A stretch of DNA of 64,000 nucleotides. Source: Aliivibrio fischeri ATCC 7744 = JCM 18803 = DSM 507. GTDB lineage: Bacteria > Pseudomonadota > Gammaproteobacteria > Enterobacterales > Vibrionaceae. The stretch is from NCBI RefSeq assembly GCF_023983475.1, contig NZ_CP092712.1, positions 1,860,001 to 1,924,000 of the forward strand. The letters are read 5' to 3'. The notes below the pieces were generated by a model. The model made no database searches. It saw nothing but the letters and a program-made list of their open reading frames with translations, and was not told the DNA's origin. This document shows, piece after piece, positions 1 to 64,000 of this stretch (position 1 is its first letter; every line of letters starts with the position of its first letter). The translations under genes were made by a program, and so were the position numbers.

Positions 1-1643
1 TGCTGTGCTCGAGAGCTAAATAAATGATGCACATCTGTGATCATTGATTGAACACTAAAGTTCCTCTTACGAATAGCTAAATGTCCAGCTTCAATTTTTG
101 AGTAATCAAGTATGTCGTTCAATAAATCTAATAAGTTTTCACCACTACGATTAATAATATCAACATACTGTTTTTGTTGAGCAGTTAAACCGCTCCCACG
201 GAGCAGCTCACCGGTTCCAAGTACACCATTTAAAGGCGTTCGAATTTCATGGCTCATAGTTGCAAGGAACGCTGATTTTGCTCTGTTTGCTTGCTCTGCG
301 AGATCCCTTGCCTTATCGTGGTTAATAATCTCGACATTAAGTCGCTCATTACTCGACTTAAGCTCTTGAGTTCGTTGTGCTATTTGTAATTCTAAGCTGT
401 CTTTATATTCTTTCAGTTCTTGAGCTGTATCCCTGGCAATAAGAATTGAACGTCCCATACGAGCTAACTCATCGTCACCTGTTGTATCTAATTCTATATC
501 TAATTGACCATTAGCTACGTTAGTGATCGCTTCTTCATATTGATTTAATCGTGTAATCACACGAGCATAAACATAACGCCACATAATGTAGATAACGAGA
601 CATAAACCAAGCATTGTTATTGATATCAACAATTGCTGAACAACTTTCAATACAAAGTTAACATCAGCGACCGCTTGTTGAGTTACATCATTTGCCTGTT
701 CAAGTAATTGTGAAATAGTTAAATTAAGCTCTTGAAACTTATGAACGTTTTCATCACCTAACAACTTTAGTTTTTGATTGATATTAACCAGTTGAATTAA
801 CTCATTAAACAAACGCTCACTCTTTGTTAAATCATTAGCTAGATCAAGCATTTGCTTTGTTCTGCTTGGGTCTTCTACTGCTTGTACCCTACGAGTTATA
901 ATGGTCATATCACGAGTAAAATCTTGTCTTAACTTCTCTATTTTTTTGATGTTATGACTGTTTCTTGCATCATCTATCGTATTGACCACTTTAAAGGTAA
1001 GTAAGCGTAATTCATGCAAACGCTCTGCTAAATCCAAATCCGTTTCTACTAGAGTATCTAATGCTTTATAGACCGCTTCTTTTTCGCCATTTTCAACTAA
1101 ATCATAAATCTTCACGACATTAGCGATCGTAACAGTATTTGAATTTAATACTTGCGAACGTGATAACTCCTCCAAACGAAGAGCGGTTTCGGTTAACTTC
1201 TGGCTCTTCTCTTGAATAGTTCGATGCAGAACTACTTTCTCACCAACGCCTTCACCCATTGTTGCCAAATTATCGACAATGTCTTGAACTTGAAGATCTA
1301 AACGAGCTAATAACGCTTTATCAAATGGGTAGACACCGAGACCTTTTAAACGGTGATAAAGACTCTCTATCGACTCAAACAGATCTTTGCCGTATTTTTT
1401 TCTATCGTCTTCAGAGTCAACTTGCGAGAGTAATTGAGATGTTGAAATGATCTTTGTACTTAAATCTGAAATGTAACGAGCTTCAATAACCGCTGGTATT
1501 GCCGAATCAATTACCGTTCTTTCTGTTTTTTCTACGTATGAAAACCCAAGAACACCAACAACCGATCCAAATGCCATAAGCGCAATCATCACCATGAATG
1601 TGATAAGCAGCTTGCGACCGATCCCTGTAGAAGCAAATAACAT
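1..1643 (-). CDS. torS: TorS-like hybrid sensor histidine kinase, 5' part (truncated by window edge)
   Basis: About 547 codons are visible and the frame is open to the left edge. The ATG at 1643 opens with an N-terminal membrane segment (about residues 12-34), a long sensor region of about 300 residues, and a second membrane segment near residues 330-350. A HAMP-type linker, a coiled coil and the phosphoacceptor motif ATMSHEIRTPLNG follow; the acceptor is His465. This is the order of TorS, the kinase that with periplasmic TorT detects trimethylamine N-oxide and signals to TorR. The divergent torT starts 73 bp away, which supports the assignment. The ATPase, receiver and Hpt domains expected of TorS lie outside the window. 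Confidence 0.85.
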   Translation of the reverse strand, partial: MLFASTGIGRKLLITFMVMIALMAFGSVVGVLGFSYVEKTERTVIDSAIPAVIEARYISDLSTKIISTSQLLSQVDSEDDRKKYGKDLFESIESLYHRLKGLGVYPFDKALLARLDLQVQDIVDNLATMGEGVGEKVVLHRTIQEKSQKLTETALRLEELSRSQVLNSNTVTIANVVKIYDLVENGEKEAVYKALDTLVETDLDLAERLHELRLLTFKVVNTIDDARNSHNIKKIEKLRQDFTRDMTIITRRVQAVEDPSRTKQMLDLANDLTKSERLFNELIQLVNINQKLKLLGDENVHKFQELNLTISQLLEQANDVTQQAVADVNFVLKVVQQLLISITMLGLCLVIYIMWRYVYARVITRLNQYEEAITNVANGQLDIELDTTGDDELARMGRSILIARDTAQELKEYKDSLELQIAQRTQELKSSNERLNVEIINHDKARDLAEQANRAKSAFLATMSHEIRTPLNGVLGTGELLRGSGLTAQQKQYVDIINRSGENLLDLLNDILDYSKIEAGHLAIRKRNFSVQSMITDVHHLFSSRAQ

Positions 1644-1716
1644 AATATTGAAACACTTTGGAAAAAGAAGTAATGCGGGTATCATATCACCAACCTAAAG
1701 CCAGTGCGAAGATACC

Positions 1717-2715
1717 ATGAAGCTTACTTTTCATCTTATATACATTATTTTATTCTCTGTCTTTTTATCGCCTCTTGCTCACGCAAAAACGCCTTGGAAA
1801 CTGTGTGCTATTTATCCACATCTAAAAGACTCTTACTGGCTATCTGTTAACTATGGAATGGTAAAAGAAGCTAAAGCTCAACATGTTGAGTTAACCGTCT
1901 ATGAGTCTGGTGGTTACCCTAACGTTGAACGACAGACTCAACAAATCGAACAATGTGTATTAAATGGTTCTAATGCGATCATTTTGGGTACCGTTGACCC
2001 TATGGCTTTTCAAGATAACCTTATTACGCTTACAAAAGGGATACCTGTTTTTGCTACCGTGAATCAGCTAATTAGTTCCTATCCTCCAGCCGCCCCAGTT
2101 CATCATGGTGAAGTCGGTGTTGATTGGTATGAAATGGGCTATAAAACTGGTGAATTTTTAGCAAAAAGACACCCGAAAGATTCTGGCATCACTTATATTG
2201 GCTGGCTTCCAGGCCCTAAAACTAGAGGTGGGACAAAACCCGTCACCCAAGGTTTTAATGACGCTATTAAAGACAGTGATATTATCGTCAGTGCAACATA
2301 CTGGGGTGATAACAGCAAAGAATTACAACGCAACTTAATTCAAGATGCTCTGCAAACAGAGAAATTAGATTATTTGGTTGGGGGCGCTGTCGCAATTGAG
2401 GTGGCAATAAGTGAAGTCGCAAGTCGAAAAATGCAAAATCAAGTGGGTTTAGTCTCAACTTACTTAAGTCATGCTGTATATCGCGGTTTATTACGTAATC
2501 GCGTGTTATTCTCCCCCACAGATAAAATGGTATTACAGGGACAGCTTAGTATTCAACAAGCGGTGAGTTATCTTAATAAGCACCCGCTACCTTTTCAGTT
2601 ATCACCAAAAATTGAAGCATTAACGCCACAGCATTTACCAAAAAAAGTTCTTGAAGAGTCACTCTCACCAGCTGAGTATCGCCCTACTTTTTTCGTATCA
2701 TCTGAAAAACAATAA
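1717..2715 (+). CDS. torT: TorT, periplasmic TMAO-binding sensor protein
   Basis: This 332-residue protein starts with a signal peptide that should be cut after SPLAHA (about residue 23). The body is a type-1 periplasmic binding protein fold, with segments such as QIEQCVLNGSNAIILGTVDP that match TorT. In the known system TorT binds TMAO in the periplasm and presents the signal to TorS. It is transcribed divergently from the torS-like gene with a shared 73-bp control region. No torR or torCAD genes lie in the visible DNA. Confidence 0.88.
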   Translation: MKLTFHLIYIILFSVFLSPLAHAKTPWKLCAIYPHLKDSYWLSVNYGMVKEAKAQHVELTVYESGGYPNVERQTQQIEQCVLNGSNAIILGTVDPMAFQDNLITLTKGIPVFATVNQLISSYPPAAPVHHGEVGVDWYEMGYKTGEFLAKRHPKDSGITYIGWLPGPKTRGGTKPVTQGFNDAIKDSDIIVSATYWGDNSKELQRNLIQDALQTEKLDYLVGGAVAIEVAISEVASRKMQNQVGLVSTYLSHAVYRGLLRNRVLFSPTDKMVLQGQLSIQQAVSYLNKHPLPFQLSPKIEALTPQHLPKKVLEESLSPAEYRPTFFVSSEKQ

Positions 2716-2811
2716 TTGAAACAACGCTTATATAGTGTCATAAAATTGAGGTATAGACGTTGTACCCTCTATAAATTGTACCCTGCTATCAAATAGGAAT
2801 AAGGAATATCA

Positions 2812-3267
2812 ATGAATAAAACAACAAGGGTCATGCCTGCACATAAACACATTGCATTAGTTGCTCATGATAATTACAAACCAGAATTATTACGTTGGGT
2901 AAAAGAAAATAAAGACGCCTTACAAGGTCATTTTCTTTATGCTACGGGAACAACTGGCCGCATTCTAAGTAAAGAAACAGGCTTAGCAATAAAGAGTTTA
3001 TTGAGCGGTCCTATGGGGGGAGATCAGCAACTTGGCGCTCTTATTTCTGAAGGAAAAATCGATATGATGATTTTCTTTTGGGATCCTCTAAACGCCGTAC
3101 CGCATGATCCTGATGTAAAAGCACTTCTACGCATTGCAACGGTATGGAATGTTCCAGTAGCAATGAACCGTGCAAGTGCCAAATTTATGATTTCTGCTCC
3201 GCAAATGGAAGAAGAAGTATCAATCGAAATTCCTGATTATGATGCTTATTTAGCTGAACGCGTTTAG
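2812..3267 (+). CDS. mgsA: Methylglyoxal synthase
   Basis: This cytoplasmic enzyme converts dihydroxyacetone phosphate to methylglyoxal plus phosphate, a bypass that releases phosphate when sugar phosphates build up. At 151 residues it has the family's usual length. It carries the motifs [13 protein letters not shown] and [20 protein letters not shown], which hold the catalytic aspartates and histidine. A Shine-Dalgarno sequence (ataagga) precedes the ATG. It is convergent with helD, a neighbour also in E. coli, and the two share a strong terminator. Confidence 0.96.
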
Positions 3268-3275
3268 CCTAACAA

Positions 3276-3310
3276 AAAAACAGCCGCTATTTTCGAGCGG
3301 CTGTTTTTTA
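3276..3310. terminator. Bidirectional terminator between mgsA and helD
   Basis: An 8-bp stem (cagccgct / agcggctg) with a 7-nt loop is flanked by an A tract on the left and a T tract on the right, so it can end transcription from both convergent genes. Confidence 0.85.
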
Positions 3311-3321
3311 TTGTCTTTAAA

Positions 3322-5385
3322 TTATTCAATTATCACTGGATAGTCTTTATCCACGATCTCTTGTACAAATGGAGATGGTTTACCATGATAAACAATCCAT
3401 ACTTTTTTCTTTGCACGAGTTAAGGCGACATAAAATAATCGTCGTTCTTCAGCATATGGATAGCTTTCTGCATGAGGAAGTAAAGCCGCATCTAGCGACT
3501 CCGCTCGCTCTTTCATCGGAAATTGTCCATCCGTCATCTCGACAATAAAGACATAATCCGCTTCTGTCCCTTTACTAGCATGACACGTATTATATTCCAA
3601 ATTCAAACCAGGGTAGAACTTAACCCACTCATCAAAGCTATCAGGCTTATGATTATGGTTACGGCCAAGAATCACGACTTTTTCGCCATCACGAATGTTT
3701 TTAGATAATGATAAGAGCTCTTTTTCTATAGATTGATGCTCTATTACTTTCACTGCCTTTCTTTTCTTTTTAGTGAAACTATTTAGCTCTTTTTTAAGCT
3801 GCATAGGGTTCTCTTGAACAAAGCGATTTGCTACCGCCCCTATTTGATCATTAAAACGATACGTTGTCGATAAATGAGCAATTTGTGTCGATTGAAAACG
3901 ATTTTCAAACCCTGTAGTTAGCGACACATCTGCACCAGCAAAACGGTATATCGCTTGCCAATCATCACCAACAGCAAATAGCGTAGCCTTAGTTTGATGT
4001 TTATTTTCGGTGTGACAAATGGCTTCAATCAAATCTAAACGTTGCGGTGAAATATCTTGATATTCATCAACCATTACAAATGACCAAGGCAATTCATACT
4101 TGTTATCAGCAATGTATGCTTTAGCCTTAGTAATCATTGATTCATAATCAATAGCACCTTCATGTTTCAGCGTTCTTTCATACGCCTTAAAGAATGGCCA
4201 AACAATATTCAATTCACTTTTTAAACGCTGCACATCAGGATGAAATTCAATCTTTTCAACAATGCTTTTCTTATCTAATTGCAGGCTATTTAATTGGCAA
4301 ATTTGTTTATAAAGCCACTCTTGTAACTTTTCATTGTGCGACTCTTCTCTTAAATCAACATCACCACGCAAATAAGCAATTGGCCATTTCTTAAGGTGCT
4401 TCTTCCAACGGTTCATCGCTGTTGCATTTTTCCATTCGGAATCCAAAACATGAACAAACCATTCTTTACGTGCTTTAACATCAGTAACTAAGCATGATAG
4501 CTTTGGCTGTTGGTATTCAACATGACGAATAATATCTAAGCCCAATTGATGAAAAGTAGCGACTTTGACTCGTTGGCCTATTTCAAAACCGAGTTTATCA
4601 ATGATACGCCCTGACATTTCTTGTGCTGCTTGACGACCAAAAGCCAATAACAAAATTTCGTCGACTTGAGCTTGTCCACTTTGAATTAAATAATTTACAC
4701 GAGCAACCAATACACTTGTTTTACCTGAGCCTGCACCAGCTAAAACTAAGGTGTGATCTTCATTTAATAACAAAGCACTTTGCTGAGATTCATTTAGTGG
4801 CTGTGATTCACACTCAGAAAAAAACGTTTTCCATTCTACTTTTTGCTCTTCTAACCAATTATCATTCAAGACTTTTAATTGTTCTTCTGGTTCAGTGAGC
4901 CAATCAATAACAGGTGCAATACAGTCAGGTTGAAGCTGTTCAGCTAAGGGAATGGATATCTTCGTCTGCTCGAAAAGATCATATAACTTTTCGACCATCA
5001 TTAAAGCTTCTGTTTGTTTTAAAAAGCGCTTATTTGCACTAAAATCTTCAATTAATTCAATCATCTGTGGTTGCAGCTGATTTAACAGCAATACTTTTGA
5101 TTCTTTCCAATCAGCATAAGCATTTAACACTGCATTAATTATGGCGTCACACTCTTCCCATGGAAGTCCAGATACTCGCCATGCAACTTGTTCATTACGA
5201 TTATAAAAACAAAGCGCTCCCCAAATAAGGCCTCTTTCAAAAGTCACTTTTCCGCTCCATTTATCAAAAGGAACAGATACTTGATATTTATGTGAGGTAA
5301 ACAACAGCTGCTCTTGCTCTAATTCAAGTTGATAAAAGTCACCTTGAACTAACCACTGAGCGAAAGGGGTTGCTTTGATCTGCAT
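3322..5385 (-). CDS. helD: DNA helicase IV (UvrD/Rep superfamily 1)
   Basis: This 687-residue 3'-5' DNA helicase has all superfamily 1 motifs in order: Walker A AGAGSGKT at residues 216-223, Walker B VDEYQD, GDDWQAIYRFAGAD (motif III), TYRFND (motif IV), HASKGTEAD (motif V) and YVALTRAKK (motif VI). The N-terminal 190 residues match the HelD-specific extension. It is convergent with mgsA and divergent from yccS, the E. coli neighbourhood. The ATG at 5385 gives a product close to the 684 residues of E. coli HelD. Confidence 0.95.
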   Translation of the reverse strand: MQIKATPFAQWLVQGDFYQLELEQEQLLFTSHKYQVSVPFDKWSGKVTFERGLIWGALCFYNRNEQVAWRVSGLPWEECDAIINAVLNAYADWKESKVLLLNQLQPQMIELIEDFSANKRFLKQTEALMMVEKLYDLFEQTKISIPLAEQLQPDCIAPVIDWLTEPEEQLKVLNDNWLEEQKVEWKTFFSECESQPLNESQQSALLLNEDHTLVLAGAGSGKTSVLVARVNYLIQSGQAQVDEILLLAFGRQAAQEMSGRIIDKLGFEIGQRVKVATFHQLGLDIIRHVEYQQPKLSCLVTDVKARKEWFVHVLDSEWKNATAMNRWKKHLKKWPIAYLRGDVDLREESHNEKLQEWLYKQICQLNSLQLDKKSIVEKIEFHPDVQRLKSELNIVWPFFKAYERTLKHEGAIDYESMITKAKAYIADNKYELPWSFVMVDEYQDISPQRLDLIEAICHTENKHQTKATLFAVGDDWQAIYRFAGADVSLTTGFENRFQSTQIAHLSTTYRFNDQIGAVANRFVQENPMQLKKELNSFTKKKRKAVKVIEHQSIEKELLSLSKNIRDGEKVVILGRNHNHKPDSFDEWVKFYPGLNLEYNTCHASKGTEADYVFIVEMTDGQFPMKERAESLDAALLPHAESYPYAEERRLFYVALTRAKKKVWIVYHGKPSPFVQEIVDKDYPVIIE

Positions 5386-5578
5386 GATTCAATACTACCT
5401 AATTAATATGACACTATGAGAGTGTTTCATTTCACGAATTTGCTGAAGAGGTCATAGGATATCAGGTTCTTTTTTTGTTGTCTCAGATCAGTATTAAGAC
5501 AATGATTCAGATTTAGGCTCTTTCTTCTCTGTATGACTTTGTTATGATAGGTTTTTTCCCTAAGCAGAAAGTAATATC

Positions 5579-7762
5579 GTGACTTATCGCCAGATTTTTC
5601 GCCAATATTGGGCCAATAAAACCATCAATTATAGTATCAGGGTATTACTCGCTCTTGTTGGTGCAGTTATTCCCTGTTGGTATCTTGAGCAAAATACGGC
5701 AATTACTCCACTCATTCTTGGAATTATTGCGGCCGCATTAGCTGAAACTGACGATAAACTATCCGGAAGACTCAAAGCCTTATTCTTCACTTTCATCTGT
5801 TTTGCTATTGCTGCTTTCTCCATTGAGATTCTCTTTCATACACCAATTTTATTTGCGATTGGATTATTTTGCTCAACCATTGCATTTATTATGCTTGGAG
5901 CTCTAGGTCCTCGCTATGCTAGCATTGCTTTTGGCTCACTACTTATCGCTATTTATACCATGCTAGGTGCTGCCGAAAGTCCAAATCTTTGGTATCAGCC
6001 AACCCTTTTACTAGGGGGTGCAGCTTGGTATTACACTATCTCGTTAACATGGCAAATATTTTGGCCATTGCAGCCAGTTCAACAAAACCTAGCAACTGTA
6101 TTTGAAACCATGGCTACGTACTTAAATAGTAAAAGTGAGTTATTCCATCCTGTAACCAATCTAGTTCCACAGCCTTATCGCCTTCAAGAAGCCAAAAATA
6201 ATGCTCAAATGGTAACTGCACTTAATAATAGTAAAGCATCGTTATTAACAAGAGCAAAGCGTGGCCATGTGGTTGGTGCTAGCGATAAGTTTTTAAAAAT
6301 ATATTTTATTGCACAAGACATTCATGAACGTGTAAGTTCTAGTCATTATCGCTATCAAGATTTAGCCAATACGTTTAATCGCAGTGATATTTTATTCCGC
6401 TTTAAACATCTACTGCATAGCCAATCATTAGCATGTAAAGAAGTTGCTCGCTGCTTATCTCTTGGTTTGCCTTATCAACATGATAACGCTTCTATTTTTG
6501 CTTTAGATGAATTACAGCAATCACTTATTGCATTAAAAGAGCAACAAAAACCAGAATGGCGGTTATCTCTTATTCAATTGGATTACCTGTTTAATAACTT
6601 AGCAACGGTTGAGCGCCAATTTGCTAATATTAGTAATCCAGAAAGGGCATTAGAAACAGAAGAAGATACAGTTTTAGCAGATCAAGGCGCTCACACTCCT
6701 AAGGCCATGTGGCAACGATTAAGAGCTAACTTAACTACGGATTCAGTCTTATTTAGACACGCTATTCGCATGGCGTTAGCCTTAACTGCCGGTTATGGCA
6801 TTATCCAGGCATTTGAATTAGAACGTGGTTATTGGATTTTGCTCACTACCCTATTTGTTTGTCAGCCAAACTACAGTGCAACTAAAGAAAAACTTGTGGC
6901 ACGAGTTGCTGGGACTTTAATTGGTTTATTAGCAGGAACAACTCTACTAGTTCTATTTCCATCTTTAGATAGCCAACTCGTATTAATGGTTATTTCTGGC
7001 GTATTGTTCTTTGCGTTCCGCCTTGCTAACTATGGATTTGCGACTGCCTTTATCACGATGCTTGTTTTATTCTGCTTTAACCAATTAGGTGAAGGTTACG
7101 CAGTCATTTTACCAAGATTAGGGGATACTCTCGTTGGCTGTGCTCTTGCGGTATTAGCGGTAACTTATATTCTTCCTGATTGGCAAGCAAAACGTCTAGA
7201 TAAAGTTATGTCTGATACGGTGCATGCTCACCAAGATTACTTATCGAATATAATTTCTCAATATCGAGCAGGAAAGAAAGATTCTCTTCAGTATCGTTTA
7301 TCACGCCGTGAAGCTCATAATAGCGAGGCGGCACTTAGTTCGGCGATCAGTAACATGTTGATTGAACCTGGGAAATACCAAACGGCTGTCGATGAATCCT
7401 TCCGCTTTTTATGCCTTTGTCATGCGATGTTAAGCTATATATCTGCACTTGGAGCTCATCGTATGCGTTTAAAAGATGAAGAAACGCATCAATTAGTTGC
7501 TGAATCACATCGTATTATTCATGCTCATTTAAATCAGATTCAATGCCAGTTAAACAATACTGATTGCAATGATAAACTAAATACCGTTAAAGAAGAGAGT
7601 ATCGAAAAACGTCTTTCAGAATGGCGTGATGAAGATGAAAACTCAATTAGAATGGTATTGCAGCAATTGCATTTAATTCACCAAATATTACCTGAAATGC
7701 ATACTTTATCTGCTTCACTAAGCACACAAATTCACAAAATGAAAACAAGTGCTAAAGTTTGA
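5579..7762 (+). CDS. yccS: YccS-type FUSC-family inner-membrane transporter
   Basis: The start codon is GTG. The 727-residue protein has two blocks of membrane helices (about residues 15-160 and 385-520), each followed by a soluble helical domain, as in the FUSC/YccS family of putative aromatic-acid or fusaric-acid-type exporters. The substrate is unknown. The position beside helD and mgsA matches the E. coli yccS locus, although E. coli yccF is absent. Confidence 0.88.
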   Translation: MTYRQIFRQYWANKTINYSIRVLLALVGAVIPCWYLEQNTAITPLILGIIAAALAETDDKLSGRLKALFFTFICFAIAAFSIEILFHTPILFAIGLFCSTIAFIMLGALGPRYASIAFGSLLIAIYTMLGAAESPNLWYQPTLLLGGAAWYYTISLTWQIFWPLQPVQQNLATVFETMATYLNSKSELFHPVTNLVPQPYRLQEAKNNAQMVTALNNSKASLLTRAKRGHVVGASDKFLKIYFIAQDIHERVSSSHYRYQDLANTFNRSDILFRFKHLLHSQSLACKEVARCLSLGLPYQHDNASIFALDELQQSLIALKEQQKPEWRLSLIQLDYLFNNLATVERQFANISNPERALETEEDTVLADQGAHTPKAMWQRLRANLTTDSVLFRHAIRMALALTAGYGIIQAFELERGYWILLTTLFVCQPNYSATKEKLVARVAGTLIGLLAGTTLLVLFPSLDSQLVLMVISGVLFFAFRLANYGFATAFITMLVLFCFNQLGEGYAVILPRLGDTLVGCALAVLAVTYILPDWQAKRLDKVMSDTVHAHQDYLSNIISQYRAGKKDSLQYRLSRREAHNSEAALSSAISNMLIEPGKYQTAVDESFRFLCLCHAMLSYISALGAHRMRLKDEETHQLVAESHRIIHAHLNQIQCQLNNTDCNDKLNTVKEESIEKRLSEWRDEDENSIRMVLQQLHLIHQILPEMHTLSASLSTQIHKMKTSAKV

Positions 7763-7836
7763 AGTCGATCTGTTATTCCGGTCGAATAATTGATGTTTCT
7801 CAATTATTTTTAACGCAAGACGCCTACACTATTATA

Positions 7837-7861
7837 AAGGGAGTTCATATTTGGACTCCTT
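7837..7861 (+). promoter_or_regulatory. Hairpin in the leader of the GcvR-like gene
   Basis: The arms aagggagttc and ggactcctt pair with one bulged G and a 6-nt loop. The hairpin lies 30 bp before the next ATG and just after a possible -10 box (tattat, 7829-7834). There is no T tract, so a leader structure is likelier than a terminator. Confidence 0.3.
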
Positions 7862-7890
7862 AATTACCAATAATAATTGGAGGCGCCATT

Positions 7891-8388
7891 ATGAAAAGTA
7901 TATTTATTGCTGCTTTTGTTGGAATTTCAAGCCCTGATCTTATCAAACGCCTAGCGTCCGTTACTCATGAAGAAGGCGGCAAATGGCTAGTGAGTAAAAT
8001 CCACTATCTAGATACACATATTTCTGCCGTAATTAAAATTGAAGTCCCTTCCGAACACAAACAAGCAGTCCAAGATTATTTTCTCGCTCAAGATGATCTA
8101 ATGGTGACCTTTAGTGATGTTATTGATACCACAGTTCAAGATACACACAGCAAATTAAAAGTCGACTCTGAAGATAGAGCGGGTATTGTTAACGATATTA
8201 GCAATATTCTTCAAAATGAAGGCATTGAGCTAATCGATATGGACAGTCACCGTATTGGCGTTCCTGCTAGCGGTACAAGCGTATTTACTGCAACTCTTAG
8301 CCTTAAACTACCTGCAGCTGCAAACATCAATGATCTTGCTGCTGAAATTGAATCCTTAAGCGAAGACATGGTCGTCACTGTTATTTAA
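7891..8388 (+). CDS. GcvR-like protein with two ACT domains
   Basis: This 165-residue cytoplasmic protein has two ACT-type regulatory domains, about residues 1-75 and 85-165. The second begins KVDSEDRAGIVNDISNIL, a typical ACT strand-helix pattern. ACT domains bind small molecules, usually amino acids; GcvR itself modulates GcvA in control of glycine cleavage. The Shine-Dalgarno ttggaggcg is strong. No gcv genes are nearby, so the exact partner is not shown by this sequence. Confidence 0.75.
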   Translation: MKSIFIAAFVGISSPDLIKRLASVTHEEGGKWLVSKIHYLDTHISAVIKIEVPSEHKQAVQDYFLAQDDLMVTFSDVIDTTVQDTHSKLKVDSEDRAGIVNDISNILQNEGIELIDMDSHRIGVPASGTSVFTATLSLKLPAAANINDLAAEIESLSEDMVVTVI

Positions 8389-8392
8389 TTTA

Positions 8393-8438
8393 CTATATCG
8401 CAAACGTAAAAAAGCCCGTTCATTTCTGAATGGGCTTT
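8393..8438. terminator. Terminator, outer copy of a duplicated unit
   Basis: The hairpin aaagcccgttca/tgaatgggcttt (8411-8438) has an A tract to its left, giving a T tract on the minus strand for the tRNA operon. It may also end the plus-strand GcvR-like gene. The 46-bp segment recurs 182 bp downstream with one base changed. Confidence 0.75.
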
Positions 8439-8456
8439 CCAGTTTTTGGTATGAGC

Positions 8457-8572
8457 GGAGCGACACACGAGGTTCCCGATCTTCAAGGCATTAGGCGTGA
8501 CCTCAACCTTAGCAAGATTGCGCTCTACCAACTGCCCCCCTCGACTCAAAGAGCATGAATCGAACCTCTTTT
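8457..8572 (-). pseudogene. Rearranged tRNA-Gly relic
   Basis: Read on the minus strand, the anticodon arm and D-arm side resemble the neighbouring tRNA-Gly(GCC), and the 3' acceptor ends in the same tgtcgctcc. The T arm is interrupted by about 20 foreign bases and the 5' acceptor half is lost. A separate piece near 8555-8572 resembles a T-loop (gaatcgaacc). It lies between the two terminator copies and cannot fold as a normal tRNA. Confidence 0.7.
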
Positions 8573-8586
8573 AGCTATATCGCAAA

Positions 8587-8620
8587 CGTAAAAAAGCCCG
8601 TTCATTTCTGAACGGGCTTT
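8587..8620 (-). terminator. Terminator of the Cys-Gly-Leu tRNA operon, inner copy
   Basis: A 12-bp stem (aaagcccgttca / tgaacgggcttt) with a 4-nt loop is followed on the minus strand by a T tract. It lies 7 bp past the last intact tRNA-Gly. Confidence 0.85.
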
Positions 8621-8626
8621 CTTGTT

Positions 8627-8702
8627 TGGAGCGACACACGAGGTTCGAACTCGTGACCTCAACCTTGGCAAGGTTGCGCTCTACCAGCTGAGCTAGTGTC
8701 GC
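8627..8702 (-). tRNA. tRNA-Gly(GCC), third copy
   Basis: 76 nt with encoded CCA. The acceptor stem is GCGACAC/GTGTCGC and the anticodon loop is CTTGCCAAG, giving anticodon GCC. It is the last intact gene of the operon. Confidence 0.97.
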
Positions 8703-8735
8703 ATTTGCTGCTCTATCGAGTCAGACTTTAATAGA

Positions 8736-8822
8736 TGGTGCCCCGGGCCGGACTTGAACCGGCACAGCGCGAACGCCGAGGGATTTTAAATCCCTTGTGT
8801 CTACCAATTCCACCACCAGGGC
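8736..8822 (-). tRNA. tRNA-Leu(TAA), second copy
   Basis: 87 nt with encoded CCA and a long variable arm, as expected for leucine tRNAs. The anticodon loop is TTTAAAA with anticodon TAA. Confidence 0.97.
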
Positions 8823-8899
8823 ACGCAATTTCTTGCGATGCCGATTACTGAAAAGTAAAACACCATCTGTAATTATCGCTATTGCAATAATTTTTAATT

Positions 8900-8975
8900 T
8901 GGAGCGACACACGAGGTTCGAACTCGTGACCTCAACCTTGGCAAGGTTGCGCTCTACCAGCTGAGCTAGTGTCGC
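8900..8975 (-). tRNA. tRNA-Gly(GCC), second copy
   Basis: 76 nt, identical to the copy at 8627-8702, with encoded CCA and anticodon GCC. Confidence 0.97.
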
Positions 8976-9007
8976 ATTTGCTGCTCTATCGAGTCAGACT
9001 TTAAAGA

Positions 9008-9094
9008 TGGTGCCCCGGGCCGGACTTGAACCGGCACAGCGCGAACGCCGAGGGATTTTAAATCCCTTGTGTCTACCAATTCCACCACCAGGGC
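9008..9094 (-). tRNA. tRNA-Leu(TAA), first copy
   Basis: 87 nt, identical to the copy at 8736-8822, with encoded CCA and anticodon TAA. Confidence 0.97.
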
Positions 9095-9171
9095 ACGCAA
9101 TTTCTTGCGATGCCGCTTACTGAAAAGTAAAACACCATCTGTAATTACCGCTATTGCAGTAACTTTTAATT

Positions 9172-9247
9172 TGGAGCGACACACGAGGTTCGAACTCGTG
9201 ACCTCAACCTTGGCAAGGTTGCGCTCTACCAGCTGAGCTAGTGTCGC
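9172..9247 (-). tRNA. tRNA-Gly(GCC), first copy
   Basis: 76 nt with encoded CCA and anticodon GCC, identical to the other two intact glycine copies. Confidence 0.97.
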
Positions 9248-9265
9248 ATAATCATTCATAAAGAA

Positions 9266-9339
9266 TGGAGGCGCCTCCCGGAATCGAACCGAGGTCCACG
9301 GATTTGCAATCCGCTGCATAGCCACTCTGCCAAGGCGCC
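9266..9339 (-). tRNA. tRNA-Cys(GCA)
   Basis: 74 nt with encoded CCA. The acceptor stem is GGCGCCT/AGGCGCC and the anticodon loop TTGCAAA gives anticodon GCA. It is the first gene of the operon. Confidence 0.97.
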
Positions 9340-9398
9340 TTTGTTACCTTAAGTATTCAGCAACTTAACTCAGCGCCTTCCTCTTGGGTACGGGATGC

Positions 9399-9426
9399 AT
9401 TCTACTGATTCAGCACTTAGAGTCAA
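9399..9426 (-). promoter_or_regulatory. Sigma-70 promoter of the tRNA operon
   Basis: On the minus strand TTGACT (9421-9426), a 16-bp spacer and TAGAAT (9399-9404) form a strong promoter. A GC-rich stretch (gcatcccg) follows the -10 box, the discriminator type usual for stringently controlled stable-RNA promoters. Confidence 0.75.
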
Positions 9427-9615
9427 CACTATTTTTCTGTTTTTGTTTCGTTTGAATAAAATGCGATCAAAATGAATAGAAAACAAACGAAAACAGGCTT
9501 ATTTAAGATGTTTTTTTTCTGAATAACTGCTCTTTTATCATTCTGAGATTAAAAAATCAAAACGATAAAGTCTGTAATATCAGCTGACTATGCAAAATAA
9601 TATTTCAAATATAAA

Positions 9616-9639
9616 AAAAGCGAACCTAAGTTCGCTTTT
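9616..9639 (-). terminator. Terminator of pgsA
   Basis: The stem aagcgaac/gttcgctt with a 4-nt loop is followed by a T tract on the minus strand, 15 bp past the pgsA stop. Confidence 0.85.
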
Positions 9640-9653
9640 CAATTCATTTATAT

Positions 9654-10208
9654 CTATTCGTCTGCATTAAGTAGATCATCTTTTGCTGCAGCTAAGTACT
9701 GCACCATCGACCAGTATGTCAAAATGGTTGCAATATATAGAGCAGCATAACCTAACCAGATCATCCAGTCATCGTAACGCCAGATAAGAACCCAAAGCGC
9801 AAACATTTGAGATACAGTTTTTACTTTACCAACCCAAGATACAGCAACACTTGCTCGTTTTCCTATTTCAGCCATCCACTCTCGTAAAGCAGAAATAATA
9901 ATTTCACGTGCAATCATTGTAATCGCAGGAATGGTGATCCAAATGGTATGGTAATGCTCAGTAATTAAAATTAAAGCAGCAGCTACCATCACTTTATCAG
10001 CAACTGGGTCTAAAAAAGCACCAAAGCGAGAAGTTTGCCCCAGTTTACGAGCTAAAAGTCCATCTAACCAATCAGTAAAACCTGCAACCCAGAATACCAT
10101 TGCAGCAGCTACAGCTGACCATTCATAAGGCAAGTAGAACACAACAACAAACACAGGGATCAGTGCTAGTCGGATAAACGTGAGTATATTTGGTATTGTT
10201 AATCGCAT
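9654..10208 (-). CDS. pgsA: CDP-diacylglycerol-glycerol-3-phosphate 3-phosphatidyltransferase
   Basis: This inner-membrane enzyme makes phosphatidylglycerol phosphate from CDP-diacylglycerol and glycerol 3-phosphate, the committed step to phosphatidylglycerol and cardiolipin. The 184-residue protein has about five membrane helices. It carries the CDP-alcohol phosphotransferase signature in [20 protein letters not shown] followed by LDPVADK. It lies downstream of uvrC in the same direction, 45 bp away, as in E. coli. Confidence 0.96.
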
Positions 10209-10253
10209 AAATAATTCTTAAGTTTTGGTCCGCGAGTGTATGGTGCGCTTTTT

Positions 10254-12080
10254 TTATCCGTGTTTCAACGCATCATGTATTTTTTCTGCCAAAGAATGGC
10301 TAATGCCCGGCACTTTGGCTATTTCTTCGACACTTGCACTTTTTAATTCTTGTAGGCCACCTAAATATTGCAATAATGCTTGTCTTCGTTTTGGACCAAC
10401 CCCATCAATATTTTGAAGGGTACTCGTTTTTCTTACTTTAGCACGCTGTGCTCGGTGTCCACCAATAGCATGATTGTGACTCTCATCACGAATATGTTGT
10501 ATCAAATGCAAAGCTGGAGAATCACTTGGCATTGAAAACTCTTCTCCACTAATTTTCACTAGTGTTTCTAACCCATGTTTACGAGTAACACCTTTTGCGA
10601 TACCAAGCAATAATGGCTGCTTAGGCCAATCTTCCCAATGCTTACTGATAACCTCATAAGCTCGATTCAATTGTCCTTTACCACCATCAATAAAAATAAT
10701 ATCAGGGATTTTATCAATATCTAATTGTTTACTATAGCGTCGTTCAAGAACTTGCGCCATGGCAGCATAATCATCCCCACCAGTAATGCCCGATATATTA
10801 TAACGTCGATACTCTGATTTTACTGGTCCTTCCTGATTAAAAACAACACACGATGCGACTGTTTTCTCTCCCATCGTATGGCTGATATCGAAACATTCCA
10901 TACGCTGAATAGAAGACAATACTAACGCTTCTTCTAATTGTTTAAAGCGCTGATACATTGTTAGTTTATGATTTGATTTACTGGTTAAAGCCGTTAATGC
11001 ATTGGTATCTGCTAATTTTAAATAACGTCCTTTCATCCCTTTTGGATTTAATTGAAAAATAACTTTTCGTCCAGATAATTCAGTTAATGCCGCTTCTAAG
11101 CTATCACTATTAAATTCAAAGCTGGTTACTACACGGTTAGGGATAGTTCGACCTTGCGTATGATTTAAGTAATATTGAGTCAAAAAGCTTAAAAAGACTT
11201 CTTCTTTGTCTGTATTAGCAGGGATCTTCGGGAAAAAACTACGACTACCTAAAATCTTCCCCTGACGAATCATCAATAAGTGAACACACGCTAAACCATT
11301 TTCAATTGCAAACCCTAAAACATCAAGATCATCACCACTGTCATCAGAAACATATTGTTGCTCCTGTACTCGTCTCATGGCTTGAATTTGATCTCGAATG
11401 ATCGCTGCTTTTTCAAAATTTAAGGATTGGCTGGCAATCTCCATTTGCTCAACAAGTGTTTGAATAACTTGTCTATCCTTACCTTGTAAAAACAATCGAA
11501 TAAAATCAGTCTGCTCTTTATATTCTTCATCACTAACAATCCCTTTAACACAAGGGGCTAAGCAACGTCCAATTTGGTGCATTAAGCATGGTCTATGGCG
11601 ATTTGCATATACCGAATCTTCGCATTGGCGAATAGGGAATAACTTTTGGATGAGGTGAAGACTTTCTCTAACGGCTCCAGAATCAGGGTAAGGGCCAAAG
11701 TACTCACCTTTTTTACGTTTCACACCACGGTGGATAGAGATCCTTGGATGCTTATGTTGTGAAATGAAAATATAAGGATACGATTTATCATCTCGAAGAA
11801 GCACATTATATTTAGGTAAGTATTGCTTAATATAATTGTGTTCAAGGATGAGAGCTTCTGTTTCAGAGTGAGTGACAGTAACGTCAACTTGATGAATATG
11901 GCTAACTAACGCCTTAGTTTTTTCTGAAGGTACATTACTACGAAAATAACTGGATAAACGTTTTTTTAAGTCTTTTGCTTTACCTACATAAATAACGTCA
12001 GCCTCGGCGTTATACATTCGATAAACGCCAGGCTGATGTGTTACAGATTTTAGGAACGCTTTTGAATCAAAGGAAGGCAC
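10254..12080 (-). CDS. uvrC: UvrABC excinuclease subunit C
   Basis: UvrC makes both incisions around DNA lesions in nucleotide excision repair. The 608-residue protein has an N-terminal GIY-YIG nuclease ([20 protein letters not shown]), a UVR domain for UvrB near residues 205-240, an RNase H-like 5' nuclease ([20 protein letters not shown]) and C-terminal helix-hairpin-helix motifs ([14 protein letters not shown]). The start is GTG, overlapping the uvrY stop as TAGTG, so the two are translationally coupled. Confidence 0.97.
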
Positions 12081-12733
12081 TACAGCGTCTCAGCATCTAA
12101 AATACCATGACGAATAGCTAGATGAGTTAATTCAACATCTCCACTTATATTTAACTTACTGAATAAGCGATAACGATAGCTGTTCACTGTTTTAGGACTT
12201 AAATTCAGTTGTTCGGAAATATCCGTCACTTTTTCGCCTTTGGTGATCATCATCATTATTTGTAACTCTCGTTCAGAAAGTTCTTTAAATGGATTCTCCG
12301 CGTCGGGCGTAAATTGACTTAACGCCATCTGTTGTGCAATTTCAGGCGATAAGTAGCGTTGGCCACTTTGTACCATACGAATCGCATTAACCATTTCATC
12401 AGGACCTGCACCCTTAGTTAAATAACCAGCAGCACCGGCTTGCATAACTTTAGTCGGAAATGGGTTTTCAGTATGAATAGTCAAAACTATAACTTTCACA
12501 TCTGGGTTAAATCTTAAAATCTTTTTGGTTGCTTCTAAGCCACCAATGCCAGGCATGTTCATATCCATAAGAACAATATCTGCCTGCTCTGTTCGACACC
12601 ATTTAACGGCATCTTCACCGCTGTCAGCTTCCCCTACTACTTTAATTCCACGGACGTCTTCAAGAATACGTCTAATCCCTGTGCGAACCAGCTCATGATC
12701 ATCTACAAGGAATACTTTAATCACAACTGACAC
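12080..12733 (-). CDS. uvrY: UvrY/GacA/VarA-family response regulator
   Basis: This 217-residue regulator has a receiver domain with D11, D12 and phosphoacceptor Asp57 (LMDMNMPG), and a C-terminal LuxR-type helix-turn-helix ([30 protein letters not shown]). In vibrios it works with BarA/VarS and activates the Csr small RNAs that sequester CsrA; in A. fischeri the orthologue is called GacA. It is coupled to uvrC as in most gammaproteobacteria. Confidence 0.95.
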
Positions 12734-12752
12734 TCCGATTTAATCTACAGCC

Positions 12753-12769
12753 ACCTCTATAATAGAGGT
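12753..12769 (-). promoter_or_regulatory. Perfect palindrome just upstream of uvrY
   Basis: A perfect 8-bp inverted repeat with a 1-bp centre (acctctat a atagaggt) ends 20 bp before the uvrY start. No T tract follows on the minus strand. It could be an operator or overlap a -10 region; the binding factor is unknown. Confidence 0.35.
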
Positions 12770-12901
12770 CTTAACTAACTGTCTATTTTACCTTAAAAAA
12801 ATAGATAAAAGCATATTGATTATGCGTTAGGCCGCAAAGTTTTGCTATTAAAATGCTATTGACTTTGATCCGGTTTCTTCAATATACAATAAAAATAATT
12901 C

Positions 12902-15271
12902 TTAAAATAGACCTAATTGAGAGTTAGATAATTCATTAAAATCTAAACCGATAAAAGGGAGAATTCCATCCGCGATCGGTTTCAATTGTTTCTCTACATA
13001 ATGGTCATAATCAATCGGATTATTTATATATTCAATCGGTTCAGGTCCTGCAGTGGTAATAACATACTCTATCCATCCACCATATTGATATTGAGGCCTT
13101 TTTCCTATTTGTTGATTCCGATAATCCGCTAATCGTGCCGCTTTAACGTGAGGAGGAACGTTCTTTTGGTATTCATCCAACTGTCTTCTCAAACGCTTTC
13201 TATAAATAAGTTGCTTATCTAATTTGCCCTGCTTAGTATCATCGACATATTGTCGGACGTATTCCTTTACATCTTGCTGATGAAACACTTTATGGAATAA
13301 CGTTTTCTGAAATTCTTGTGATAATGGAGTCCAATCCGTTCTCACAGTCTCTAATCCTTTAAATACAATTTCTTCCTTACCTTCTTTTTTTACTAAACCA
13401 GCATAACGCTTTTTAGACCCAGTTTCTGATCCTCGAATCGTCGGCATTAAAAACGTTCGATAATGAGTTTCATATTCAATTTCTAATGCTGAATCAATTG
13501 CGTATTTTTCAGATAAGTGGGAAATCCACCACTGATTTATCTTTTCAACTAAAGATGAACCAATAGCGTCAGCTTCTTTAGATGACATTGATTGCCCAAG
13601 AGTAACAAACGTAGAATCAGTATCGCCGTATATCACTTCATAACCTTCAGCTTCAATCAACTCACGCGTCATTTTCATAATTTCATGCCCACGCATGGTT
13701 ATTGAAGAGGCCAATCGATGATCAAAAAAACGGCACCCTGACGAACCTAGCACCCCATAAAATGAGTTCATTATGATTTTTATTGCTTGAGAAAATGCTT
13801 TTTCATTATTTCTTTTTGCTTCATCTCGAGCGGACCATAAATTTTCAATTAATTTAGGTAAGAAGTGTTTATAACGATGAAATCGTCCCCCTCTAAAACC
13901 ATCAATGGCTTGATTATCTTCCGTACCTACTTCTTGTTTTAATCCTTCAATCAAGCCTAAAGGGTCAATATTAAAGGTACGAATAATCGAAGGGTAAAGA
14001 GACTTAAAATCAAGAACGATAACAGATTGATATAAACCTGGCTTAGAGTTCATTACATAACCGCCAGGACTTGCAATCCAATTTTCACTCTCTAAATTAG
14101 GGGCAATATACCCTGCTCGATGGAGTCTTGGTAAATACAAGTTAGTAAATGCAGCAACGGAACCACCAACACGATCAAGCTCAACCCCCGTTAATTTCGT
14201 TCGCTCAATCAAAAACTCTAATAGATGAGTATGTTCGAATATACGAGTAACTAAAACACAATCTTGAAGGTTATATTTGGCTAAAGAAAGTTTATCTTCT
14301 CGATACATTCGATTGATCTCAGACATTTTATCACTTTGATCATTAATCGATTTACCTTCTTTCAATAACTCTTGAGCTACGGATTCAAGTGACCAACTAG
14401 AGAAATGATAAGTCGCAGTTTTCAAGGCATCAATACCGTCTAGCACAACGCGTCCAGGAAAAGATAAAAAACCTTGTTGGCGATTTTTATCCGAATCACG
14501 CCAATAAAGCGAACTATTACCCCGACCAATACGAAAAGGTAATTTGTGCCATTTTGCTCTCTGAATTAATAATCGAAAATCAAAATTAATCACATTCCAG
14601 CCAATAATAATGTCTGGATCAAATTGATAAAACCAAGACTCTAAAGCAAGAAGCAGTGCTTTTTCATTTTCCACCCATTGAATAGACAAATCACTGTCTT
14701 GTGAGTCGCCCACCATGATAATACGTGTATCGAGTTCACTATGTAGAGCAATAGAATATAGAATGCCTTTTTCTGAGCACTCAATATCTAATGAAACCAT
14801 ACTAAATTTAGGTGAACGATCCGTCGTTTTAACTTTTACATTACGATATTCAATATGGTCTTTTTTTTGTACTGGGTTGCCAATAAATGATAGACCACCA
14901 CAAATAAAACGTTCCATTAAATAACGATCAGCTAAACGAATATCGCTTTCATATATAGGTAGATGTAACTGATCAATAAGTTGCGTCGCTGATCGTTTCT
15001 GATAGGTATTTTTAAAATATAAACCGAGCACGGAATCATGATTAAATGTGGATAATGCCGTCGGTTTTATATGAAAAGGGATATTTTCTTTCTGTAAACA
15101 GGCTTCATACTGAGAGCGCTTATTTTCTAATATGAAGGTAACTGCATCTTCGTTTTCAATAAGTAAGTGTGCAATATGGTCATCACACTTAACCCAGAGA
15201 TCGACTAAACTTTGATTATTAATTTCTCTAGTTTGACGTGTAAGCAAAAAACCCTGTTGAGGTGAATTCAA
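12902..15271 (-). CDS. polB: DNA polymerase II (family B)
   Basis: This 789-residue repair polymerase restarts or bypasses stalled replication. It has the 3'-5' exonuclease motifs (SLDIECSEKG, IIGWNVINFDF) and the polymerase motifs DFKSLYPSII (A), KIIMNSFYGVLG (B) and YGDTDSTFV (C), with KKRYAG further on. Length matches E. coli PolB (783). It starts only 4 bp after the upstream nucleotidyltransferase-like gene, so the two probably share a transcript. I saw no LexA box beside the start. Confidence 0.96.
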   Translation of the reverse strand: MNSPQQGFLLTRQTREINNQSLVDLWVKCDDHIAHLLIENEDAVTFILENKRSQYEACLQKENIPFHIKPTALSTFNHDSVLGLYFKNTYQKRSATQLIDQLHLPIYESDIRLADRYLMERFICGGLSFIGNPVQKKDHIEYRNVKVKTTDRSPKFSMVSLDIECSEKGILYSIALHSELDTRIIMVGDSQDSDLSIQWVENEKALLLALESWFYQFDPDIIIGWNVINFDFRLLIQRAKWHKLPFRIGRGNSSLYWRDSDKNRQQGFLSFPGRVVLDGIDALKTATYHFSSWSLESVAQELLKEGKSINDQSDKMSEINRMYREDKLSLAKYNLQDCVLVTRIFEHTHLLEFLIERTKLTGVELDRVGGSVAAFTNLYLPRLHRAGYIAPNLESENWIASPGGYVMNSKPGLYQSVIVLDFKSLYPSIIRTFNIDPLGLIEGLKQEVGTEDNQAIDGFRGGRFHRYKHFLPKLIENLWSARDEAKRNNEKAFSQAIKIIMNSFYGVLGSSGCRFFDHRLASSITMRGHEIMKMTRELIEAEGYEVIYGDTDSTFVTLGQSMSSKEADAIGSSLVEKINQWWISHLSEKYAIDSALEIEYETHYRTFLMPTIRGSETGSKKRYAGLVKKEGKEEIVFKGLETVRTDWTPLSQEFQKTLFHKVFHQQDVKEYVRQYVDDTKQGKLDKQLIYRKRLRRQLDEYQKNVPPHVKAARLADYRNQQIGKRPQYQYGGWIEYVITTAGPEPIEYINNPIDYDHYVEKQLKPIADGILPFIGLDFNELSNSQLGLF

Positions 15272-15275
15272 GTTA

Positions 15276-16103
15276 TTAACCTATTTTTCGTTCAATTTTA
15301 TTAAATTCAGCTACAACCCAATCTCCAAATTCATTAAGTAAAGCAAGTACAGAACGCTTTGGAACTTTGCGCCCTTTTAATAATAAAACCACGCGTTCTA
15401 TTTCAGTCTGTTTTTCTGGGTAATATTCCAAAAATTTTCGAGCACAAAGTACAGGATGATCGTACCAACCTTTATCTCGATGCATAACTAAAGAGTAGCA
15501 GCTTCTTAATAACTTTTTGGCGATGGTTTTTTGTTGTTCAACCTGAACTGCCATATCTTGGCTAGTAGATATTTTTTTAATATAAACACCTAACCATTCT
15601 TCAATATCCATGTTCATATTTTTCGCGATTTCCCAGCTAGGCTCAAAATCACCAAAACGTTCTGATAAATCATCACCATAGATACAAACACAACAGTGTC
15701 TCAACCAGAAACCCCAGCTAAAAATCGACTCTAATTGCAACGCATCTGCCGCCTCTCCAATATTAAATGTAACTCCGGTAATTTGAGGGTATTTAGATTG
15801 GAAACGAATTTTAATTGTATTAATTAGCGTTTGTTCTTTATTGGTCAATGGTGCAGATGTAATAAGGGTAACGTCAAGGTTAGAACGGCCAACAATAGCT
15901 TCACGTCTAGCAACGCTGCCATATAAATAAATACTATGAACGGATTTCGGTGCAGCAGAGCGAACATGAGTAATTAAATCATGAATTACTGGTTCAAACT
16001 CATTTTGAAATGGAGAGTGTTTATCAATAATTGGTAAAGTAAAACGAGACAAAATGCACCCCAAATAAAGAATATTAAGGGGCTTATGATCGCGATTTAA
16101 CAT
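15276..16103 (-). CDS. Nucleotidyltransferase-fold protein of unknown function
   Basis: A nucleotidyltransferase motif, LYGSVARREAIVGRSNLDVT, lies about 60 residues in, and the rest is a helical domain with conserved tryptophans. The usual first metal ligand of the D-x-D pair appears as Asn (NLD), so catalysis is uncertain. The ATG at 16103 sits right after a T-rich terminator tract without a Shine-Dalgarno; a TTG at 16052 preceded by ggggtg is a plausible true start. It is immediately upstream of polB. The function is not recognisable. Confidence 0.65.
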   Translation of the reverse strand: MLNRDHKPLNILYLGCILSRFTLPIIDKHSPFQNEFEPVIHDLITHVRSAAPKSVHSIYLYGSVARREAIVGRSNLDVTLITSAPLTNKEQTLINTIKIRFQSKYPQITGVTFNIGEAADALQLESIFSWGFWLRHCCVCIYGDDLSERFGDFEPSWEIAKNMNMDIEEWLGVYIKKISTSQDMAVQVEQQKTIAKKLLRSCYSLVMHRDKGWYDHPVLCARKFLEYYPEKQTEIERVVLLLKGRKVPKRSVLALLNEFGDWVVAEFNKIERKIG

Positions 16104-16125
16104 TAAAAAAGCAATAAAAAACCGG

Positions 16126-16135
16126 CCATTTAAAG
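16126..16135. repeat. Target-site duplication of the IS4-family element, left
   Basis: The 10-bp sequence ccatttaaag abuts the left inverted repeat and recurs at 17556-17565. Confidence 0.85.
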
Positions 16136-17555
16136 CTAATGCCGCTCGCTTAACAGCTAGTGGCTCTTTTTTTATAAGGGTAGCGCGGTGCTTTATAAAG
16201 CACTTGTCGCGGAAATGGTTTTCGCTTTCTTTTCTTTGGCAGGATTAGACGCTTTCCGCTTTCTCGTAGATTTTTCAGCTTCTTGGGCACTGTTCCTGGT
16301 GTTCGCCCTGAACACCACAGGAACTCATCTTGGATTAGCCTTAACGCATTAATAAAGCTTATTCTTAATGGTTCCATTTTATGAAAATCGGCCATTCTTT
16401 TCATTTCTAGACGAACGAGGTTATAAGAAATCAAAATCCCCCATAACTCTTGATATATTCCTTCTATTTTCAAGCTTCTAAGCACTGCTTGATTGTTAAG
16501 TTGACCTTGTTTTAATTCACCATAACCTTGTTCTATTTCCCATCGTTCCCAGTAAATTTCAACAATATCTTTCAATGGATAAGTCACAGGACACTCTAAT
16601 GAAGTAATAAACCCTTTGATCTCTCCTTTCGGCTCAGGTATTAAAACTAAACGAGCTTGCCAGCTATCTCCGAGGTGAGGATATTTCTGTTTTGCATCAG
16701 GCGAAACTGGCATTTTAATCAGTTTATCGTAGTCTGAAAACTCTTCTAAAACGTCGTACCTAAATTTACTTTTTATTGGAGTTAACCAATGAGTATTTTT
16801 TCCTGCATTACGCCATGATTCAAAAAGTTCAGCGGACATAAAACCACGGTCAAAAAGAGTTAATGAATTATTTGGAGCGGAGCCAACTAATTGTTGTGCA
16901 TAAGATATTTCACTATTGGTTATTGGTCCAAAAGCAGCATCTGAAATAAGGTGGGTGCGTGTAGACATGAGGGTAACAGCAAGAACTGAAGGAAATGTAG
17001 CCTTACCTGTCGCGTAGCCTAGCTTTTGGTTATCCTTAGTTTCAGGGGTTTTAAATTGAGTCCCGTCAACGCTCATGAGTTTAAGTCCACAAACTAAATC
17101 AGGCGATTCTTCTGTCTCCCATTTACTCGCAGTGGTATGAAATAGGTAACGTAATGGTTCATAACCAATACGCTGTCTAGCTTTTACGATACTACTTGTG
17201 GCCAAGGGAGGGAGCTCCCCTTTAGCATCAGGGAAGGCTAATTCTAATTTATCACAAACATCGCTAATGGAGCGGTTACGCATTAAGCCAATTCCAAGCA
17301 CTAACCAAACAGCTTGTTCAGCAGGAAATCTGCGCTTTCTGATAGCGGCGCGACCAGTTTGGTTAACGGCTTCTGAAATCCACTCAATAGGAATATTTTT
17401 CCGAAATGAATCCATAGATTCAGGAAGGTGAAATTCTGCAGTTAATTGTAATTCACGAGAAAACTCAGACATAAAAAATCGGCCTTAAAATAAATTTAAG
17501 ACCGATTATGAAGGCTGCAAAGGATCGTTCAAGTCCCTTAAACGATCGGCATTAG
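16136..17555 (-). mobile_element. IS4-family insertion sequence, 1420 bp
   Basis: The ends are inverted repeats starting ctaatgccg (left ctaatgccgctcg, right complement ctaatgccgatcg), flanked by a 10-bp target duplication ccatttaaag. The element encodes one intact transposase. Removing it and one duplicate restores a hairpin, aaccggc...gccggtt, that looks like the terminator of the NhaC-family gene, so the element landed in a terminator loop. Confidence 0.9.
16150..17472 (-). CDS. IS4-family transposase
   Basis: This 440-residue DDE transposase resembles that of E. coli IS4 along its length. It has an N-terminal IS4 domain (RKRRFPAEQAVWLVLGIGL), the first catalytic Asp in LMSVDGTQFKTP, the second in LTLFDRGFMS, and the signature Y-R-E-K around YWERWEIEQGYGELK. 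The frame is intact, so the element may still be active. Confidence 0.95.
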   Translation of the reverse strand: MSEFSRELQLTAEFHLPESMDSFRKNIPIEWISEAVNQTGRAAIRKRRFPAEQAVWLVLGIGLMRNRSISDVCDKLELAFPDAKGELPPLATSSIVKARQRIGYEPLRYLFHTTASKWETEESPDLVCGLKLMSVDGTQFKTPETKDNQKLGYATGKATFPSVLAVTLMSTRTHLISDAAFGPITNSEISYAQQLVGSAPNNSLTLFDRGFMSAELFESWRNAGKNTHWLTPIKSKFRYDVLEEFSDYDKLIKMPVSPDAKQKYPHLGDSWQARLVLIPEPKGEIKGFITSLECPVTYPLKDIVEIYWERWEIEQGYGELKQGQLNNQAVLRSLKIEGIYQELWGILISYNLVRLEMKRMADFHKMEPLRISFINALRLIQDEFLWCSGRTPGTVPKKLKNLRESGKRLILPKKRKRKPFPRQVLYKAPRYPYKKRATSC

Positions 17556-17565
17556 CCATTTAAAG
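17556..17565. repeat. Target-site duplication of the IS4-family element, right
   Basis: The 10-bp direct repeat ccatttaaag is identical to 16126-16135. Confidence 0.85.
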
Positions 17566-17578
17566 CCGGTTTATTTTA
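17566..17578 (-). terminator. Interrupted terminator of the NhaC-family gene
   Basis: The stem arm here (gccggttta) pairs with aaaaccggc at 16118-16126 on the far side of the IS. The T tract lies beyond the distant arm, so the terminator is split by 1430 bp and cannot form locally. Confidence 0.65.
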
Positions 17579-17590
17579 AAATCTAACAAG

Positions 17591-19177
17591 TTATGCTGTT
17601 GCTGAGCGTCTTTTCGACATCATCATTAAAGCAAAACACGCTAAAACAAATGCAACACTTACACCAGCAAACGCCACCAATACTGAACTTGTAAAACCAA
17701 GTACGATATAGCCAACAGCTGAAACCGCTGCAATGGATAATGCATAAGGTAGTTGAGTTGATACGTGATCAATATGACAACAACGCGCACCTGTCGAAGA
17801 CAGAATCGTAGTATCTGAAATCGGTGAACAGTGATCACCAAATACGGAACCAGCTAAAACCGCACCTAACATAGGAAGAATTAATGCGATATCGGTAGCG
17901 CCAGCCATATCACCAGCGATTGGTAACATAATGCCGAAAGTACCCCATGATGTACCAGTACTGAATGCCATAATTCCTGACAATAAGAACAAGATTACAG
18001 GGATCCAGTGAATACCAATGCTACCTTGTGCCAAACTCGATAAGTATGTACCAGTTTTCATATCACCGATAACTGAACCAATAGTCCAAGCAAAGAATAG
18101 AATTAGAATAGCGCCAAACATTGATTTCGCACCAATCCACATTGTCATGCCTATATCTTTAACTGACAGACCTTGACGGAATACAGTAATTAGCGCAGAT
18201 GCTAGACCAATTAAACCACCGTAACAAAGTGAAGCACCAACATCGGTATTTTCAAATGCGCCTAATATATTAAACGCTTTACCATCTGCGGCTAACGCTT
18301 CGCCGCCGGTATAAACCATGAAAGAGATCGTTGCGACAATTAATGTAATAATTGGGAAAATTAAGTCAGAAACTTTACCTGTTTCACTCTCAACAATATT
18401 TAATTCTTCATTTAAATCTTTCGATTCAGAATTAACGGCTTGATCATCAAAACCATTACCACGAGCGGCTTCATTTTCGTGGTGACGCATTGGGCCCACA
18501 TCAAGTTGGAACCAAACAACAGCGAATACCATTAATAGTGCAAATACAGCGTAAAAGTTCATTGGAATTAAACGAACATAAGCACCTAGAGCAGAATATT
18601 CAGTCACACCATGTGAAACTAAAATGCCACCAATAATTGTAATGATGTACGCACCCCAACTTGATGCTGGCATTAATACACACATTGGAGCAGCTGTTGA
18701 ATCTAGAATATAAGCTAATTTAGCACGTGATACATAAAAACGGTCAGTAACAGGGCGGGATATTGAACCAACGGCTAAGCTATTAAAGTAATCATCAACA
18801 AAAATAAACACGCCTAAAAAAGCTGCAAGTAGTTTTGCGCCGCGTTTACTTTTAATTCTTGTCTGTGCCCATTCAGCAAAAGCACGTGTGCCACCTGAAA
18901 GAGTTAATAAAGCTGTTGTCATTCCTAATAATATAAGGAAAGCAACAATGCTCATATTCCATGAGTTAATTGAACCGCCATCGATGAAAACACCTTTAAC
19001 AGAACTAAACACATAAGAAGCGGTTCCTGATACGGAAAAGCTAGACAGCAAAATAGCGCCTAACACGATACCTACACCAAGAGAAAGTAATACTCGGCGA
19101 GTTAAAATTGCCAAACCCAAAGCTATAAGCGGGGGCAAGATTGAAATTGGAGAATTTGAAAAATCAGCTAAGTTCAT
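17591..19177 (-). CDS. nhaC: NhaC-family transporter under a lysine riboswitch (LysW-type lysine transporter predicted)
   Basis: This 528-residue inner-membrane protein has about 11-12 hydrophobic helices and NhaC-family motifs such as PMCVLMPASSWGAYI and FGDHCSPISDTTILSSTGA. The family is named for sodium/proton antiport, but members with lysine riboswitches were predicted by comparative genomics to move lysine (called LysW). The aptamer upstream here places the gene in that group, so lysine transport is the better guess. Its terminator is broken by the IS4-family element. Confidence 0.85.
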   Translation of the reverse strand: MNLADFSNSPISILPPLIALGLAILTRRVLLSLGVGIVLGAILLSSFSVSGTASYVFSSVKGVFIDGGSINSWNMSIVAFLILLGMTTALLTLSGGTRAFAEWAQTRIKSKRGAKLLAAFLGVFIFVDDYFNSLAVGSISRPVTDRFYVSRAKLAYILDSTAAPMCVLMPASSWGAYIITIIGGILVSHGVTEYSALGAYVRLIPMNFYAVFALLMVFAVVWFQLDVGPMRHHENEAARGNGFDDQAVNSESKDLNEELNIVESETGKVSDLIFPIITLIVATISFMVYTGGEALAADGKAFNILGAFENTDVGASLCYGGLIGLASALITVFRQGLSVKDIGMTMWIGAKSMFGAILILFFAWTIGSVIGDMKTGTYLSSLAQGSIGIHWIPVILFLLSGIMAFSTGTSWGTFGIMLPIAGDMAGATDIALILPMLGAVLAGSVFGDHCSPISDTTILSSTGARCCHIDHVSTQLPYALSIAAVSAVGYIVLGFTSSVLVAFAGVSVAFVLACFALMMMSKRRSATA

Positions 19178-19256
19178 GATCTACAACAACCAGTCTGGTT
19201 GGAGATCTACTGCAGATACGATAAATATCGTTATTAAGGAAGTGAATGAATAACAT
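19178..19256 (-). promoter_or_regulatory. Expression platform of the lysine riboswitch
   Basis: CAGTAG (plus-strand 19207-19212) is complementary to CTACTG in the 3' strand of aptamer stem P1 (19264-19269). When P1 forms, the freed segment can join a hairpin of outer arms GATCT/AGATC and inner arms CCAACCA/TGGTTG whose 3' edge touches the ATG. This suggests control of translation start by lysine. Confidence 0.5.
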
Positions 19257-19446
19257 TCCCCTACAGTAGCGCTCCATAGTTAAAAAATAAAATTGACTAT
19301 GGCAGTGTTATTCCTCTTCGAAATAACCCCAGCTAATACGCTCGATTAACGTAATTAACTTCGGCACCGACTCCTTTCAATTGTCGTCGTAAGTATCACC
19401 CTCTTACAATTTACTCTTAGGCGGTGCGCCTCTACCCATTTAGGTG
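19257..19446 (-). promoter_or_regulatory. Lysine riboswitch aptamer (L box)
   Basis: The minus strand carries the conserved L-box blocks in order: GTAGAGGCGC, AAGAGTA, GAAAGGAGTCGG, GTGCCGAAG, GCTGGGG, a CTGCC segment, and GGAGCGCTACTG closing P1. Spacing and stems fit the five-helix lysine aptamer. The RNA starts close to a matching promoter. Confidence 0.9.
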
Positions 19447-19451
19447 CGGTT

Positions 19452-19479
19452 ATTGTACGGATTGAAAACAATTTTGCAA
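19452..19479 (-). promoter_or_regulatory. Promoter of the riboswitch transcript
   Basis: TTGCAA (19474-19479), a 16-bp spacer and TACAAT (19452-19457) on the minus strand; transcription would start just before the aptamer. Confidence 0.6.
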
Positions 19480-19685
19480 TACTATATCTGAGTATTTTAA
19501 CATTAAGTTATCTAGCTAATTAGAATGAAACATTTTAAAACTATTTAGTAGCAGTCTTATCTTTAAGAATGAATATTATTAACATTAATATCATTAATAT
19601 TTTTTTATTCCTTTATCTAGAAATTTGTTATATTATTTTTCTGTTATATTATAATCATATTATCAAAATAATTATGGAACCAAAT

Positions 19686-20090
19686 ATGTCTGATACAATT
19701 AAAACGCTGCTTAACCTACGCAGCCTACGTGCTTTATCTCGCGAAATGACTTTAGAACAACTAGAAGAAGCATTAGAAAAACTTCAATCTGTTGTTGCTG
19801 AACGCCAAGAATCTGAAGCTGAAGAGCGTGCTCAACTAGCTGAAAAACAAGCTAAACTTGAAGAATTCCGTCAAATGATGATCGACAGCGGTATCGCTCC
19901 TGAAGATCTATTAGACACAATGTCAGCTACGACAGTAAAAACAAAACAAAAACGTGCACCTCGCCCTGCAAAATATAAATTCCAAGATCACGCTGGTGAA
20001 GAGAAAACATGGACAGGCCAAGGCCGTACTCCTTCAGCTCTTCAAGCGCAACTTGATGCTGGTAAAAAACTAGAAGAGTTTTTAATCTAA
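19686..20090 (+). CDS. hns: H-NS family nucleoid-associated protein
   Basis: This global silencer binds AT-rich DNA and oligomerises. From the ATG at 19686 the protein has 134 residues, the usual Vibrio size. It has an N-terminal coiled coil (about residues 20-65), a linker rich in K and P, and the DNA-binding loop GQGRTPSALQAQL near residue 115. The start with MSDTIKTLLNLRS is preferred because tggaac precedes it and the product fits the family; the in-frame upstream part is very AT-rich and low in complexity. Confidence 0.95.
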   Translation: MSDTIKTLLNLRSLRALSREMTLEQLEEALEKLQSVVAERQESEAEERAQLAEKQAKLEEFRQMMIDSGIAPEDLLDTMSATTVKTKQKRAPRPAKYKFQDHAGEEKTWTGQGRTPSALQAQLDAGKKLEEFLI

Positions 20091-20112
20091 TAATACTCTT
20101 TAAGAGCATATA

Positions 20113-20146
20113 AAAAGACCACTTACTCTAAGTGGTCTTTTTTTAT
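20113..20146 (+). terminator. Terminator of hns
   Basis: The stem aaagaccactt/agtggtcttt with a short loop is followed by a run of T, 23 bp after the hns stop. Confidence 0.88.
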
Positions 20147-20362
20147 TTTCATTTTATTACATTTAGAAACGTATTATTGCTCGAAACTTTAAACTGACTA
20201 AGAGAAACCTGAATAAGATAAAACCAGCTAGATCTTATAGAATAATTACTTAGTCGTATTTTTTAATACACCTATATTAGCAATATTATTAATAGTCACC
20301 TTTTCTATAAATCATAAGCTCTTACTCATTAATAAAGCGAACTAAATAATATATAAAAATTC

Positions 20363-21115
20363 CTAGAACACGTACGCTATACCGACATTACCAGTTGAAC
20401 TCGTTGTATGCTCAATCATTGGACTGTTTTCTAAGTTACCCTCAAGATTCACATAACGCAAACCACCAGTCACTCGAACATTTGGTGTAATGTGGAAATA
20501 AGTCGATAATCCAATAAAAAACTGTCCATCCCAATCTGCATCAAATTGGTCAACTCCAGTTCGTAACGCTTCTTCATTGGATACTCCGTATAAATGATTA
20601 TTTAATTTCTCACTATTATATGAATACCCTAATGATGGTGTAATTGCCCACCCTTTTCCTCTTAATGGTAAACGCCAAGCCGCTTCTGCATAAAAACCAT
20701 TATGAGTACGACCTATGTCTGTTCCCCCTGTAAATTCAACAATGCCAACATGAGTAATCATCTGATAGCTCACCCCGCCAAGCACAGTACTCTTACGTTC
20801 ATCTAATTTTTGCATTGCAGCATCATTTGAATCATTGGGCTTAAACGTTCTAGGATCATAGACAAATCGAAATATTATATTTTGAGGTGAGCCTACTGGT
20901 TTTAGACGATAACCACCACTAAACCCTCTCAGAAATAAATGTTCCCCCTCATAACCAATCATAGGAATAATTGTTGTATTCGAAGGCGTCTCTTTATAAA
21001 AGGAAGGTGAATATGCAGCGGCGGCACCAAGAGACCATTGTGAAATTTTTGCATTAGCACTGCTATTGAATAACACCAGAAGAAAAAAAACAGAGCGACT
21101 TACTAATATATTCAC
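20363..21115 (-). CDS. MipA/OmpV-family outer-membrane protein
   Basis: A GTG start at 21115 follows taaggt and gives a 250-residue protein with a clean signal peptide, NILVSRSVFFLLVLFNSSANA, cut before KISQW. An alternative ATG at 21148 would add 11 residues. The mature part has alternating beta strands and ends in an aromatic residue (IAYVF), typical of outer-membrane barrels of the MipA/OmpV family. Its ligand or partner is unknown. Confidence 0.75.
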   Translation of the reverse strand: MNILVSRSVFFLLVLFNSSANAKISQWSLGAAAAYSPSFYKETPSNTTIIPMIGYEGEHLFLRGFSGGYRLKPVGSPQNIIFRFVYDPRTFKPNDSNDAAMQKLDERKSTVLGGVSYQMITHVGIVEFTGGTDIGRTHNGFYAEAAWRLPLRGKGWAITPSLGYSYNSEKLNNHLYGVSNEEALRTGVDQFDADWDGQFFIGLSTYFHITPNVRVTGGLRYVNLEGNLENSPMIEHTTSSTGNVGIAYVF

Positions 21116-21218
21116 AATAACAACCTTATATAACCACAGAATTAACAATACACCGTACCATTATACATAACCGCCCATCATTTGATAGTTATTTAGGTTT
21201 TTTCTTTATTTTAGATAT

Positions 21219-21246
21219 AAAAAAAGCAGGCTAAATGCCTGCTTTA
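21219..21246 (-). terminator. Terminator of fadR
   Basis: The stem gcaggc/gcctgc extends through A-T pairs and is followed on the minus strand by a long T tract, 18 bp past the fadR stop. Confidence 0.85.
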
Positions 21247-21263
21247 TTAAATTCTAAATAAGA

Positions 21264-22106
21264 TTAACTATCATCTTCTCTAAAGTTGCTTGGTAAATTT
21301 AATTTCATTTCATTCCAAATCAAATTACCTTCCATACCGTACTGGCGCATTCTAGGCATTACTGCATCTTTGCGTTCTTCTTCGCAAATAAGCTTTAAGT
21401 CACGATAAAACTGTAAAGCTAACTCTCGCGCTTCAGAGTTAGAGAAGTAGTAACTACCTACTCGTACATAAAGCTTTTTCAAACCATTAAAGATAAGCCC
21501 ATAAATTTGATTGCCAGATTTAAAAGCAACACCTTGGAAAAGCATATAATCATAATAGTTGAAGGTTTTAGCAATCAAGATCTCTTCACGTTTTGCAGGA
21601 TCTTTTTCGTTATCTTCTTTCACTTCAGCTTTAATTTTTGCTCCGAATGGGGATGCTTCTATGAAACTATCCCAACTTTCTGCAGCAAGTAACTGTTCAC
21701 ACGATTCAATAACACGATTAAGTGTTCTTAAAGAACCTTCTTTATTTGTCTTGAATGCTTGTCTCATGAAAATACAGCTAATGTTAGTACGAGCAGCCAA
21801 TAAGTCTTCAACGATTGAAGTCGCATTATTAGCATCAACTAATGTCATTAATGTATCTAAAATATGTAAACCAGAGGTTTCCATATAATTGTTCACTTTT
21901 GTTGGTTTACCATGTTGAATTGTCAACCAACCATCACGAGCTAAACGCTGTAATACTTCTCGTAATGTCGTTCTCGTTACACCAATTAATTCAGAAAGCT
22001 CTCGCTCAGCGGGTAAAATTGAGCCTGGTGGGAAACGACCATTCCAAATACTTTCAATAATGTACTTTTCAGCGAATGCTGCAGGACTTTTTGCCTTAAT
22101 AACCAT
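21264..22106 (-). CDS. fadR: FadR, fatty-acid responsive GntR-family regulator
   Basis: FadR represses fatty-acid degradation genes and activates unsaturated fatty-acid synthesis; long-chain acyl-CoA releases it from DNA. The winged helix lies at about residues 10-75 ([20 protein letters not shown]). The protein has 280 residues against 239 in E. coli; the extra roughly 40 residues lie in the acyl-CoA domain, a feature known for vibrios. It is divergent from nhaB, as in E. coli, and a likely FadR operator precedes fadH in this window. Confidence 0.96.
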
Positions 22107-22553
22107 ACAAGTTTAAAATCCGTTCTTTAAATAAGATAACTGCACTCATCATACCACCAGTTCAATAAATCCTTAACTATTTATTAAATTTACCTGTAAT
22201 TTAGAAACACATTTCCAATTTTTAAGCCTTAATCTCCCTAATAAATCAAGAAATCTGCTACCTTTTTTCTATACATTTCTTTAGTTTTATTAATAAAACC
22301 GAGCAAAGGCACATTTTGATCAATTTACCTGTTTTCAAATATTGACTATTAAGGAATTAAGAGTAAAGTTCAGGCGTTTGGTATATAAGGTTAGGTATAT
22401 ATAGGTAGTTATTTGGCAAAGCAGTAAAATAAGCCTTGTTGTTTTTCTAAATAGTTGTTTATCTTTACTAATAACAATATGTTAGGCGATTATTATCAAC
22501 TCCCTACTTAACCTTATTTTTTAGAATTATCGTAATAATGTAGAGAGCATCAC
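22107..22553. other. fadR-nhaB intergenic control region
   Basis: 447 bp without a gene. A possible plus-strand promoter is ttgact (22342-22347), a 16-bp spacer and taaagt (22364-22369). A short tata-rich repeat (ggtatata) occurs twice near 22380-22402. Nothing else is recognisable. Confidence 0.4.
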
Positions 22554-24146
22554 ATGTCTATTTCGCTAGGGAATGCATTTATCAAAAATTTTCTTGGTAA
22601 AGCCCCCGATTGGTACAAAATCGCAATACTTTCTTTTCTTGTAATCAACCCACTTGTTTTCTTCTTTGTAGATCCATTTACTGCAGGTTGGTTGCTTGTC
22701 GTTGAGTTTATTTTTACTCTTGCAATGGCGTTAAAATGTTACCCATTACAGCCTGGTGGTTTATTAGCTATAGAAGCAATTGCCATTGGTATGACAAGCC
22801 CAGAGCAAGTAAAGCATGAACTCGTAGCCAATATCGAAGTACTTTTACTACTCGTATTCATGGTTGCTGGTATCTACTTCATGAAGCAATTACTTCTATT
22901 TATCTTCACCAAGATACTTATTGGTATTAAATCAAAAACAGCGCTATCTGTTGCATTCTGTTTTACCGCTGCATTTTTGTCAGCTTTCCTTGATGCGTTA
23001 ACGGTAATTGCGGTTGTAATTAGTGTTGCTGTTGGCTTCTATGCAATTTATCACCGTGTCGCATCTGGTCAAGGTGGTTCACAAACTCACGACCATACTT
23101 GTGATAGCGATGTTGATGAATTAACTCGTGAAGATTTAGAAGACTACCGTGCTTTTTTACGTAGCCTATTAATGCACGCAGGTGTTGGTACTGCTCTTGG
23201 CGGTGTAATGACAATGGTGGGCGAACCACAAAACTTGATCATTGCCGACCAAGCTGGTTGGATGTTTGGTGAATTCATTATCCGTATGCTTCCAATTACA
23301 GCACCAGTATTTATCTGCGGTATTTTAACTTGTATCGCTGTTGAAAAATTAGGTATTTGTGGCTACGGTGCAAAACTACCTGAAAACGTACGTAAAATCC
23401 TAGAAGACTACGAAGCTGAAGAACGTAAAAACCGTACTAATATCGATAACGCTAAATTAATCATCCAAGGTTTAATTGCAGTATGGTTAATTGTTGGTTT
23501 AGCACTTCATCTTGCGGCCGTTGGTCTAATTGGTTTATCAGTTATTATCCTTGCAACAGCATTTACAGGTGTTATTGAAGAACACTCTATGGGTAAAGCG
23601 TTTGAAGAGGCTCTTCCATTCACCGCCCTATTAGCCGTATTCTTTGCCGTTGTAGCTGTAATCATTGACCAAGAGCTATTTAAACCAATTATTGATGCAG
23701 TACTTGCTGTAGAAGATAAAGGCGCTCAATTAGCACTGTTCTATGTAGCAAATGGTGTTCTTTCGATGGTTTCAGATAACGTATTCGTTGGTACGGTTTA
23801 CATTAATGAAGTAAAAGCAGCATTAATGGATGGCGTTATTACGCGTAATCAATTTGACTTACTAGCTGTAGCTATCAATACCGGTACAAACTTACCGTCT
23901 GTTGCAACACCAAATGGTCAAGCTGCTTTCCTATTCCTATTAACGTCTGCTCTTGCTCCGTTAATTCAATTATCATACGGTCGTATGGTATGGATGGCTC
24001 TTCCTTATACAATTGTATTAGCACTTGTTGGTATGTTTGGTATCATTTTCTTCCTTGAACCTATGACAGCAATGTTCTACGATCTTGGCTGGATTGCACC
24101 TGGAACAATAGAAAGTGCAACTTCTGCGATTTCTAGTGGTCATTAA
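22554..24146 (+). CDS. nhaB: Sodium/proton antiporter NhaB
   Basis: This 530-residue inner-membrane antiporter exports sodium in exchange for protons and has about twelve hydrophobic segments. It carries family motifs such as [20 protein letters not shown] and [14 protein letters not shown], and [20 protein letters not shown] near the C-terminus. Divergent fadR and downstream dsbB match the E. coli order. A terminator-like hairpin before dsbB suggests partly separate expression. Confidence 0.97.
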
Positions 24147-24169
24147 TAAGGTAAACTACTTTTGATAGC

Positions 24170-24201
24170 AAAGGCTCTGTAGATACGGGGCCTTTATTTT
24201 T
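24170..24201 (+). terminator. Terminator or attenuator between nhaB and dsbB
   Basis: The stem aaaggctc/ggggccttt (one G-T pair) is followed by ttatttttat, 24 bp after the nhaB stop and 14 bp before dsbB. Confidence 0.65.
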
Positions 24202-24214
24202 ATAAGGAATAAAA

Positions 24215-24724
24215 ATGCAAGCCCTTAATCATTTCTCACGCATTCGCCTATCTTGGTTTCTGCTACTACTTTGTATTATCTTTTTCGAAGCATCTGCACT
24301 AACCTTTCAACACATAATGAAACTTCCACCTTGCGTCATGTGTATTTATGAGCGTGTTGCTATGATGGGAATTGGTGGCGCTGCTATTATTGGTTTATTA
24401 AATCCAAATAACCTTATTATTCGCTGGTGTGGTTTTATCGCATGGGGGATCAGTGCAGGATGGGGACTCAAACTTGCTCTTGAACATGTTGATTTCCAAT
24501 TAAACCCTTCACCATTTTCAACTTGCGATTTATTTGTGACCTTCCCTTCATGGGCTCCATTAAATAAATGGGCACCATGGATGTTTGAAGCTTATGGTGA
24601 CTGCAGCAAAATCGTATGGCAATTTTTAACGCTAACGATGCCTCAGTGGTTAGTTATTATTTTTGCAGGTAACTTAATTGCTTTGGCTATTTTTGTTATC
24701 GCACAATTCTTCAATAAAAAATAA
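24215..24724 (+). CDS. dsbB: Disulfide bond formation protein B
   Basis: DsbB reoxidises periplasmic DsbA and passes electrons to quinones. The 169-residue protein has four membrane helices. The first periplasmic loop carries the pair C40-C43 (PPCVMCIYERV) and the second carries C104 (FSTCDLF) and C130 (YGDCSKI). A Shine-Dalgarno ataagga precedes the ATG. Confidence 0.96.
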   Translation: MQALNHFSRIRLSWFLLLLCIIFFEASALTFQHIMKLPPCVMCIYERVAMMGIGGAAIIGLLNPNNLIIRWCGFIAWGISAGWGLKLALEHVDFQLNPSPFSTCDLFVTFPSWAPLNKWAPWMFEAYGDCSKIVWQFLTLTMPQWLVIIFAGNLIALAIFVIAQFFNKK

Positions 24725-24743
24725 TAGCAATATTGCTAATAGT

Positions 24744-24790
24744 AAAAAGCCACCACTAATTTCGAATCAGTGATGGCTTTTTTATTTTTA
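24744..24790. terminator. Terminator between convergent dsbB and the SEC-C gene
   Basis: The stem aaaagcca-cact/agtg-tggctttt has A and T tracts on both sides, so it can serve both genes. Confidence 0.8.
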
Positions 24791-24795
24791 GTGCT

Positions 24796-25410
24796 TTATT
24801 TACCACAACATTGTTTAAATTTCTTACCGCTATTGCACGGACAAGCATCATTGCGACCGATATTTTTATATGGATTGACTTTCTGGCCTTTATAGCCAAT
24901 CTGTAACTCATCAGCAGCCATTGCGACTTCAAGAATCATCATATCTAATTGTGGAAGCATACCTTTTAGAGTAGGAGGTGTATCAATCCCCGCTTCTTTC
25001 ATTTGAGCTTGTGTTTGTTCTTCATCAAGCGCAAGCATTAACGTTGTTAGTAGTGCTGATAACATACGAGATGTACCATCACCAATACTTACCTCAGCCC
25101 ACATATCTTCAATTAAAGGCCATACACTCATAAAACCTTCAGCAAAATCAGCCAATAAGTCAACGTTTTCAATATCAATCAAAGTAGCAATTTCATATTC
25201 ATTTCGTTTAAGTAATGTGTATTGCTGTTCAATTTGATGAATAACTGCATTTTTAATATTCAAAGTTACATCAGTACCAACAAGACCATTCAACCATACT
25301 TCTGGCTCTAAAGGTTTTGTTGCCATATTTGCAGCAAGTACAGCACCTTCAAGAAATACATTTGTGCAGCTTAAATCTGCATCACTTAGAGAAATTAATT
25401 GGTACTTCAT
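24796..25410 (-). CDS. YecA/UPF0149-family protein with C-terminal SEC-C zinc motif
   Basis: This 204-residue soluble protein has a helical UPF0149 region and a C-terminal SEC-C motif, GRNDACPCNSGKKFKQCCGK, with three zinc-ligand positions (CxC and CC). SEC-C motifs in SecA bind zinc and contact SecB or ribosomes; related YecA proteins bind SecB or ribosomes. The role of this one is not shown by context. Confidence 0.8.
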   Translation of the reverse strand: MKYQLISLSDADLSCTNVFLEGAVLAANMATKPLEPEVWLNGLVGTDVTLNIKNAVIHQIEQQYTLLKRNEYEIATLIDIENVDLLADFAEGFMSVWPLIEDMWAEVSIGDGTSRMLSALLTTLMLALDEEQTQAQMKEAGIDTPPTLKGMLPQLDMMILEVAMAADELQIGYKGQKVNPYKNIGRNDACPCNSGKKFKQCCGK

Positions 25411-25511
25411 TATTTTTTCACTTTTTAAATTAAGTTTTCGGCGTAGTATAGCGCAAATAATTATTAGAGCCTAAGTGCCGTTATTATTAATTTTTGCTTG
25501 TTGAGAACATT

Positions 25512-26069
25512 ATGAAAAAAAATCGAGGATTTACACTCATAGAGTTGATCGTTGTTATTGTTATCTTAGGAATTTTAGCCGTTACGGCTGCACCACGGTT
25601 TTTAAGTTTGCAAAACGATGCTCATAAATCTAGAGCTAAAGGTGTCTTTGCCGAATTCACCTCTGGAGTTAATTTGTACCATGCTGCTTGGTTAACACAA
25701 GGTGAACCATCAGTCAGTTCAGGTGTAGCTGTAGAGTACGGAGACGAAAAGATATTTCCATCTGCTGAAGGGTTTCCACTCGGTACAACAAACCATCAAG
25801 GCATTATTACTGGTGAAGGTTGTGGTGAGCTTTGGAATGCATTATTAAATCAAGACTTAACTATTTCTGAATATAAAGGAGATGATTTTATTACTTCTAG
25901 TACAGATATAGAATATTGGTATGGCTCACCTGTTACAGGTAAACCACAAGCTTGTATGTATTACTATACATCAGATATCACAAATAAAAATCAGCAAGGT
26001 TATCGACTAAATTATTTCCCATCGACGGGAGAAACGATAATTACTACTTATAACAAAGGAAGTAAGTGA
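25512..26069 (+). CDS. Type IV (MSHA-like) prepilin
   Basis: From the ATG at 25512 the 185-residue product begins MKKNRGFTLIEL, a short leader with the prepilin cleavage site after Gly and the conserved Glu5, followed by a hydrophobic helix VVIVILGILAVTAAP. This is class IVa/MSHA-like pilin. Two cysteines in the globular part (about residues 108 and 150) could close the D-loop. No other pilus gene is near, so it is probably an orphan pilin or minor pilin using assembly proteins encoded elsewhere. Confidence 0.85.
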   Translation: MKKNRGFTLIELIVVIVILGILAVTAAPRFLSLQNDAHKSRAKGVFAEFTSGVNLYHAAWLTQGEPSVSSGVAVEYGDEKIFPSAEGFPLGTTNHQGIITGEGCGELWNALLNQDLTISEYKGDDFITSSTDIEYWYGSPVTGKPQACMYYYTSDITNKNQQGYRLNYFPSTGETIITTYNKGSK

Positions 26070-26093
26070 CATAGGCTGCCTTTCCCCCTACAA

Positions 26094-26119
26094 TCCCACC
26101 TCCAATAAAAGAGGTGGGA
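26094..26119 (+). promoter_or_regulatory. Hairpin occluding the dusC ribosome-binding site
   Basis: A perfect 9-bp stem, tcccacctc/gaggtggga, with an 8-nt loop ends 1 bp before the dusC ATG. The 3' arm contains the Shine-Dalgarno gagg, so it would be hidden when the hairpin folds. No T tract is present, which argues against a terminator. Confidence 0.6.
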
Positions 26120-26120
26120 T

Positions 26121-27068
26121 ATGCAAGTAATACTAGGCCCTATGGAGGGCGTACTCGATCATTTAATGCGCGAGTTACTAACTGAAATTAATGATTACGA
26201 TTTCTGTGTTACAGAGTTTGTTCGCGTTGTCGATCAACTGCTTCCCCCTCATGTATTTCATCGTATTTGTCCTGAGCTGCTAAATGACAGTAAAACCAAA
26301 TCAGGCACCCCTATTCGTCTTCAGCTATTAGGTCAAGAACCTAACTGGATGGCAGAAAATGCTGCGAGAGCAATTGAACTTGGCTCTGACGGTATTGATC
26401 TGAATTTTGGCTGCCCAGCTAAAGCGGTAAACAAAAGTCGTGGCGGAGCTGCACTTTTAAAAGAGCCTGAGCTCATCTACCAAGTGGTTAAAGCCTGTCG
26501 AGATGCCGTAAGTAAAGATAAAAAAGTTACAGCTAAAATTCGTTTAGGCTGGGAAAACCCTGAAGAATGTTTTGTTATTGCCGACGCCATCAAACAAGCT
26601 GGAGCGGATGAACTAACCATTCACGCAAGAACCAAAGTAGATGGCTATAAAGCAGAAGAAATAAAATGGGATTACATTAACCAAGTTCGCCAAAAGATTG
26701 ATATTCCAATTATCGCAAATGGTGAAATCTGGAACTATGATGACGGCCAACGCTGTATTGCAGCAACAGGAATCGATTCATTAATGGTATGCCGTGGCGC
26801 TTTTAATGTACCCAACTTAGGTAACGTAGTTAAACACAACCATTCAAAAATGCCTTGGCCTGAAGTCATTGCTTTGCTTATTCATTATTCGAAGCTTCAA
26901 ATGGCGGGAGATAAAGGACAATATTACTCAAACCGAGTTAAGCAGTGGCTTGTTTATCTTCGTCAAGAGTACACCGAAGCAAGAGATATTTTTATGGATA
27001 TTAGAAGCCATAAAAAATCAGAACCTATCGTTGCTCGTCTAAATCAAGAGCTAGAAAAAGTAAGCTAG
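26121..27068 (+). CDS. dusC: tRNA-dihydrouridine(16) synthase
   Basis: This FMN enzyme reduces U16 in the D loop of tRNAs. The 315-residue protein has the TIM-barrel motif [20 protein letters not shown], with the catalytic cysteine in FGCP, and the later [10 protein letters not shown]. Its length is typical of the DusC branch; DusA is longer and DusB has different insertions. The start site lies in a hairpin that covers its Shine-Dalgarno sequence. Confidence 0.92.
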
Positions 27069-27103
27069 CCTTATTTTTTCGTACATATTTCCCCGAACCA
27101 ATG

Positions 27104-27134
27104 GCCGAGTTTATGAGAAGTAAACTCGGTTTTT
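27104..27134 (+). terminator. Terminator of dusC overlapping the end of the GGDEF gene
   Basis: The stem ccgagttta/taaactcgg with a 7-nt loop is followed by ttttt. The stop codon of the convergent GGDEF gene (27111-27113) lies within it. Confidence 0.75.
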
Positions 27135-28583
27135 GCCGTCTTGTTTAGCCTTATAAAGCAAGGCATCGGCTTTCTTGATTACATGTTCAAAAGAAAACTC
27201 TTGATGTGAATCAATTACCGTAACACCACCAGAAACAGTAAAGCCGCCTTTAACCACTTTTCCTGATGAATCCTGAATTGACTTCCTTACACGCTCACAG
27301 ACACTTTCTAAGCTATTTCTTGATTCAGCATTGATACAGATAACAAACTCTTCACCGCCAAATCGAGATACAATATCACTATCACGTACACTCTTATTCA
27401 GCATTCTCGCGACATATTTAATTGCCTCGTCACCCACATCATGTCCAAACACATCATTAATTTGTTTGAAGTCATCAATATCGTAAATAGCAAAACCAAC
27501 GTACTTCTTCACTACACGGTCTTGTAAGCTCATCTCAAAACCGCGACGATTATACAGGCCTGTCATTGGATCTTGCTTAGCCAAATCACGGTAGTATTTT
27601 TGAGATACCCTACTTTGGTAATAGAACATAGATAGTAAAGATAAGATGTACATCACTAACGTTAAAATTAACGAATTAGAGTCATGCACAAGAAAGCCCT
27701 TCAACTCTTCTTTTATCGATGTTTTATAATATAAGAAGTAGGTAAAGTCAGTGAAATCTAAATTAACTGGCTGCATAAAACGATATTGTTCAAATCGCTT
27801 ATATTCAGCACTATTGAGCAACTGGATATGCTGTGATATTTCATTTGATGAACGCAAAAGCTTTTCAACTGAAAGATCAATAACTAACACACCTTTGAAT
27901 ATACCTTTATAGTATATAGGTGTTGAAAAAGTTAATACTTCAAGCCCGTCAAAAAATGCATCAGTATATGGAGGCGTAAACGTAATGTATTTTTCACTGT
28001 CGTTTTTCATACTGTTTTTCCAGTATGGTCGAGAATAAATAACATCAAGCGTTTTTTGCGATAAATTCTCAGCAATCTCTTTTGGTGAAGAGATAATATA
28101 ATTATATTTTGAAATGAAATAGATCCCATGAAGGTAGCTTTCATAATCATGGATAAAAGAAATGACAGGAGCAAGGCTCACTTTCTTAGATGCTATTTCA
28201 TATACTTCAGACGATGGATCACATAAATCTTTTTTACCAGCGATACTATAATCAAGGCGTCCTTCTGCAACTGAAATGTCTTGCTCTGCCATTACCGCAT
28301 CTAAATTTTCGCTTGGACGAATAACACAAAGGCCACTATCTTTCTTAATTTCAAAGTTGTGATTATAAAAACTACCTTGATTTTGCTTATATAGCTGCGA
28401 AATATTGTAATCCAAAGAAATAATTACTTTAATTGAACGTTGAAGTGAATTTATAATACGATCATACTCTCGATTAACTTGACGTTGTACGGAGTTCATG
28501 TGGTTATTTAAAATAAAACCTACGATCAACACTAAGAATAGTGTTGGTATAAGAAAGATATGTTTTAAATTAAATTTCGGCAT
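27111..28583 (-). CDS. Membrane-bound diguanylate cyclase
   Basis: The ATG at 28583 gives 490 residues; an upstream GTG at 28601 is possible. The first membrane helix (about residues 10-30) is followed by an extracytoplasmic sensor region resembling a CACHE domain, a second helix near residue 300, and a C-terminal GGDEF domain. The active site is GGEEF, five residues after RDSD, an intact inhibitory I-site, so the enzyme probably makes cyclic di-GMP with feedback inhibition. The signal sensed is unknown. Confidence 0.9.
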   Translation of the reverse strand: MPKFNLKHIFLIPTLFLVLIVGFILNNHMNSVQRQVNREYDRIINSLQRSIKVIISLDYNISQLYKQNQGSFYNHNFEIKKDSGLCVIRPSENLDAVMAEQDISVAEGRLDYSIAGKKDLCDPSSEVYEIASKKVSLAPVISFIHDYESYLHGIYFISKYNYIISSPKEIAENLSQKTLDVIYSRPYWKNSMKNDSEKYITFTPPYTDAFFDGLEVLTFSTPIYYKGIFKGVLVIDLSVEKLLRSSNEISQHIQLLNSAEYKRFEQYRFMQPVNLDFTDFTYFLYYKTSIKEELKGFLVHDSNSLILTLVMYILSLLSMFYYQSRVSQKYYRDLAKQDPMTGLYNRRGFEMSLQDRVVKKYVGFAIYDIDDFKQINDVFGHDVGDEAIKYVARMLNKSVRDSDIVSRFGGEEFVICINAESRNSLESVCERVRKSIQDSSGKVVKGGFTVSGGVTVIDSHQEFSFEHVIKKADALLYKAKQDGKNRVYFS

Positions 28584-28646
28584 GTATAAATTCTTTAACA
28601 CGAAGTGAACAGACTATATTACATACATTTTTGTGCTATTTCTTCC

Positions 28647-28681
28647 AAAAATGTCAGTTTTAACAGACAACTGACATTTTT
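28647..28681 (-). terminator. Terminator of the DUF5718-like gene
   Basis: The stem aaaaatgtcagtt/aactgacattttt with a 9-nt loop is long and T-rich on both strands, 27 bp past the stop. Confidence 0.85.
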
Positions 28682-28707
28682 ATAGGAATCACAATAATGA
28701 ATATCTC

Positions 28708-29544
28708 TTAGATAACCTGTTGACTTAACAACGAAATACCTAATTTTTCAAACGAATTCATTTTTGCCATTGTTTCGATTTCGTCACTTGTGTATTTGTC
28801 ACCATCATAAACGACAACAATGCTTTTATCACCTGACTTTAAAAAATTAATCTCGCCGTATGGAGTGTATCTTGTCGCTCCAATACTAATAATTGCCTGC
28901 TTAGGGTAACTAGCATTAGCCAAATAAATAGATAAATTCTCCGCAGGTCCTTCATCTTTTTGATTATTCATTTTATCGATAATCCAATCATTTAATTGCT
29001 CATGAAAGTAACTATAATCAATCGCCGCGCTGTCTTCTCCGTATCGATTAAGCTCACCATTTCTCATATGAAAACTAGCAATACGGTATTTATCTAACTC
29101 ACAACCTTTAGTAAATGATGACAATTCGATGAAATCTTGAGAAATACCTTTGGTCTCTGCCCCCCAATTTTTCTTTTCACTGATTTTTTTTGCATTGGGT
29201 TTTCTTATTGAGCAGTCATTGTATGCAGCAAATTTAACTGGAGTCAGTGCCACCACTTTATTGTCTTGATAGCTAATATCAAAAACGATTGCAACTTCTG
29301 GTTCAATTTGCAGATTATCCGCATCATTTGGCGGAATAATAGTATCAGAAGATAATGGGTATTGAGATAAGAAACCAGCATGTTGTGATGGAACATAAAA
29401 AGGAAACAATGCTTTCGGTTGAATATTGTTCTCAACTTTCACATTTAAAAAATCAGTTGCTTCGCCAGCTTGCTCTAAATGACCCGCGAAATTACCTGCC
29501 ACCCCAAAACCGATTGCATCTTTAAACATATTGCGCCTTTTCAT
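28708..29544 (-). CDS. DUF5718-like protein, distantly like fumarylacetoacetate hydrolases
   Basis: This 278-residue soluble protein has no signal peptide. The segment EPEVAIVFDI and the later VVALTPVKFAAYNDCSIRK resemble the fold of fumarylacetoacetate hydrolase-type enzymes, in which acidic residues bind a metal. The substrate is not known. It has its own terminator and stands alone between topB and the diguanylate cyclase gene. Confidence 0.6.
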   Translation of the reverse strand: MKRRNMFKDAIGFGVAGNFAGHLEQAGEATDFLNVKVENNIQPKALFPFYVPSQHAGFLSQYPLSSDTIIPPNDADNLQIEPEVAIVFDISYQDNKVVALTPVKFAAYNDCSIRKPNAKKISEKKNWGAETKGISQDFIELSSFTKGCELDKYRIASFHMRNGELNRYGEDSAAIDYSYFHEQLNDWIIDKMNNQKDEGPAENLSIYLANASYPKQAIISIGATRYTPYGEINFLKSGDKSIVVVYDGDKYTSDEIETMAKMNSFEKLGISLLSQQVI

Positions 29545-29608
29545 AAATAATAAATATCAGGGCACAATAGTGTATTCTTAAAAATGAATCGATGATGGGG
29601 ATCGTATT

Positions 29609-31552
29609 TTAAGATTTCTTTGCTTTTCTTTTACGTTTAAATTGTGGTTTAGCTGGGCTTTTTAATGTTCTTAATGACTCTGGTACTGGGCCTTGCTGAA
29701 CACCTTGCATAAAATTAGTCACTTTTATTTCTAATTCCGACATAAAAGGTCGATAAGCGTGTGTTTTCTCTGTCATACCTTGAAGCTGAAATTCCCAATG
29801 AGCGGTCATGTCCGGGTAAGTTGCTTCATTTGGTAGAGCATGAATAAGCCCTCTACCAGCTTCACTGGCATGAATGGACTTTCCATTTCGAGTTAATAAC
29901 TGACGTTTAAATAATGTATCTAAAATACCCGCACGAGTCGCTTCGGTTCCTAGACCATCCGTATCTCTTAGTATTTTTTTCAGTTCTTTATCTTCCACAA
30001 AGCGTGCAATACCTGTCATTGCTTGCAAAAGAGTCGCCTCAGTAAAATGTTTTGGAGGTTCTGTCATCCGATGTTTTATTTCACCTTCTCGGCAAATGCG
30101 AACCTCACCTTTATTTAATGGTGGAACTTTACTCGCTACATCGTCATCACTATTTTGAGATTGCACTTTGCCAAGCAGAGCTCGCCAGCCAGCAAACAGC
30201 ATTTGTTTTCCTTTTGCAACAAACACCCCACCAGCAATATCAAACACCAATTCAGCCTCAGCATAAACCGCAGCAGGATAAAATTGCATTAGGTATTGGC
30301 GAGCAATCAAATGATAAACTTTTTCTTCATGGCCAGATAAGCCAGCTGAACCACTGGATTTCGGTGTTGGAATAATGGCATGGTGAGCATCCACCTTACC
30401 GTCATTCCAAGCTCGCGACTTCAGTGAAAGGTCGGCTTTTGTAACGGCAGGTGATAGTTGCTTATCATTATTTCCTATCGCAGCACACACTTGCTCACGC
30501 TGTTTATAATGATCTTTTGGTAAATGGCGACTATCTGAACGAGGATAAGTTATTAATTTATGTTTTTCATATAATGCCTGACACGCATCTAGCACTTGCT
30601 GTGCACTTAATCCGTAACGTTTTGCCGCATCAATTTGAAGCGACGATAAAGAATATGGTAAAGGCGCATTTTGTTTGGTTTCTTTATTTTCAGCTTTAGT
30701 TACTGTCGCCGGTTGATTCGCTATGCGCTGAGCAACATTTTCAACCAGTTTAAGATTAAGAACTCGTCCCTCTTCATCCTGCCATGGCTGACACGCTTCA
30801 CTAGGTTTCCATTTTGCTCTGATATCAAAAGGAACACCGTCGTTTAATTGATCATTCTGATAAGGAATAAGGGCATCTAGCGTGTAATACGCTTTTGGTA
30901 CAAAATTAGCAATTTTTTCATCACGGCGAGTAACCAAACCTAAAACAGGAGTTTGTACTCTTCCTACTGATAATACACCTTGATAACCACCTCGTTGACC
31001 TAATAATGTGTAAGCTCGTGTCATATTCATACCATATAACCAATCGGCACGAGAACGAGCTAAGGCCGAAATAGAGAGAGGAATAAACTCTTGATTACTT
31101 CGCATAGAAGTCAACGCACGCTTCACCGCAGGAAGGTTTAAATCACTGATCAATAAACGTTGAGTTGCAGCCTTCTTTGTCTTAGATAATTTTAAATAAT
31201 CCAGCACTTCATCCACTAACAACTGACCTTCCCTATCAGGGTCACCCGCGTGAACAACCTGCGTTGCATTTTTTAGCAACTTTCGAATTACCGTTAATTG
31301 CTTGCTAGAGGCTTTTCTTGGTCTAAGTTGCCATTGCTCTGGCACGATAGGTAAATGCTCCATACGCCATGATTTATATTTATCATCATACGCATCGGGT
31401 TCAACTTGCTCTAATAGGTGACCAATACACCATGTCACAATATCTCCATTGCCGCATTCGATGTAACCTTGTTGGTTTTTTTGTGGTTTTGCTAGGCCTG
31501 CGGCAATTGCTCTGCCAAGGCTTGGTTTTTCGGCAATAAATAATCGTGACAT
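29609..31552 (-). CDS. topB: DNA topoisomerase III
   Basis: This type IA topoisomerase decatenates DNA by single-strand passage. The start MSRLFIAEKPSLGRAIAAGL at 31552 gives 647 residues (E. coli has 653); the longer in-frame extension looks noncoding. The Toprim motif is HAGDPDREGQLLVDEVL, the active-site tyrosine lies in ITYPRSDSRHLP, and DTDGLGTEATRAGI follows. The C-terminus is basic (KRKRKAKKS). Confidence 0.95.
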   Translation of the reverse strand: MSRLFIAEKPSLGRAIAAGLAKPQKNQQGYIECGNGDIVTWCIGHLLEQVEPDAYDDKYKSWRMEHLPIVPEQWQLRPRKASSKQLTVIRKLLKNATQVVHAGDPDREGQLLVDEVLDYLKLSKTKKAATQRLLISDLNLPAVKRALTSMRSNQEFIPLSISALARSRADWLYGMNMTRAYTLLGQRGGYQGVLSVGRVQTPVLGLVTRRDEKIANFVPKAYYTLDALIPYQNDQLNDGVPFDIRAKWKPSEACQPWQDEEGRVLNLKLVENVAQRIANQPATVTKAENKETKQNAPLPYSLSSLQIDAAKRYGLSAQQVLDACQALYEKHKLITYPRSDSRHLPKDHYKQREQVCAAIGNNDKQLSPAVTKADLSLKSRAWNDGKVDAHHAIIPTPKSSGSAGLSGHEEKVYHLIARQYLMQFYPAAVYAEAELVFDIAGGVFVAKGKQMLFAGWRALLGKVQSQNSDDDVASKVPPLNKGEVRICREGEIKHRMTEPPKHFTEATLLQAMTGIARFVEDKELKKILRDTDGLGTEATRAGILDTLFKRQLLTRNGKSIHASEAGRGLIHALPNEATYPDMTAHWEFQLQGMTEKTHAYRPFMSELEIKVTNFMQGVQQGPVPESLRTLKSPAKPQFKRKRKAKKS

Positions 31553-31632
31553 AAAAAATGCTGATGTTGTGAATAACATCAGCACTATACCTGTATGAAT
31601 AGACAGTTATCAAGTTTTTGTTTATTAAGAGG

Positions 31633-33645
<2,013 letters not shown>

Positions 33646-33658
33646 TCACTTATAATTA

Positions 33659-33675
33659 TTGTGGTCTGACCAGAA
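33659..33675 (-). promoter_or_regulatory. Probable FadR operator of fadH
   Basis: ttgtggtctgaccagaa contains the palindrome tggtctgacca and closely fits the E. coli FadR consensus (centre TGGTCNGACC). It is centred about 31 bp before the fadH ATG, over the likely promoter, where binding would repress. Confidence 0.7.
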
Positions 33676-33854
33676 TAGTATCAATATACGTTTGTTACAA
33701 TTACCTTTTTACAATTATGCAACATTCATCAAATCTTTTAATTATTACGCATAAATCGTACTAATTCTCACTTAGACCTTTTGGCCTAGTTACTTTATTT
33801 ACTACTTAGAGTAGGATATAGACATAGATCATAAAATGTATAATAAGGAAATAT

Positions 33855-35711
33855 ATGAAAGGGTTATTCCACTTCATAGGCAAATGTTTTCAAGCGATAT
33901 GGAAGTTACTTTCCTTTACGCGCCAGCTCGTACTTAATCTTTTTTTTCTCATTTTTATTGGCGTCATTGCTTTCGCATTCTTAGATAGCACTCCTCCATC
34001 AACAGAAGATAAAGTTGTTGAACCAAAAGCATTAATTCTCGACTTATCTGGCCCAATTGTTGAAGAAAGCAAATTTAGAGAACCATTGGAAAGAATTACT
34101 TCTGATGTTTTAGGTAGCCAAAAATCACAAGAAAATGTGTTATTTGATATCGTCGATACAATTCGTTTCGCAGCACATGACAATAATGTGTCTGGTTTGG
34201 TGCTGCATTTAAAAGAAATGAATGAAACTAGCCTAACTAAACTGCGCTATATTGCTAAAGCGATTAATACATTCAAAGCAGCAGGAAAACCTGTTTATGC
34301 TATTGGTGATTATTACAATCAGAGCCAATATTACCTAGCAAGCTATGCTGATAAAGTATTCATGGCTCCAGATGGTACTGTTTTGTTACGCGGTTATGGT
34401 GCATATACACTTTACTACAAAGATTTGTTAGAAAAATTAAATGTGTCTACTCATGTATTCCGTGTCGGCACATATAAATCGGCAGTTGAACCCTACCTTC
34501 GTAATGACATGTCTGATGCTGCAAAAGAATCAGCTTCTGCTTGGTTAACCCAACTTTGGGATGCGTACTTAGATGACGTTGCGACCAATCGTCAAATCGA
34601 TCCAAAAACACTCACTATGCCAATGGATCAATTTATTGCGAAATTAAAATCAGTAAATGGCGATCTATCGCAAATGACGGTAGAACTGGGTTTAGTCGAT
34701 AAACTAGCGACACGACAAGAAGTTCGCAAAGACCTCATTGAGCAATTTGGTTCAAATGGTTACGACAGTTTTAAACAAATTAGCTATTACGATTACTTAC
34801 CGCAAGTTCAACCAACCGTCATTCCTGATGCTCAAGATATTGCCGTTGTTGTAGCAAGTGGTGCAATCATGGATGGAACACAACGCCAAGGTACTGTTGG
34901 TGGTGATTCAACGGCGTCTCTTCTACGTCAAGCTCGTGGCGACGATAAAGTAAAAGCGGTGGTACTTCGTGTTGATAGCCCAGGAGGAAGTGCTTTTGCT
35001 TCTGAAGTCATTCGCAACGAAATTGATGCATTAAAAGAAGCAGGAAAACCAGTTGTTGTGTCGATGTCTAGCGTAGCAGCTTCTGGCGGTTATTGGATTT
35101 CTGCGAGTGCCGATAAAATTATAGCTCAGCCAACAACAATTACTGGATCAATTGGTATTTTTGGCATTTTAACGACATTTGAAAAAGGCTTAGAGAAAAT
35201 GGGAATCCACAGTGATGGGATCTCCACCTCTCCTTTTAATGGTGTTGGTATTACTCGACCATTAAATGATGATGTTGCTCAAGTTATGCAGCTAGGTATT
35301 GAACATGGTTACCATCGTTTCATTAAACTTGTCAGTGATCATCGTAACCTATCATTAGAGGCGGTAGACAAAGTGGCGCAAGGCCGAGTTTGGACAGGTA
35401 AAGATGCGTTAAAACATGGCTTAGTAGATCAACTTGGTGATTTTGATGATGCAGTACAAGCAGCCGCTCAATTAGCGAATATGGAATCATACAACCTGTA
35501 TTGGGTAAAAGAACCATTAACACCAATGGAACAGTTCTTAGAAGAATTAAGTATGAATCTAAATGCAAGTGTTAGAACTGAATTATTTTCATTTGCACCA
35601 GAGGCCCTGCAACCTACGATTAATAAAGTTGCAACAGATATCAATATGTTAAATAACTTTAATGATCCAAAAGGGCAATATCTCTTCTGTTTAAACTGTA
35701 GCAATCTTTAA
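33855..35711 (+). CDS. sppA: Signal peptide peptidase SppA, 67K type
   Basis: This inner-membrane protease degrades cleaved signal peptides. The 618-residue protein has an N-terminal anchor (about residues 25-43) and two homologous halves. The catalytic lysine is K208 (VGTYKSAVEP) and the nucleophile S410 (VAASGGYWI), as in the long SppA family. A Shine-Dalgarno (aagga) precedes the ATG. Confidence 0.96.
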   Translation: MKGLFHFIGKCFQAIWKLLSFTRQLVLNLFFLIFIGVIAFAFLDSTPPSTEDKVVEPKALILDLSGPIVEESKFREPLERITSDVLGSQKSQENVLFDIVDTIRFAAHDNNVSGLVLHLKEMNETSLTKLRYIAKAINTFKAAGKPVYAIGDYYNQSQYYLASYADKVFMAPDGTVLLRGYGAYTLYYKDLLEKLNVSTHVFRVGTYKSAVEPYLRNDMSDAAKESASAWLTQLWDAYLDDVATNRQIDPKTLTMPMDQFIAKLKSVNGDLSQMTVELGLVDKLATRQEVRKDLIEQFGSNGYDSFKQISYYDYLPQVQPTVIPDAQDIAVVVASGAIMDGTQRQGTVGGDSTASLLRQARGDDKVKAVVLRVDSPGGSAFASEVIRNEIDALKEAGKPVVVSMSSVAASGGYWISASADKIIAQPTTITGSIGIFGILTTFEKGLEKMGIHSDGISTSPFNGVGITRPLNDDVAQVMQLGIEHGYHRFIKLVSDHRNLSLEAVDKVAQGRVWTGKDALKHGLVDQLGDFDDAVQAAAQLANMESYNLYWVKEPLTPMEQFLEELSMNLNASVRTELFSFAPEALQPTINKVATDINMLNNFNDPKGQYLFCLNCSNL

Positions 35712-35720
35712 AAGCATGAC

Positions 35721-35747
35721 GAGCCCGACACATGTCGGGCTTTCTTT
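35721..35747 (+). terminator. Terminator of sppA
   Basis: The stem gcccgac/gtcgggc with a 4-nt loop is followed by tttcttta, 10 bp after the stop. Confidence 0.85.
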
Positions 35748-35803
35748 ATGCCAAATGCACAGTATAATCCCCCCACCTCCCATAACTCTGTACCGTTGTT
35801 ATT

Positions 35804-36817
35804 ATGGAAAGAAAACACATTTACATCGCCTATACAGGCGGCACAATCGGCATGATAAAGTCTGATGATCATGGTTATGTTCCAGCTGCTGGATTCATGC
35901 AACATCAACTTAAACAAATGCCAGAGTTTCACCGTGCAGAAATGCCAATTTTCACCATTCACGAATACGAGCCCTTAATTGACTCTTCAGATATGACGCC
36001 TGAAGACTGGCAACGTATTGCTGACGATATTCGTGCTAATTACGACAAATACGACGGATTTGTGATTCTTCATGGTACGGACACCATGGCCTACACAGCA
36101 TCAGCTCTTTCTTTCATGCTAGAGAATCTTGGAAAACCAGTTATTGTTACTGGCTCTCAAATTCCTCTTGCAGAACTTCGCTCTGATGGCCAAAGCAACT
36201 TATTAAATGCACTGCATATCGCAGCAAATTACCCGATCAATGAAGTAACGTTATTCTTTAATAATAAATTGATCCGTGGTAACCGCAGTACTAAGTCACA
36301 TGCAGATGGTTTTGATGCATTTTCTTCACCAAATTTACCACCTTTATTAGAGGCTGGTATTAATATTCAAATTAATGGTGCAGAAATCAACAAACAACCT
36401 GAAGGTGAGTTCACGGTAAATAACATTACACCACAACCAATCGGTGTCGTGACTATGTATCCTGGGATCTCGGCAGAAGTGATCAAAAATACACTACGCC
36501 AACCAGTGAATGCGATGATCTTACTGACCTTTGGTGTGGGTAATGCGCCACAAAACCCTGAGCTTCTTGCGCAATTAAAAGAAGCATCTGAACGTGGCGT
36601 TGTTGTGGTTAACTTGACTCAATGTTTATCTGGAAAAGTAAACATGGGTGGATATGCAACAGGCTGTGCTCTAGCTGAAGCTGGAGTGATTAGTGGTTAT
36701 GATATGACACCTGAAGCTGCTCTGGCTAAACTTCATTATATTCTAAGCAAAGAGTTACCGTATGAAACCATGCGTACTATGATGCAACAGAATTTATGTG
36801 GTGAATTAACGCATTAA
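35804..36817 (+). CDS. ansA: L-asparaginase I (cytoplasmic)
   Basis: AnsA hydrolyses asparagine to aspartate and ammonia. The 337-residue protein has no signal peptide, which separates it from periplasmic AnsB. The catalytic threonines lie in YTGGTIGMI near the N-terminus and in ILHGTDTMAYTASAL. The order sppA-ansA is conserved in enterics and vibrios. Confidence 0.95.
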   Translation: MERKHIYIAYTGGTIGMIKSDDHGYVPAAGFMQHQLKQMPEFHRAEMPIFTIHEYEPLIDSSDMTPEDWQRIADDIRANYDKYDGFVILHGTDTMAYTASALSFMLENLGKPVIVTGSQIPLAELRSDGQSNLLNALHIAANYPINEVTLFFNNKLIRGNRSTKSHADGFDAFSSPNLPPLLEAGINIQINGAEINKQPEGEFTVNNITPQPIGVVTMYPGISAEVIKNTLRQPVNAMILLTFGVGNAPQNPELLAQLKEASERGVVVVNLTQCLSGKVNMGGYATGCALAEAGVISGYDMTPEAALAKLHYILSKELPYETMRTMMQQNLCGELTH

Positions 36818-36849
36818 TTCCGATTTGCGTAAAATAAATTACGTAATAC

Positions 36850-36890
36850 AAAAAGGCTTCCCTGATATTTTCATGGGAAGCCTTTTTTAA
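36850..36890. terminator. Terminator between convergent ansA and asd
   Basis: The stem aaaaggcttccc/gggaagcctttt with A and T tracts can serve both directions. Confidence 0.88.
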
Positions 36891-36911
36891 TTCTAGATAA
36901 TTAACGGTAGA

Positions 36912-38027
36912 TTATCTTTTTTCGTTCAGAATAATACGCAATGTACGACGAAGTGGCTCTGCTGCACCCCATAACAATTGGTCACCAACGGTAAAGGCAT
37001 TTAAAAACTCATTACCCATCGACATTTTGCGTAAGCGACCAACTGGAACAGATAATGTCCCTGTTACTTTCGCCGGAGTTAATTCCTGTGCCGTAATATC
37101 ACGCTCATTAGGGATCACTTTAACCCAATCATTATGCGTTGCGATGATCTCTTCAATCTCATCCATTGGAACATCTTGTTTTAGTTTAATCGTCAATGCT
37201 TGAGAGTGACAACGCATTGCACCAATACGCACACACGTACCGTCAATTGGCACTGGAGTGTTTTCAAGCCCTAGAATCTTGTTCGTTTCTACTGTTGCTT
37301 TCCATTCTTCTTTACTTTGGCCGTTTTCACGCTTTACATCAATCCATGGGATCAAAGAACCCGCTAATGGAGCACCAAATTCAGAGGTAGGGAAAGAACT
37401 AGAACGAATGGTTTCAGCCACTTTTCTATCAATATCTAAAATTGAACTCGCAGGATTTGCCAACTCAGAAGTCACACAATCATTAACCACGCCCATTTGT
37501 GAAATCAGCTCACGCATATTTTTCGCTCCAGCACCTGAAGCGGCTTGGTATGTCATTGCACTCATCCATTCAACTAGACCTGCTTTATACAAACCACCTA
37601 ACCCCATTAGCATTAAACTAACGGTACAGTTACCACCTACGTATGTATTGGTTCCTGCATGGATGCCTTGCTGAATTTGCTCAAAGTTGACAGGATCAAG
37701 GGTAATAATGGCATCGTCTTTCATACGTAATGTCGATGCAGCATCAATCCAGTAACCTTTCCAACCTGCTTGTCTAAGTGCTGGGTACACTTTTTCAGTA
37801 TAACTGCCACCCTGACACGTAATGATGGCATCTAATTTTGATAGTGATTGAATATCAAATGCATCTTGTAATAGCCCTGCATCTTTACCAAGGTTTGGAG
37901 CTGGAATCCCAACTTGCGATGTGGTGTAAAATACAGGTTCGATATGATCGAAATCGCGTTCTTCAACCATACGTTGCATCAATACAGAACCAACCATACC
38001 GCGCCAACCAACTAAACCTACTCTCAT
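36912..38027 (-). CDS. asd: Aspartate-semialdehyde dehydrogenase
   Basis: Asd reduces aspartyl phosphate to aspartate semialdehyde in the pathway to lysine, diaminopimelate, methionine and threonine. The 371-residue protein has an N-terminal NADP fold ([14 protein letters not shown]) and the catalytic Cys134 in [11 protein letters not shown]; length matches the E. coli enzyme. A strong Shine-Dalgarno (agggagag) precedes the ATG. I saw no lysine riboswitch before it. Confidence 0.97.
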
Positions 38028-38651
38028 TTTACTCTCCCTGTAATCTTAAAAATTAAATATGCTTCCTCCATCTATATGATGAACAGAATAAAATCTCAAG
38101 CACTATTTTTGTATGGCGTAAAATTAATCTCGTCTTTTTTTCTTACAAATTAACGAATACCTAAAAAGAACAAAGTGCATTTATTCACCAATAAAATATT
38201 TATCTTTTTATTAAACGGAAATTTAAAACAACATAAATATAACTTTCATGAGTTTTATACCAATAAACATTAAAACCCTTTAAAAGTGAACACTTTACAT
38301 ATATTACACCTAGTTACATTTCACAAAATCTCGCCAGAAATAAAAAAAGCAAACGTTTAAACTAGCAATCACAGACAAAATTTAAGGTTAAGTTACTTTT
38401 TATGCCATTTTTTAATACAAAATAAACACATCAACCTAGGATCAAAATCAATGACACTATAAATAAAAACCATTTATTAACATGATAATTACGCTTTTAT
38501 TATTAAATTAACAAGAGTAGAGATAAAAATCACAAATCAACTAGAGTTAATCGATCTATTGTTGATCATAAGGTAAAGTGCACCTCGTTTAGAAAACACA
38601 ATCCCTTATCGTGTGAATTTTATTCATACATACAAAAAAGAGGCTTTATAC
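38028..38651. other. Long AT-rich region between asd and the second NhaC-family gene
   Basis: 624 bp with no convincing gene, RNA element or terminator. It must hold the divergent promoters of both neighbours. Many short A and T tracts suggest curved DNA and possible H-NS binding, which is inference from base composition only. Confidence 0.4.
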
Positions 38652-40088
38652 ATGAAGCAAGCAACAACAAAGTTACCTTCGATTACGCAGGTGATTATAT
38701 CTTTAGGGCTATTTCTACTTCTTGCCTTTTCGTTCACGGCACAACTTGATCTACCTATTCAACTAGCTCTTTACATTGGCTGGTTCATTATCATGACATT
38801 AGGTATCAAATTAGGCCATGACTACAAATCTTTAGAAAAAGCAGCTCTAAATGGCATCTCCAATGGACTAGGAGCGGTATTAATTCTCTTGGCTGTTGGC
38901 GCGTTAGTGGGTACTTGGATATCTGGCGGTATTGTTCCAACCATTATTTACTATGGTTTGAAAGCAATTCACCCTTCTATCTTCCTTCTTGCAACAATGA
39001 TCATCTGTTCATTAACCGCTCTTGCTACGGGTACGTCTTGGGGCGCAGCAGGTACAGCAGGTATCGCAATGATGGGGATCGGTCAAGGTCTTGGTGTTCC
39101 AGCACCAATTACTGCTGGTGCAATCCTTTCAGGCTGTTACTTTGGCGACAAAATGTCACCGCTTTCAGATTCTGTAATCCTTGCTTCTTCAATGTCTAAC
39201 GTTGAAGTTATGGAGCACATTAAAGGCATGCTGCCTGTTGCTCTTATCAGCTACATCATCACTGGTATTATGTTTACTGCATTTGGTTTCCACTTTGCAG
39301 GTAACGTAGACATGAGCCAAGTTGATTCAGTTATCTTAGCAATGGAAGAGCAATTTGTTATCTCTCCATTCTCATTTGTTCCTGTTGTTATTGTTCTTGG
39401 CCTATTAGCGATGAGAATGCCTTCTTTCCCAGTGATCAGCTTTGGTTCTCTTTTGGGTATTGTATGGGCAGTAATGGTACAAGATATCGATTTCTTAACT
39501 GCATTTAATACTGCATGGGCACCGTTCTCAATTTCATCTGGCGTTGAGTTTATCGATGCGATACTGAATCGTGGCGGTATGTCTTCAATGCTTGGTTCAG
39601 TTGCAGTTATCGTATTTGGTCTAGGCTTTGGTGGTCTATTAGATAAAGTAGGTGTTCTTGAAACTGTTGCTAAACTCTTTGAAAAACGAGTTCAAGGTCC
39701 AGGCTCTCTTGCAACAAGTACGATTGCTACTGCTTTCTTTGGTAACATCTTCGGTTCGGCGATGTATGTATCGCTTATCCTTACACCAAAGATTTGTGCG
39801 AAAAACTACGACCGTTTAGGTTACAAACGTAAGAACCTATCTCGTAATGCTGAGTTTGGTGGTACGTTAACTTCAGGAATGGTTCCTTGGAGTGATAATG
39901 GTATCTACATGGCAAGCATCTTAGGCGTCGCTACACTGTCTTATGCACCATTCATGTGGTTAAGCTTCGTATGTATTATCGTAACGATTGTAACGTCATA
40001 CTTCGGTTGGTTTGTTGATAAATGCGAACCAACAGTAACGGTAGAAGAAACTGATGAAGCTATCGCTGTAGAAACAAAAACAGCATAA
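38652..40088 (+). CDS. NhaC-family sodium/proton antiporter (second copy)
   Basis: This 478-residue inner-membrane protein has about eleven hydrophobic helices and NhaC motifs TGTSWGAAGTAGIAMMGIG and GDKMSPLSDSVILASS. The ATG at 38652 is preferred because aaagagg precedes it; an upstream GTG would add 13 residues without a clear ribosome site. Unlike the copy at 17591 it has no riboswitch, so its substrate could differ. Confidence 0.85.
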   Translation: MKQATTKLPSITQVIISLGLFLLLAFSFTAQLDLPIQLALYIGWFIIMTLGIKLGHDYKSLEKAALNGISNGLGAVLILLAVGALVGTWISGGIVPTIIYYGLKAIHPSIFLLATMIICSLTALATGTSWGAAGTAGIAMMGIGQGLGVPAPITAGAILSGCYFGDKMSPLSDSVILASSMSNVEVMEHIKGMLPVALISYIITGIMFTAFGFHFAGNVDMSQVDSVILAMEEQFVISPFSFVPVVIVLGLLAMRMPSFPVISFGSLLGIVWAVMVQDIDFLTAFNTAWAPFSISSGVEFIDAILNRGGMSSMLGSVAVIVFGLGFGGLLDKVGVLETVAKLFEKRVQGPGSLATSTIATAFFGNIFGSAMYVSLILTPKICAKNYDRLGYKRKNLSRNAEFGGTLTSGMVPWSDNGIYMASILGVATLSYAPFMWLSFVCIIVTIVTSYFGWFVDKCEPTVTVEETDEAIAVETKTA

Positions 40089-40110
40089 TTTCTTAGTTTA
40101 CTCATTAAAT

Positions 40111-40142
40111 AAAAATGCCAGTGATTGATCACTGGCATTTTT
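40111..40142. terminator. Terminator between the NhaC-family gene and the convergent lipoprotein gene
   Basis: The stem aaaaatgccagtga/tcactggcattttt has almost no loop beyond 4 nt and T tracts on both strands. Confidence 0.88.
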
Positions 40143-40175
40143 GTATCTAGCGCTTAATTATTCGGATTACGTTTA

Positions 40176-41366
40176 TTACACTGTGGTTTTCTTAACTGCC
40201 GCTCTTTTTCCTAAGAAATAGCCTAAACCCAAAGGTGCAAAGAAAATAGCCAAGATAAACAAAATGAAGTAAATGATTGTACTCTTAATTAAATCGATCA
40301 CTTTATCCATAGCAAGAGTTAAAACATCTTGGGATACTTGATCTAAATCCTGAGTAAACTTCTCACGCTCTTGAGTTACAATGATAGCAATCGCCTTACG
40401 CTCTCTTTCAACCATATCAACCAATTCTTTACGCTCACGAGCGACCATAGCTTCTAAAGCAATACGCTCTGCACTTAATTGATTCAGTTTATCATCGGTT
40501 TTCATGTCCAAATCATCAAGCAATGGCTGCAGCTGAATACTCATCTGCTCGGCAAGATTTTGCATATATTCTGGGTTATTTTTCACGAAATCTTGGAACG
40601 ATTGCGATGTATTTCGTAAGCTCTCTAGTGTTTTGTTCACGTCATTGCCATTAATCGTACTATTCATGGCAATCAATTCAGCTTTCCACGTCATAATTTT
40701 TGGCGTTTGTTCAGAAACTAAACCAAGACGATCAGATACATCACCTAGTGCTTCAGGCATAGTGCCTAGCGTCGCTACTGCTTCTGTTTCATCAATATTT
40801 TGATGAGCTAACCAAGCCTTTAATGCAGGTGTTCTACGCATCATTAAGCTATCAAATGCATGATCTTTTACAAATTGAGTTACAAACTCTTTCCCTGCTT
40901 TAAACTCTGAGCCAGATAATAGTTTTTCTGCCATATTTTCAATATCGACGTATAAAGCCTGACTGGTTTTATAATCAATATCGCTATCAAAAAGCTCTGC
41001 ACCTTTACCTTCAGGAGAGAAAAACTGCTCCATTTGTGCAGCAAATACCCAAGTATCAATTAGAGCAACTTTTGGGGAGACCTGATAAGCCGCACGTTGA
41101 AGCCCTTCTTCTGCATGAATCTTCCACAATAAAACATAAGACTGATGTAAGGTGTCGTCTTTAGGGTAAGTTAATGCGATTTCATCTGCCGCAGACTCTA
41201 CTTCACTAAAGAAATGCTTACTGTATTCACGAGTTAGAATACGTGTGTTTAGCTCTGCTGTTGTTAATGGCACGGATTGAGACTCTAACTTTACTTCAAG
41301 AAGAGAACAGCCATTAAGCATCAAAAGAGAGATAATAATAGAAAAGAATTTAGAGGTGTGTTTCAT
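40176..41366 (-). CDS. Predicted lipoprotein with coiled coil and C-terminal membrane helix
   Basis: From the ATG at 41366 (preceded by aggg) the 396-residue product has a lipoprotein signal, SLLMLNGCSLL, with Cys20 as the lipid site. A helical body follows, with a coiled coil near residues 295-345 rich in E, R and K, and a C-terminal membrane helix IYFILFILAIFFAPLGLGYF followed by basic residues. The family is not recognised. Dual anchoring, with lipid at one end and a helix at the other, is unusual. Confidence 0.65.
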   Translation of the reverse strand: MKHTSKFFSIIISLLMLNGCSLLEVKLESQSVPLTTAELNTRILTREYSKHFFSEVESAADEIALTYPKDDTLHQSYVLLWKIHAEEGLQRAAYQVSPKVALIDTWVFAAQMEQFFSPEGKGAELFDSDIDYKTSQALYVDIENMAEKLLSGSEFKAGKEFVTQFVKDHAFDSLMMRRTPALKAWLAHQNIDETEAVATLGTMPEALGDVSDRLGLVSEQTPKIMTWKAELIAMNSTINGNDVNKTLESLRNTSQSFQDFVKNNPEYMQNLAEQMSIQLQPLLDDLDMKTDDKLNQLSAERIALEAMVARERKELVDMVERERKAIAIIVTQEREKFTQDLDQVSQDVLTLAMDKVIDLIKSTIIYFILFILAIFFAPLGLGYFLGKRAAVKKTTV

Positions 41367-41507
41367 GAACAACCCTACCTAACCAAAAAATGATAATTAA
41401 AGAGTAGATAGGGTATCATTTTGTAAAAAGCAAGCTATCAAATATTTGAGAAGAGTTGTCAAAACGCACTCAAATAGACAGCTTACTTTTGATCATATAA
41501 GCAACAA

Positions 41508-42524
41508 TTATGATTCAGAAGAACCTAATCGACGCGTTAATTGATCTTTAAGGTTTGGCGGTGTGCCCTTGATTGTTAGCGTATCCGTTTCTGGATCATA
41601 AAAAACACGCTCACCAAGCAACATTGCATCAAAATTTAATGATAAACCACCGCCAGCTCCAACAAATTTTGTTAATTTACGTAATGCTGTACGATCAACT
41701 GGGAAAGACTCTTCTAATTCATATCCTTGCTCTTCTGCAAATTGATAAAAATTTGAGCCTGACTCAGACGTTGGTAATTCACTAGCTAGCTCTTTAACTG
41801 TTAACTCTTCACCCGCTTGCAGTTGACCATTACAGTAATCATAAACTTGTTTACGATATTGTTGTTTTTCTTCTTTATCTAAACGTTCATCAGCACAAAA
41901 ATCTTCCACCGCTTGCATTAATACTTGGTTTTGAACCTTAGTATCCATACCAACATCAGCTTGCAAGAAATCTAAGAAGAAATCAGAAACTTTACGACCA
42001 ACACGACCTTTAATGAAAGTCAGGTAACGATTTGAATCTGAATCTGTTTCCCAAGTTGATAAATCGATACGTGCAGCAATGTCCATTTTTGCAATATCAA
42101 GGTAATCAGTCGCACTAATATCTAGTTGCTCAGTAACTTTCATACTTTCATTTGATGGTAATACCGCAACAAACAGATATTCAGTAGCCAATGATTGGTA
42201 TTCAGCAATAACTAAAATACCTTCTTCTGCAAATGGGTACTTAATCAGCTCAGACTTTAATTTCTCTGCTGAATTGTTGCTAAACTCTAAAAAAGGCGTT
42301 TCGTTCTTACGAACAGATGATAACCAATGACCAAACTCACTTTCAGTTTTGAAAACACCGAAGCCTTTACCCGCTTTTGAATTAAATACACGATGTAACT
42401 CAGAAACAAGGGCTTCTGTGAACTCTTCGTTCTCAAGAGTTTGATTTCTTAGACAAACTTCAAGTTCATCTTGGTCATTTTTTACTAATTTATGTAAAAT
42501 TACGTTTGAAAGGGTTAAACTCAT
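41508..42524 (-). CDS. yejK: Nucleoid-associated protein YejK/NdpA
   Basis: The start MSLTLSNVILHKL at 42524 gives 338 residues, close to E. coli YejK (335), and avoids a 14-residue extension that reads into the yejL promoter. YejK is a spermidine-nucleoid protein that interacts with type II topoisomerases. Typical segments include KAGKGFGVFKTESEFGHWL. It is divergent from yejL-yejM, as in E. coli. Confidence 0.93.
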   Translation of the reverse strand: MSLTLSNVILHKLVKNDQDELEVCLRNQTLENEEFTEALVSELHRVFNSKAGKGFGVFKTESEFGHWLSSVRKNETPFLEFSNNSAEKLKSELIKYPFAEEGILVIAEYQSLATEYLFVAVLPSNESMKVTEQLDISATDYLDIAKMDIAARIDLSTWETDSDSNRYLTFIKGRVGRKVSDFFLDFLQADVGMDTKVQNQVLMQAVEDFCADERLDKEEKQQYRKQVYDYCNGQLQAGEELTVKELASELPTSESGSNFYQFAEEQGYELEESFPVDRTALRKLTKFVGAGGGLSLNFDAMLLGERVFYDPETDTLTIKGTPPNLKDQLTRRLGSSES

Positions 42525-42604
42525 AATAGAAAAGGTTTTTAGTTGACGTACATAGTAGGTTATCATAAGCCGCTTTCACTATCATTAACTGACTGAAAAG
42601 ACTT

Positions 42605-42832
42605 ATGGCTATTACTTCAAAATACAGCAACAAACAAATTGAACAAATGTTAACAGAGATGGTCGATGTATTAGACAAACATCGTGCACCAGCTGATTTA
42701 TCTCTAATGCTAGTTGGTAACATTGCAACAAACGTTCTAAACCAAGAAGTGCCAGCAGAACAGCGCCAAATCATCGCTGAAAAATTTGCTCAAGCACTAC
42801 TTAGCTCACTAGATAAACCAAAAACTCACTAA
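42605..42832 (+). CDS. yejL: YejL-family small protein (DUF1414)
   Basis: This 75-residue helical protein ([19 protein letters not shown]) matches the conserved YejL family of unknown role. It ends 19 bp before yejM and is probably cotranscribed with it. Confidence 0.92.
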
Positions 42833-42851
42833 GAGCGAGAATTCACAGACC

Positions 42852-44660
42852 ATGGTTGATAGCGGGAATACATACGGCGACAAAGTTTCTAAGTTAATTA
42901 CTTGGGGTCACTGGTTTAGCTTTTTCAATATCATTGCAGCAATGCTTATTGGTACGCGTTATATAGCGCAATCACCATGGCCTGAGACCTTTCTTGGTCA
43001 AACCTATCTTATATTAAACTGGATAGGTCACTTTGGTTTCTTAATCTTTGGATTTTACATTCTTGTTCTGTTTCCGCTGACCTTTATTACGCCATCACAA
43101 CGACTTATGCGTATTTTAAGTGTCATCATTGCAACGGCAGGAATGACTCTACTCTTATTAGATACATACGCTTATCAAAACCTTCATTTACATATCACGC
43201 CGCTTGTGTGGGATATGTTACTTAATAACGATAAATCCAATTTAAATACACAATGGCAATACTTATTCATTGTGGTACCCGTTATATTCCTACTGCAACT
43301 CTCACTATCTGAATGGGTTTGGAATAAACTACGTAAACTTGCTCATAAGCATGTTGGTCGTCCATTTGCGATCACATTTGCCATCGCTTTTATTGGTAGT
43401 CATTTAATTCATACTTGGGCTGATGCATCAGCTTACGGTCCAGTAACGGCTCAGCGTGCTACATTCCCGCTCTCTTACCCTATGACAGCTCGTTCATTTT
43501 TAGAAAAGCACGGATTCATTGATCGCGAAGCACTTGCAAAACAAATTCAAAATGAAGGAACTGGTGGCGCAACAGAAGCCATGCGCTACCCTCTTGAACC
43601 TATTGTATTTAAAACAAAACAAAAAGATTACAACTTGCAGATCATTATGATTGATAGCCTTCGAGCAGATACGCTTAATCATACTGACACGCCAAATTTA
43701 ACTCGGTTCGCACAAAATAACCTGAACTATAACAACCACTACAGTGCAAGTAATAATCCAACAAGTTTATTCGGGTTATTCTATGGCCTGCCTGGTAATT
43801 ACGTAGACAGTTTTAGAAATTCGCACATCGAGTCACCAATTTTAACCGAGTTACACGCTAGAAATTACCAATTTGGTCTATTCAGCGGCGATGATTTTGA
43901 TTCATCTCTGTATAAGCAAATCATCTTTACCAAAGGTGAAATTGCTCAATCAACAGAAAAAATGAATGATAAAAAAGCAATTTCACAGTGGAAAGAGTGG
44001 TTCGGTAAACAAACAAGTGATAAACCTTGGTTTAGTTATTTAGAGCTTACTTCTGTTTCTGAATACGATGACGCTGCGCCGATTTCGACTTCGAATGTAA
44101 ATCAAAACTTATTTGAAACGAACTACCGTAAGGCAGTACAAAGAACAGATAAACAACTTAAAGCCGTTTTATCGACCTTAAAACAGTCCCCTGACTGGGA
44201 AAAAACCATTGTTATCATCACTTCAAACCACGGTATGGAATTTGATGAAACACAAACAAATAGTTGGGGCTCAAGCACTAACTTTAGTGAGTATCAACTA
44301 CGTGTTCCAATGCTTATCCATTGGCCAAATGTAGAACCAGAACTAATTACAACAACATCCAGTCATTTGGATTTAGCTCCTACTTTAATGGAAGAGTTTT
44401 TAGGTACAACAACCTCTGCAGATAGCTACAGCAGCGGTATTAACCTATTTGACCAAACAGAAGAGCGTAATTGGTTACTTGCTGGAGACAGAAAAAACAT
44501 CGCGTTAATAACAGGAACAAATACTGTTGTTATTGATACTTTTGGCAACTATCGAGTTTACGATGAAAACTATCGTCGTTTAAAAGATGAGAAACCAAAA
44601 CTGTCTTTATTAATGCAAGGTATCTCTGAATTGAAGCGTTTTTATCACCCTAAAAAATAA
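42852..44660 (+). CDS. yejM: YejM/PbgA inner-membrane regulator of lipopolysaccharide synthesis
   Basis: This 602-residue protein has five N-terminal membrane helices (about residues 10-190) and a periplasmic sulfatase-like domain (IIMIDSLRADTLNHTDTPN, VIITSNHGMEFDE). In E. coli it senses periplasmic lipopolysaccharide and, through LapB, controls LpxC proteolysis. Length and partner gene yejL match. Confidence 0.93.
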   Translation: MVDSGNTYGDKVSKLITWGHWFSFFNIIAAMLIGTRYIAQSPWPETFLGQTYLILNWIGHFGFLIFGFYILVLFPLTFITPSQRLMRILSVIIATAGMTLLLLDTYAYQNLHLHITPLVWDMLLNNDKSNLNTQWQYLFIVVPVIFLLQLSLSEWVWNKLRKLAHKHVGRPFAITFAIAFIGSHLIHTWADASAYGPVTAQRATFPLSYPMTARSFLEKHGFIDREALAKQIQNEGTGGATEAMRYPLEPIVFKTKQKDYNLQIIMIDSLRADTLNHTDTPNLTRFAQNNLNYNNHYSASNNPTSLFGLFYGLPGNYVDSFRNSHIESPILTELHARNYQFGLFSGDDFDSSLYKQIIFTKGEIAQSTEKMNDKKAISQWKEWFGKQTSDKPWFSYLELTSVSEYDDAAPISTSNVNQNLFETNYRKAVQRTDKQLKAVLSTLKQSPDWEKTIVIITSNHGMEFDETQTNSWGSSTNFSEYQLRVPMLIHWPNVEPELITTTSSHLDLAPTLMEEFLGTTTSADSYSSGINLFDQTEERNWLLAGDRKNIALITGTNTVVIDTFGNYRVYDENYRRLKDEKPKLSLLMQGISELKRFYHPKK

Positions 44661-44690
44661 AAGGTGAATTAAAAACTCAAGGATATTTCT

Positions 44691-44722
44691 AATCCCTTCC
44701 TTAATTGTGAAGGGATTTTTTT
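44691..44722 (+). terminator. Terminator of yejM
   Basis: The stem aatcccttc/gaagggatt is followed by a T tract, 30 bp after the stop. Confidence 0.85.
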
Positions 44723-44824
44723 ACCTATAAAATACGAACAACTGCTTTTTCCACCCTAAATTGTCGCAATTGCGATCAAAGTGAATATTTTTAAAGCAAA
44801 CGGAAAATATTTTAAAAAGAATAC

Positions 44825-44853
44825 TTTACAATAAGTAAGGGTATCGCTATTAT
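44825..44853 (+). promoter_or_regulatory. Promoter of tRNA-Ser/Asp array, unit 1
   Basis: TTTACA (44825-44830), 17-bp spacer, TATTAT (44848-44853), then the GC-rich discriminator caccgcg. The same design precedes all four tRNA-Ser genes. Confidence 0.75.
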
Positions 44854-44863
44854 TCACCGCGTT

Positions 44864-44954
44864 GGAGGGATGGCTGAGTGGTCGAAAGCACCGGTCTTGA
44901 AAACCGGCAAGGGTTAATAGCCCTTCTAGGGTTCAAATCCCTATCCCTCCGCCA
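44864..44954 (+). tRNA. tRNA-Ser(TGA), copy 1
   Basis: 91 nt with a long variable arm, anticodon loop CTTGAAA (TGA) and encoded CCA. The acceptor stem is GGAGGGA/TCCCTCC. Confidence 0.97.
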
Positions 44955-44992
44955 CTTTCGAGATTCAGATAGAGTCTGGGTTTCAAAAAATT

Positions 44993-45069
44993 GGAGCGGT
45001 AGTTCAGTTGGTTAGAATACCGGCCTGTCACGCCGGGGGTCGCGGGTTCGAGTCCCGTCCGCTCCGCCA
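44993..45069 (+). tRNA. tRNA-Asp(GTC), copy 1
   Basis: 77 nt with anticodon loop CTGTCAC (GTC), intact T arm and encoded CCA. Confidence 0.97.
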
Positions 45070-45077
45070 ATACAACG

Positions 45078-45107
45078 AAGGCATTGTCGAAAGACGATGC
45101 CTTTTTT
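45078..45107 (+). terminator. Terminator of tRNA array, unit 1
   Basis: The stem aaggcattgtc/gacgatgcctt (one G-T pair) with a gaaa loop is followed by tttttt. Four copies of this terminator occur between here and 47532. Confidence 0.88.
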
Positions 45108-45168
45108 GTATCTGTCGAAAATGAAAAAGCTTCCGAGACTCCAGATAGAGTCTGAGTTTCAAAAAATT

Positions 45169-45277
45169 AGAATGGTAGTTCAGTTGGTTAGGCTTTTTAT
45201 TGGAGAGCTTAGCGGCCTGACACGCCGAGGGTCGTGCTGCTCTCAAGGTGAGATAGAAAGTCCCGTCCGCTCCGCCA
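45169..45277 (+). pseudogene. Mosaic tRNA-Asp relic 1
   Basis: The 5' 22 nt (with two changes), the anticodon arm and the 3' tcccgtccgctccgcca match tRNA-Asp. Between them the D-arm and T-arm parts are replaced by ctttttattggagagctta and ctctcaaggtgagatagaaag, which are largely complementary to each other. The anticodon reads GAC instead of GTC. It cannot fold as a normal tRNA but could form one long hairpin. Confidence 0.8.
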
Positions 45278-45285
45278 ATACAACG

Positions 45286-45311
45286 AAGGCATTGTCGAAA
45301 GACGATGCCTT
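45286..45311 (+). terminator. Terminator copy interrupted by the IS110-family element
   Basis: The complete stem aaggcattgtc/gacgatgcctt is present, but the T tract is cut after two T; the remaining T run is found at 46636-46640 on the far side of the element. Confidence 0.75.
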
Positions 45312-45380
45312 AATTATATGGTCCGCCTCACTCTCAAACTCCTATGCTTAGAGTAGGCATGCAGAAATGAGGTGAACCAT

Positions 45381-46403
45381 ATGTCTTCCATCCAAATTTT
45401 AGGTATCGATTTAGGTAAACATAGCTTTCACGTGGTTGGTCATAACCACTTGGGAAAAGAAGTTTTACGGAAAAAATATAGTCGTAATCAATTAATCTCT
45501 TTTATTGCGAAGCTAGAACCAACAATAATTGCTTTTGAAGCATGTGGTGGCTCCCATTGGCTCGCTCGAAAATGCATAGACTTAGGCCATCAGGCCAAAC
45601 TTATCCCGCCTCAATATGTAAAACCTTATGTGAAAGGTAATAAAAATGACTTCATTGATGCGGCTGCGATAGCAGAAGCAGCAAGCCGACCATCTATGCG
45701 TTTTGTTGCGGTAAAAACAGAAGATGCACAAGTTATAGCAACCATTCATAGAATTAGAGATGGTTATATAAAAGAACGAACGGCATGTATGTCTAGAATT
45801 GGCGCCATTCTACTCGAATTTGGGCTGAGCCTGCCCAAAGGGCATGCGAAGATGAAAGCTCTTTTTCAATGGTTAGCAGAGCAAAATCAAGAATTACCCC
45901 CGAGTTTACTCAATGAGTTATGCAGTATTCATGAGCATTACTCTTATTTGAGCCAACAAATAAAGGAACAAGACATTAAGCTTCATGATATTTCTGAAAA
46001 TAATGAATTAGCTCGGTTATTAAAAACAATTCCTGGTATTGGAGATTTAACATCAACGCTTTGTATCGCTGATGTGAGTTCTTCAAATAACTTTGCAAAT
46101 GGTCGTAATATGGCAGCATGGCTAGGTCTTGTTCCTAGGCAGTTTTCGACAGGAGGTAAACCCAAGTTATTGGGTGTTAGTAAACGAGGAAATAAACAGC
46201 TTCGAACCTTATTTGTTCATGGTGCTAGAGCGGTGCTATCTAGACCTGACACCACAGGGAAAGTATTTGGTCAGTGGTTGGTCAATTTGAGGGCAACCAA
46301 GCCGTTTAATGTTGTAGTGGTAGCGCTTGCCAACAAGCTAGCAAGAATAGCTTGGGCGGTGTTACAACACCGCCAAGCTTTTAAGGCTGCAAAGCAGCCA
46401 TAA
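45381..46403 (+). CDS. IS110/IS1111-family transposase
   Basis: From the ATG at 45381 (Shine-Dalgarno gagg) the recombinase has 340 residues. The N-terminal RuvC-like DEDD domain shows GIDLGKHSFHVVG, AFEACGGSHWLARK and NDFIDAAAIAEAASRP. The C-terminal Transposase_20 domain shows TIPGIGDLTSTL and RQFSTGGKPKLLGVSKRG, with the expected nucleophilic serine region. The frame is intact. Members of this family are guided to targets by an RNA from the element's noncoding end. Confidence 0.95.
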   Translation: MSSIQILGIDLGKHSFHVVGHNHLGKEVLRKKYSRNQLISFIAKLEPTIIAFEACGGSHWLARKCIDLGHQAKLIPPQYVKPYVKGNKNDFIDAAAIAEAASRPSMRFVAVKTEDAQVIATIHRIRDGYIKERTACMSRIGAILLEFGLSLPKGHAKMKALFQWLAEQNQELPPSLLNELCSIHEHYSYLSQQIKEQDIKLHDISENNELARLLKTIPGIGDLTSTLCIADVSSSNNFANGRNMAAWLGLVPRQFSTGGKPKLLGVSKRGNKQLRTLFVHGARAVLSRPDTTGKVFGQWLVNLRATKPFNVVVVALANKLARIAWAVLQHRQAFKAAKQP

Positions 46404-46620
46404 CCGAGTTTGCAACGTCAATGAATGTGATGACAAAAACGGTCAATCGGCCAGATTAAAAACCTGATACAAAAAACAGCATAAAAATGCTTTCGGCTTT
46501 TTAAGGATAATCTGGCGCGGATATCATCGTGGAGCTGGTAAGCCATGGGCTCACCAAACGTGACTCCGAATACATTAGCGCAAACTAACTCCGTCATTAA
46601 TTAATTGTAGTTGCAATTAA
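46404..46620 (+). ncRNA. Candidate target-guide RNA (seekRNA/bridge RNA) of the IS110-family element
   Basis: A perfect outer stem ccagatta/taatctgg (46451-46458 with 46508-46515) encloses an internal loop capped by the hairpin agcat-aaaa-atgct (46478-46491). The loop's 5' strand holds gatacaaaaaa (46466-46476), exactly complementary to ttttttgtatc of the terminator target. A second hairpin tggtaagcc/gggctcacca (about 46532-46555) is followed by atacatta, which matches the joined element ends. No promoter was established. Confidence 0.55.
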
Positions 46621-46882
46621 GAGGCGGACCATACATTTTTGTATCTGTCAAAAATGAAAATACTTCCGAGCTCCAGATAAAGTATGGATTTCAAGTTTCT
46701 AAATAATTCTCCGATTCTTACCCACTCATTTCTAAAGACTGTAAATTAAAAATCGATCTACTATCTCTTCATATCCTTCATTGTACAACACAATAAAAAC
46801 AACGAACTTTGCATTGATTTGCTTTAAATGCCATCAAAATGAATAAATTTGAATCAAACGAATTTATTTTTAAAAAGAAGTC

Positions 46883-46911
46883 TTTACAACAAGTATGGGT
46901 ATCGCTATTAT
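46883..46911 (+). promoter_or_regulatory. Promoter of tRNA-Ser/Asp array, unit 2
   Basis: TTTACA (46883-46888), 17-bp spacer, TATTAT (46906-46911), GC-rich discriminator. Confidence 0.75.
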
Positions 46912-46921
46912 TCACCGCGTT

Positions 46922-47012
46922 GGAGGGATGGCTGAGTGGTCGAAAGCACCGGTCTTGAAAACCGGCAAGGGTTAATAGCCCTTCTAGGGTTCAAATCCCT
47001 ATCCCTCCGCCA
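46922..47012 (+). tRNA. tRNA-Ser(TGA), copy 2
   Basis: 91 nt, identical to copy 1, with encoded CCA and anticodon TGA. Confidence 0.97.
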
Positions 47013-47050
47013 CTTTCGAGATTCAGATAGAGTCTGGGTTTCAAAAAATT

Positions 47051-47127
47051 GGAGCGGTAGTTCAGTTGGTTAGAATACCGGCCTGTCACGCCGGGGGTCG
47101 CGGGTTCGAGTCCCGTCCGCTCCGCCA
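47051..47127 (+). tRNA. tRNA-Asp(GTC), copy 2
   Basis: 77 nt, identical to copy 1, with encoded CCA and anticodon GTC. Confidence 0.97.
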
Positions 47128-47135
47128 CTACAACG

Positions 47136-47165
47136 AAGGCATTGTCGAAAGACGATGCCTTTTTT
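47136..47165 (+). terminator. Terminator of tRNA array, unit 2
   Basis: Same stem and T tract as 45078-45107. Confidence 0.88.
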
Positions 47166-47226
47166 GTATCTGTCGAAAATGAAAATACTTCCGAGTTCCA
47201 GATAAAGCCTGAGTTTCAAAAAATTA

Positions 47227-47493
47227 GAGCGGTAGTTCACATCACTACCGTTAATGATATCTTTCGGCTATTACGCAGGAAAAATCTTTTATATCAAGGA
47301 AGAAATTGCAGAAGCTAGTGGACCTAACTACAAAATTTCTAACACAGATAAAAAAGATTTTAACCAGTAAGAGCAAAGAGATAATTAATGATAGTGATGC
47401 CAAGTTAGACTTTCTATTGGAGAGCTTAGCGGCCTGACACGCCGAGGGTCGTGCTGCTCTCAAGGTGATATAGAAAGTCCCGTCCGCTCCGCC
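47227..47493 (+). pseudogene. Mosaic tRNA-Asp relic 2 with inserted gene fragment
   Basis: The first bases (agagcggtagttca) and the 3' half (from 47411 to 47493) match relic 1, including its unusual hairpin-forming segments. Here the arms are fully complementary at actttctat/atagaaagt and gagagc/gctctc. About 170 bp of unrelated DNA separates the two parts. The relic ends with the intact tRNA-Asp 3' end ccgctccgcca. Confidence 0.7.
47254..47370 (+). pseudogene. Small open frame, possible C-terminal gene remnant inside tRNA-Asp relic 2
   Basis: A 38-codon frame reads MISFGYYAGKIFYIKEEI and later PNYKISNTDKKDFNQ before a stop. The composition looks protein-like, but there is no Shine-Dalgarno and no recognised family. 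It may be the tail of a gene left by a lost mobile element; chance is also possible. Confidence 0.3.
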
Positions 47494-47502
47494 AATACAA
47501 CG

Positions 47503-47532
47503 AAGGCATTGTCGAAAGACGATGCCTTTTTT
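47503..47532 (+). terminator. Terminator after tRNA-Asp relic 2
   Basis: Fourth copy of the array terminator, intact, with stem aaggcattgtc/gacgatgcctt and tttttt. Confidence 0.85.
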
Positions 47533-47765
47533 GTATCTGTCGAAAATGAAAATACTTCCGAGTTCCAGATAAAGCCTGGATTTCAAAAAAACCATCACAT
47601 CAATTCTTTAATTCTCAAAATTTGCGTTAAAACTAAGACAATCAAACAAAGCATTTCAAAGAATTAGAAGCAGGTTGCGAAACTTCATTCAAACCATTAT
47701 TAACCAAGGTACATTTGTATTAGCCTAAGTTCGATTTTATAAAATAATAAGGCTAGATAAATACC

Positions 47766-48473
47766 ATGAAAAAATTATTTACTACATTAGCTGTACTAAG
47801 TGCTCTTTCTGCAACGCCATTCGCTTCTGCATCTGAATGGGGTTATACGGGAGATACTGGCCCTAATCACTGGCATGGCGTTTGCCAAACAGGCGTAAAT
47901 CAATCTCCAATTGACATTACCAATGCCATTGAAAGCGAATTAGAGCCAATTACGTTTAATTATGGTCAGGCTGGTGAAAACATCGTTAATAATGGCCATA
48001 CGGTGCAGGTAAACATAAAAAGCCCACAATCAATTCAAGTTGAAGGTAAGACATTTAGCCTACTGCAACTGCACTTCCATGCTCCAAGCGAGAATTTAAT
48101 TGCAGGGCACTCATATCCGTTAGAGATGCACTTAGTTCATGCTGATAAAGATGGAAACTTAGCGGTTGTTGGCGTGATGTTTAAAGAAGGTAAGGCAAAT
48201 CCAGAACTTGCTAAAATCTGGTCGCAAATGCCTGAATCAGGAGAAGTCACTCTTGATAAGAAATTAACACTAACGAACTTATTACCAAATGATCAAGCCT
48301 ACTATCGTTTTAATGGCTCATTAACGACACCACCTTGTTCTGAGGGGGTAACTTGGCTAGTAATGAAAAATCCTATTGAGATTTCATCTGAACAATTAGC
48401 TCAATTTAGAGAACTCTACAACGGTAATAACCGTCCAACCCAGGCAATTAATGCTCGCCCTATCTTAAAATGA
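47766..48473 (+). CDS. Periplasmic alpha-carbonic anhydrase
   Basis: This zinc enzyme interconverts carbon dioxide and bicarbonate. The 235-residue precursor has a signal peptide cut after PFASA (about residue 22) and zinc ligands H103, H105 and H122 (QLHFHAPSEN, EMHLVHADKDG). The cysteines in GVCQTG and TPPCSEG probably form the disulfide typical of periplasmic members. It sits inside the tRNA array, between unit 2 and tRNA-Ser copy 3. Confidence 0.95.
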   Translation: MKKLFTTLAVLSALSATPFASASEWGYTGDTGPNHWHGVCQTGVNQSPIDITNAIESELEPITFNYGQAGENIVNNGHTVQVNIKSPQSIQVEGKTFSLLQLHFHAPSENLIAGHSYPLEMHLVHADKDGNLAVVGVMFKEGKANPELAKIWSQMPESGEVTLDKKLTLTNLLPNDQAYYRFNGSLTTPPCSEGVTWLVMKNPIEISSEQLAQFRELYNGNNRPTQAINARPILK

Positions 48474-48545
48474 TAACGAAAATGCCGTAAATCCACACAA
48501 AATGCTCGAATTTACGGCAAACAGTACTTAATTTTAAAAGAGTGC

Positions 48546-48574
48546 TTTACATGAAGGTGGGGAACGCCTATTAT
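48546..48574 (+). promoter_or_regulatory. Promoter of tRNA-Ser copy 3
   Basis: TTTACA (48546-48551), 17-bp spacer, TATTAT (48569-48574), discriminator caccgcg. Confidence 0.75.
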
Positions 48575-48584
48575 TCACCGCGTT

Positions 48585-48675
48585 GGAGGGATGGCTGAGT
48601 GGTCGAAAGCACCGGTCTTGAAAACCGGCAAGGGTTAATAGCCCTTCTAGGGTTCAAATCCCTATCCCTCCGCCA
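48585..48675 (+). tRNA. tRNA-Ser(TGA), copy 3
   Basis: 91 nt, identical to copies 1 and 2, with encoded CCA. Confidence 0.97.
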
Positions 48676-48681
48676 CTTTCG

Positions 48682-48710
48682 AAGCCCTAGCAGAAATGCT
48701 GGGGCTTTTT
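48682..48710 (+). terminator. Terminator of tRNA-Ser copy 3
   Basis: The stem agccctagca/tgctggggct with a gaaa loop is followed by ttttt. Confidence 0.88.
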
Positions 48711-48931
48711 CGTATAAGCAAATAAAAATTGCTTTCCAAAAAATAAGCCTTAAAGCCCTTCTCTTTGTTGGTAACAACCAAAAAGCACTGCTTCTTATCT
48801 AGATACGTACTATTCAAATAATGACTAAAAGTCGATCTCTTATTTTTTGTTCAACATCAAATCAACCTTGCCTAACAATAAAGCGAAGTGTTCGATTTTA
48901 AAGCAAACGATGCGTAATTTAAAAAGAGTGC

Positions 48932-48960
48932 TTTACATGAAGGTAGGGAACGCCTATTAT
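48932..48960 (+). promoter_or_regulatory. Promoter of tRNA-Ser copy 4
   Basis: TTTACA (48932-48937), 17-bp spacer, TATTAT (48955-48960), discriminator catcgcg. Confidence 0.75.
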
Positions 48961-48970
48961 TCATCGCGTT

Positions 48971-49061
48971 GGAGGGATGGCTGAGTGGTCGAAAGCACCG
49001 GTCTTGAAAACCGGCAAGGGTTAATAGCCCTTCTAGGGTTCAAATCCCTATCCCTCCGCCA
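48971..49061 (+). tRNA. tRNA-Ser(TGA), copy 4
   Basis: 91 nt, identical to the other three copies, with encoded CCA. Confidence 0.97.
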
Positions 49062-49067
49062 CTTTCG

Positions 49068-49095
49068 AAGCCCTAGCAGAAATGCTGGGGCTTTT
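49068..49095 (+). terminator. Terminator of tRNA-Ser copy 4
   Basis: Same hairpin as 48682-48710, followed by a T tract. Confidence 0.88.
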
Positions 49096-49517
49096 TCGTA
49101 TCTGACATTCAATCATCTATTTATTCGTGATTATCATCATTACCTAGCCCGTCCAAAGCAAAAGATAATAAGATTTTTCTCTACGTTATTACTTTACTCT
49201 TACTTATTTTCTTTAACCTAAATAATTTATATTACTTCCCTATAAATATAATTACTATCTATTAATTATCATATTTTCCATCAAAATAAGAAAACAATTA
49301 ATAACATTCGCGAAATTCAGTTTTTAATAGTTATATATTCTTATATAGAACTTTTAAATTCTCTTACAAATTAAAAATTGATAACTTTAATTTAATTAGA
49401 GTACACTCGCGAAAATTAACATATGGAAAAAGAAAGATAAATAAAGTCAACAATTCTAGCTCAATCATAAATAAATTAAATAGATATATTATTAATTCTA
49501 CCTAAGATGATCACATC
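49096..49517. other. Very AT-rich region before the chemoreceptor gene
   Basis: 422 bp with no convincing gene. Long A/T runs (about 49220-49500) dominate and probably hold the promoter of the chemoreceptor; no box is clear enough to name. Confidence 0.4.
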
Positions 49518-51404
49518 ATGAATCTAACATTAAAAAATACCGTTTTTATATCTACATTCTCCCTGTTATTTATAATATCAATAGTTTTAACAGGAACAGG
49601 ATATTTTACATTTAAAAATTACAACATTAGCTCTACTGAAGAACATAAAAAAAATATTGGCTCTTTATTAGCTATATCATTAGAAGAAAACATAAACAGC
49701 TATTTTACTGCTATGGAAGCCTTATCTATCGACTTTGATAGCAATGGAAATATCAGTGACATAAAACAAGCGACAACAAGTTTAGAATTATTACGTAAAA
49801 GTACGAATGTACCTTTAGTCTCTATTGGACTTAAGAATGGGTTAACGTTTGAAAATGGTGCTTTTATTCCTAATTTCAATGCAAAGGAAATGAAGAGAGA
49901 ATGGTATCAGCGTACATTTAATGGTGAAACTAAAGTTATCACACAAGCTTATAACGATGCCGCGACTAACCGTACTGTTTTCGCCTTTTCAAGTCCCCTT
50001 TATAAAAACAATGAAATTATTGCTGCAGTAGTTATTACAATTGAATTAGATACAATTAAAGAATTCATTAGTAAACTTACACCTGAGAATCAGGTTTTTG
50101 TCTACGATAACAGTGGATATATTGTCTCTGCTCGTAGGGACCACTTAATCAGTAAAAATATATTTTCTGAACGTCCTGAATATAAAAGCTTTATTAATAA
50201 TGAACTAAATTACAACATCGATAATCGATATGTATCAGCATACAAAACAGAAGTACCATCAATAAATTGGAATGTTGTAAGTTATGAATGGGACGATGTT
50301 ATTGCTCAACCAAGTAAAGACATGTTGATTGATTCAATAATATTATTTGTTATCGTATTAAGTATAGCTCTTATTCTTGTTCACTTTTTATTAATAAGAT
50401 TAATTTATGCACCAATAGGTGGAGAGCCCGCTTATATTTCTTCTATTCTATCAAATATCGCAAATGGTAACCTATCTGAAAAATTCACAATTACAGGTAA
50501 GGAAACAGGGATTTACGCATCCGCTATTGCCCTTAATCAAAAATTATCATCAATAATCAAAAATAGCTTATTACTTTCTGATAGCGTGTCTTCGGCTTCC
50601 GAAGAACTAACACTAGTGATGAATGATACTTCAAACAACTCTCAACAAGAGTTAACCCAAGTTGAAGCTATCTCAACAGCGATAAACGAACTTTCGAGTA
50701 CATCCAAAGAAGTAAGTATCAATGCGCTGCATGCGGAAAATGAAACACAAAACGCAATCAATAATGTAACGAAAGGATTAGAGGTTCTTAACTCTTCGAT
50801 TTCGCTAGCTGGCAATATCAATGATTCTGTTCAGCAAACTGCGGACATGATCTCAGAGCTTAAAATTAACTCTAACAATATTGGAGAAGTAACAACGGTT
50901 ATCAGCTCTATTTCAGAACAAACTAACTTACTTGCACTAAACGCAGCAATCGAAGCTGCTCGTGCTGGAGAGCAAGGACGAGGCTTTGCTGTTGTCGCTG
51001 ATGAAGTCCGAAATTTAGCGGCAAAAACTCAAGAATCGACAAAAAACATTCAAGAAATCATTCTTAAATTACAAGAGCAATCTGAAATTGCCAATACGAA
51101 TATTGCTTCGAATGTTGTTGCTATTCAAGAGTATATAAATCTGTCTGAAGATGTAAAAACTTCATTTGATAACATCGTTCTTTCTGTTCAATCAATCTCT
51201 GATGTTAATACTCTTGTAGCAACAGCTTCACAAGAACAATTAGCGGTAACAGAAAATATTGCTCAAAATACAACAGCTACTTTTGATTTAGTACACCAAA
51301 ACGTATCGGCAATAAACCAAACACAACAAGCTGCTGCTGAACTTTCGCAATTAGCTGTATCACAAAAAAATGAGTTATCTTTCTTTTTAATAGATGATAA
51401 ATAA
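49518..51404 (+). CDS. Methyl-accepting chemotaxis protein with CACHE-type sensor
   Basis: This 628-residue receptor has a membrane helix at about residues 9-30, a periplasmic double-CACHE-like region ([34 protein letters not shown]), a second helix at about 272-297, a HAMP region ([20 protein letters not shown]), and a cytoplasmic signalling domain with the hairpin tip [25 protein letters not shown] sensors often bind amino acids or organic acids; the ligand here is unknown. No CheB/CheR tail pentapeptide is seen. Confidence 0.93.
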
Positions 51405-51430
51405 TACAAAGAAGTGACAATAAGATATTT

Positions 51431-51462
51431 AAAGCCCTAACAGAGACACTAGGGCTTTTTTA
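51431..51462. terminator. Terminator between the chemoreceptor gene and the convergent nucleosidase gene
   Basis: The stem aaagcccta/tagggcttt is followed by a T tract on the plus strand and preceded by an A run. Confidence 0.8.
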
Positions 51463-51475
51463 TATGTGCGGGTAA

Positions 51476-52291
51476 TTATTTTTGCTTCGCAATCCACTGC
51501 TTAACAAAATCAATTACGTATTTTTGGTTAGTAATTGCCGTTGCAGGATCAAAATCTTGATTATGTAAATCTGTGTTCGATAAGATTCGAATACCGATAA
51601 ATGGTACTTTATAAGCCTCTGCAACTAATGCTGCTGATGAGCTCTCCATCTCTTCTGCCGCAGTTTGGTAGGTTTTGTGTAGCCAATTAATTCGAGCAAC
51701 TTCTCGGTTCCATTCATCAGCGGTACCAATCACGCCTTTAACCACTTTGCCTTGAGCCGGATGCTTTACATTCTTATAAGCAAAATCCACTAACTCTGGC
51801 GTTGAATAAAATGCGTCATGCTCAGCAAACTTATTATCTTCTCTTAATCGCATTGTTACTGTGAAGTTTTTCCATTTTTCAGGTTGAATCCCCTCTTCTA
51901 CTTTAGAGAATTCAGAGCGATTTGCTCCCATATTGAAGCTCTTAACGGCTAAAACAATATCGCCACGGTAAAGCTCTGGATCATGACCACCAGAAGTTCC
52001 TTGGTTGATAATCATGCCTGGTGAAAACTTCTCAATAGCTAGAGTTGTTGATGCTGATGCATTAGCAATACCCACTTCCGTTCTTGATACAATGACTGGG
52101 TAATCATCAATAGTTCCAGTCCAAAACGTCCAAGAGCCAAAAGTTACCTCTTGTTTATTTTGTAACTGCTCAACCATATAGTTAACTTCAACATCCATGG
52201 CACCTTGTAAAACAATAGGCTTTGGTGCTGCAGCTAAAGAAAACGAAACAATCGTAAATAAACTAGCAAGAAAATAACGAAGGTACTGCAT
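51476..52291 (-). CDS. Secreted MTA/SAH nucleosidase-like phosphorylase-superfamily protein
   Basis: The ATG at 52291 follows aggga and gives 271 residues with a signal peptide [20 protein letters not shown] cut near AAA. The mature part fits the nucleoside phosphorylase superfamily: [28 protein letters not shown], and [20 protein letters not shown] containing the usual Met-Glu and Ser residues. The MtnN family cleaves methylthioadenosine and S-adenosylhomocysteine in the cytoplasm; export of this one suggests scavenging of nucleosides or signals in the periplasm. Confidence 0.82.
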
Positions 52292-52371
52292 GTATATATC
52301 CCTAATTAATATTTTTATGATTAAAAATTTTGGCGGATAATACAGGAACACCAACAAAAAGCAATCGTTTG

Positions 52372-52872
52372 CTATTTTATTTCACACTCTGTCAAATTCT
52401 TGAGCATCCAAACATCACATCCATTGTGTTCAGTTCCATCAAGAGGCTTAGATAAACGCTTAAAGCCTAAATCTTCATAAAGAAAGATCGCAGACTTCAT
52501 ACTGGATAGCGTATCTAGGTAACATTGGGTATACCCAACTTCTTTTGCAAACTTTAAGATTTTCCCCGCAATGGTTTTACCAAACCCACGTCCTCTTGCT
52601 TCTGGTAGGAGAAACAATTTTTTCAATTCACAGACCGTTTCACTGTTATTAAATGGCGATAAACCGCAACCTCCCACCACTCTGTCATTAAGTAGTAGGA
52701 TAAGATATTTACTTTTTTCTTTTGGATTATAGTGAGCACTCATTTCTAACACTTCGTCATCACTAGGTCCAAATCCTTCTCCAACAGCACCGAATTCGAC
52801 ACCTACATTTTTAATGATGTAGCAAATGTCATTATCGTGCTCACTAGATATATCTACGATTCGATATTTCAT
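52372..52872 (-). CDS. GNAT-family N-acetyltransferase
   Basis: This 166-residue protein has the acetyl-CoA pyrophosphate loop [19 protein letters not shown] and the beta-strand before it (CELKKLFLL). The substrate is unknown. It lies 80 bp upstream of the nucleosidase gene in the same direction. Confidence 0.85.
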
Positions 52873-53192
52873 TTTAATTCTCCGAAATCAGCTATTTTTC
52901 ATTATAGAAAAATAAATAGAACATAATGCTGCCAAAAATTGATTGTGTGGGCTCAGTACAGATTTTGATCACAGAGAAAGTTATTTCTTTTCATTAATTA
53001 CATATTTTATAAATCACGAAATTAATTACATTAAATCACAACTAAATGACGCTTTTTGTTTCCGATTTGGTGCGTTTTACAAAAAAATAGATAAATTGCC
53101 ACATTGATCACATTTCCTCTAAACCAACGCATTACCTATCATCAACACTGACGCTTTATTTCGTCATAATTATTGAGACTTTTTCGTCACTT
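52873..53192 (+). other. Upstream region of the pseudo-ATPase/MscS operon with a CRP-like site
   Basis: 320 bp without a gene. At 53094-53115 a 22-bp segment, containing ttgatcacattt, matches the E. coli CRP consensus at about 16 of 22 positions with a good right half and weak left half. It lies about 80-100 bp before the ATG. Confidence 0.35.
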
Positions 53193-55547
53193 ATGAATAA
53201 TATTGTTACTCATTTGCTTTTAGCGTTTGCTCTATTTTGTTCCTCACAAGCTTCTGCTGAATGGGGTATTAATACCTACAACCCTGTATCAATCTCTGAA
53301 TCGGCGCAAAAAATTGCGACCGATATTAAGCAACTACCCGAACAGCACTTTTTCTCAAATAACGAATATCGACAAGTAAAAGAGTTGATGTCTCGAACTC
53401 TGTTTGAGCAAAATAAGCAATTAAAAATATTAGAAAATTCTTTAATTAACTATAGAAATGATGCGACAGATAAAAACTGGGCTAAGGTAGAGCAAAACCA
53501 TCGTTCATTGGCTTCTTTTAACGTGAGTAAAGAAAAATTATTGCTGCTTAGTGATACAAAAACACGCGACCAACTAACCGGATTTGGCCCTCGTGGTGTG
53601 ACTCAGTTTTATTCTGAATTACGTATTACAAAACAAAATATTCAATACTATATTCACTACCAATTGCGCAGTTTTAAAAAACTACTGAGTGATTTAGCCA
53701 TTTCACCAGTGCCTATGATTAGCGTGCTGTTTAAAGTGTTGTGTGTCATGTTCATCTTTAATTGGTGGATGCGTAACAGCGATCGTCTAATTCACGACTT
53801 TAAAGTGTCTAAACTAAAGAGCACTTCAAATCCAAGTTTACTGATCCGTACTATTTGGTATTGCAGTCGTGCGCATAAAGCCATTGCATACTTGCTACTA
53901 ATTACAGCGACATTACGCATTATTTCAACGTTACCAAGCTTACAGCATCTGATTTTCTTAGAGATCTTCACATGGTGGATCCTTGGGGGTTCCATTGCGG
54001 TAAGTTTTATTCTTGAATTTGCTTTCCGTAATAGCAAACACAATAAAAAAGAAAACATTGCACTTCGCTTATCCACGATTCGCCGTTATGTATGGGGGAT
54101 AATTGTCGCTGGTGTTATTTTACAGATTTCATCAAGAACATTAGGGCAAGGTACCATTTACGCATGGATTAACTCCTTTGTTGCTTTGTTCTTTATCTTA
54201 CTGACGATCATCAGTTTAAAGCAATGGAACAGCACTATCTTTAGTCGTATTGATCGCTTCGAAACCTATCCTATTTCGGTTCAATGGGCTATTCGAAATA
54301 AAGATTCAATGTTCATGTCTATTCCTGCAACCGCTTGCTGCGCTGCGTGGTTAATAGGCAGAACACTGCAACATCTAGTGCTTTCTACTTTGTCACAATA
54401 CGCCGCATTCAGTCATGCTCTTGCTTACCTATTTAGAATAGAAGTAGCAAAACAAACAGAAGTCTCGCGTGAGCAATCAAATCTTGTACGCGTTAAAGGT
54501 CCATTAGCGTTTGACTATATTGCACCGGGCTCTGAGGAATCAGAACTTATTGAGGATTACGCTAAAGATGAAATCATCTCACTGTCACGCTATTTATTAA
54601 CAGATAGTCCAGCAGTATGTGTATTATCTGGCGAGCGTGGCGTAGGTACGACAACGGTACTTAAACGCATTCTGAATAAAACTAAAAACGCAGTACCTAT
54701 TTACATTAACTGCCCTTACGACGGTTACGCTGCACTATTACCAGAGTTAGCTCAATTACTAGGATTAGATGCAGAATCATCTGAAAAAGATATCTTACAA
54801 CACCTAAGAAACAGCGAGCAGTGCTACCTAATCGCTTTTGATAATGCACAACGATTAGTAAAACCAAAAGTGAACGGGTTAATTGAGCTAATGAAGTTAA
54901 CCAACCTACTAAGACGTGCACGTAAGAGTCACCGTGTGGTTTTATCCATTGATAAATCAAGCTGGCGTTTTATTGACCGTGCGCGTGGCGAACGTTTATT
55001 GTTTGATCTTGTTACGTTTATGCCTAAATGGACAGAGAAAGAAATTGGTCAATTACTTGATTCTCGTATCGTAAAAGAAAATAACGTAAACACCATTTCG
55101 TTTGATGGGTTAGTGCTGCCTAGACAATGGGATGAAGATAATTTAAGTGATGAAGAACGCGCTAAAAATGGCTTCTACCGTATTTTATGGGACTACTCAG
55201 ATGGTAACCCTACGGTTGCGCTGCGCTTCTTTAGATTGTCACTATTTAGAGATAAAGACACAGATGCCATTTTAGTTCGTCTATTTAGAGCTCCACAATC
55301 GGATGATTTAGAAACCATGCCAAAACCAATGTTGGCCGTACTTCGCTCTATCGTACAGTTGGAAGTCGCTTCCCCTGAAGATCTGTGTGATTGTAGTCGC
55401 CTAAGCATTGCGGAAGTCATTAGTACACTACGCTACTTCCAAAGCCGAGGCTACATAGAATGGAATGATGAAAAAGCACGTATATCGGACCACTGGTATC
55501 GTCACATTACTAACGTATTACATCGTCAACACTTACTGGTGAAATAA
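53193..55547 (+). CDS. Membrane protein with degenerate AAA-type NTPase domain and C-terminal winged helix, partner of MscS
   Basis: The 784-residue protein has a signal peptide (cut near SQASA, residue 21), a periplasmic helical region to about residue 170, some six membrane helices (about 174-193, 229-247, 252-276, 298-315, 322-342, 374-400), and a cytoplasmic AAA-like domain. Its P-loop reads GERGVGTTT (480-488), so the Walker A lysine is Thr486. The Walker B end is LIAFDNAQ, with Asn where a catalytic Glu is usual. A winged-helix-like tail follows (ASPEDLCDCSRLSIAEVI). An mscS-type gene starts 1 bp after its stop. Confidence 0.85.
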   Translation: MNNIVTHLLLAFALFCSSQASAEWGINTYNPVSISESAQKIATDIKQLPEQHFFSNNEYRQVKELMSRTLFEQNKQLKILENSLINYRNDATDKNWAKVEQNHRSLASFNVSKEKLLLLSDTKTRDQLTGFGPRGVTQFYSELRITKQNIQYYIHYQLRSFKKLLSDLAISPVPMISVLFKVLCVMFIFNWWMRNSDRLIHDFKVSKLKSTSNPSLLIRTIWYCSRAHKAIAYLLLITATLRIISTLPSLQHLIFLEIFTWWILGGSIAVSFILEFAFRNSKHNKKENIALRLSTIRRYVWGIIVAGVILQISSRTLGQGTIYAWINSFVALFFILLTIISLKQWNSTIFSRIDRFETYPISVQWAIRNKDSMFMSIPATACCAAWLIGRTLQHLVLSTLSQYAAFSHALAYLFRIEVAKQTEVSREQSNLVRVKGPLAFDYIAPGSEESELIEDYAKDEIISLSRYLLTDSPAVCVLSGERGVGTTTVLKRILNKTKNAVPIYINCPYDGYAALLPELAQLLGLDAESSEKDILQHLRNSEQCYLIAFDNAQRLVKPKVNGLIELMKLTNLLRRARKSHRVVLSIDKSSWRFIDRARGERLLFDLVTFMPKWTEKEIGQLLDSRIVKENNVNTISFDGLVLPRQWDEDNLSDEERAKNGFYRILWDYSDGNPTVALRFFRLSLFRDKDTDAILVRLFRAPQSDDLETMPKPMLAVLRSIVQLEVASPEDLCDCSRLSIAEVISTLRYFQSRGYIEWNDEKARISDHWYRHITNVLHRQHLLVK

Positions 55548-55548
55548 C

Positions 55549-56430
55549 ATGATTCGTTTATTTGTACTTTGCTTATCATTGATGATGAGCTCAACTGCAT
55601 TGGCTGAAGATCCTCAATCAATTGATAATTTACAACAATTTGCCAGTTTGATCCGTTGGAGTGGTGTTGCTGCCTCCTTCTTTATTATCCTAGGTGCGTG
55701 GTTATTCTTACGTTTCATTCAATCAATTGTGGATGGGGTAAGTAGCCAATTTGCTCAACGCCGTATGTTGATGCAAAAGCTGCAATCGTTCTTTCAATTC
55801 TTTATCTACATGTCGACAGCCGTTGCGGTTTTCATGCTGAGCTTTCGAGTTGATGATCGAGTATTAGCTTTAATTGGTGGTACGATTGCGGTATCTGTGG
55901 GTTTTGCCTTAAAAGACCTTACCGCCTCTTTCATCGCGGGCTTAACCGTAATGATTGACCGTCCATTCCAAGTGGGCGACCGAGTGACGTTTGAGGGCCA
56001 CTACGGTGATATTATCGCCATTGGTCTTCGCTCTGTTCGCATGCAAACCTTGAACGACGATATTATTACCATTCCAAATAACAAATTCTTAAATGAAGTG
56101 ACCGTTAGTGGCAACTACGGTGGGTTAGATATGCAGGTGGTGATCCCTTTCTATATTGGAATGGATCAAGACATCAATAAAGCGCGAGATATCATCCAAG
56201 AAGCGGCCTCTTCAAGTCGTTATATTCACTTACCAAAACCGGTTGTGGTATTAGTAAAGCAGACGATTACCGATAACTATTTGGCGATTCAACTGACCTG
56301 TAAAGCTTATGTGGTAGATATTAAGTTTGAAAAACTCTTTGAAACAGACATTACGTTACGTGTGATGCAAGAGTTTAGAAAGGCCAATATCATTCCACCA
56401 ACCATCGCAATACAGAGCAAATTAGCGTAA
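55549..56430 (+). CDS. MscS-family small mechanosensitive channel
   Basis: This 293-residue protein has a signal-like N-terminus (LSLMMSSTALAED), two further membrane helices at about residues 35-60 and 82-103, and the pore helix region LIGGTIAVSVGFALKDLTAS followed by IDRPFQVGDRVTFEG, the MscS beta-domain entry. MscS channels open under membrane tension and release osmolytes. Translation is probably coupled to the upstream pseudo-ATPase, which may gate or assemble it; that is inference. Confidence 0.92.
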   Translation: MIRLFVLCLSLMMSSTALAEDPQSIDNLQQFASLIRWSGVAASFFIILGAWLFLRFIQSIVDGVSSQFAQRRMLMQKLQSFFQFFIYMSTAVAVFMLSFRVDDRVLALIGGTIAVSVGFALKDLTASFIAGLTVMIDRPFQVGDRVTFEGHYGDIIAIGLRSVRMQTLNDDIITIPNNKFLNEVTVSGNYGGLDMQVVIPFYIGMDQDINKARDIIQEAASSSRYIHLPKPVVVLVKQTITDNYLAIQLTCKAYVVDIKFEKLFETDITLRVMQEFRKANIIPPTIAIQSKLA

Positions 56431-56440
56431 TTAAAAATAA

Positions 56441-56474
56441 AAAAGGTAGAGTTATTAAGCTCTACCTTTTTTTA
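56441..56474. terminator. Terminator of the pseudo-ATPase/MscS operon
   Basis: The stem aaaaggtagag/ctctacctttt with flanking A and T tracts can also serve the convergent oxygenase gene. Confidence 0.88.
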
Positions 56475-56491
56475 TTGGATGAGATTCAGAA

Positions 56492-57331
56492 CTAAATAAC
56501 CCCTAACTCTCGTAAACGCTCCATCAAATAGCTATTTGCAGTATGACGCTCAGACAATACAACCTCTGGTTTTGGGTGTAAGAACAAAGGTAAAGAAATA
56601 CGAGACTTCGTCTTATCAGCACCTTCAGGATTAATCACTCGGTGCGTTGTTGATGGGTAATAGCCACCCGATGCTTCTTGCAACATATCACCGATATTAA
56701 TGATCAGATTACCAAAATCACATGGAACATCTAACCAATCACCCTCTTTTGTCTTAACTTGTAAGCCCGGCTCATTTGCTGCTGGTAACACCGTCAGTAA
56801 ATTAATATCTTCATGCGCTCCAGCGCGAATCGCACCAAGCTCCTCATCCCCTTCTAGCGGTGGATAATGAAGAACACGCAATAATGTTTTTTCACTTCCC
56901 TCTATCATGCTAGATAAAGATTGTGAATACAGTGCTGATACCTCTTCTGGTGAATGTTCTTCTACCCAAGACAACAACTCAATCGCTAATGTATTCGCGT
57001 TATCGTAGTACTCTTGAATTTGTGCTTTTAATTCAGCAGGACATTGACCGGTAGGATAATAATGATAGTACTCTTTAATGTCTTTTTTAGTATGGCCTTT
57101 GGCTACTTCTGATACTGAAGCAGGAAAAAAACCATCTTGAGTATCGACATTAAATTGAAAGTTTTCTTTCTCTTGGCTATTAAAAAACGCATACCAATTA
57201 TCATAAATACTTTGTACTGATTCTTGCTGAATTGGATGATTTTTTAACACCCCAAATCCAGTTTCTCTTAGCGACTTTACAAACAGCTCTGCTGCATTTT
57301 CAGCAGTGTAATCAATGGCTTCTAATTTCAT
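56492..57331 (-). CDS. 2-Oxoglutarate/Fe(II)-dependent oxygenase, isopenicillin N synthase-like
   Basis: The ATG at 57331 gives 279 residues; an upstream TTG would add nine. The iron ligands appear as HED in RAGAHEDINLLTVLP and a later His in STTHRVINP; the 2-oxoglutarate-binding RxS is in RISLPLFLHP. The N-terminal FGVLKNHPI is also typical of the family. The substrate is unknown; no biosynthetic cluster surrounds it. Confidence 0.85.
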   Translation of the reverse strand: MKLEAIDYTAENAAELFVKSLRETGFGVLKNHPIQQESVQSIYDNWYAFFNSQEKENFQFNVDTQDGFFPASVSEVAKGHTKKDIKEYYHYYPTGQCPAELKAQIQEYYDNANTLAIELLSWVEEHSPEEVSALYSQSLSSMIEGSEKTLLRVLHYPPLEGDEELGAIRAGAHEDINLLTVLPAANEPGLQVKTKEGDWLDVPCDFGNLIINIGDMLQEASGGYYPSTTHRVINPEGADKTKSRISLPLFLHPKPEVVLSERHTANSYLMERLRELGVI

Positions 57332-57534
57332 AATTGTATTCTTTTTATTGTTGAGCAAGGGGTGATCTCAATAGTCTTTATTCACCTTAAGAAAAGGCAT
57401 TCTGCTATTTGAGTATACAAAGCGAATTGTATTAAGATGAGGCTATAGGCTCAAGGATTAACGTCTAAAATATAGAAACAATTTGTTTACATCTAAAAAC
57501 ACAACTTTTCCGTGCAACAACATAAGGGATATTC

Positions 57535-58227
57535 ATGAAACACATTTTCATTACAGGCGCTAACCGTGGCATTGGTTTATCTTTTGTAAAATACTATTTG
57601 CAGCAAGGCCATAAAGTCAGTGCGACTTATCGTGATACCTCAACGGCTCAAGAGCTTCTTCAACTTGAAAATGACAACCCTGAACTTTCCTTGTATCAAT
57701 TAGAACTGACTAATTACACTACCATACAAGATGTAGCAAAAACGCTTTGCCATACTCCTATAGATATTCTAATTAATAATGCCGGTTATTATGGCCCTAA
57801 AGGTTATGGTTTTGGGCACTGTGATGTTGAGGAATGGAAGAAAGTATTTGAAATCAACGCTATTGCACCACAAAAGATCGTAGAAGCGCTCTACCCTAGC
57901 TTGCAATTAAGTCGTGATAAAACCATCGTATGTATCTCTTCTAAAGTCGGCAGTATGACAGAGAACACTTCAGGTGGAGGTTATATTTATCGTTCATCTA
58001 AGGCTGCATTAAACTCTGTAGTAAAAAGCTTAAGTAATGATTTAAAACCAGAAGGATTTACTGTTATTGCTATGCACCCGGGCTGGGTTCAAACGGAAAT
58101 GGGTGGACCAAATGCTTTAATTTCAACAGAAGAGTCTGTGAAGGGATTAACGAAAGTCATTGCCCAACTATCCATTGAAAATAGTGGGCAATTTTTAAAT
58201 TTTGATGGTACTGAATTACCTTGGTAG
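57535..58227 (+). CDS. Short-chain dehydrogenase/reductase
   Basis: This 230-residue NAD(P)-dependent oxidoreductase has the nucleotide motif TGANRGIGLSFV, NNAGYYG, a catalytic Ser (CISSKVGSM) and Tyr-x-x-x-Lys in YIYRSSKAAL. The substrate is unknown. Its last 12 bp overlap the end of the convergent Cys-rich gene. Confidence 0.9.
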   Translation: MKHIFITGANRGIGLSFVKYYLQQGHKVSATYRDTSTAQELLQLENDNPELSLYQLELTNYTTIQDVAKTLCHTPIDILINNAGYYGPKGYGFGHCDVEEWKKVFEINAIAPQKIVEALYPSLQLSRDKTIVCISSKVGSMTENTSGGGYIYRSSKAALNSVVKSLSNDLKPEGFTVIAMHPGWVQTEMGGPNALISTEESVKGLTKVIAQLSIENSGQFLNFDGTELPW

Positions 58228-58515
58228 TGGTTCTAAAATTCCGTTTCTTACCAAGCCACGTCGTACGTTTTTACACAGTTTAGCGAACTTATCAATCTCA
58301 GAGAAATTGGGCGTTTCACCACGCTCAATATAGGATTCCCAATACAAGAGTTCACTTTCAACCAGTTCAATCAATTTTCGTGGACAACCTACACACGTAT
58401 CACCACATATCTGCGCTTCTGGCGCATCAAATGGAAAGTCAGCTTTCACCAACTCAATGATGTTACGCATTGCAGTTTTGCGATCGGGCTTTTGTGTTTT
58501 TACTTTTTCAGACAT
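58216..58515 (-). CDS. Small conserved Cys-rich protein of unknown function
   Basis: This 99-residue protein has the motif CGDTCVGCPRKL near residue 37 and one more cysteine (LCKNVRRGL), a possible metal or cluster site. Its ATG overlaps the upstream ycgN stop as TAATG, so it is translationally coupled to another Cys-cluster protein. No function is recognised. Confidence 0.75.
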   Translation of the reverse strand: MSEKVKTQKPDRKTAMRNIIELVKADFPFDAPEAQICGDTCVGCPRKLIELVESELLYWESYIERGETPNFSEIDKFAKLCKNVRRGLVRNGILEPLPR

Positions 58516-58955
58516 TAGCTTCTATGCGGATGGTTAGTGATGTGATCTTCCCAGTTCTTCACATCAATAGCATAAACCACTTTATTTCTTACACTTTCAC
58601 CAGCAGCGTGCATTGCTGATTTTGAACCAGTGATCAGCGGGTGCCACTCAGGTAACGGCTTATTTTCCGCTAATAAACGGTACGCACAAGTCAGTGGCAA
58701 CCAGTTAAATTCTGCGATATTTTCACGGCTTAGTTTTAGACACTCTTCACCTGATGTGAAACGTTTAGGGTAATCTTTACATGCACATGTTTTGCTGTTT
58801 AACCAGCTACATGCCACGTTGGTGTAGTAAACTTCATCTGTATCTTCATCCATTAATTTGTGTAGACAGCACTTACCACAGCCGTCACAAAGAGATTCCC
58901 ACTCTTGTTCTGTCATTTCTTCTAATTTTTTTTGTTGCCAAAATTGCTCTGTCAT
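58515..58955 (-). CDS. ycgN: YcgN-family (UPF0260) Cys-cluster protein
   Basis: This 146-residue protein has the YkgJ-type cluster motif [12 protein letters not shown] and further cysteines ([35 protein letters not shown]). The pattern suggests a bound metal or iron-sulfur cluster; the role is unknown. It forms an operon with the downstream Cys-rich gene and is divergent from a smaller YkgJ-family gene. Confidence 0.88.
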
Positions 58956-59077
58956 TGCTTTACACTCATTATGGGAAGAGGCCGTTTTATACCACTCTGT
59001 TCCAAAAAAGCAAGTTTTGACCTAAAGATAGAAGAGTGATACCTTGCGCATCCTTTATTTTTTGCGTGAGTTTAATT

Positions 59078-59329
59078 ATGGAATGTCGATTAGGTTGCGG
59101 TGCATGTTGCATTGCTCCAAGTATTACGTCATTTATCCCGGGAATGCCAAATGGTAAGCCTGCTGGTGTTCGCTGTGTGCAATTAAATGAAGAGAATTTA
59201 TGTAAGCTTTTTGGTAAGGCTGAACGCCCAAAGGTATGTCATCAATTTAGTGCTTGTCCTGATGTATGCGGTTCAACCTCAGAACAAGCTATTCAAACCA
59301 TCACTGAACTAGAGTCAATGACGTTATAA
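59078..59329 (+). CDS. YkgJ-family Cys-cluster protein
   Basis: The start MECRLGCGACCIAPS at 59078 gives 83 residues with the eight-cysteine pattern of the YkgJ family (CRLGCGACC, CVQLNEENLCKLFG, CHQFSACPDVCG). The upstream in-frame extension is not credible. The family may bind a metal; the role is unknown. Confidence 0.82.
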   Translation: MECRLGCGACCIAPSITSFIPGMPNGKPAGVRCVQLNEENLCKLFGKAERPKVCHQFSACPDVCGSTSEQAIQTITELESMTL

Positions 59330-59350
59330 TTCTTTTATAGAAGAATACGC

Positions 59351-59581
59351 TTACGATAGTACACGAACAACGTTTTGTACTTGCTCTGCGATTTCAATAC
59401 CGTGGCTTGTTAAATAGCCACCATCTTCTTGTGTTACCAATCCTTTACTGAAAAGACGCTTCATTGCTTCAATTGCTTCGGGTGCTGCGTCTGAGTGAAC
59501 CTTTAAACCCGCTTGAGTGCTTTCTAGTGGGAATTGCTTGAGAAGGTTCATTTCTTCTACGATGTCTTTATTAAATGGCAT
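59351..59581 (-). CDS. Small TIGR02647-family protein
   Basis: This 76-residue protein (MPFNKDIVEEMNLLKQFPLE) resembles a conserved gammaproteobacterial family of unknown function, with a short winged-helix-like pattern (KRLFSKGLVTQEDGGYLTS). A Shine-Dalgarno (gagaga) precedes it. Confidence 0.75.
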   Translation of the reverse strand: MPFNKDIVEEMNLLKQFPLESTQAGLKVHSDAAPEAIEAMKRLFSKGLVTQEDGGYLTSHGIEIAEQVQNVVRVLS

Positions 59582-59664
59582 ATTTATATCTCTCTTATTT
59601 ATTAACTGAATTCAGCATAGACTGTCTAAAAAATATTAAAACAGAGCTGGATCACACCTATAAA

Positions 59665-59702
59665 AAATCCCTATAGGATTACTCACTATAGGGATATTTT
59701 TT
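59665..59702 (-). terminator. Terminator of the Tim44-like gene
   Basis: The stem atccctata/tatagggat is followed by a T tract on the minus strand, 26 bp past the stop. Confidence 0.85.
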
Positions 59703-59727
59703 AATCAATTTTCAGCTAGTTAAGTGC

Positions 59728-60621
59728 TTAAGCTTGAATACCGATAATTAACCATGGCGCATTTGGTTGCGTTAAATCACGCTCAAGGTGCCAAATATCA
59801 GTAATGTCCTCTTCAATGCCTTCTACCGCATCACGGTAGCGACCAGAGAACTGAATACTTAATTGAGCACGGTTTGCATCGTGATCAGCACGAACCACTT
59901 CTGCATCCACATACATTACGTCTGTGTGTTGCTCACCTTCAAGGGTTGCACGCTCTTGTACAAGGTCATTGTACAGGCTGATTGAAACATATTCTTGAAT
60001 CGTCTCAAGCTGGTTATGGTTCCAAGCACCTTGTAAAATACGGTAGTGTTCACGAGAACCATTAATGAATGATTGCATATCAAAACCCGGTGGGTAGTTA
60101 TGCGGAACGTCATCAGCACTTGCTGCACCAAAACCACCAGTAGGTTGTGCTGTAGCTTGATCAGCTTGGAAGTATTGTTGATTATCACGGAAACTAGGCT
60201 GTGCGTCTTGCTGACCTTGTGGGCCTGCATAAGCTGCACCTTGTCTCTGATTCATACTACCCGCCTTGGCTGCCATCATTGAGCGGAATACCTTGAATAG
60301 AATGAATGCGATACCTGCCATGATAAGAATATCCATGAATTGGATACCTTCAAACGCACCACCACTAAATAGAGCAGCTAATAAACCACCAGCAAGTAGA
60401 CCACCAAGCAAGCCACCCATTAGGCCTTTTTTGCCTGATGCACTTTTTGTTGTGTCTTGCTTACCAATCGTATTGGTATTTTGTTGTTTTTGTTTTGGCG
60501 CAGGCGCCGTTTTAAAGCTTTTACCAAATGACTTACCGCCACCGAATTTCTTTGCTTCTGCATGCGGTGCTGAGACCACAAAAACAAACATAAGGGCAAC
60601 AATAGATAAAAGACGTTTCAT
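59728..60621 (-). CDS. Tim44-like domain membrane protein
   Basis: The ATG at 60621 follows ggaagagg and gives 297 residues starting MKRLLSIVALMFVFVVSA, a signal peptide. A low-complexity linker rich in G, K, P and Q precedes two hydrophobic segments (about residues 80-98 and 102-120). The C-terminal 140 residues form a Tim44-like domain (ending LIIGIQA). Bacterial homologues are inner-membrane proteins whose role is not settled. Confidence 0.85.
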   Translation of the reverse strand: MKRLLSIVALMFVFVVSAPHAEAKKFGGGKSFGKSFKTAPAPKQKQQNTNTIGKQDTTKSASGKKGLMGGLLGGLLAGGLLAALFSGGAFEGIQFMDILIMAGIAFILFKVFRSMMAAKAGSMNQRQGAAYAGPQGQQDAQPSFRDNQQYFQADQATAQPTGGFGAASADDVPHNYPPGFDMQSFINGSREHYRILQGAWNHNQLETIQEYVSISLYNDLVQERATLEGEQHTDVMYVDAEVVRADHDANRAQLSIQFSGRYRDAVEGIEEDITDIWHLERDLTQPNAPWLIIGIQA

Positions 60622-60843
60622 TACCTCTTCCTTATTTTTGGAATTAATTTGGATTGATAATAGCTTGCATTGAGGAACAATGGCAGCATTAATCTTCAAT
60701 AGAATGTTTCAGAGTGTTAAAACAAACAGTTATCCGTCTCAAACATGTGCACTAACTCCTAATTGACATAACTCTTACTTGAAGATTATAGCCATACATT
60801 TAAAATTAAGAACAATGTACATAATTTTATAGCTCAGGTTAAT

Positions 60844-61443
60844 ATGGCGCGCAGAAACGACCATTCTCATCAAGAAATACGCGAAATGGCATTAGATAAT
60901 GTTAAATTATTTCTTAATGAGCATAGTCATCACGAACTCAGTTTACGCAAACTGGCAAAAAGCATTGGTTATGTACCGAGTACATTAGTCAATATTTTTG
61001 GTAGCTATAACTTATTGCTACTTCGCTCTATCGCGCAAACCCTTGATGAATTGATGCTTCAAATCTCACAAGGTATTGAAAACAGTGCAACCCCTGAGGA
61101 GGCACTAAAAGCCATTGCTTATTGTTATTATGATTTTGCACAGCAGCAACCTAATCGTTGGAAGTTGGTATTTCAACATAATATGAATGGTGAGGCGCTG
61201 CCTGAATGGCAAGAAAACCGCATTAATCAAATGATGTCGATCCTTGAAAGAATGATCTTTAGTATTAACAATACGAAAACTCACGAAGATATTGTAGAAA
61301 CAAGTCGTGTAATTTGGGCTGGTGTTCATGGTATTACGCTACTAAGCCTTGATGATTTACTTTTTTCATCAACACCGATTGATGGCCACAAACTTATTGA
61401 TAACTTGCTGCTAAACTACATCAATCAATGGAAACTGCATTAA
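60844..61443 (+). CDS. TetR-family transcriptional regulator
   Basis: This 199-residue regulator has an N-terminal helix-turn-helix (ELSLRKLAKSIGYVPSTLVN) and a ligand-binding C-terminal domain. It ends 29 bp before the MFS-acyltransferase gene in the same direction and may regulate it in response to lipid or fatty-acid signals; that is inference from position. Confidence 0.88.
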   Translation: MARRNDHSHQEIREMALDNVKLFLNEHSHHELSLRKLAKSIGYVPSTLVNIFGSYNLLLLRSIAQTLDELMLQISQGIENSATPEEALKAIAYCYYDFAQQQPNRWKLVFQHNMNGEALPEWQENRINQMMSILERMIFSINNTKTHEDIVETSRVIWAGVHGITLLSLDDLLFSSTPIDGHKLIDNLLLNYINQWKLH

Positions 61444-61472
61444 CCAATATTCTTTGGTAAAAAGGATCTTTT

Positions 61473-63341
61473 ATGGCAAAGCAAGCCAAACTACTTACAC
61501 AACGTCGATTCCTCCCCTACTTTCTCACTCAATCTCTAGGGGCTTTTAACGACAACATATTTAAAAATACCCTATTATTGTTTGTTGCTTTTGCTAGTGT
61601 TGATTCTCTACCTATATCATCTAATTTATTTATTAATTTAGCCGCTGGGTTATTCATTCTTCCTTTTTTTCTGTTTTCTGCTTTTGCTGGTGTACTGGCT
61701 GACAAATATGAGAAATCGGCTTTTATACGCAAAGTTAAACTCGCTGAAATCATTATCATGCTCTTTGGGGCTATTGCCTTTGTTTTAAAAGACTTCACGC
61801 TATTACTTATTTTATTGTTTTTAATGGGCACTCAATCCGCTTTTTTTGGTCCAGTAAAATACGCTTTACTCCCTCAGCAATTAAAAGAAGATGAGTTAGT
61901 TTCTGGTAATGCTTTAGTTGAAACAGGCACTTTCTTAGCCATTCTATTTGGAACCATTGGCGCTGGCATTATTGCATCCCAAGAGAATGCGCAATATATT
62001 GCTGCTGGTGCTGTGCTTCTTTTCGCAGTACTTGGTTATTTATCTAGTCGTTTTATTCCTTATGCAAAAGCCATTGACCCAACACTTTCATTTCGCTGGC
62101 GACCAATTCAGCAAACACGAAATACTATTTCAATCGCAAAAAAAGATACGTCTGTATTTTTAGCGATTATGGGGATCAGTTGGTTTTGGTTTTTAGGTGC
62201 AAGTTACTTAACTCAGTTTCCTAATTACACTCACCATTTTTTAAACGATAATGCGATTACTGTTAGTGTACTGTTGGCGTTGTTCTCAGTTGGCATTGCA
62301 GTAGGTTCATTAGCCTGTGATGTATTATCTAAACACCGTGTTGAACTAGGCATTATTCCTCTTGGCAGCCTTGGTATTACTATTTTTGGTTTCAACCTGT
62401 TTTTAGCGACACCCGCAAATCCAATACATACCACTGATTTTTTTGAAATCTTAACGCATCCAGATCTTTTCTCTGTTTTTGTTAATCTCTTTTTTCTAGG
62501 GGTTTCTGGTGGGATATTTATTGTCCCTTTATACACGTTAATCCAAAAACGACCCCAAGCGAAACATCGCTCTCAGATCATTGCTGCCAATAATATTTAT
62601 AACGCCATCTTTATGGTAACAAGTGCCATCCTTGGAATTATTTGTCTATCTGTCATTGAGTTAAGTATCCCTCAATTTTTCCTTCTTCTTGCGATATTAA
62701 ATGGTATCGTCACACTCTTTTTGTTTTTCCGTGTGCCTATTTTTATTATTCGCTTTGTTTTATGGGTTCTCACTCACACGGCATACCGAGTAAACCACAA
62801 ACATTTGCATCATATCCCAGAAGAAGGTGGCGCCTTGTTAGTGTGTAATCACATCACTTATATGGATGCTTTTATTATCAGTGGAGCGTGCCCTCGCCCT
62901 ATTCGATTTGTAATGGAAGAGGAATACGCTGAATTACCTTTAATTAAATACTTCTTTAAATTAACTAAGGTTATTCCAATTAATGCCACTAAAAGTAGCT
63001 CAATTCGACGAGCATTTATGGAGGTTGAAAACGCACTAACAAATGGGGAGATTGTGTTGATCTTTCCTGAAGGTGTCTTAACTCGTGATGGTGAAATCGG
63101 TGCTTTCTTACGAGGTATGGATATCATTTTGAAACGCTCGCCAGTGCCCGTCATTCCAATGGCGCTGCGAGGCTTATGGGGAAGTTTCTTTAGTCGCCAT
63201 GGCGGTAAAGCAATATTAAAACGCCCTAGTCGCTGCTGGTCTAAAGTAGAAGTGGTAGCAGGAGAACCCGTACTACCACAAGATGCAACATCAAAACTGA
63301 TGCGTGAAAAAGTAGCTCAATTACGCGGTGATTGTCAGTGA
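61473..63341 (+). CDS. MFS transporter-acyltransferase fusion (LplT-PlsC type)
   Basis: The 622-residue protein has an N-terminal major facilitator region of about 12 helices (residues 12-420), beginning QSLGAFNDNIFKNTLLLFVA as in LplT, and a C-terminal acyltransferase with HX4D (CNHITYMDAF) and FPEGVLTRDG. This combination takes up lysophospholipids and reacylates them. The AMP-binding (Aas synthetase) domain of longer homologues is missing. The ATG follows aaaagga. Confidence 0.9.
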   Translation: MAKQAKLLTQRRFLPYFLTQSLGAFNDNIFKNTLLLFVAFASVDSLPISSNLFINLAAGLFILPFFLFSAFAGVLADKYEKSAFIRKVKLAEIIIMLFGAIAFVLKDFTLLLILLFLMGTQSAFFGPVKYALLPQQLKEDELVSGNALVETGTFLAILFGTIGAGIIASQENAQYIAAGAVLLFAVLGYLSSRFIPYAKAIDPTLSFRWRPIQQTRNTISIAKKDTSVFLAIMGISWFWFLGASYLTQFPNYTHHFLNDNAITVSVLLALFSVGIAVGSLACDVLSKHRVELGIIPLGSLGITIFGFNLFLATPANPIHTTDFFEILTHPDLFSVFVNLFFLGVSGGIFIVPLYTLIQKRPQAKHRSQIIAANNIYNAIFMVTSAILGIICLSVIELSIPQFFLLLAILNGIVTLFLFFRVPIFIIRFVLWVLTHTAYRVNHKHLHHIPEEGGALLVCNHITYMDAFIISGACPRPIRFVMEEEYAELPLIKYFFKLTKVIPINATKSSSIRRAFMEVENALTNGEIVLIFPEGVLTRDGEIGAFLRGMDIILKRSPVPVIPMALRGLWGSFFSRHGGKAILKRPSRCWSKVEVVAGEPVLPQDATSKLMREKVAQLRGDCQ

Positions 63342-63348
63342 TAATGCT

Positions 63349-63942
63349 TTAAAGCAACATAAATAAAAATACTGAGATTAATACACCTATACCTAATACT
63401 GCTGGGTATGCATAGCGGGTGGTATCTTTGGCGATTTCAACCTGAACGTCTATTTCTTTTTTACTCTGTTCATAATTTTTGCTGTCCTCATTACCATCAA
63501 ATAATGACATAACCTCTTGTGTTGAGCTCGCAGCCAGTAACTGTTCTCTAAAATCATCTTCAACCAATAATGAAGTAAGTGTAGTTAATACCTCCATATG
63601 AGTCGACCCCGCTTCAGCTGGTGGGATTGCCAATAAGAAAATCATCTTAACTGGTTCATCACCATCTAAACCTGTCCACATCAGTTCTTCTTTTACAAAC
63701 GCGCAAGCAAAAACAGGTGCTTTAACCGCTTCTGATTTTCCATGAGGAACGGCTAAGTACTCACCAAGTGCTGTTGGTCCTTCCTCCTCTCTTGTTAAAA
63801 CAGCCTCTAAAAACTCTTGTTTGTTGGTCAATTTTCCATGTAGATCTAACTTATCTGTTAATGCATGAATGGCTGACAATCGATCATCAAATACGGCATC
63901 AATTAAAATAAGATCAGGTGAAGTAAGTTGTGCTAATTTCAT
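63349..63942 (-). CDS. Membrane-anchored PTS EIIA (fructose-type) protein
   Basis: This 197-residue protein has an EIIA type-2 domain with the phosphorylation site His67 in AVPHGKSEAV and a C-terminal hydrophobic helix (AVLGIGVLISVFLFMLL) preceded by a charged linker. No EIIB or EIIC gene is visible, so it may be regulatory or serve a transporter elsewhere. It is convergent with the MFS-acyltransferase gene, 7 bp away. Confidence 0.82.
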   Translation of the reverse strand: MKLAQLTSPDLILIDAVFDDRLSAIHALTDKLDLHGKLTNKQEFLEAVLTREEEGPTALGEYLAVPHGKSEAVKAPVFACAFVKEELMWTGLDGDEPVKMIFLLAIPPAEAGSTHMEVLTTLTSLLVEDDFREQLLAASSTQEVMSLFDGNEDSKNYEQSKKEIDVQVEIAKDTTRYAYPAVLGIGVLISVFLFMLL

Positions 63943-64000
63943 TTTAAATTCCTTATTGCTGCATTAACCAAACAAATTGATATGGCTTTAAAGTAAACGT

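Follow-up and report, generated by a model that had tools for sequence, protein, structure and literature searches.

The noncoding tail of an insertion sequence in Aliivibrio fischeri ATCC 7744 very probably encodes the bispecific bridge RNA, or seekRNA, of an IS1111 transposase, with a guide that spells the ends of intrinsic terminators. The element lies in a stretch of 64,000 nucleotides of contig NZ_CP092712.1, hereafter the window; all coordinates are window positions on the forward (+) strand. An initial annotation of this DNA had read the tail as a guide RNA. The comparisons described below support that reading, and they identify the target as an intrinsic terminator, which the annotation had missed.

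Comparison of the ends delimits an IS1111-type insertion sequence of 1325 bp (45311-46635, +). It begins with a 7-bp left terminal extension, TAATTAT (45311-45317), and a 12-bp left subterminal inverted repeat, ATGGTCCGCCTC (45318-45329). The single gene of the element (45372-46403) encodes a transposase of 343 aa from a GTG start, with alternative ATG starts just downstream of the GTG. Downstream of the gene lie about 220 noncoding bases, and the element closes with the 12-bp right subterminal inverted repeat GAGGCGGACCAT (46621-46632) and a 3-bp right terminal extension, ACA (46633-46635). The transposase domains are DEDD_Tnp_IS110 and Transposase_20 (PF01548, PF02371; Pfam), and the protein agrees in domains and length with IS1111 transposases, which are DEDD enzymes of about 330-350 aa. 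The repeats also agree with the type, in which they are subterminal and usually 11-13 bp long, as does the longer noncoding region 3' of tnp. Extensions of 7 bp and 3 bp are a stated rule for IS1111 elements in the accessible text of Siddiquee et al. (2024; PMC11187229).

In its minimum-energy structure (-61.1 kcal/mol, z -2.78; 2/200 shuffles fold as well), the tail forms two stem-loops. The first, at 46450-46516, is the predicted target-binding stem-loop of the guide RNA, as judged from folds and compensatory changes. Its 8-bp outer stem, GCCAGATT with AATCTGGC, is present as initially described but one base away from where it had been placed, 46450-46457 pairing with 46509-46516. The inner hairpin noted earlier (AGCAT with ATGCT, about 46478-46491) appears in the same fold. 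In the second stem-loop (46531-46567), GGAG at 46531-46534 pairs with CTCC at 46564-46567, the pairing conserved as helix 4.

This structure is conserved in an RNA alignment (A1) of 66 relatives, from which 4 of 70 rows (L146, L159, L143, and L129) were left out. Across the 21 named helix pairs, 94.2% of cells are paired, and both sides have changed in 16/21 pairs. When partners were shifted by 1-3 columns, pairing was 29.5-46.8%, a comparison that favours the real structure over the slid versions because the structure was drawn from the same sequences. Helix 1 (7 of 8 pairs counted) has both-side changes in 6/7 pairs and 98.3% of cells paired; for helix 4 the figures are 3/4 and 100%. Four of five structure measures were reached by 0/500 shuffles, and the remaining one, further pair types, was matched by 35/500. 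The weakest pair (35-57) is unpaired in 47/66 rows. No Rfam family matched the tail at gathering score.

The first loop holds two target-strand segments, with the top-strand match first, which is the IS1111 order for seekRNAs and bridge RNAs. Its 5' strand is the right, or top-strand, target guide GATACAAAAAA (46466-46476), complementary to T/TTTTTGTATC on the target top strand (the slash marks the insertion point). The 3' strand is the left, or bottom-strand, guide GGCTTTTT (46495-46502), which carries the letters of the left half in the target top strand, GGCT/TTTT. The window's genome contains three copies of the element, copy 1 being the one in the window. The initial annotation had found GATACAAAAAA complementary to all 11 nt of TTTTTTGTATC, and this holds at copies 1 and 2 (11/11), with 10/11 at copy 3. 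It had called the match of the left strand partial; copy 1 (GCCTTTTT) does have one mismatch, but the whole of GGCTTTTT is present at copies 2 and 3.

Relatives allowed us to follow guides and targets together. From 154 transposase matches we removed 21 with no recognisable repeat pair and 12 repeating another's flanks, leaving 121; for the RNA alignment, those below 45% identity, L077, and L044 were left out, leaving 97. Of these copies, 95 have both flanks, representing 92 distinct sites, and 91 have the 50-base left flank used in the hairpin test below. We then carried out a guide swap test (10000 permutations) in which each of the 53 distinct guide pairs found among the 92 distinct sites was represented by a single site; the ends were taken as 7-bp/3-bp, and 2 positions of slack were granted to the swapped controls too. 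The 53 guide pairs score 8.49/11 (first strand) and 7.55/9 (second strand) against their own targets, compared with means of 5.99 and 5.66 and maxima of 6.75 and 6.28 against swapped targets, kinship not being corrected for. In these sequences the guide-target match exceeds chance, and numerous changes have occurred, in guides whose letters differ widely, such as GTGGGGCGAAA with TTCGCCCC (L124), GTTGCCCCAAA with TTGGGGCAA (L105), and GATGTCAA with TTGACATC (L068). Covariation of loop and target, which the initial annotation had proposed as a check, is thus found across the relatives. For 40/53 guides, no more than two foreign targets outscore the guide's own; for 13/53 more than two do, partly owing to the resemblance among many targets. 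Scoring in a fixed register with 6-bp/4-bp ends was rejected; it understated some groups, and the 7-bp/3-bp ends with slack match better.

The guide strand is A-rich, and an A run pairs with any T run, as would be expected if the complementarity were low-complexity A/T coincidence and the tail an ordinary untranslated region. We give this next to no credence. Guides containing G+C match targets containing G+C (L124 and L105 above), the helices are conserved with compensatory changes, and the coincidence is already contradicted because the guide strands of relatives follow their targets.

The three copies in the window's genome (G000) are equal at 1301/1301 core bases. On the left they are flanked by sequences ending in cgatgcct, gttgggct, and agggggct, and on the right by sequences starting with tttttgtatctg, tttttgtatctg, and tttttgtatata. 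Identical tails at unrelated sequences had been named at the outset as evidence against a guide. The surroundings of the three copies are indeed unrelated, but the guide-matched stretch is present at each, and it is all that they have in common. The three copies interrupt three different intrinsic terminators, each within the U-tract.

At copy 1, the hairpin of the interrupted terminator (45288-45309, -13.9 kcal/mol) is followed by one T of the U-tract, which stays left of the element at 45310; the remainder of the tract and the right target half, TTTTTGTATCT, stand at 46636-46646. Intact versions of this terminator lie nearby at 45077-45104, 47135-47162, and 47502-47529, and the window contains a paralogous empty site at 47154. 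Our terminator scan lists these three intact terminators and not the interrupted one, with a region total of 4 against a shuffle mean of 3.2. For copy 2, a genus-wide search found a clean orthologous empty site in a sister species (L195) with an equal right flank. Its T run is six long, against one plus five at the occupied site, and therefore nothing was duplicated. A second empty site for copy 2 (L201) has a nearly equal right flank. Insertion with no target duplication, as in other IS1111 elements, is thus seen at L195 for copy 2 and at the paralogous site for copy 1. Among 14 genomes of the genus, one per species, the element is confined to the window's own genome (E 1e-60 or better).

Genes for tRNA-Ser(tga) and tRNA-Asp(gtc) are repeated around copy 1 (44864-45069, 46922-47127, and 48585-49061), the first two pairs having similar surroundings. 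At about 45164-45280 lies a decayed copy of tRNA-Asp-like sequence that contains extra stretches and that ARAGORN does not call; its terminator is the one holding the element.

We next asked how often the sites of relatives are terminators, counting hairpins of -6 kcal/mol or better that close within two bases of the junction T-tract. Guides were called terminator-type (poly-U/poly-A) if strand 1 contained AAAA and strand 2 TTTT. Under this rule, which was set after the sites had been seen, takes in the doubtful L023 and L114, and leaves out the terminator-like L017 and L030, the 28 distinct terminator-type guide pairs have a hairpin at the junction in 48/58 distinct sites. For other guides the count is 6/33. 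The background is 18.7% of 1163 random flank positions and 31.6% of 152 positions before [GC]CTTTT in the flanks. Stems vary between sites, and the junction lies just inside the U-tract. The U-tract score has a median of 4.65 for empty and 2.43 for occupied sites and is lower when occupied in 48/48 sites, values that are suggestive only. Sorting by the second strand alone (75 versus 19 sites, with hairpins in 53 versus 2) was discarded as too loose because it took in guides like TTTCGTTTTGT and TTCACGCTTTT.

In the window's genome as a whole, the motif GGCTTTTTTGTATC occurs within two mismatches at 231 sites, versus 32 for the reversed motif. Such a hairpin is present at 26/30 sampled sites; 28/30 have at most one mismatch, and four belong to a single, repeated tRNA-Asp terminator. 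Since the sampled sites are mostly at hairpins, the guide effectively acts as a terminator probe. The string TTTTTTGTATCT (a U-tract followed by GTATCT) occurs 21 times in the genome and its reverse once; such suffixes are common.

These sites could in principle be chosen by shape, with a transposase that recognises hairpin-plus-U-tract DNA and a tail whose complementarity is secondary. The differing stem sequences at the 48/58 hairpin sites would fit this, as would Coxiella IS1111, which is reported at stem-loop target sites in the accessible part of PMC2104537. We nevertheless consider it very unlikely: guide and target covary, no qualifying hairpin is present at 10/58 terminator-type sites, and relatives with other guides match those guides although 27/33 of their sites have no such hairpin. 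Given the 10/58, the hairpin itself is probably not required for insertion. One of these ten sites, L006, fits the second guide strand poorly (4/9).

It is also unlikely, in our view, that the location merely reflects survivorship, with looser insertion and the loss by selection of copies in genes. Only settled copies are visible, and terminators may well be harmless places to settle. However, the junction is fixed at one place in the U-tract, the flanking letters match the guide, and relatives with other guides are mostly away from terminators. The reading we prefer is that the guide specifies the site. It spells the 3' end of a terminator (the G+C-rich stem foot, the U-tract, and a suffix frequent in this genome), and the element therefore inserts inside U-tracts, close behind host genes, and reads in the direction of the upstream transcript.

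The second loop matches the element's own ends, as is characteristic of seekRNAs and bridge RNAs, and contains two donor guides, one per end, that the initial annotation had missed as a pair. The predicted left-donor guide, ATATCATCG (46521-46529), is complementary to the left extension except at the third base from its end. The right-donor guide, ATACATTA (46570-46577), carries the letters of the right end, ATACA. This segment had been described as matching the joined right and left ends. The match to ATACA plus the next base stands; against ATACA/TAA, it is 7/8. Donor guides and ends change together: the right extension equals the guide in 95/97 copies (ACA 72, AGA 14, ATA 8, GTA 1), and the 2/97 exceptions have the extension AAA with the guide AGA. 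On the left, the last base of the extension tracks the first base of the guide in 65/66 rows (G-C 44, T-A 20, A-T 1); the third position counted from the end agrees with its guide base in only 28/66.

Joining the ends would also create a promoter-like sequence. TTGCAA at 46611-46616, a possible -35 box by match only, stands 17 bp before the hexamer formed by CA (46634-46635) and TAAT (45311-45314). When we compared 56 distinct junctions, the joined hexamer was NATAAT in 55/56 and TTGCAA was present at a spacer of 17 in 36/56; in 47/56, a hexamer with 4 or 5 of the 6 TTGACA letters stands 16-17 bases before the joined hexamer. The conservation of this match is suggestive of a circle-junction promoter. 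No promoter-like site was listed between 45311 and tnp, in a scan that found 6 in the region versus 6.0 in shuffles. A promoter across joined ends has been described for IS110 elements, including IS621, in the accessible text of Durrant et al. (2024; PMC11208160).

Terminator-type guides occur in two clades of a transposase tree of 76 sequences built by a quick method only, one holding the Vibrionaceae elements and the other the Pseudomonas elements. Transposases of the Pseudomonas clade are about 45-50% identical to that of the window element. Their guides spell other stem feet (GGGTTTTTT, CGGGTTTTT), and L019, L021, L022, and L025 are still at hairpins. The tree has nine changes of guide class, a number that depends on the class rule used. 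The distribution is consistent with a terminator habit that is either old or was taken up repeatedly.

Other relatives have other targets. L114 and L115 (G235) belong to the same family as the window element, with transposases 45% identical, but have a different target, which their guide GTAAAACGGAA matches; we take this site to be a Tn21-family terminal repeat, and the match serves as a test of the guide reading on the known target of IS4321/IS5075. Targets of roughly AAAC..GTT/TTGGGGCA are found for L069, L070, L074, L075, and L103-L106, and targets of roughly AACTCA(C/T)/TTNTGTCCA for L073, L076, L078, L080, L108-L111, and L125. Some of these repeated targets are conserved beyond the guide.

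The RNA-guided mechanism, its RNA, and natural retargeting are already known from the two 2024 papers, which we cite here from their accessible parts. SeekRNAs were described for the IS1111 elements ISEc11, ISKpn4, ISPst6, and ISPa11 (Siddiquee et al. 2024). The window element resembles these in its noncoding region 3' of tnp, 7-bp/3-bp extensions, and subterminal inverted repeats; in a top-strand match that lies 5' of the bottom-strand match and overlaps with it; and in insertion without extra bases and natural retargeting. Like the bridge RNAs of IS110 and IS1111 elements, it has a target loop and a donor loop, with left and right guides in both, and an RNA in the right end of IS1111 elements had been predicted (Durrant et al. 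2024). The order of its target guides is the reverse of that in IS110-type bridge RNAs (order per PMC11187229).

The target itself differs from those of both papers. The seekRNA elements use a short linear site, an attC end, or REP sequences (PMC11187229), and the known targets of the family otherwise include stem-loop sites (PMC2104537); here the target is the end of a terminator, which also distinguishes the element from the bridge RNA systems of PMC11208160. The accessible portions of PMC2104537, PMC9208149, and PMC5896051 do not describe terminators as a target, the first speaking of stem-loop sites. Nor did we find terminators as a guide-programmed target class in the open-access literature, where most subscription papers are absent. 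Intrinsic terminators are thus possibly a target class that has not been described so far.

Taken together, the comparisons suggest how the element may move. The tail (46404-46635) would encode a guide RNA as the partner of the IS1111 transposase. In this RNA, the first internal loop would pair with both strands of the target GGCT/TTTTTGTATC; the second would pair with the left and right ends of the element itself and hold them joined. The RNA-loaded transposase would excise the element as a circle and recombine the circle into the target with no duplication of bases, and a promoter across the joined ends would drive both tnp and the RNA. Expression of the RNA, its use by the transposase, circle formation, and the activity of the junction promoter are inferences from the sequences.

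Insertion parts the hairpin from its U-tract, and read-through into tnp is therefore conceivable. One hypothesis, which we offer tentatively and think less likely than not, is that an RNA-guided IS1111 lineage spanning Vibrionaceae to Pseudomonas rewrites its guides yet keeps terminators as a safe, transcribed harbour, so that the element would act as a reversible read-through switch. Host transcripts would then extend into the transposase and the guide RNA, and excision would make the terminator whole again.

IS1111 elements thus offer a naturally occurring collection of guides, targets, and donor ends that change in concert. The findings suggest that an RNA guide need not be tied to one sequence but can be directed to a functional class of sites, intrinsic terminators. 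Because these sites are numerous and interrupting them is probably harmless, the guides look like natural safe-harbour programming, whose effect on host read-through is directly measurable.
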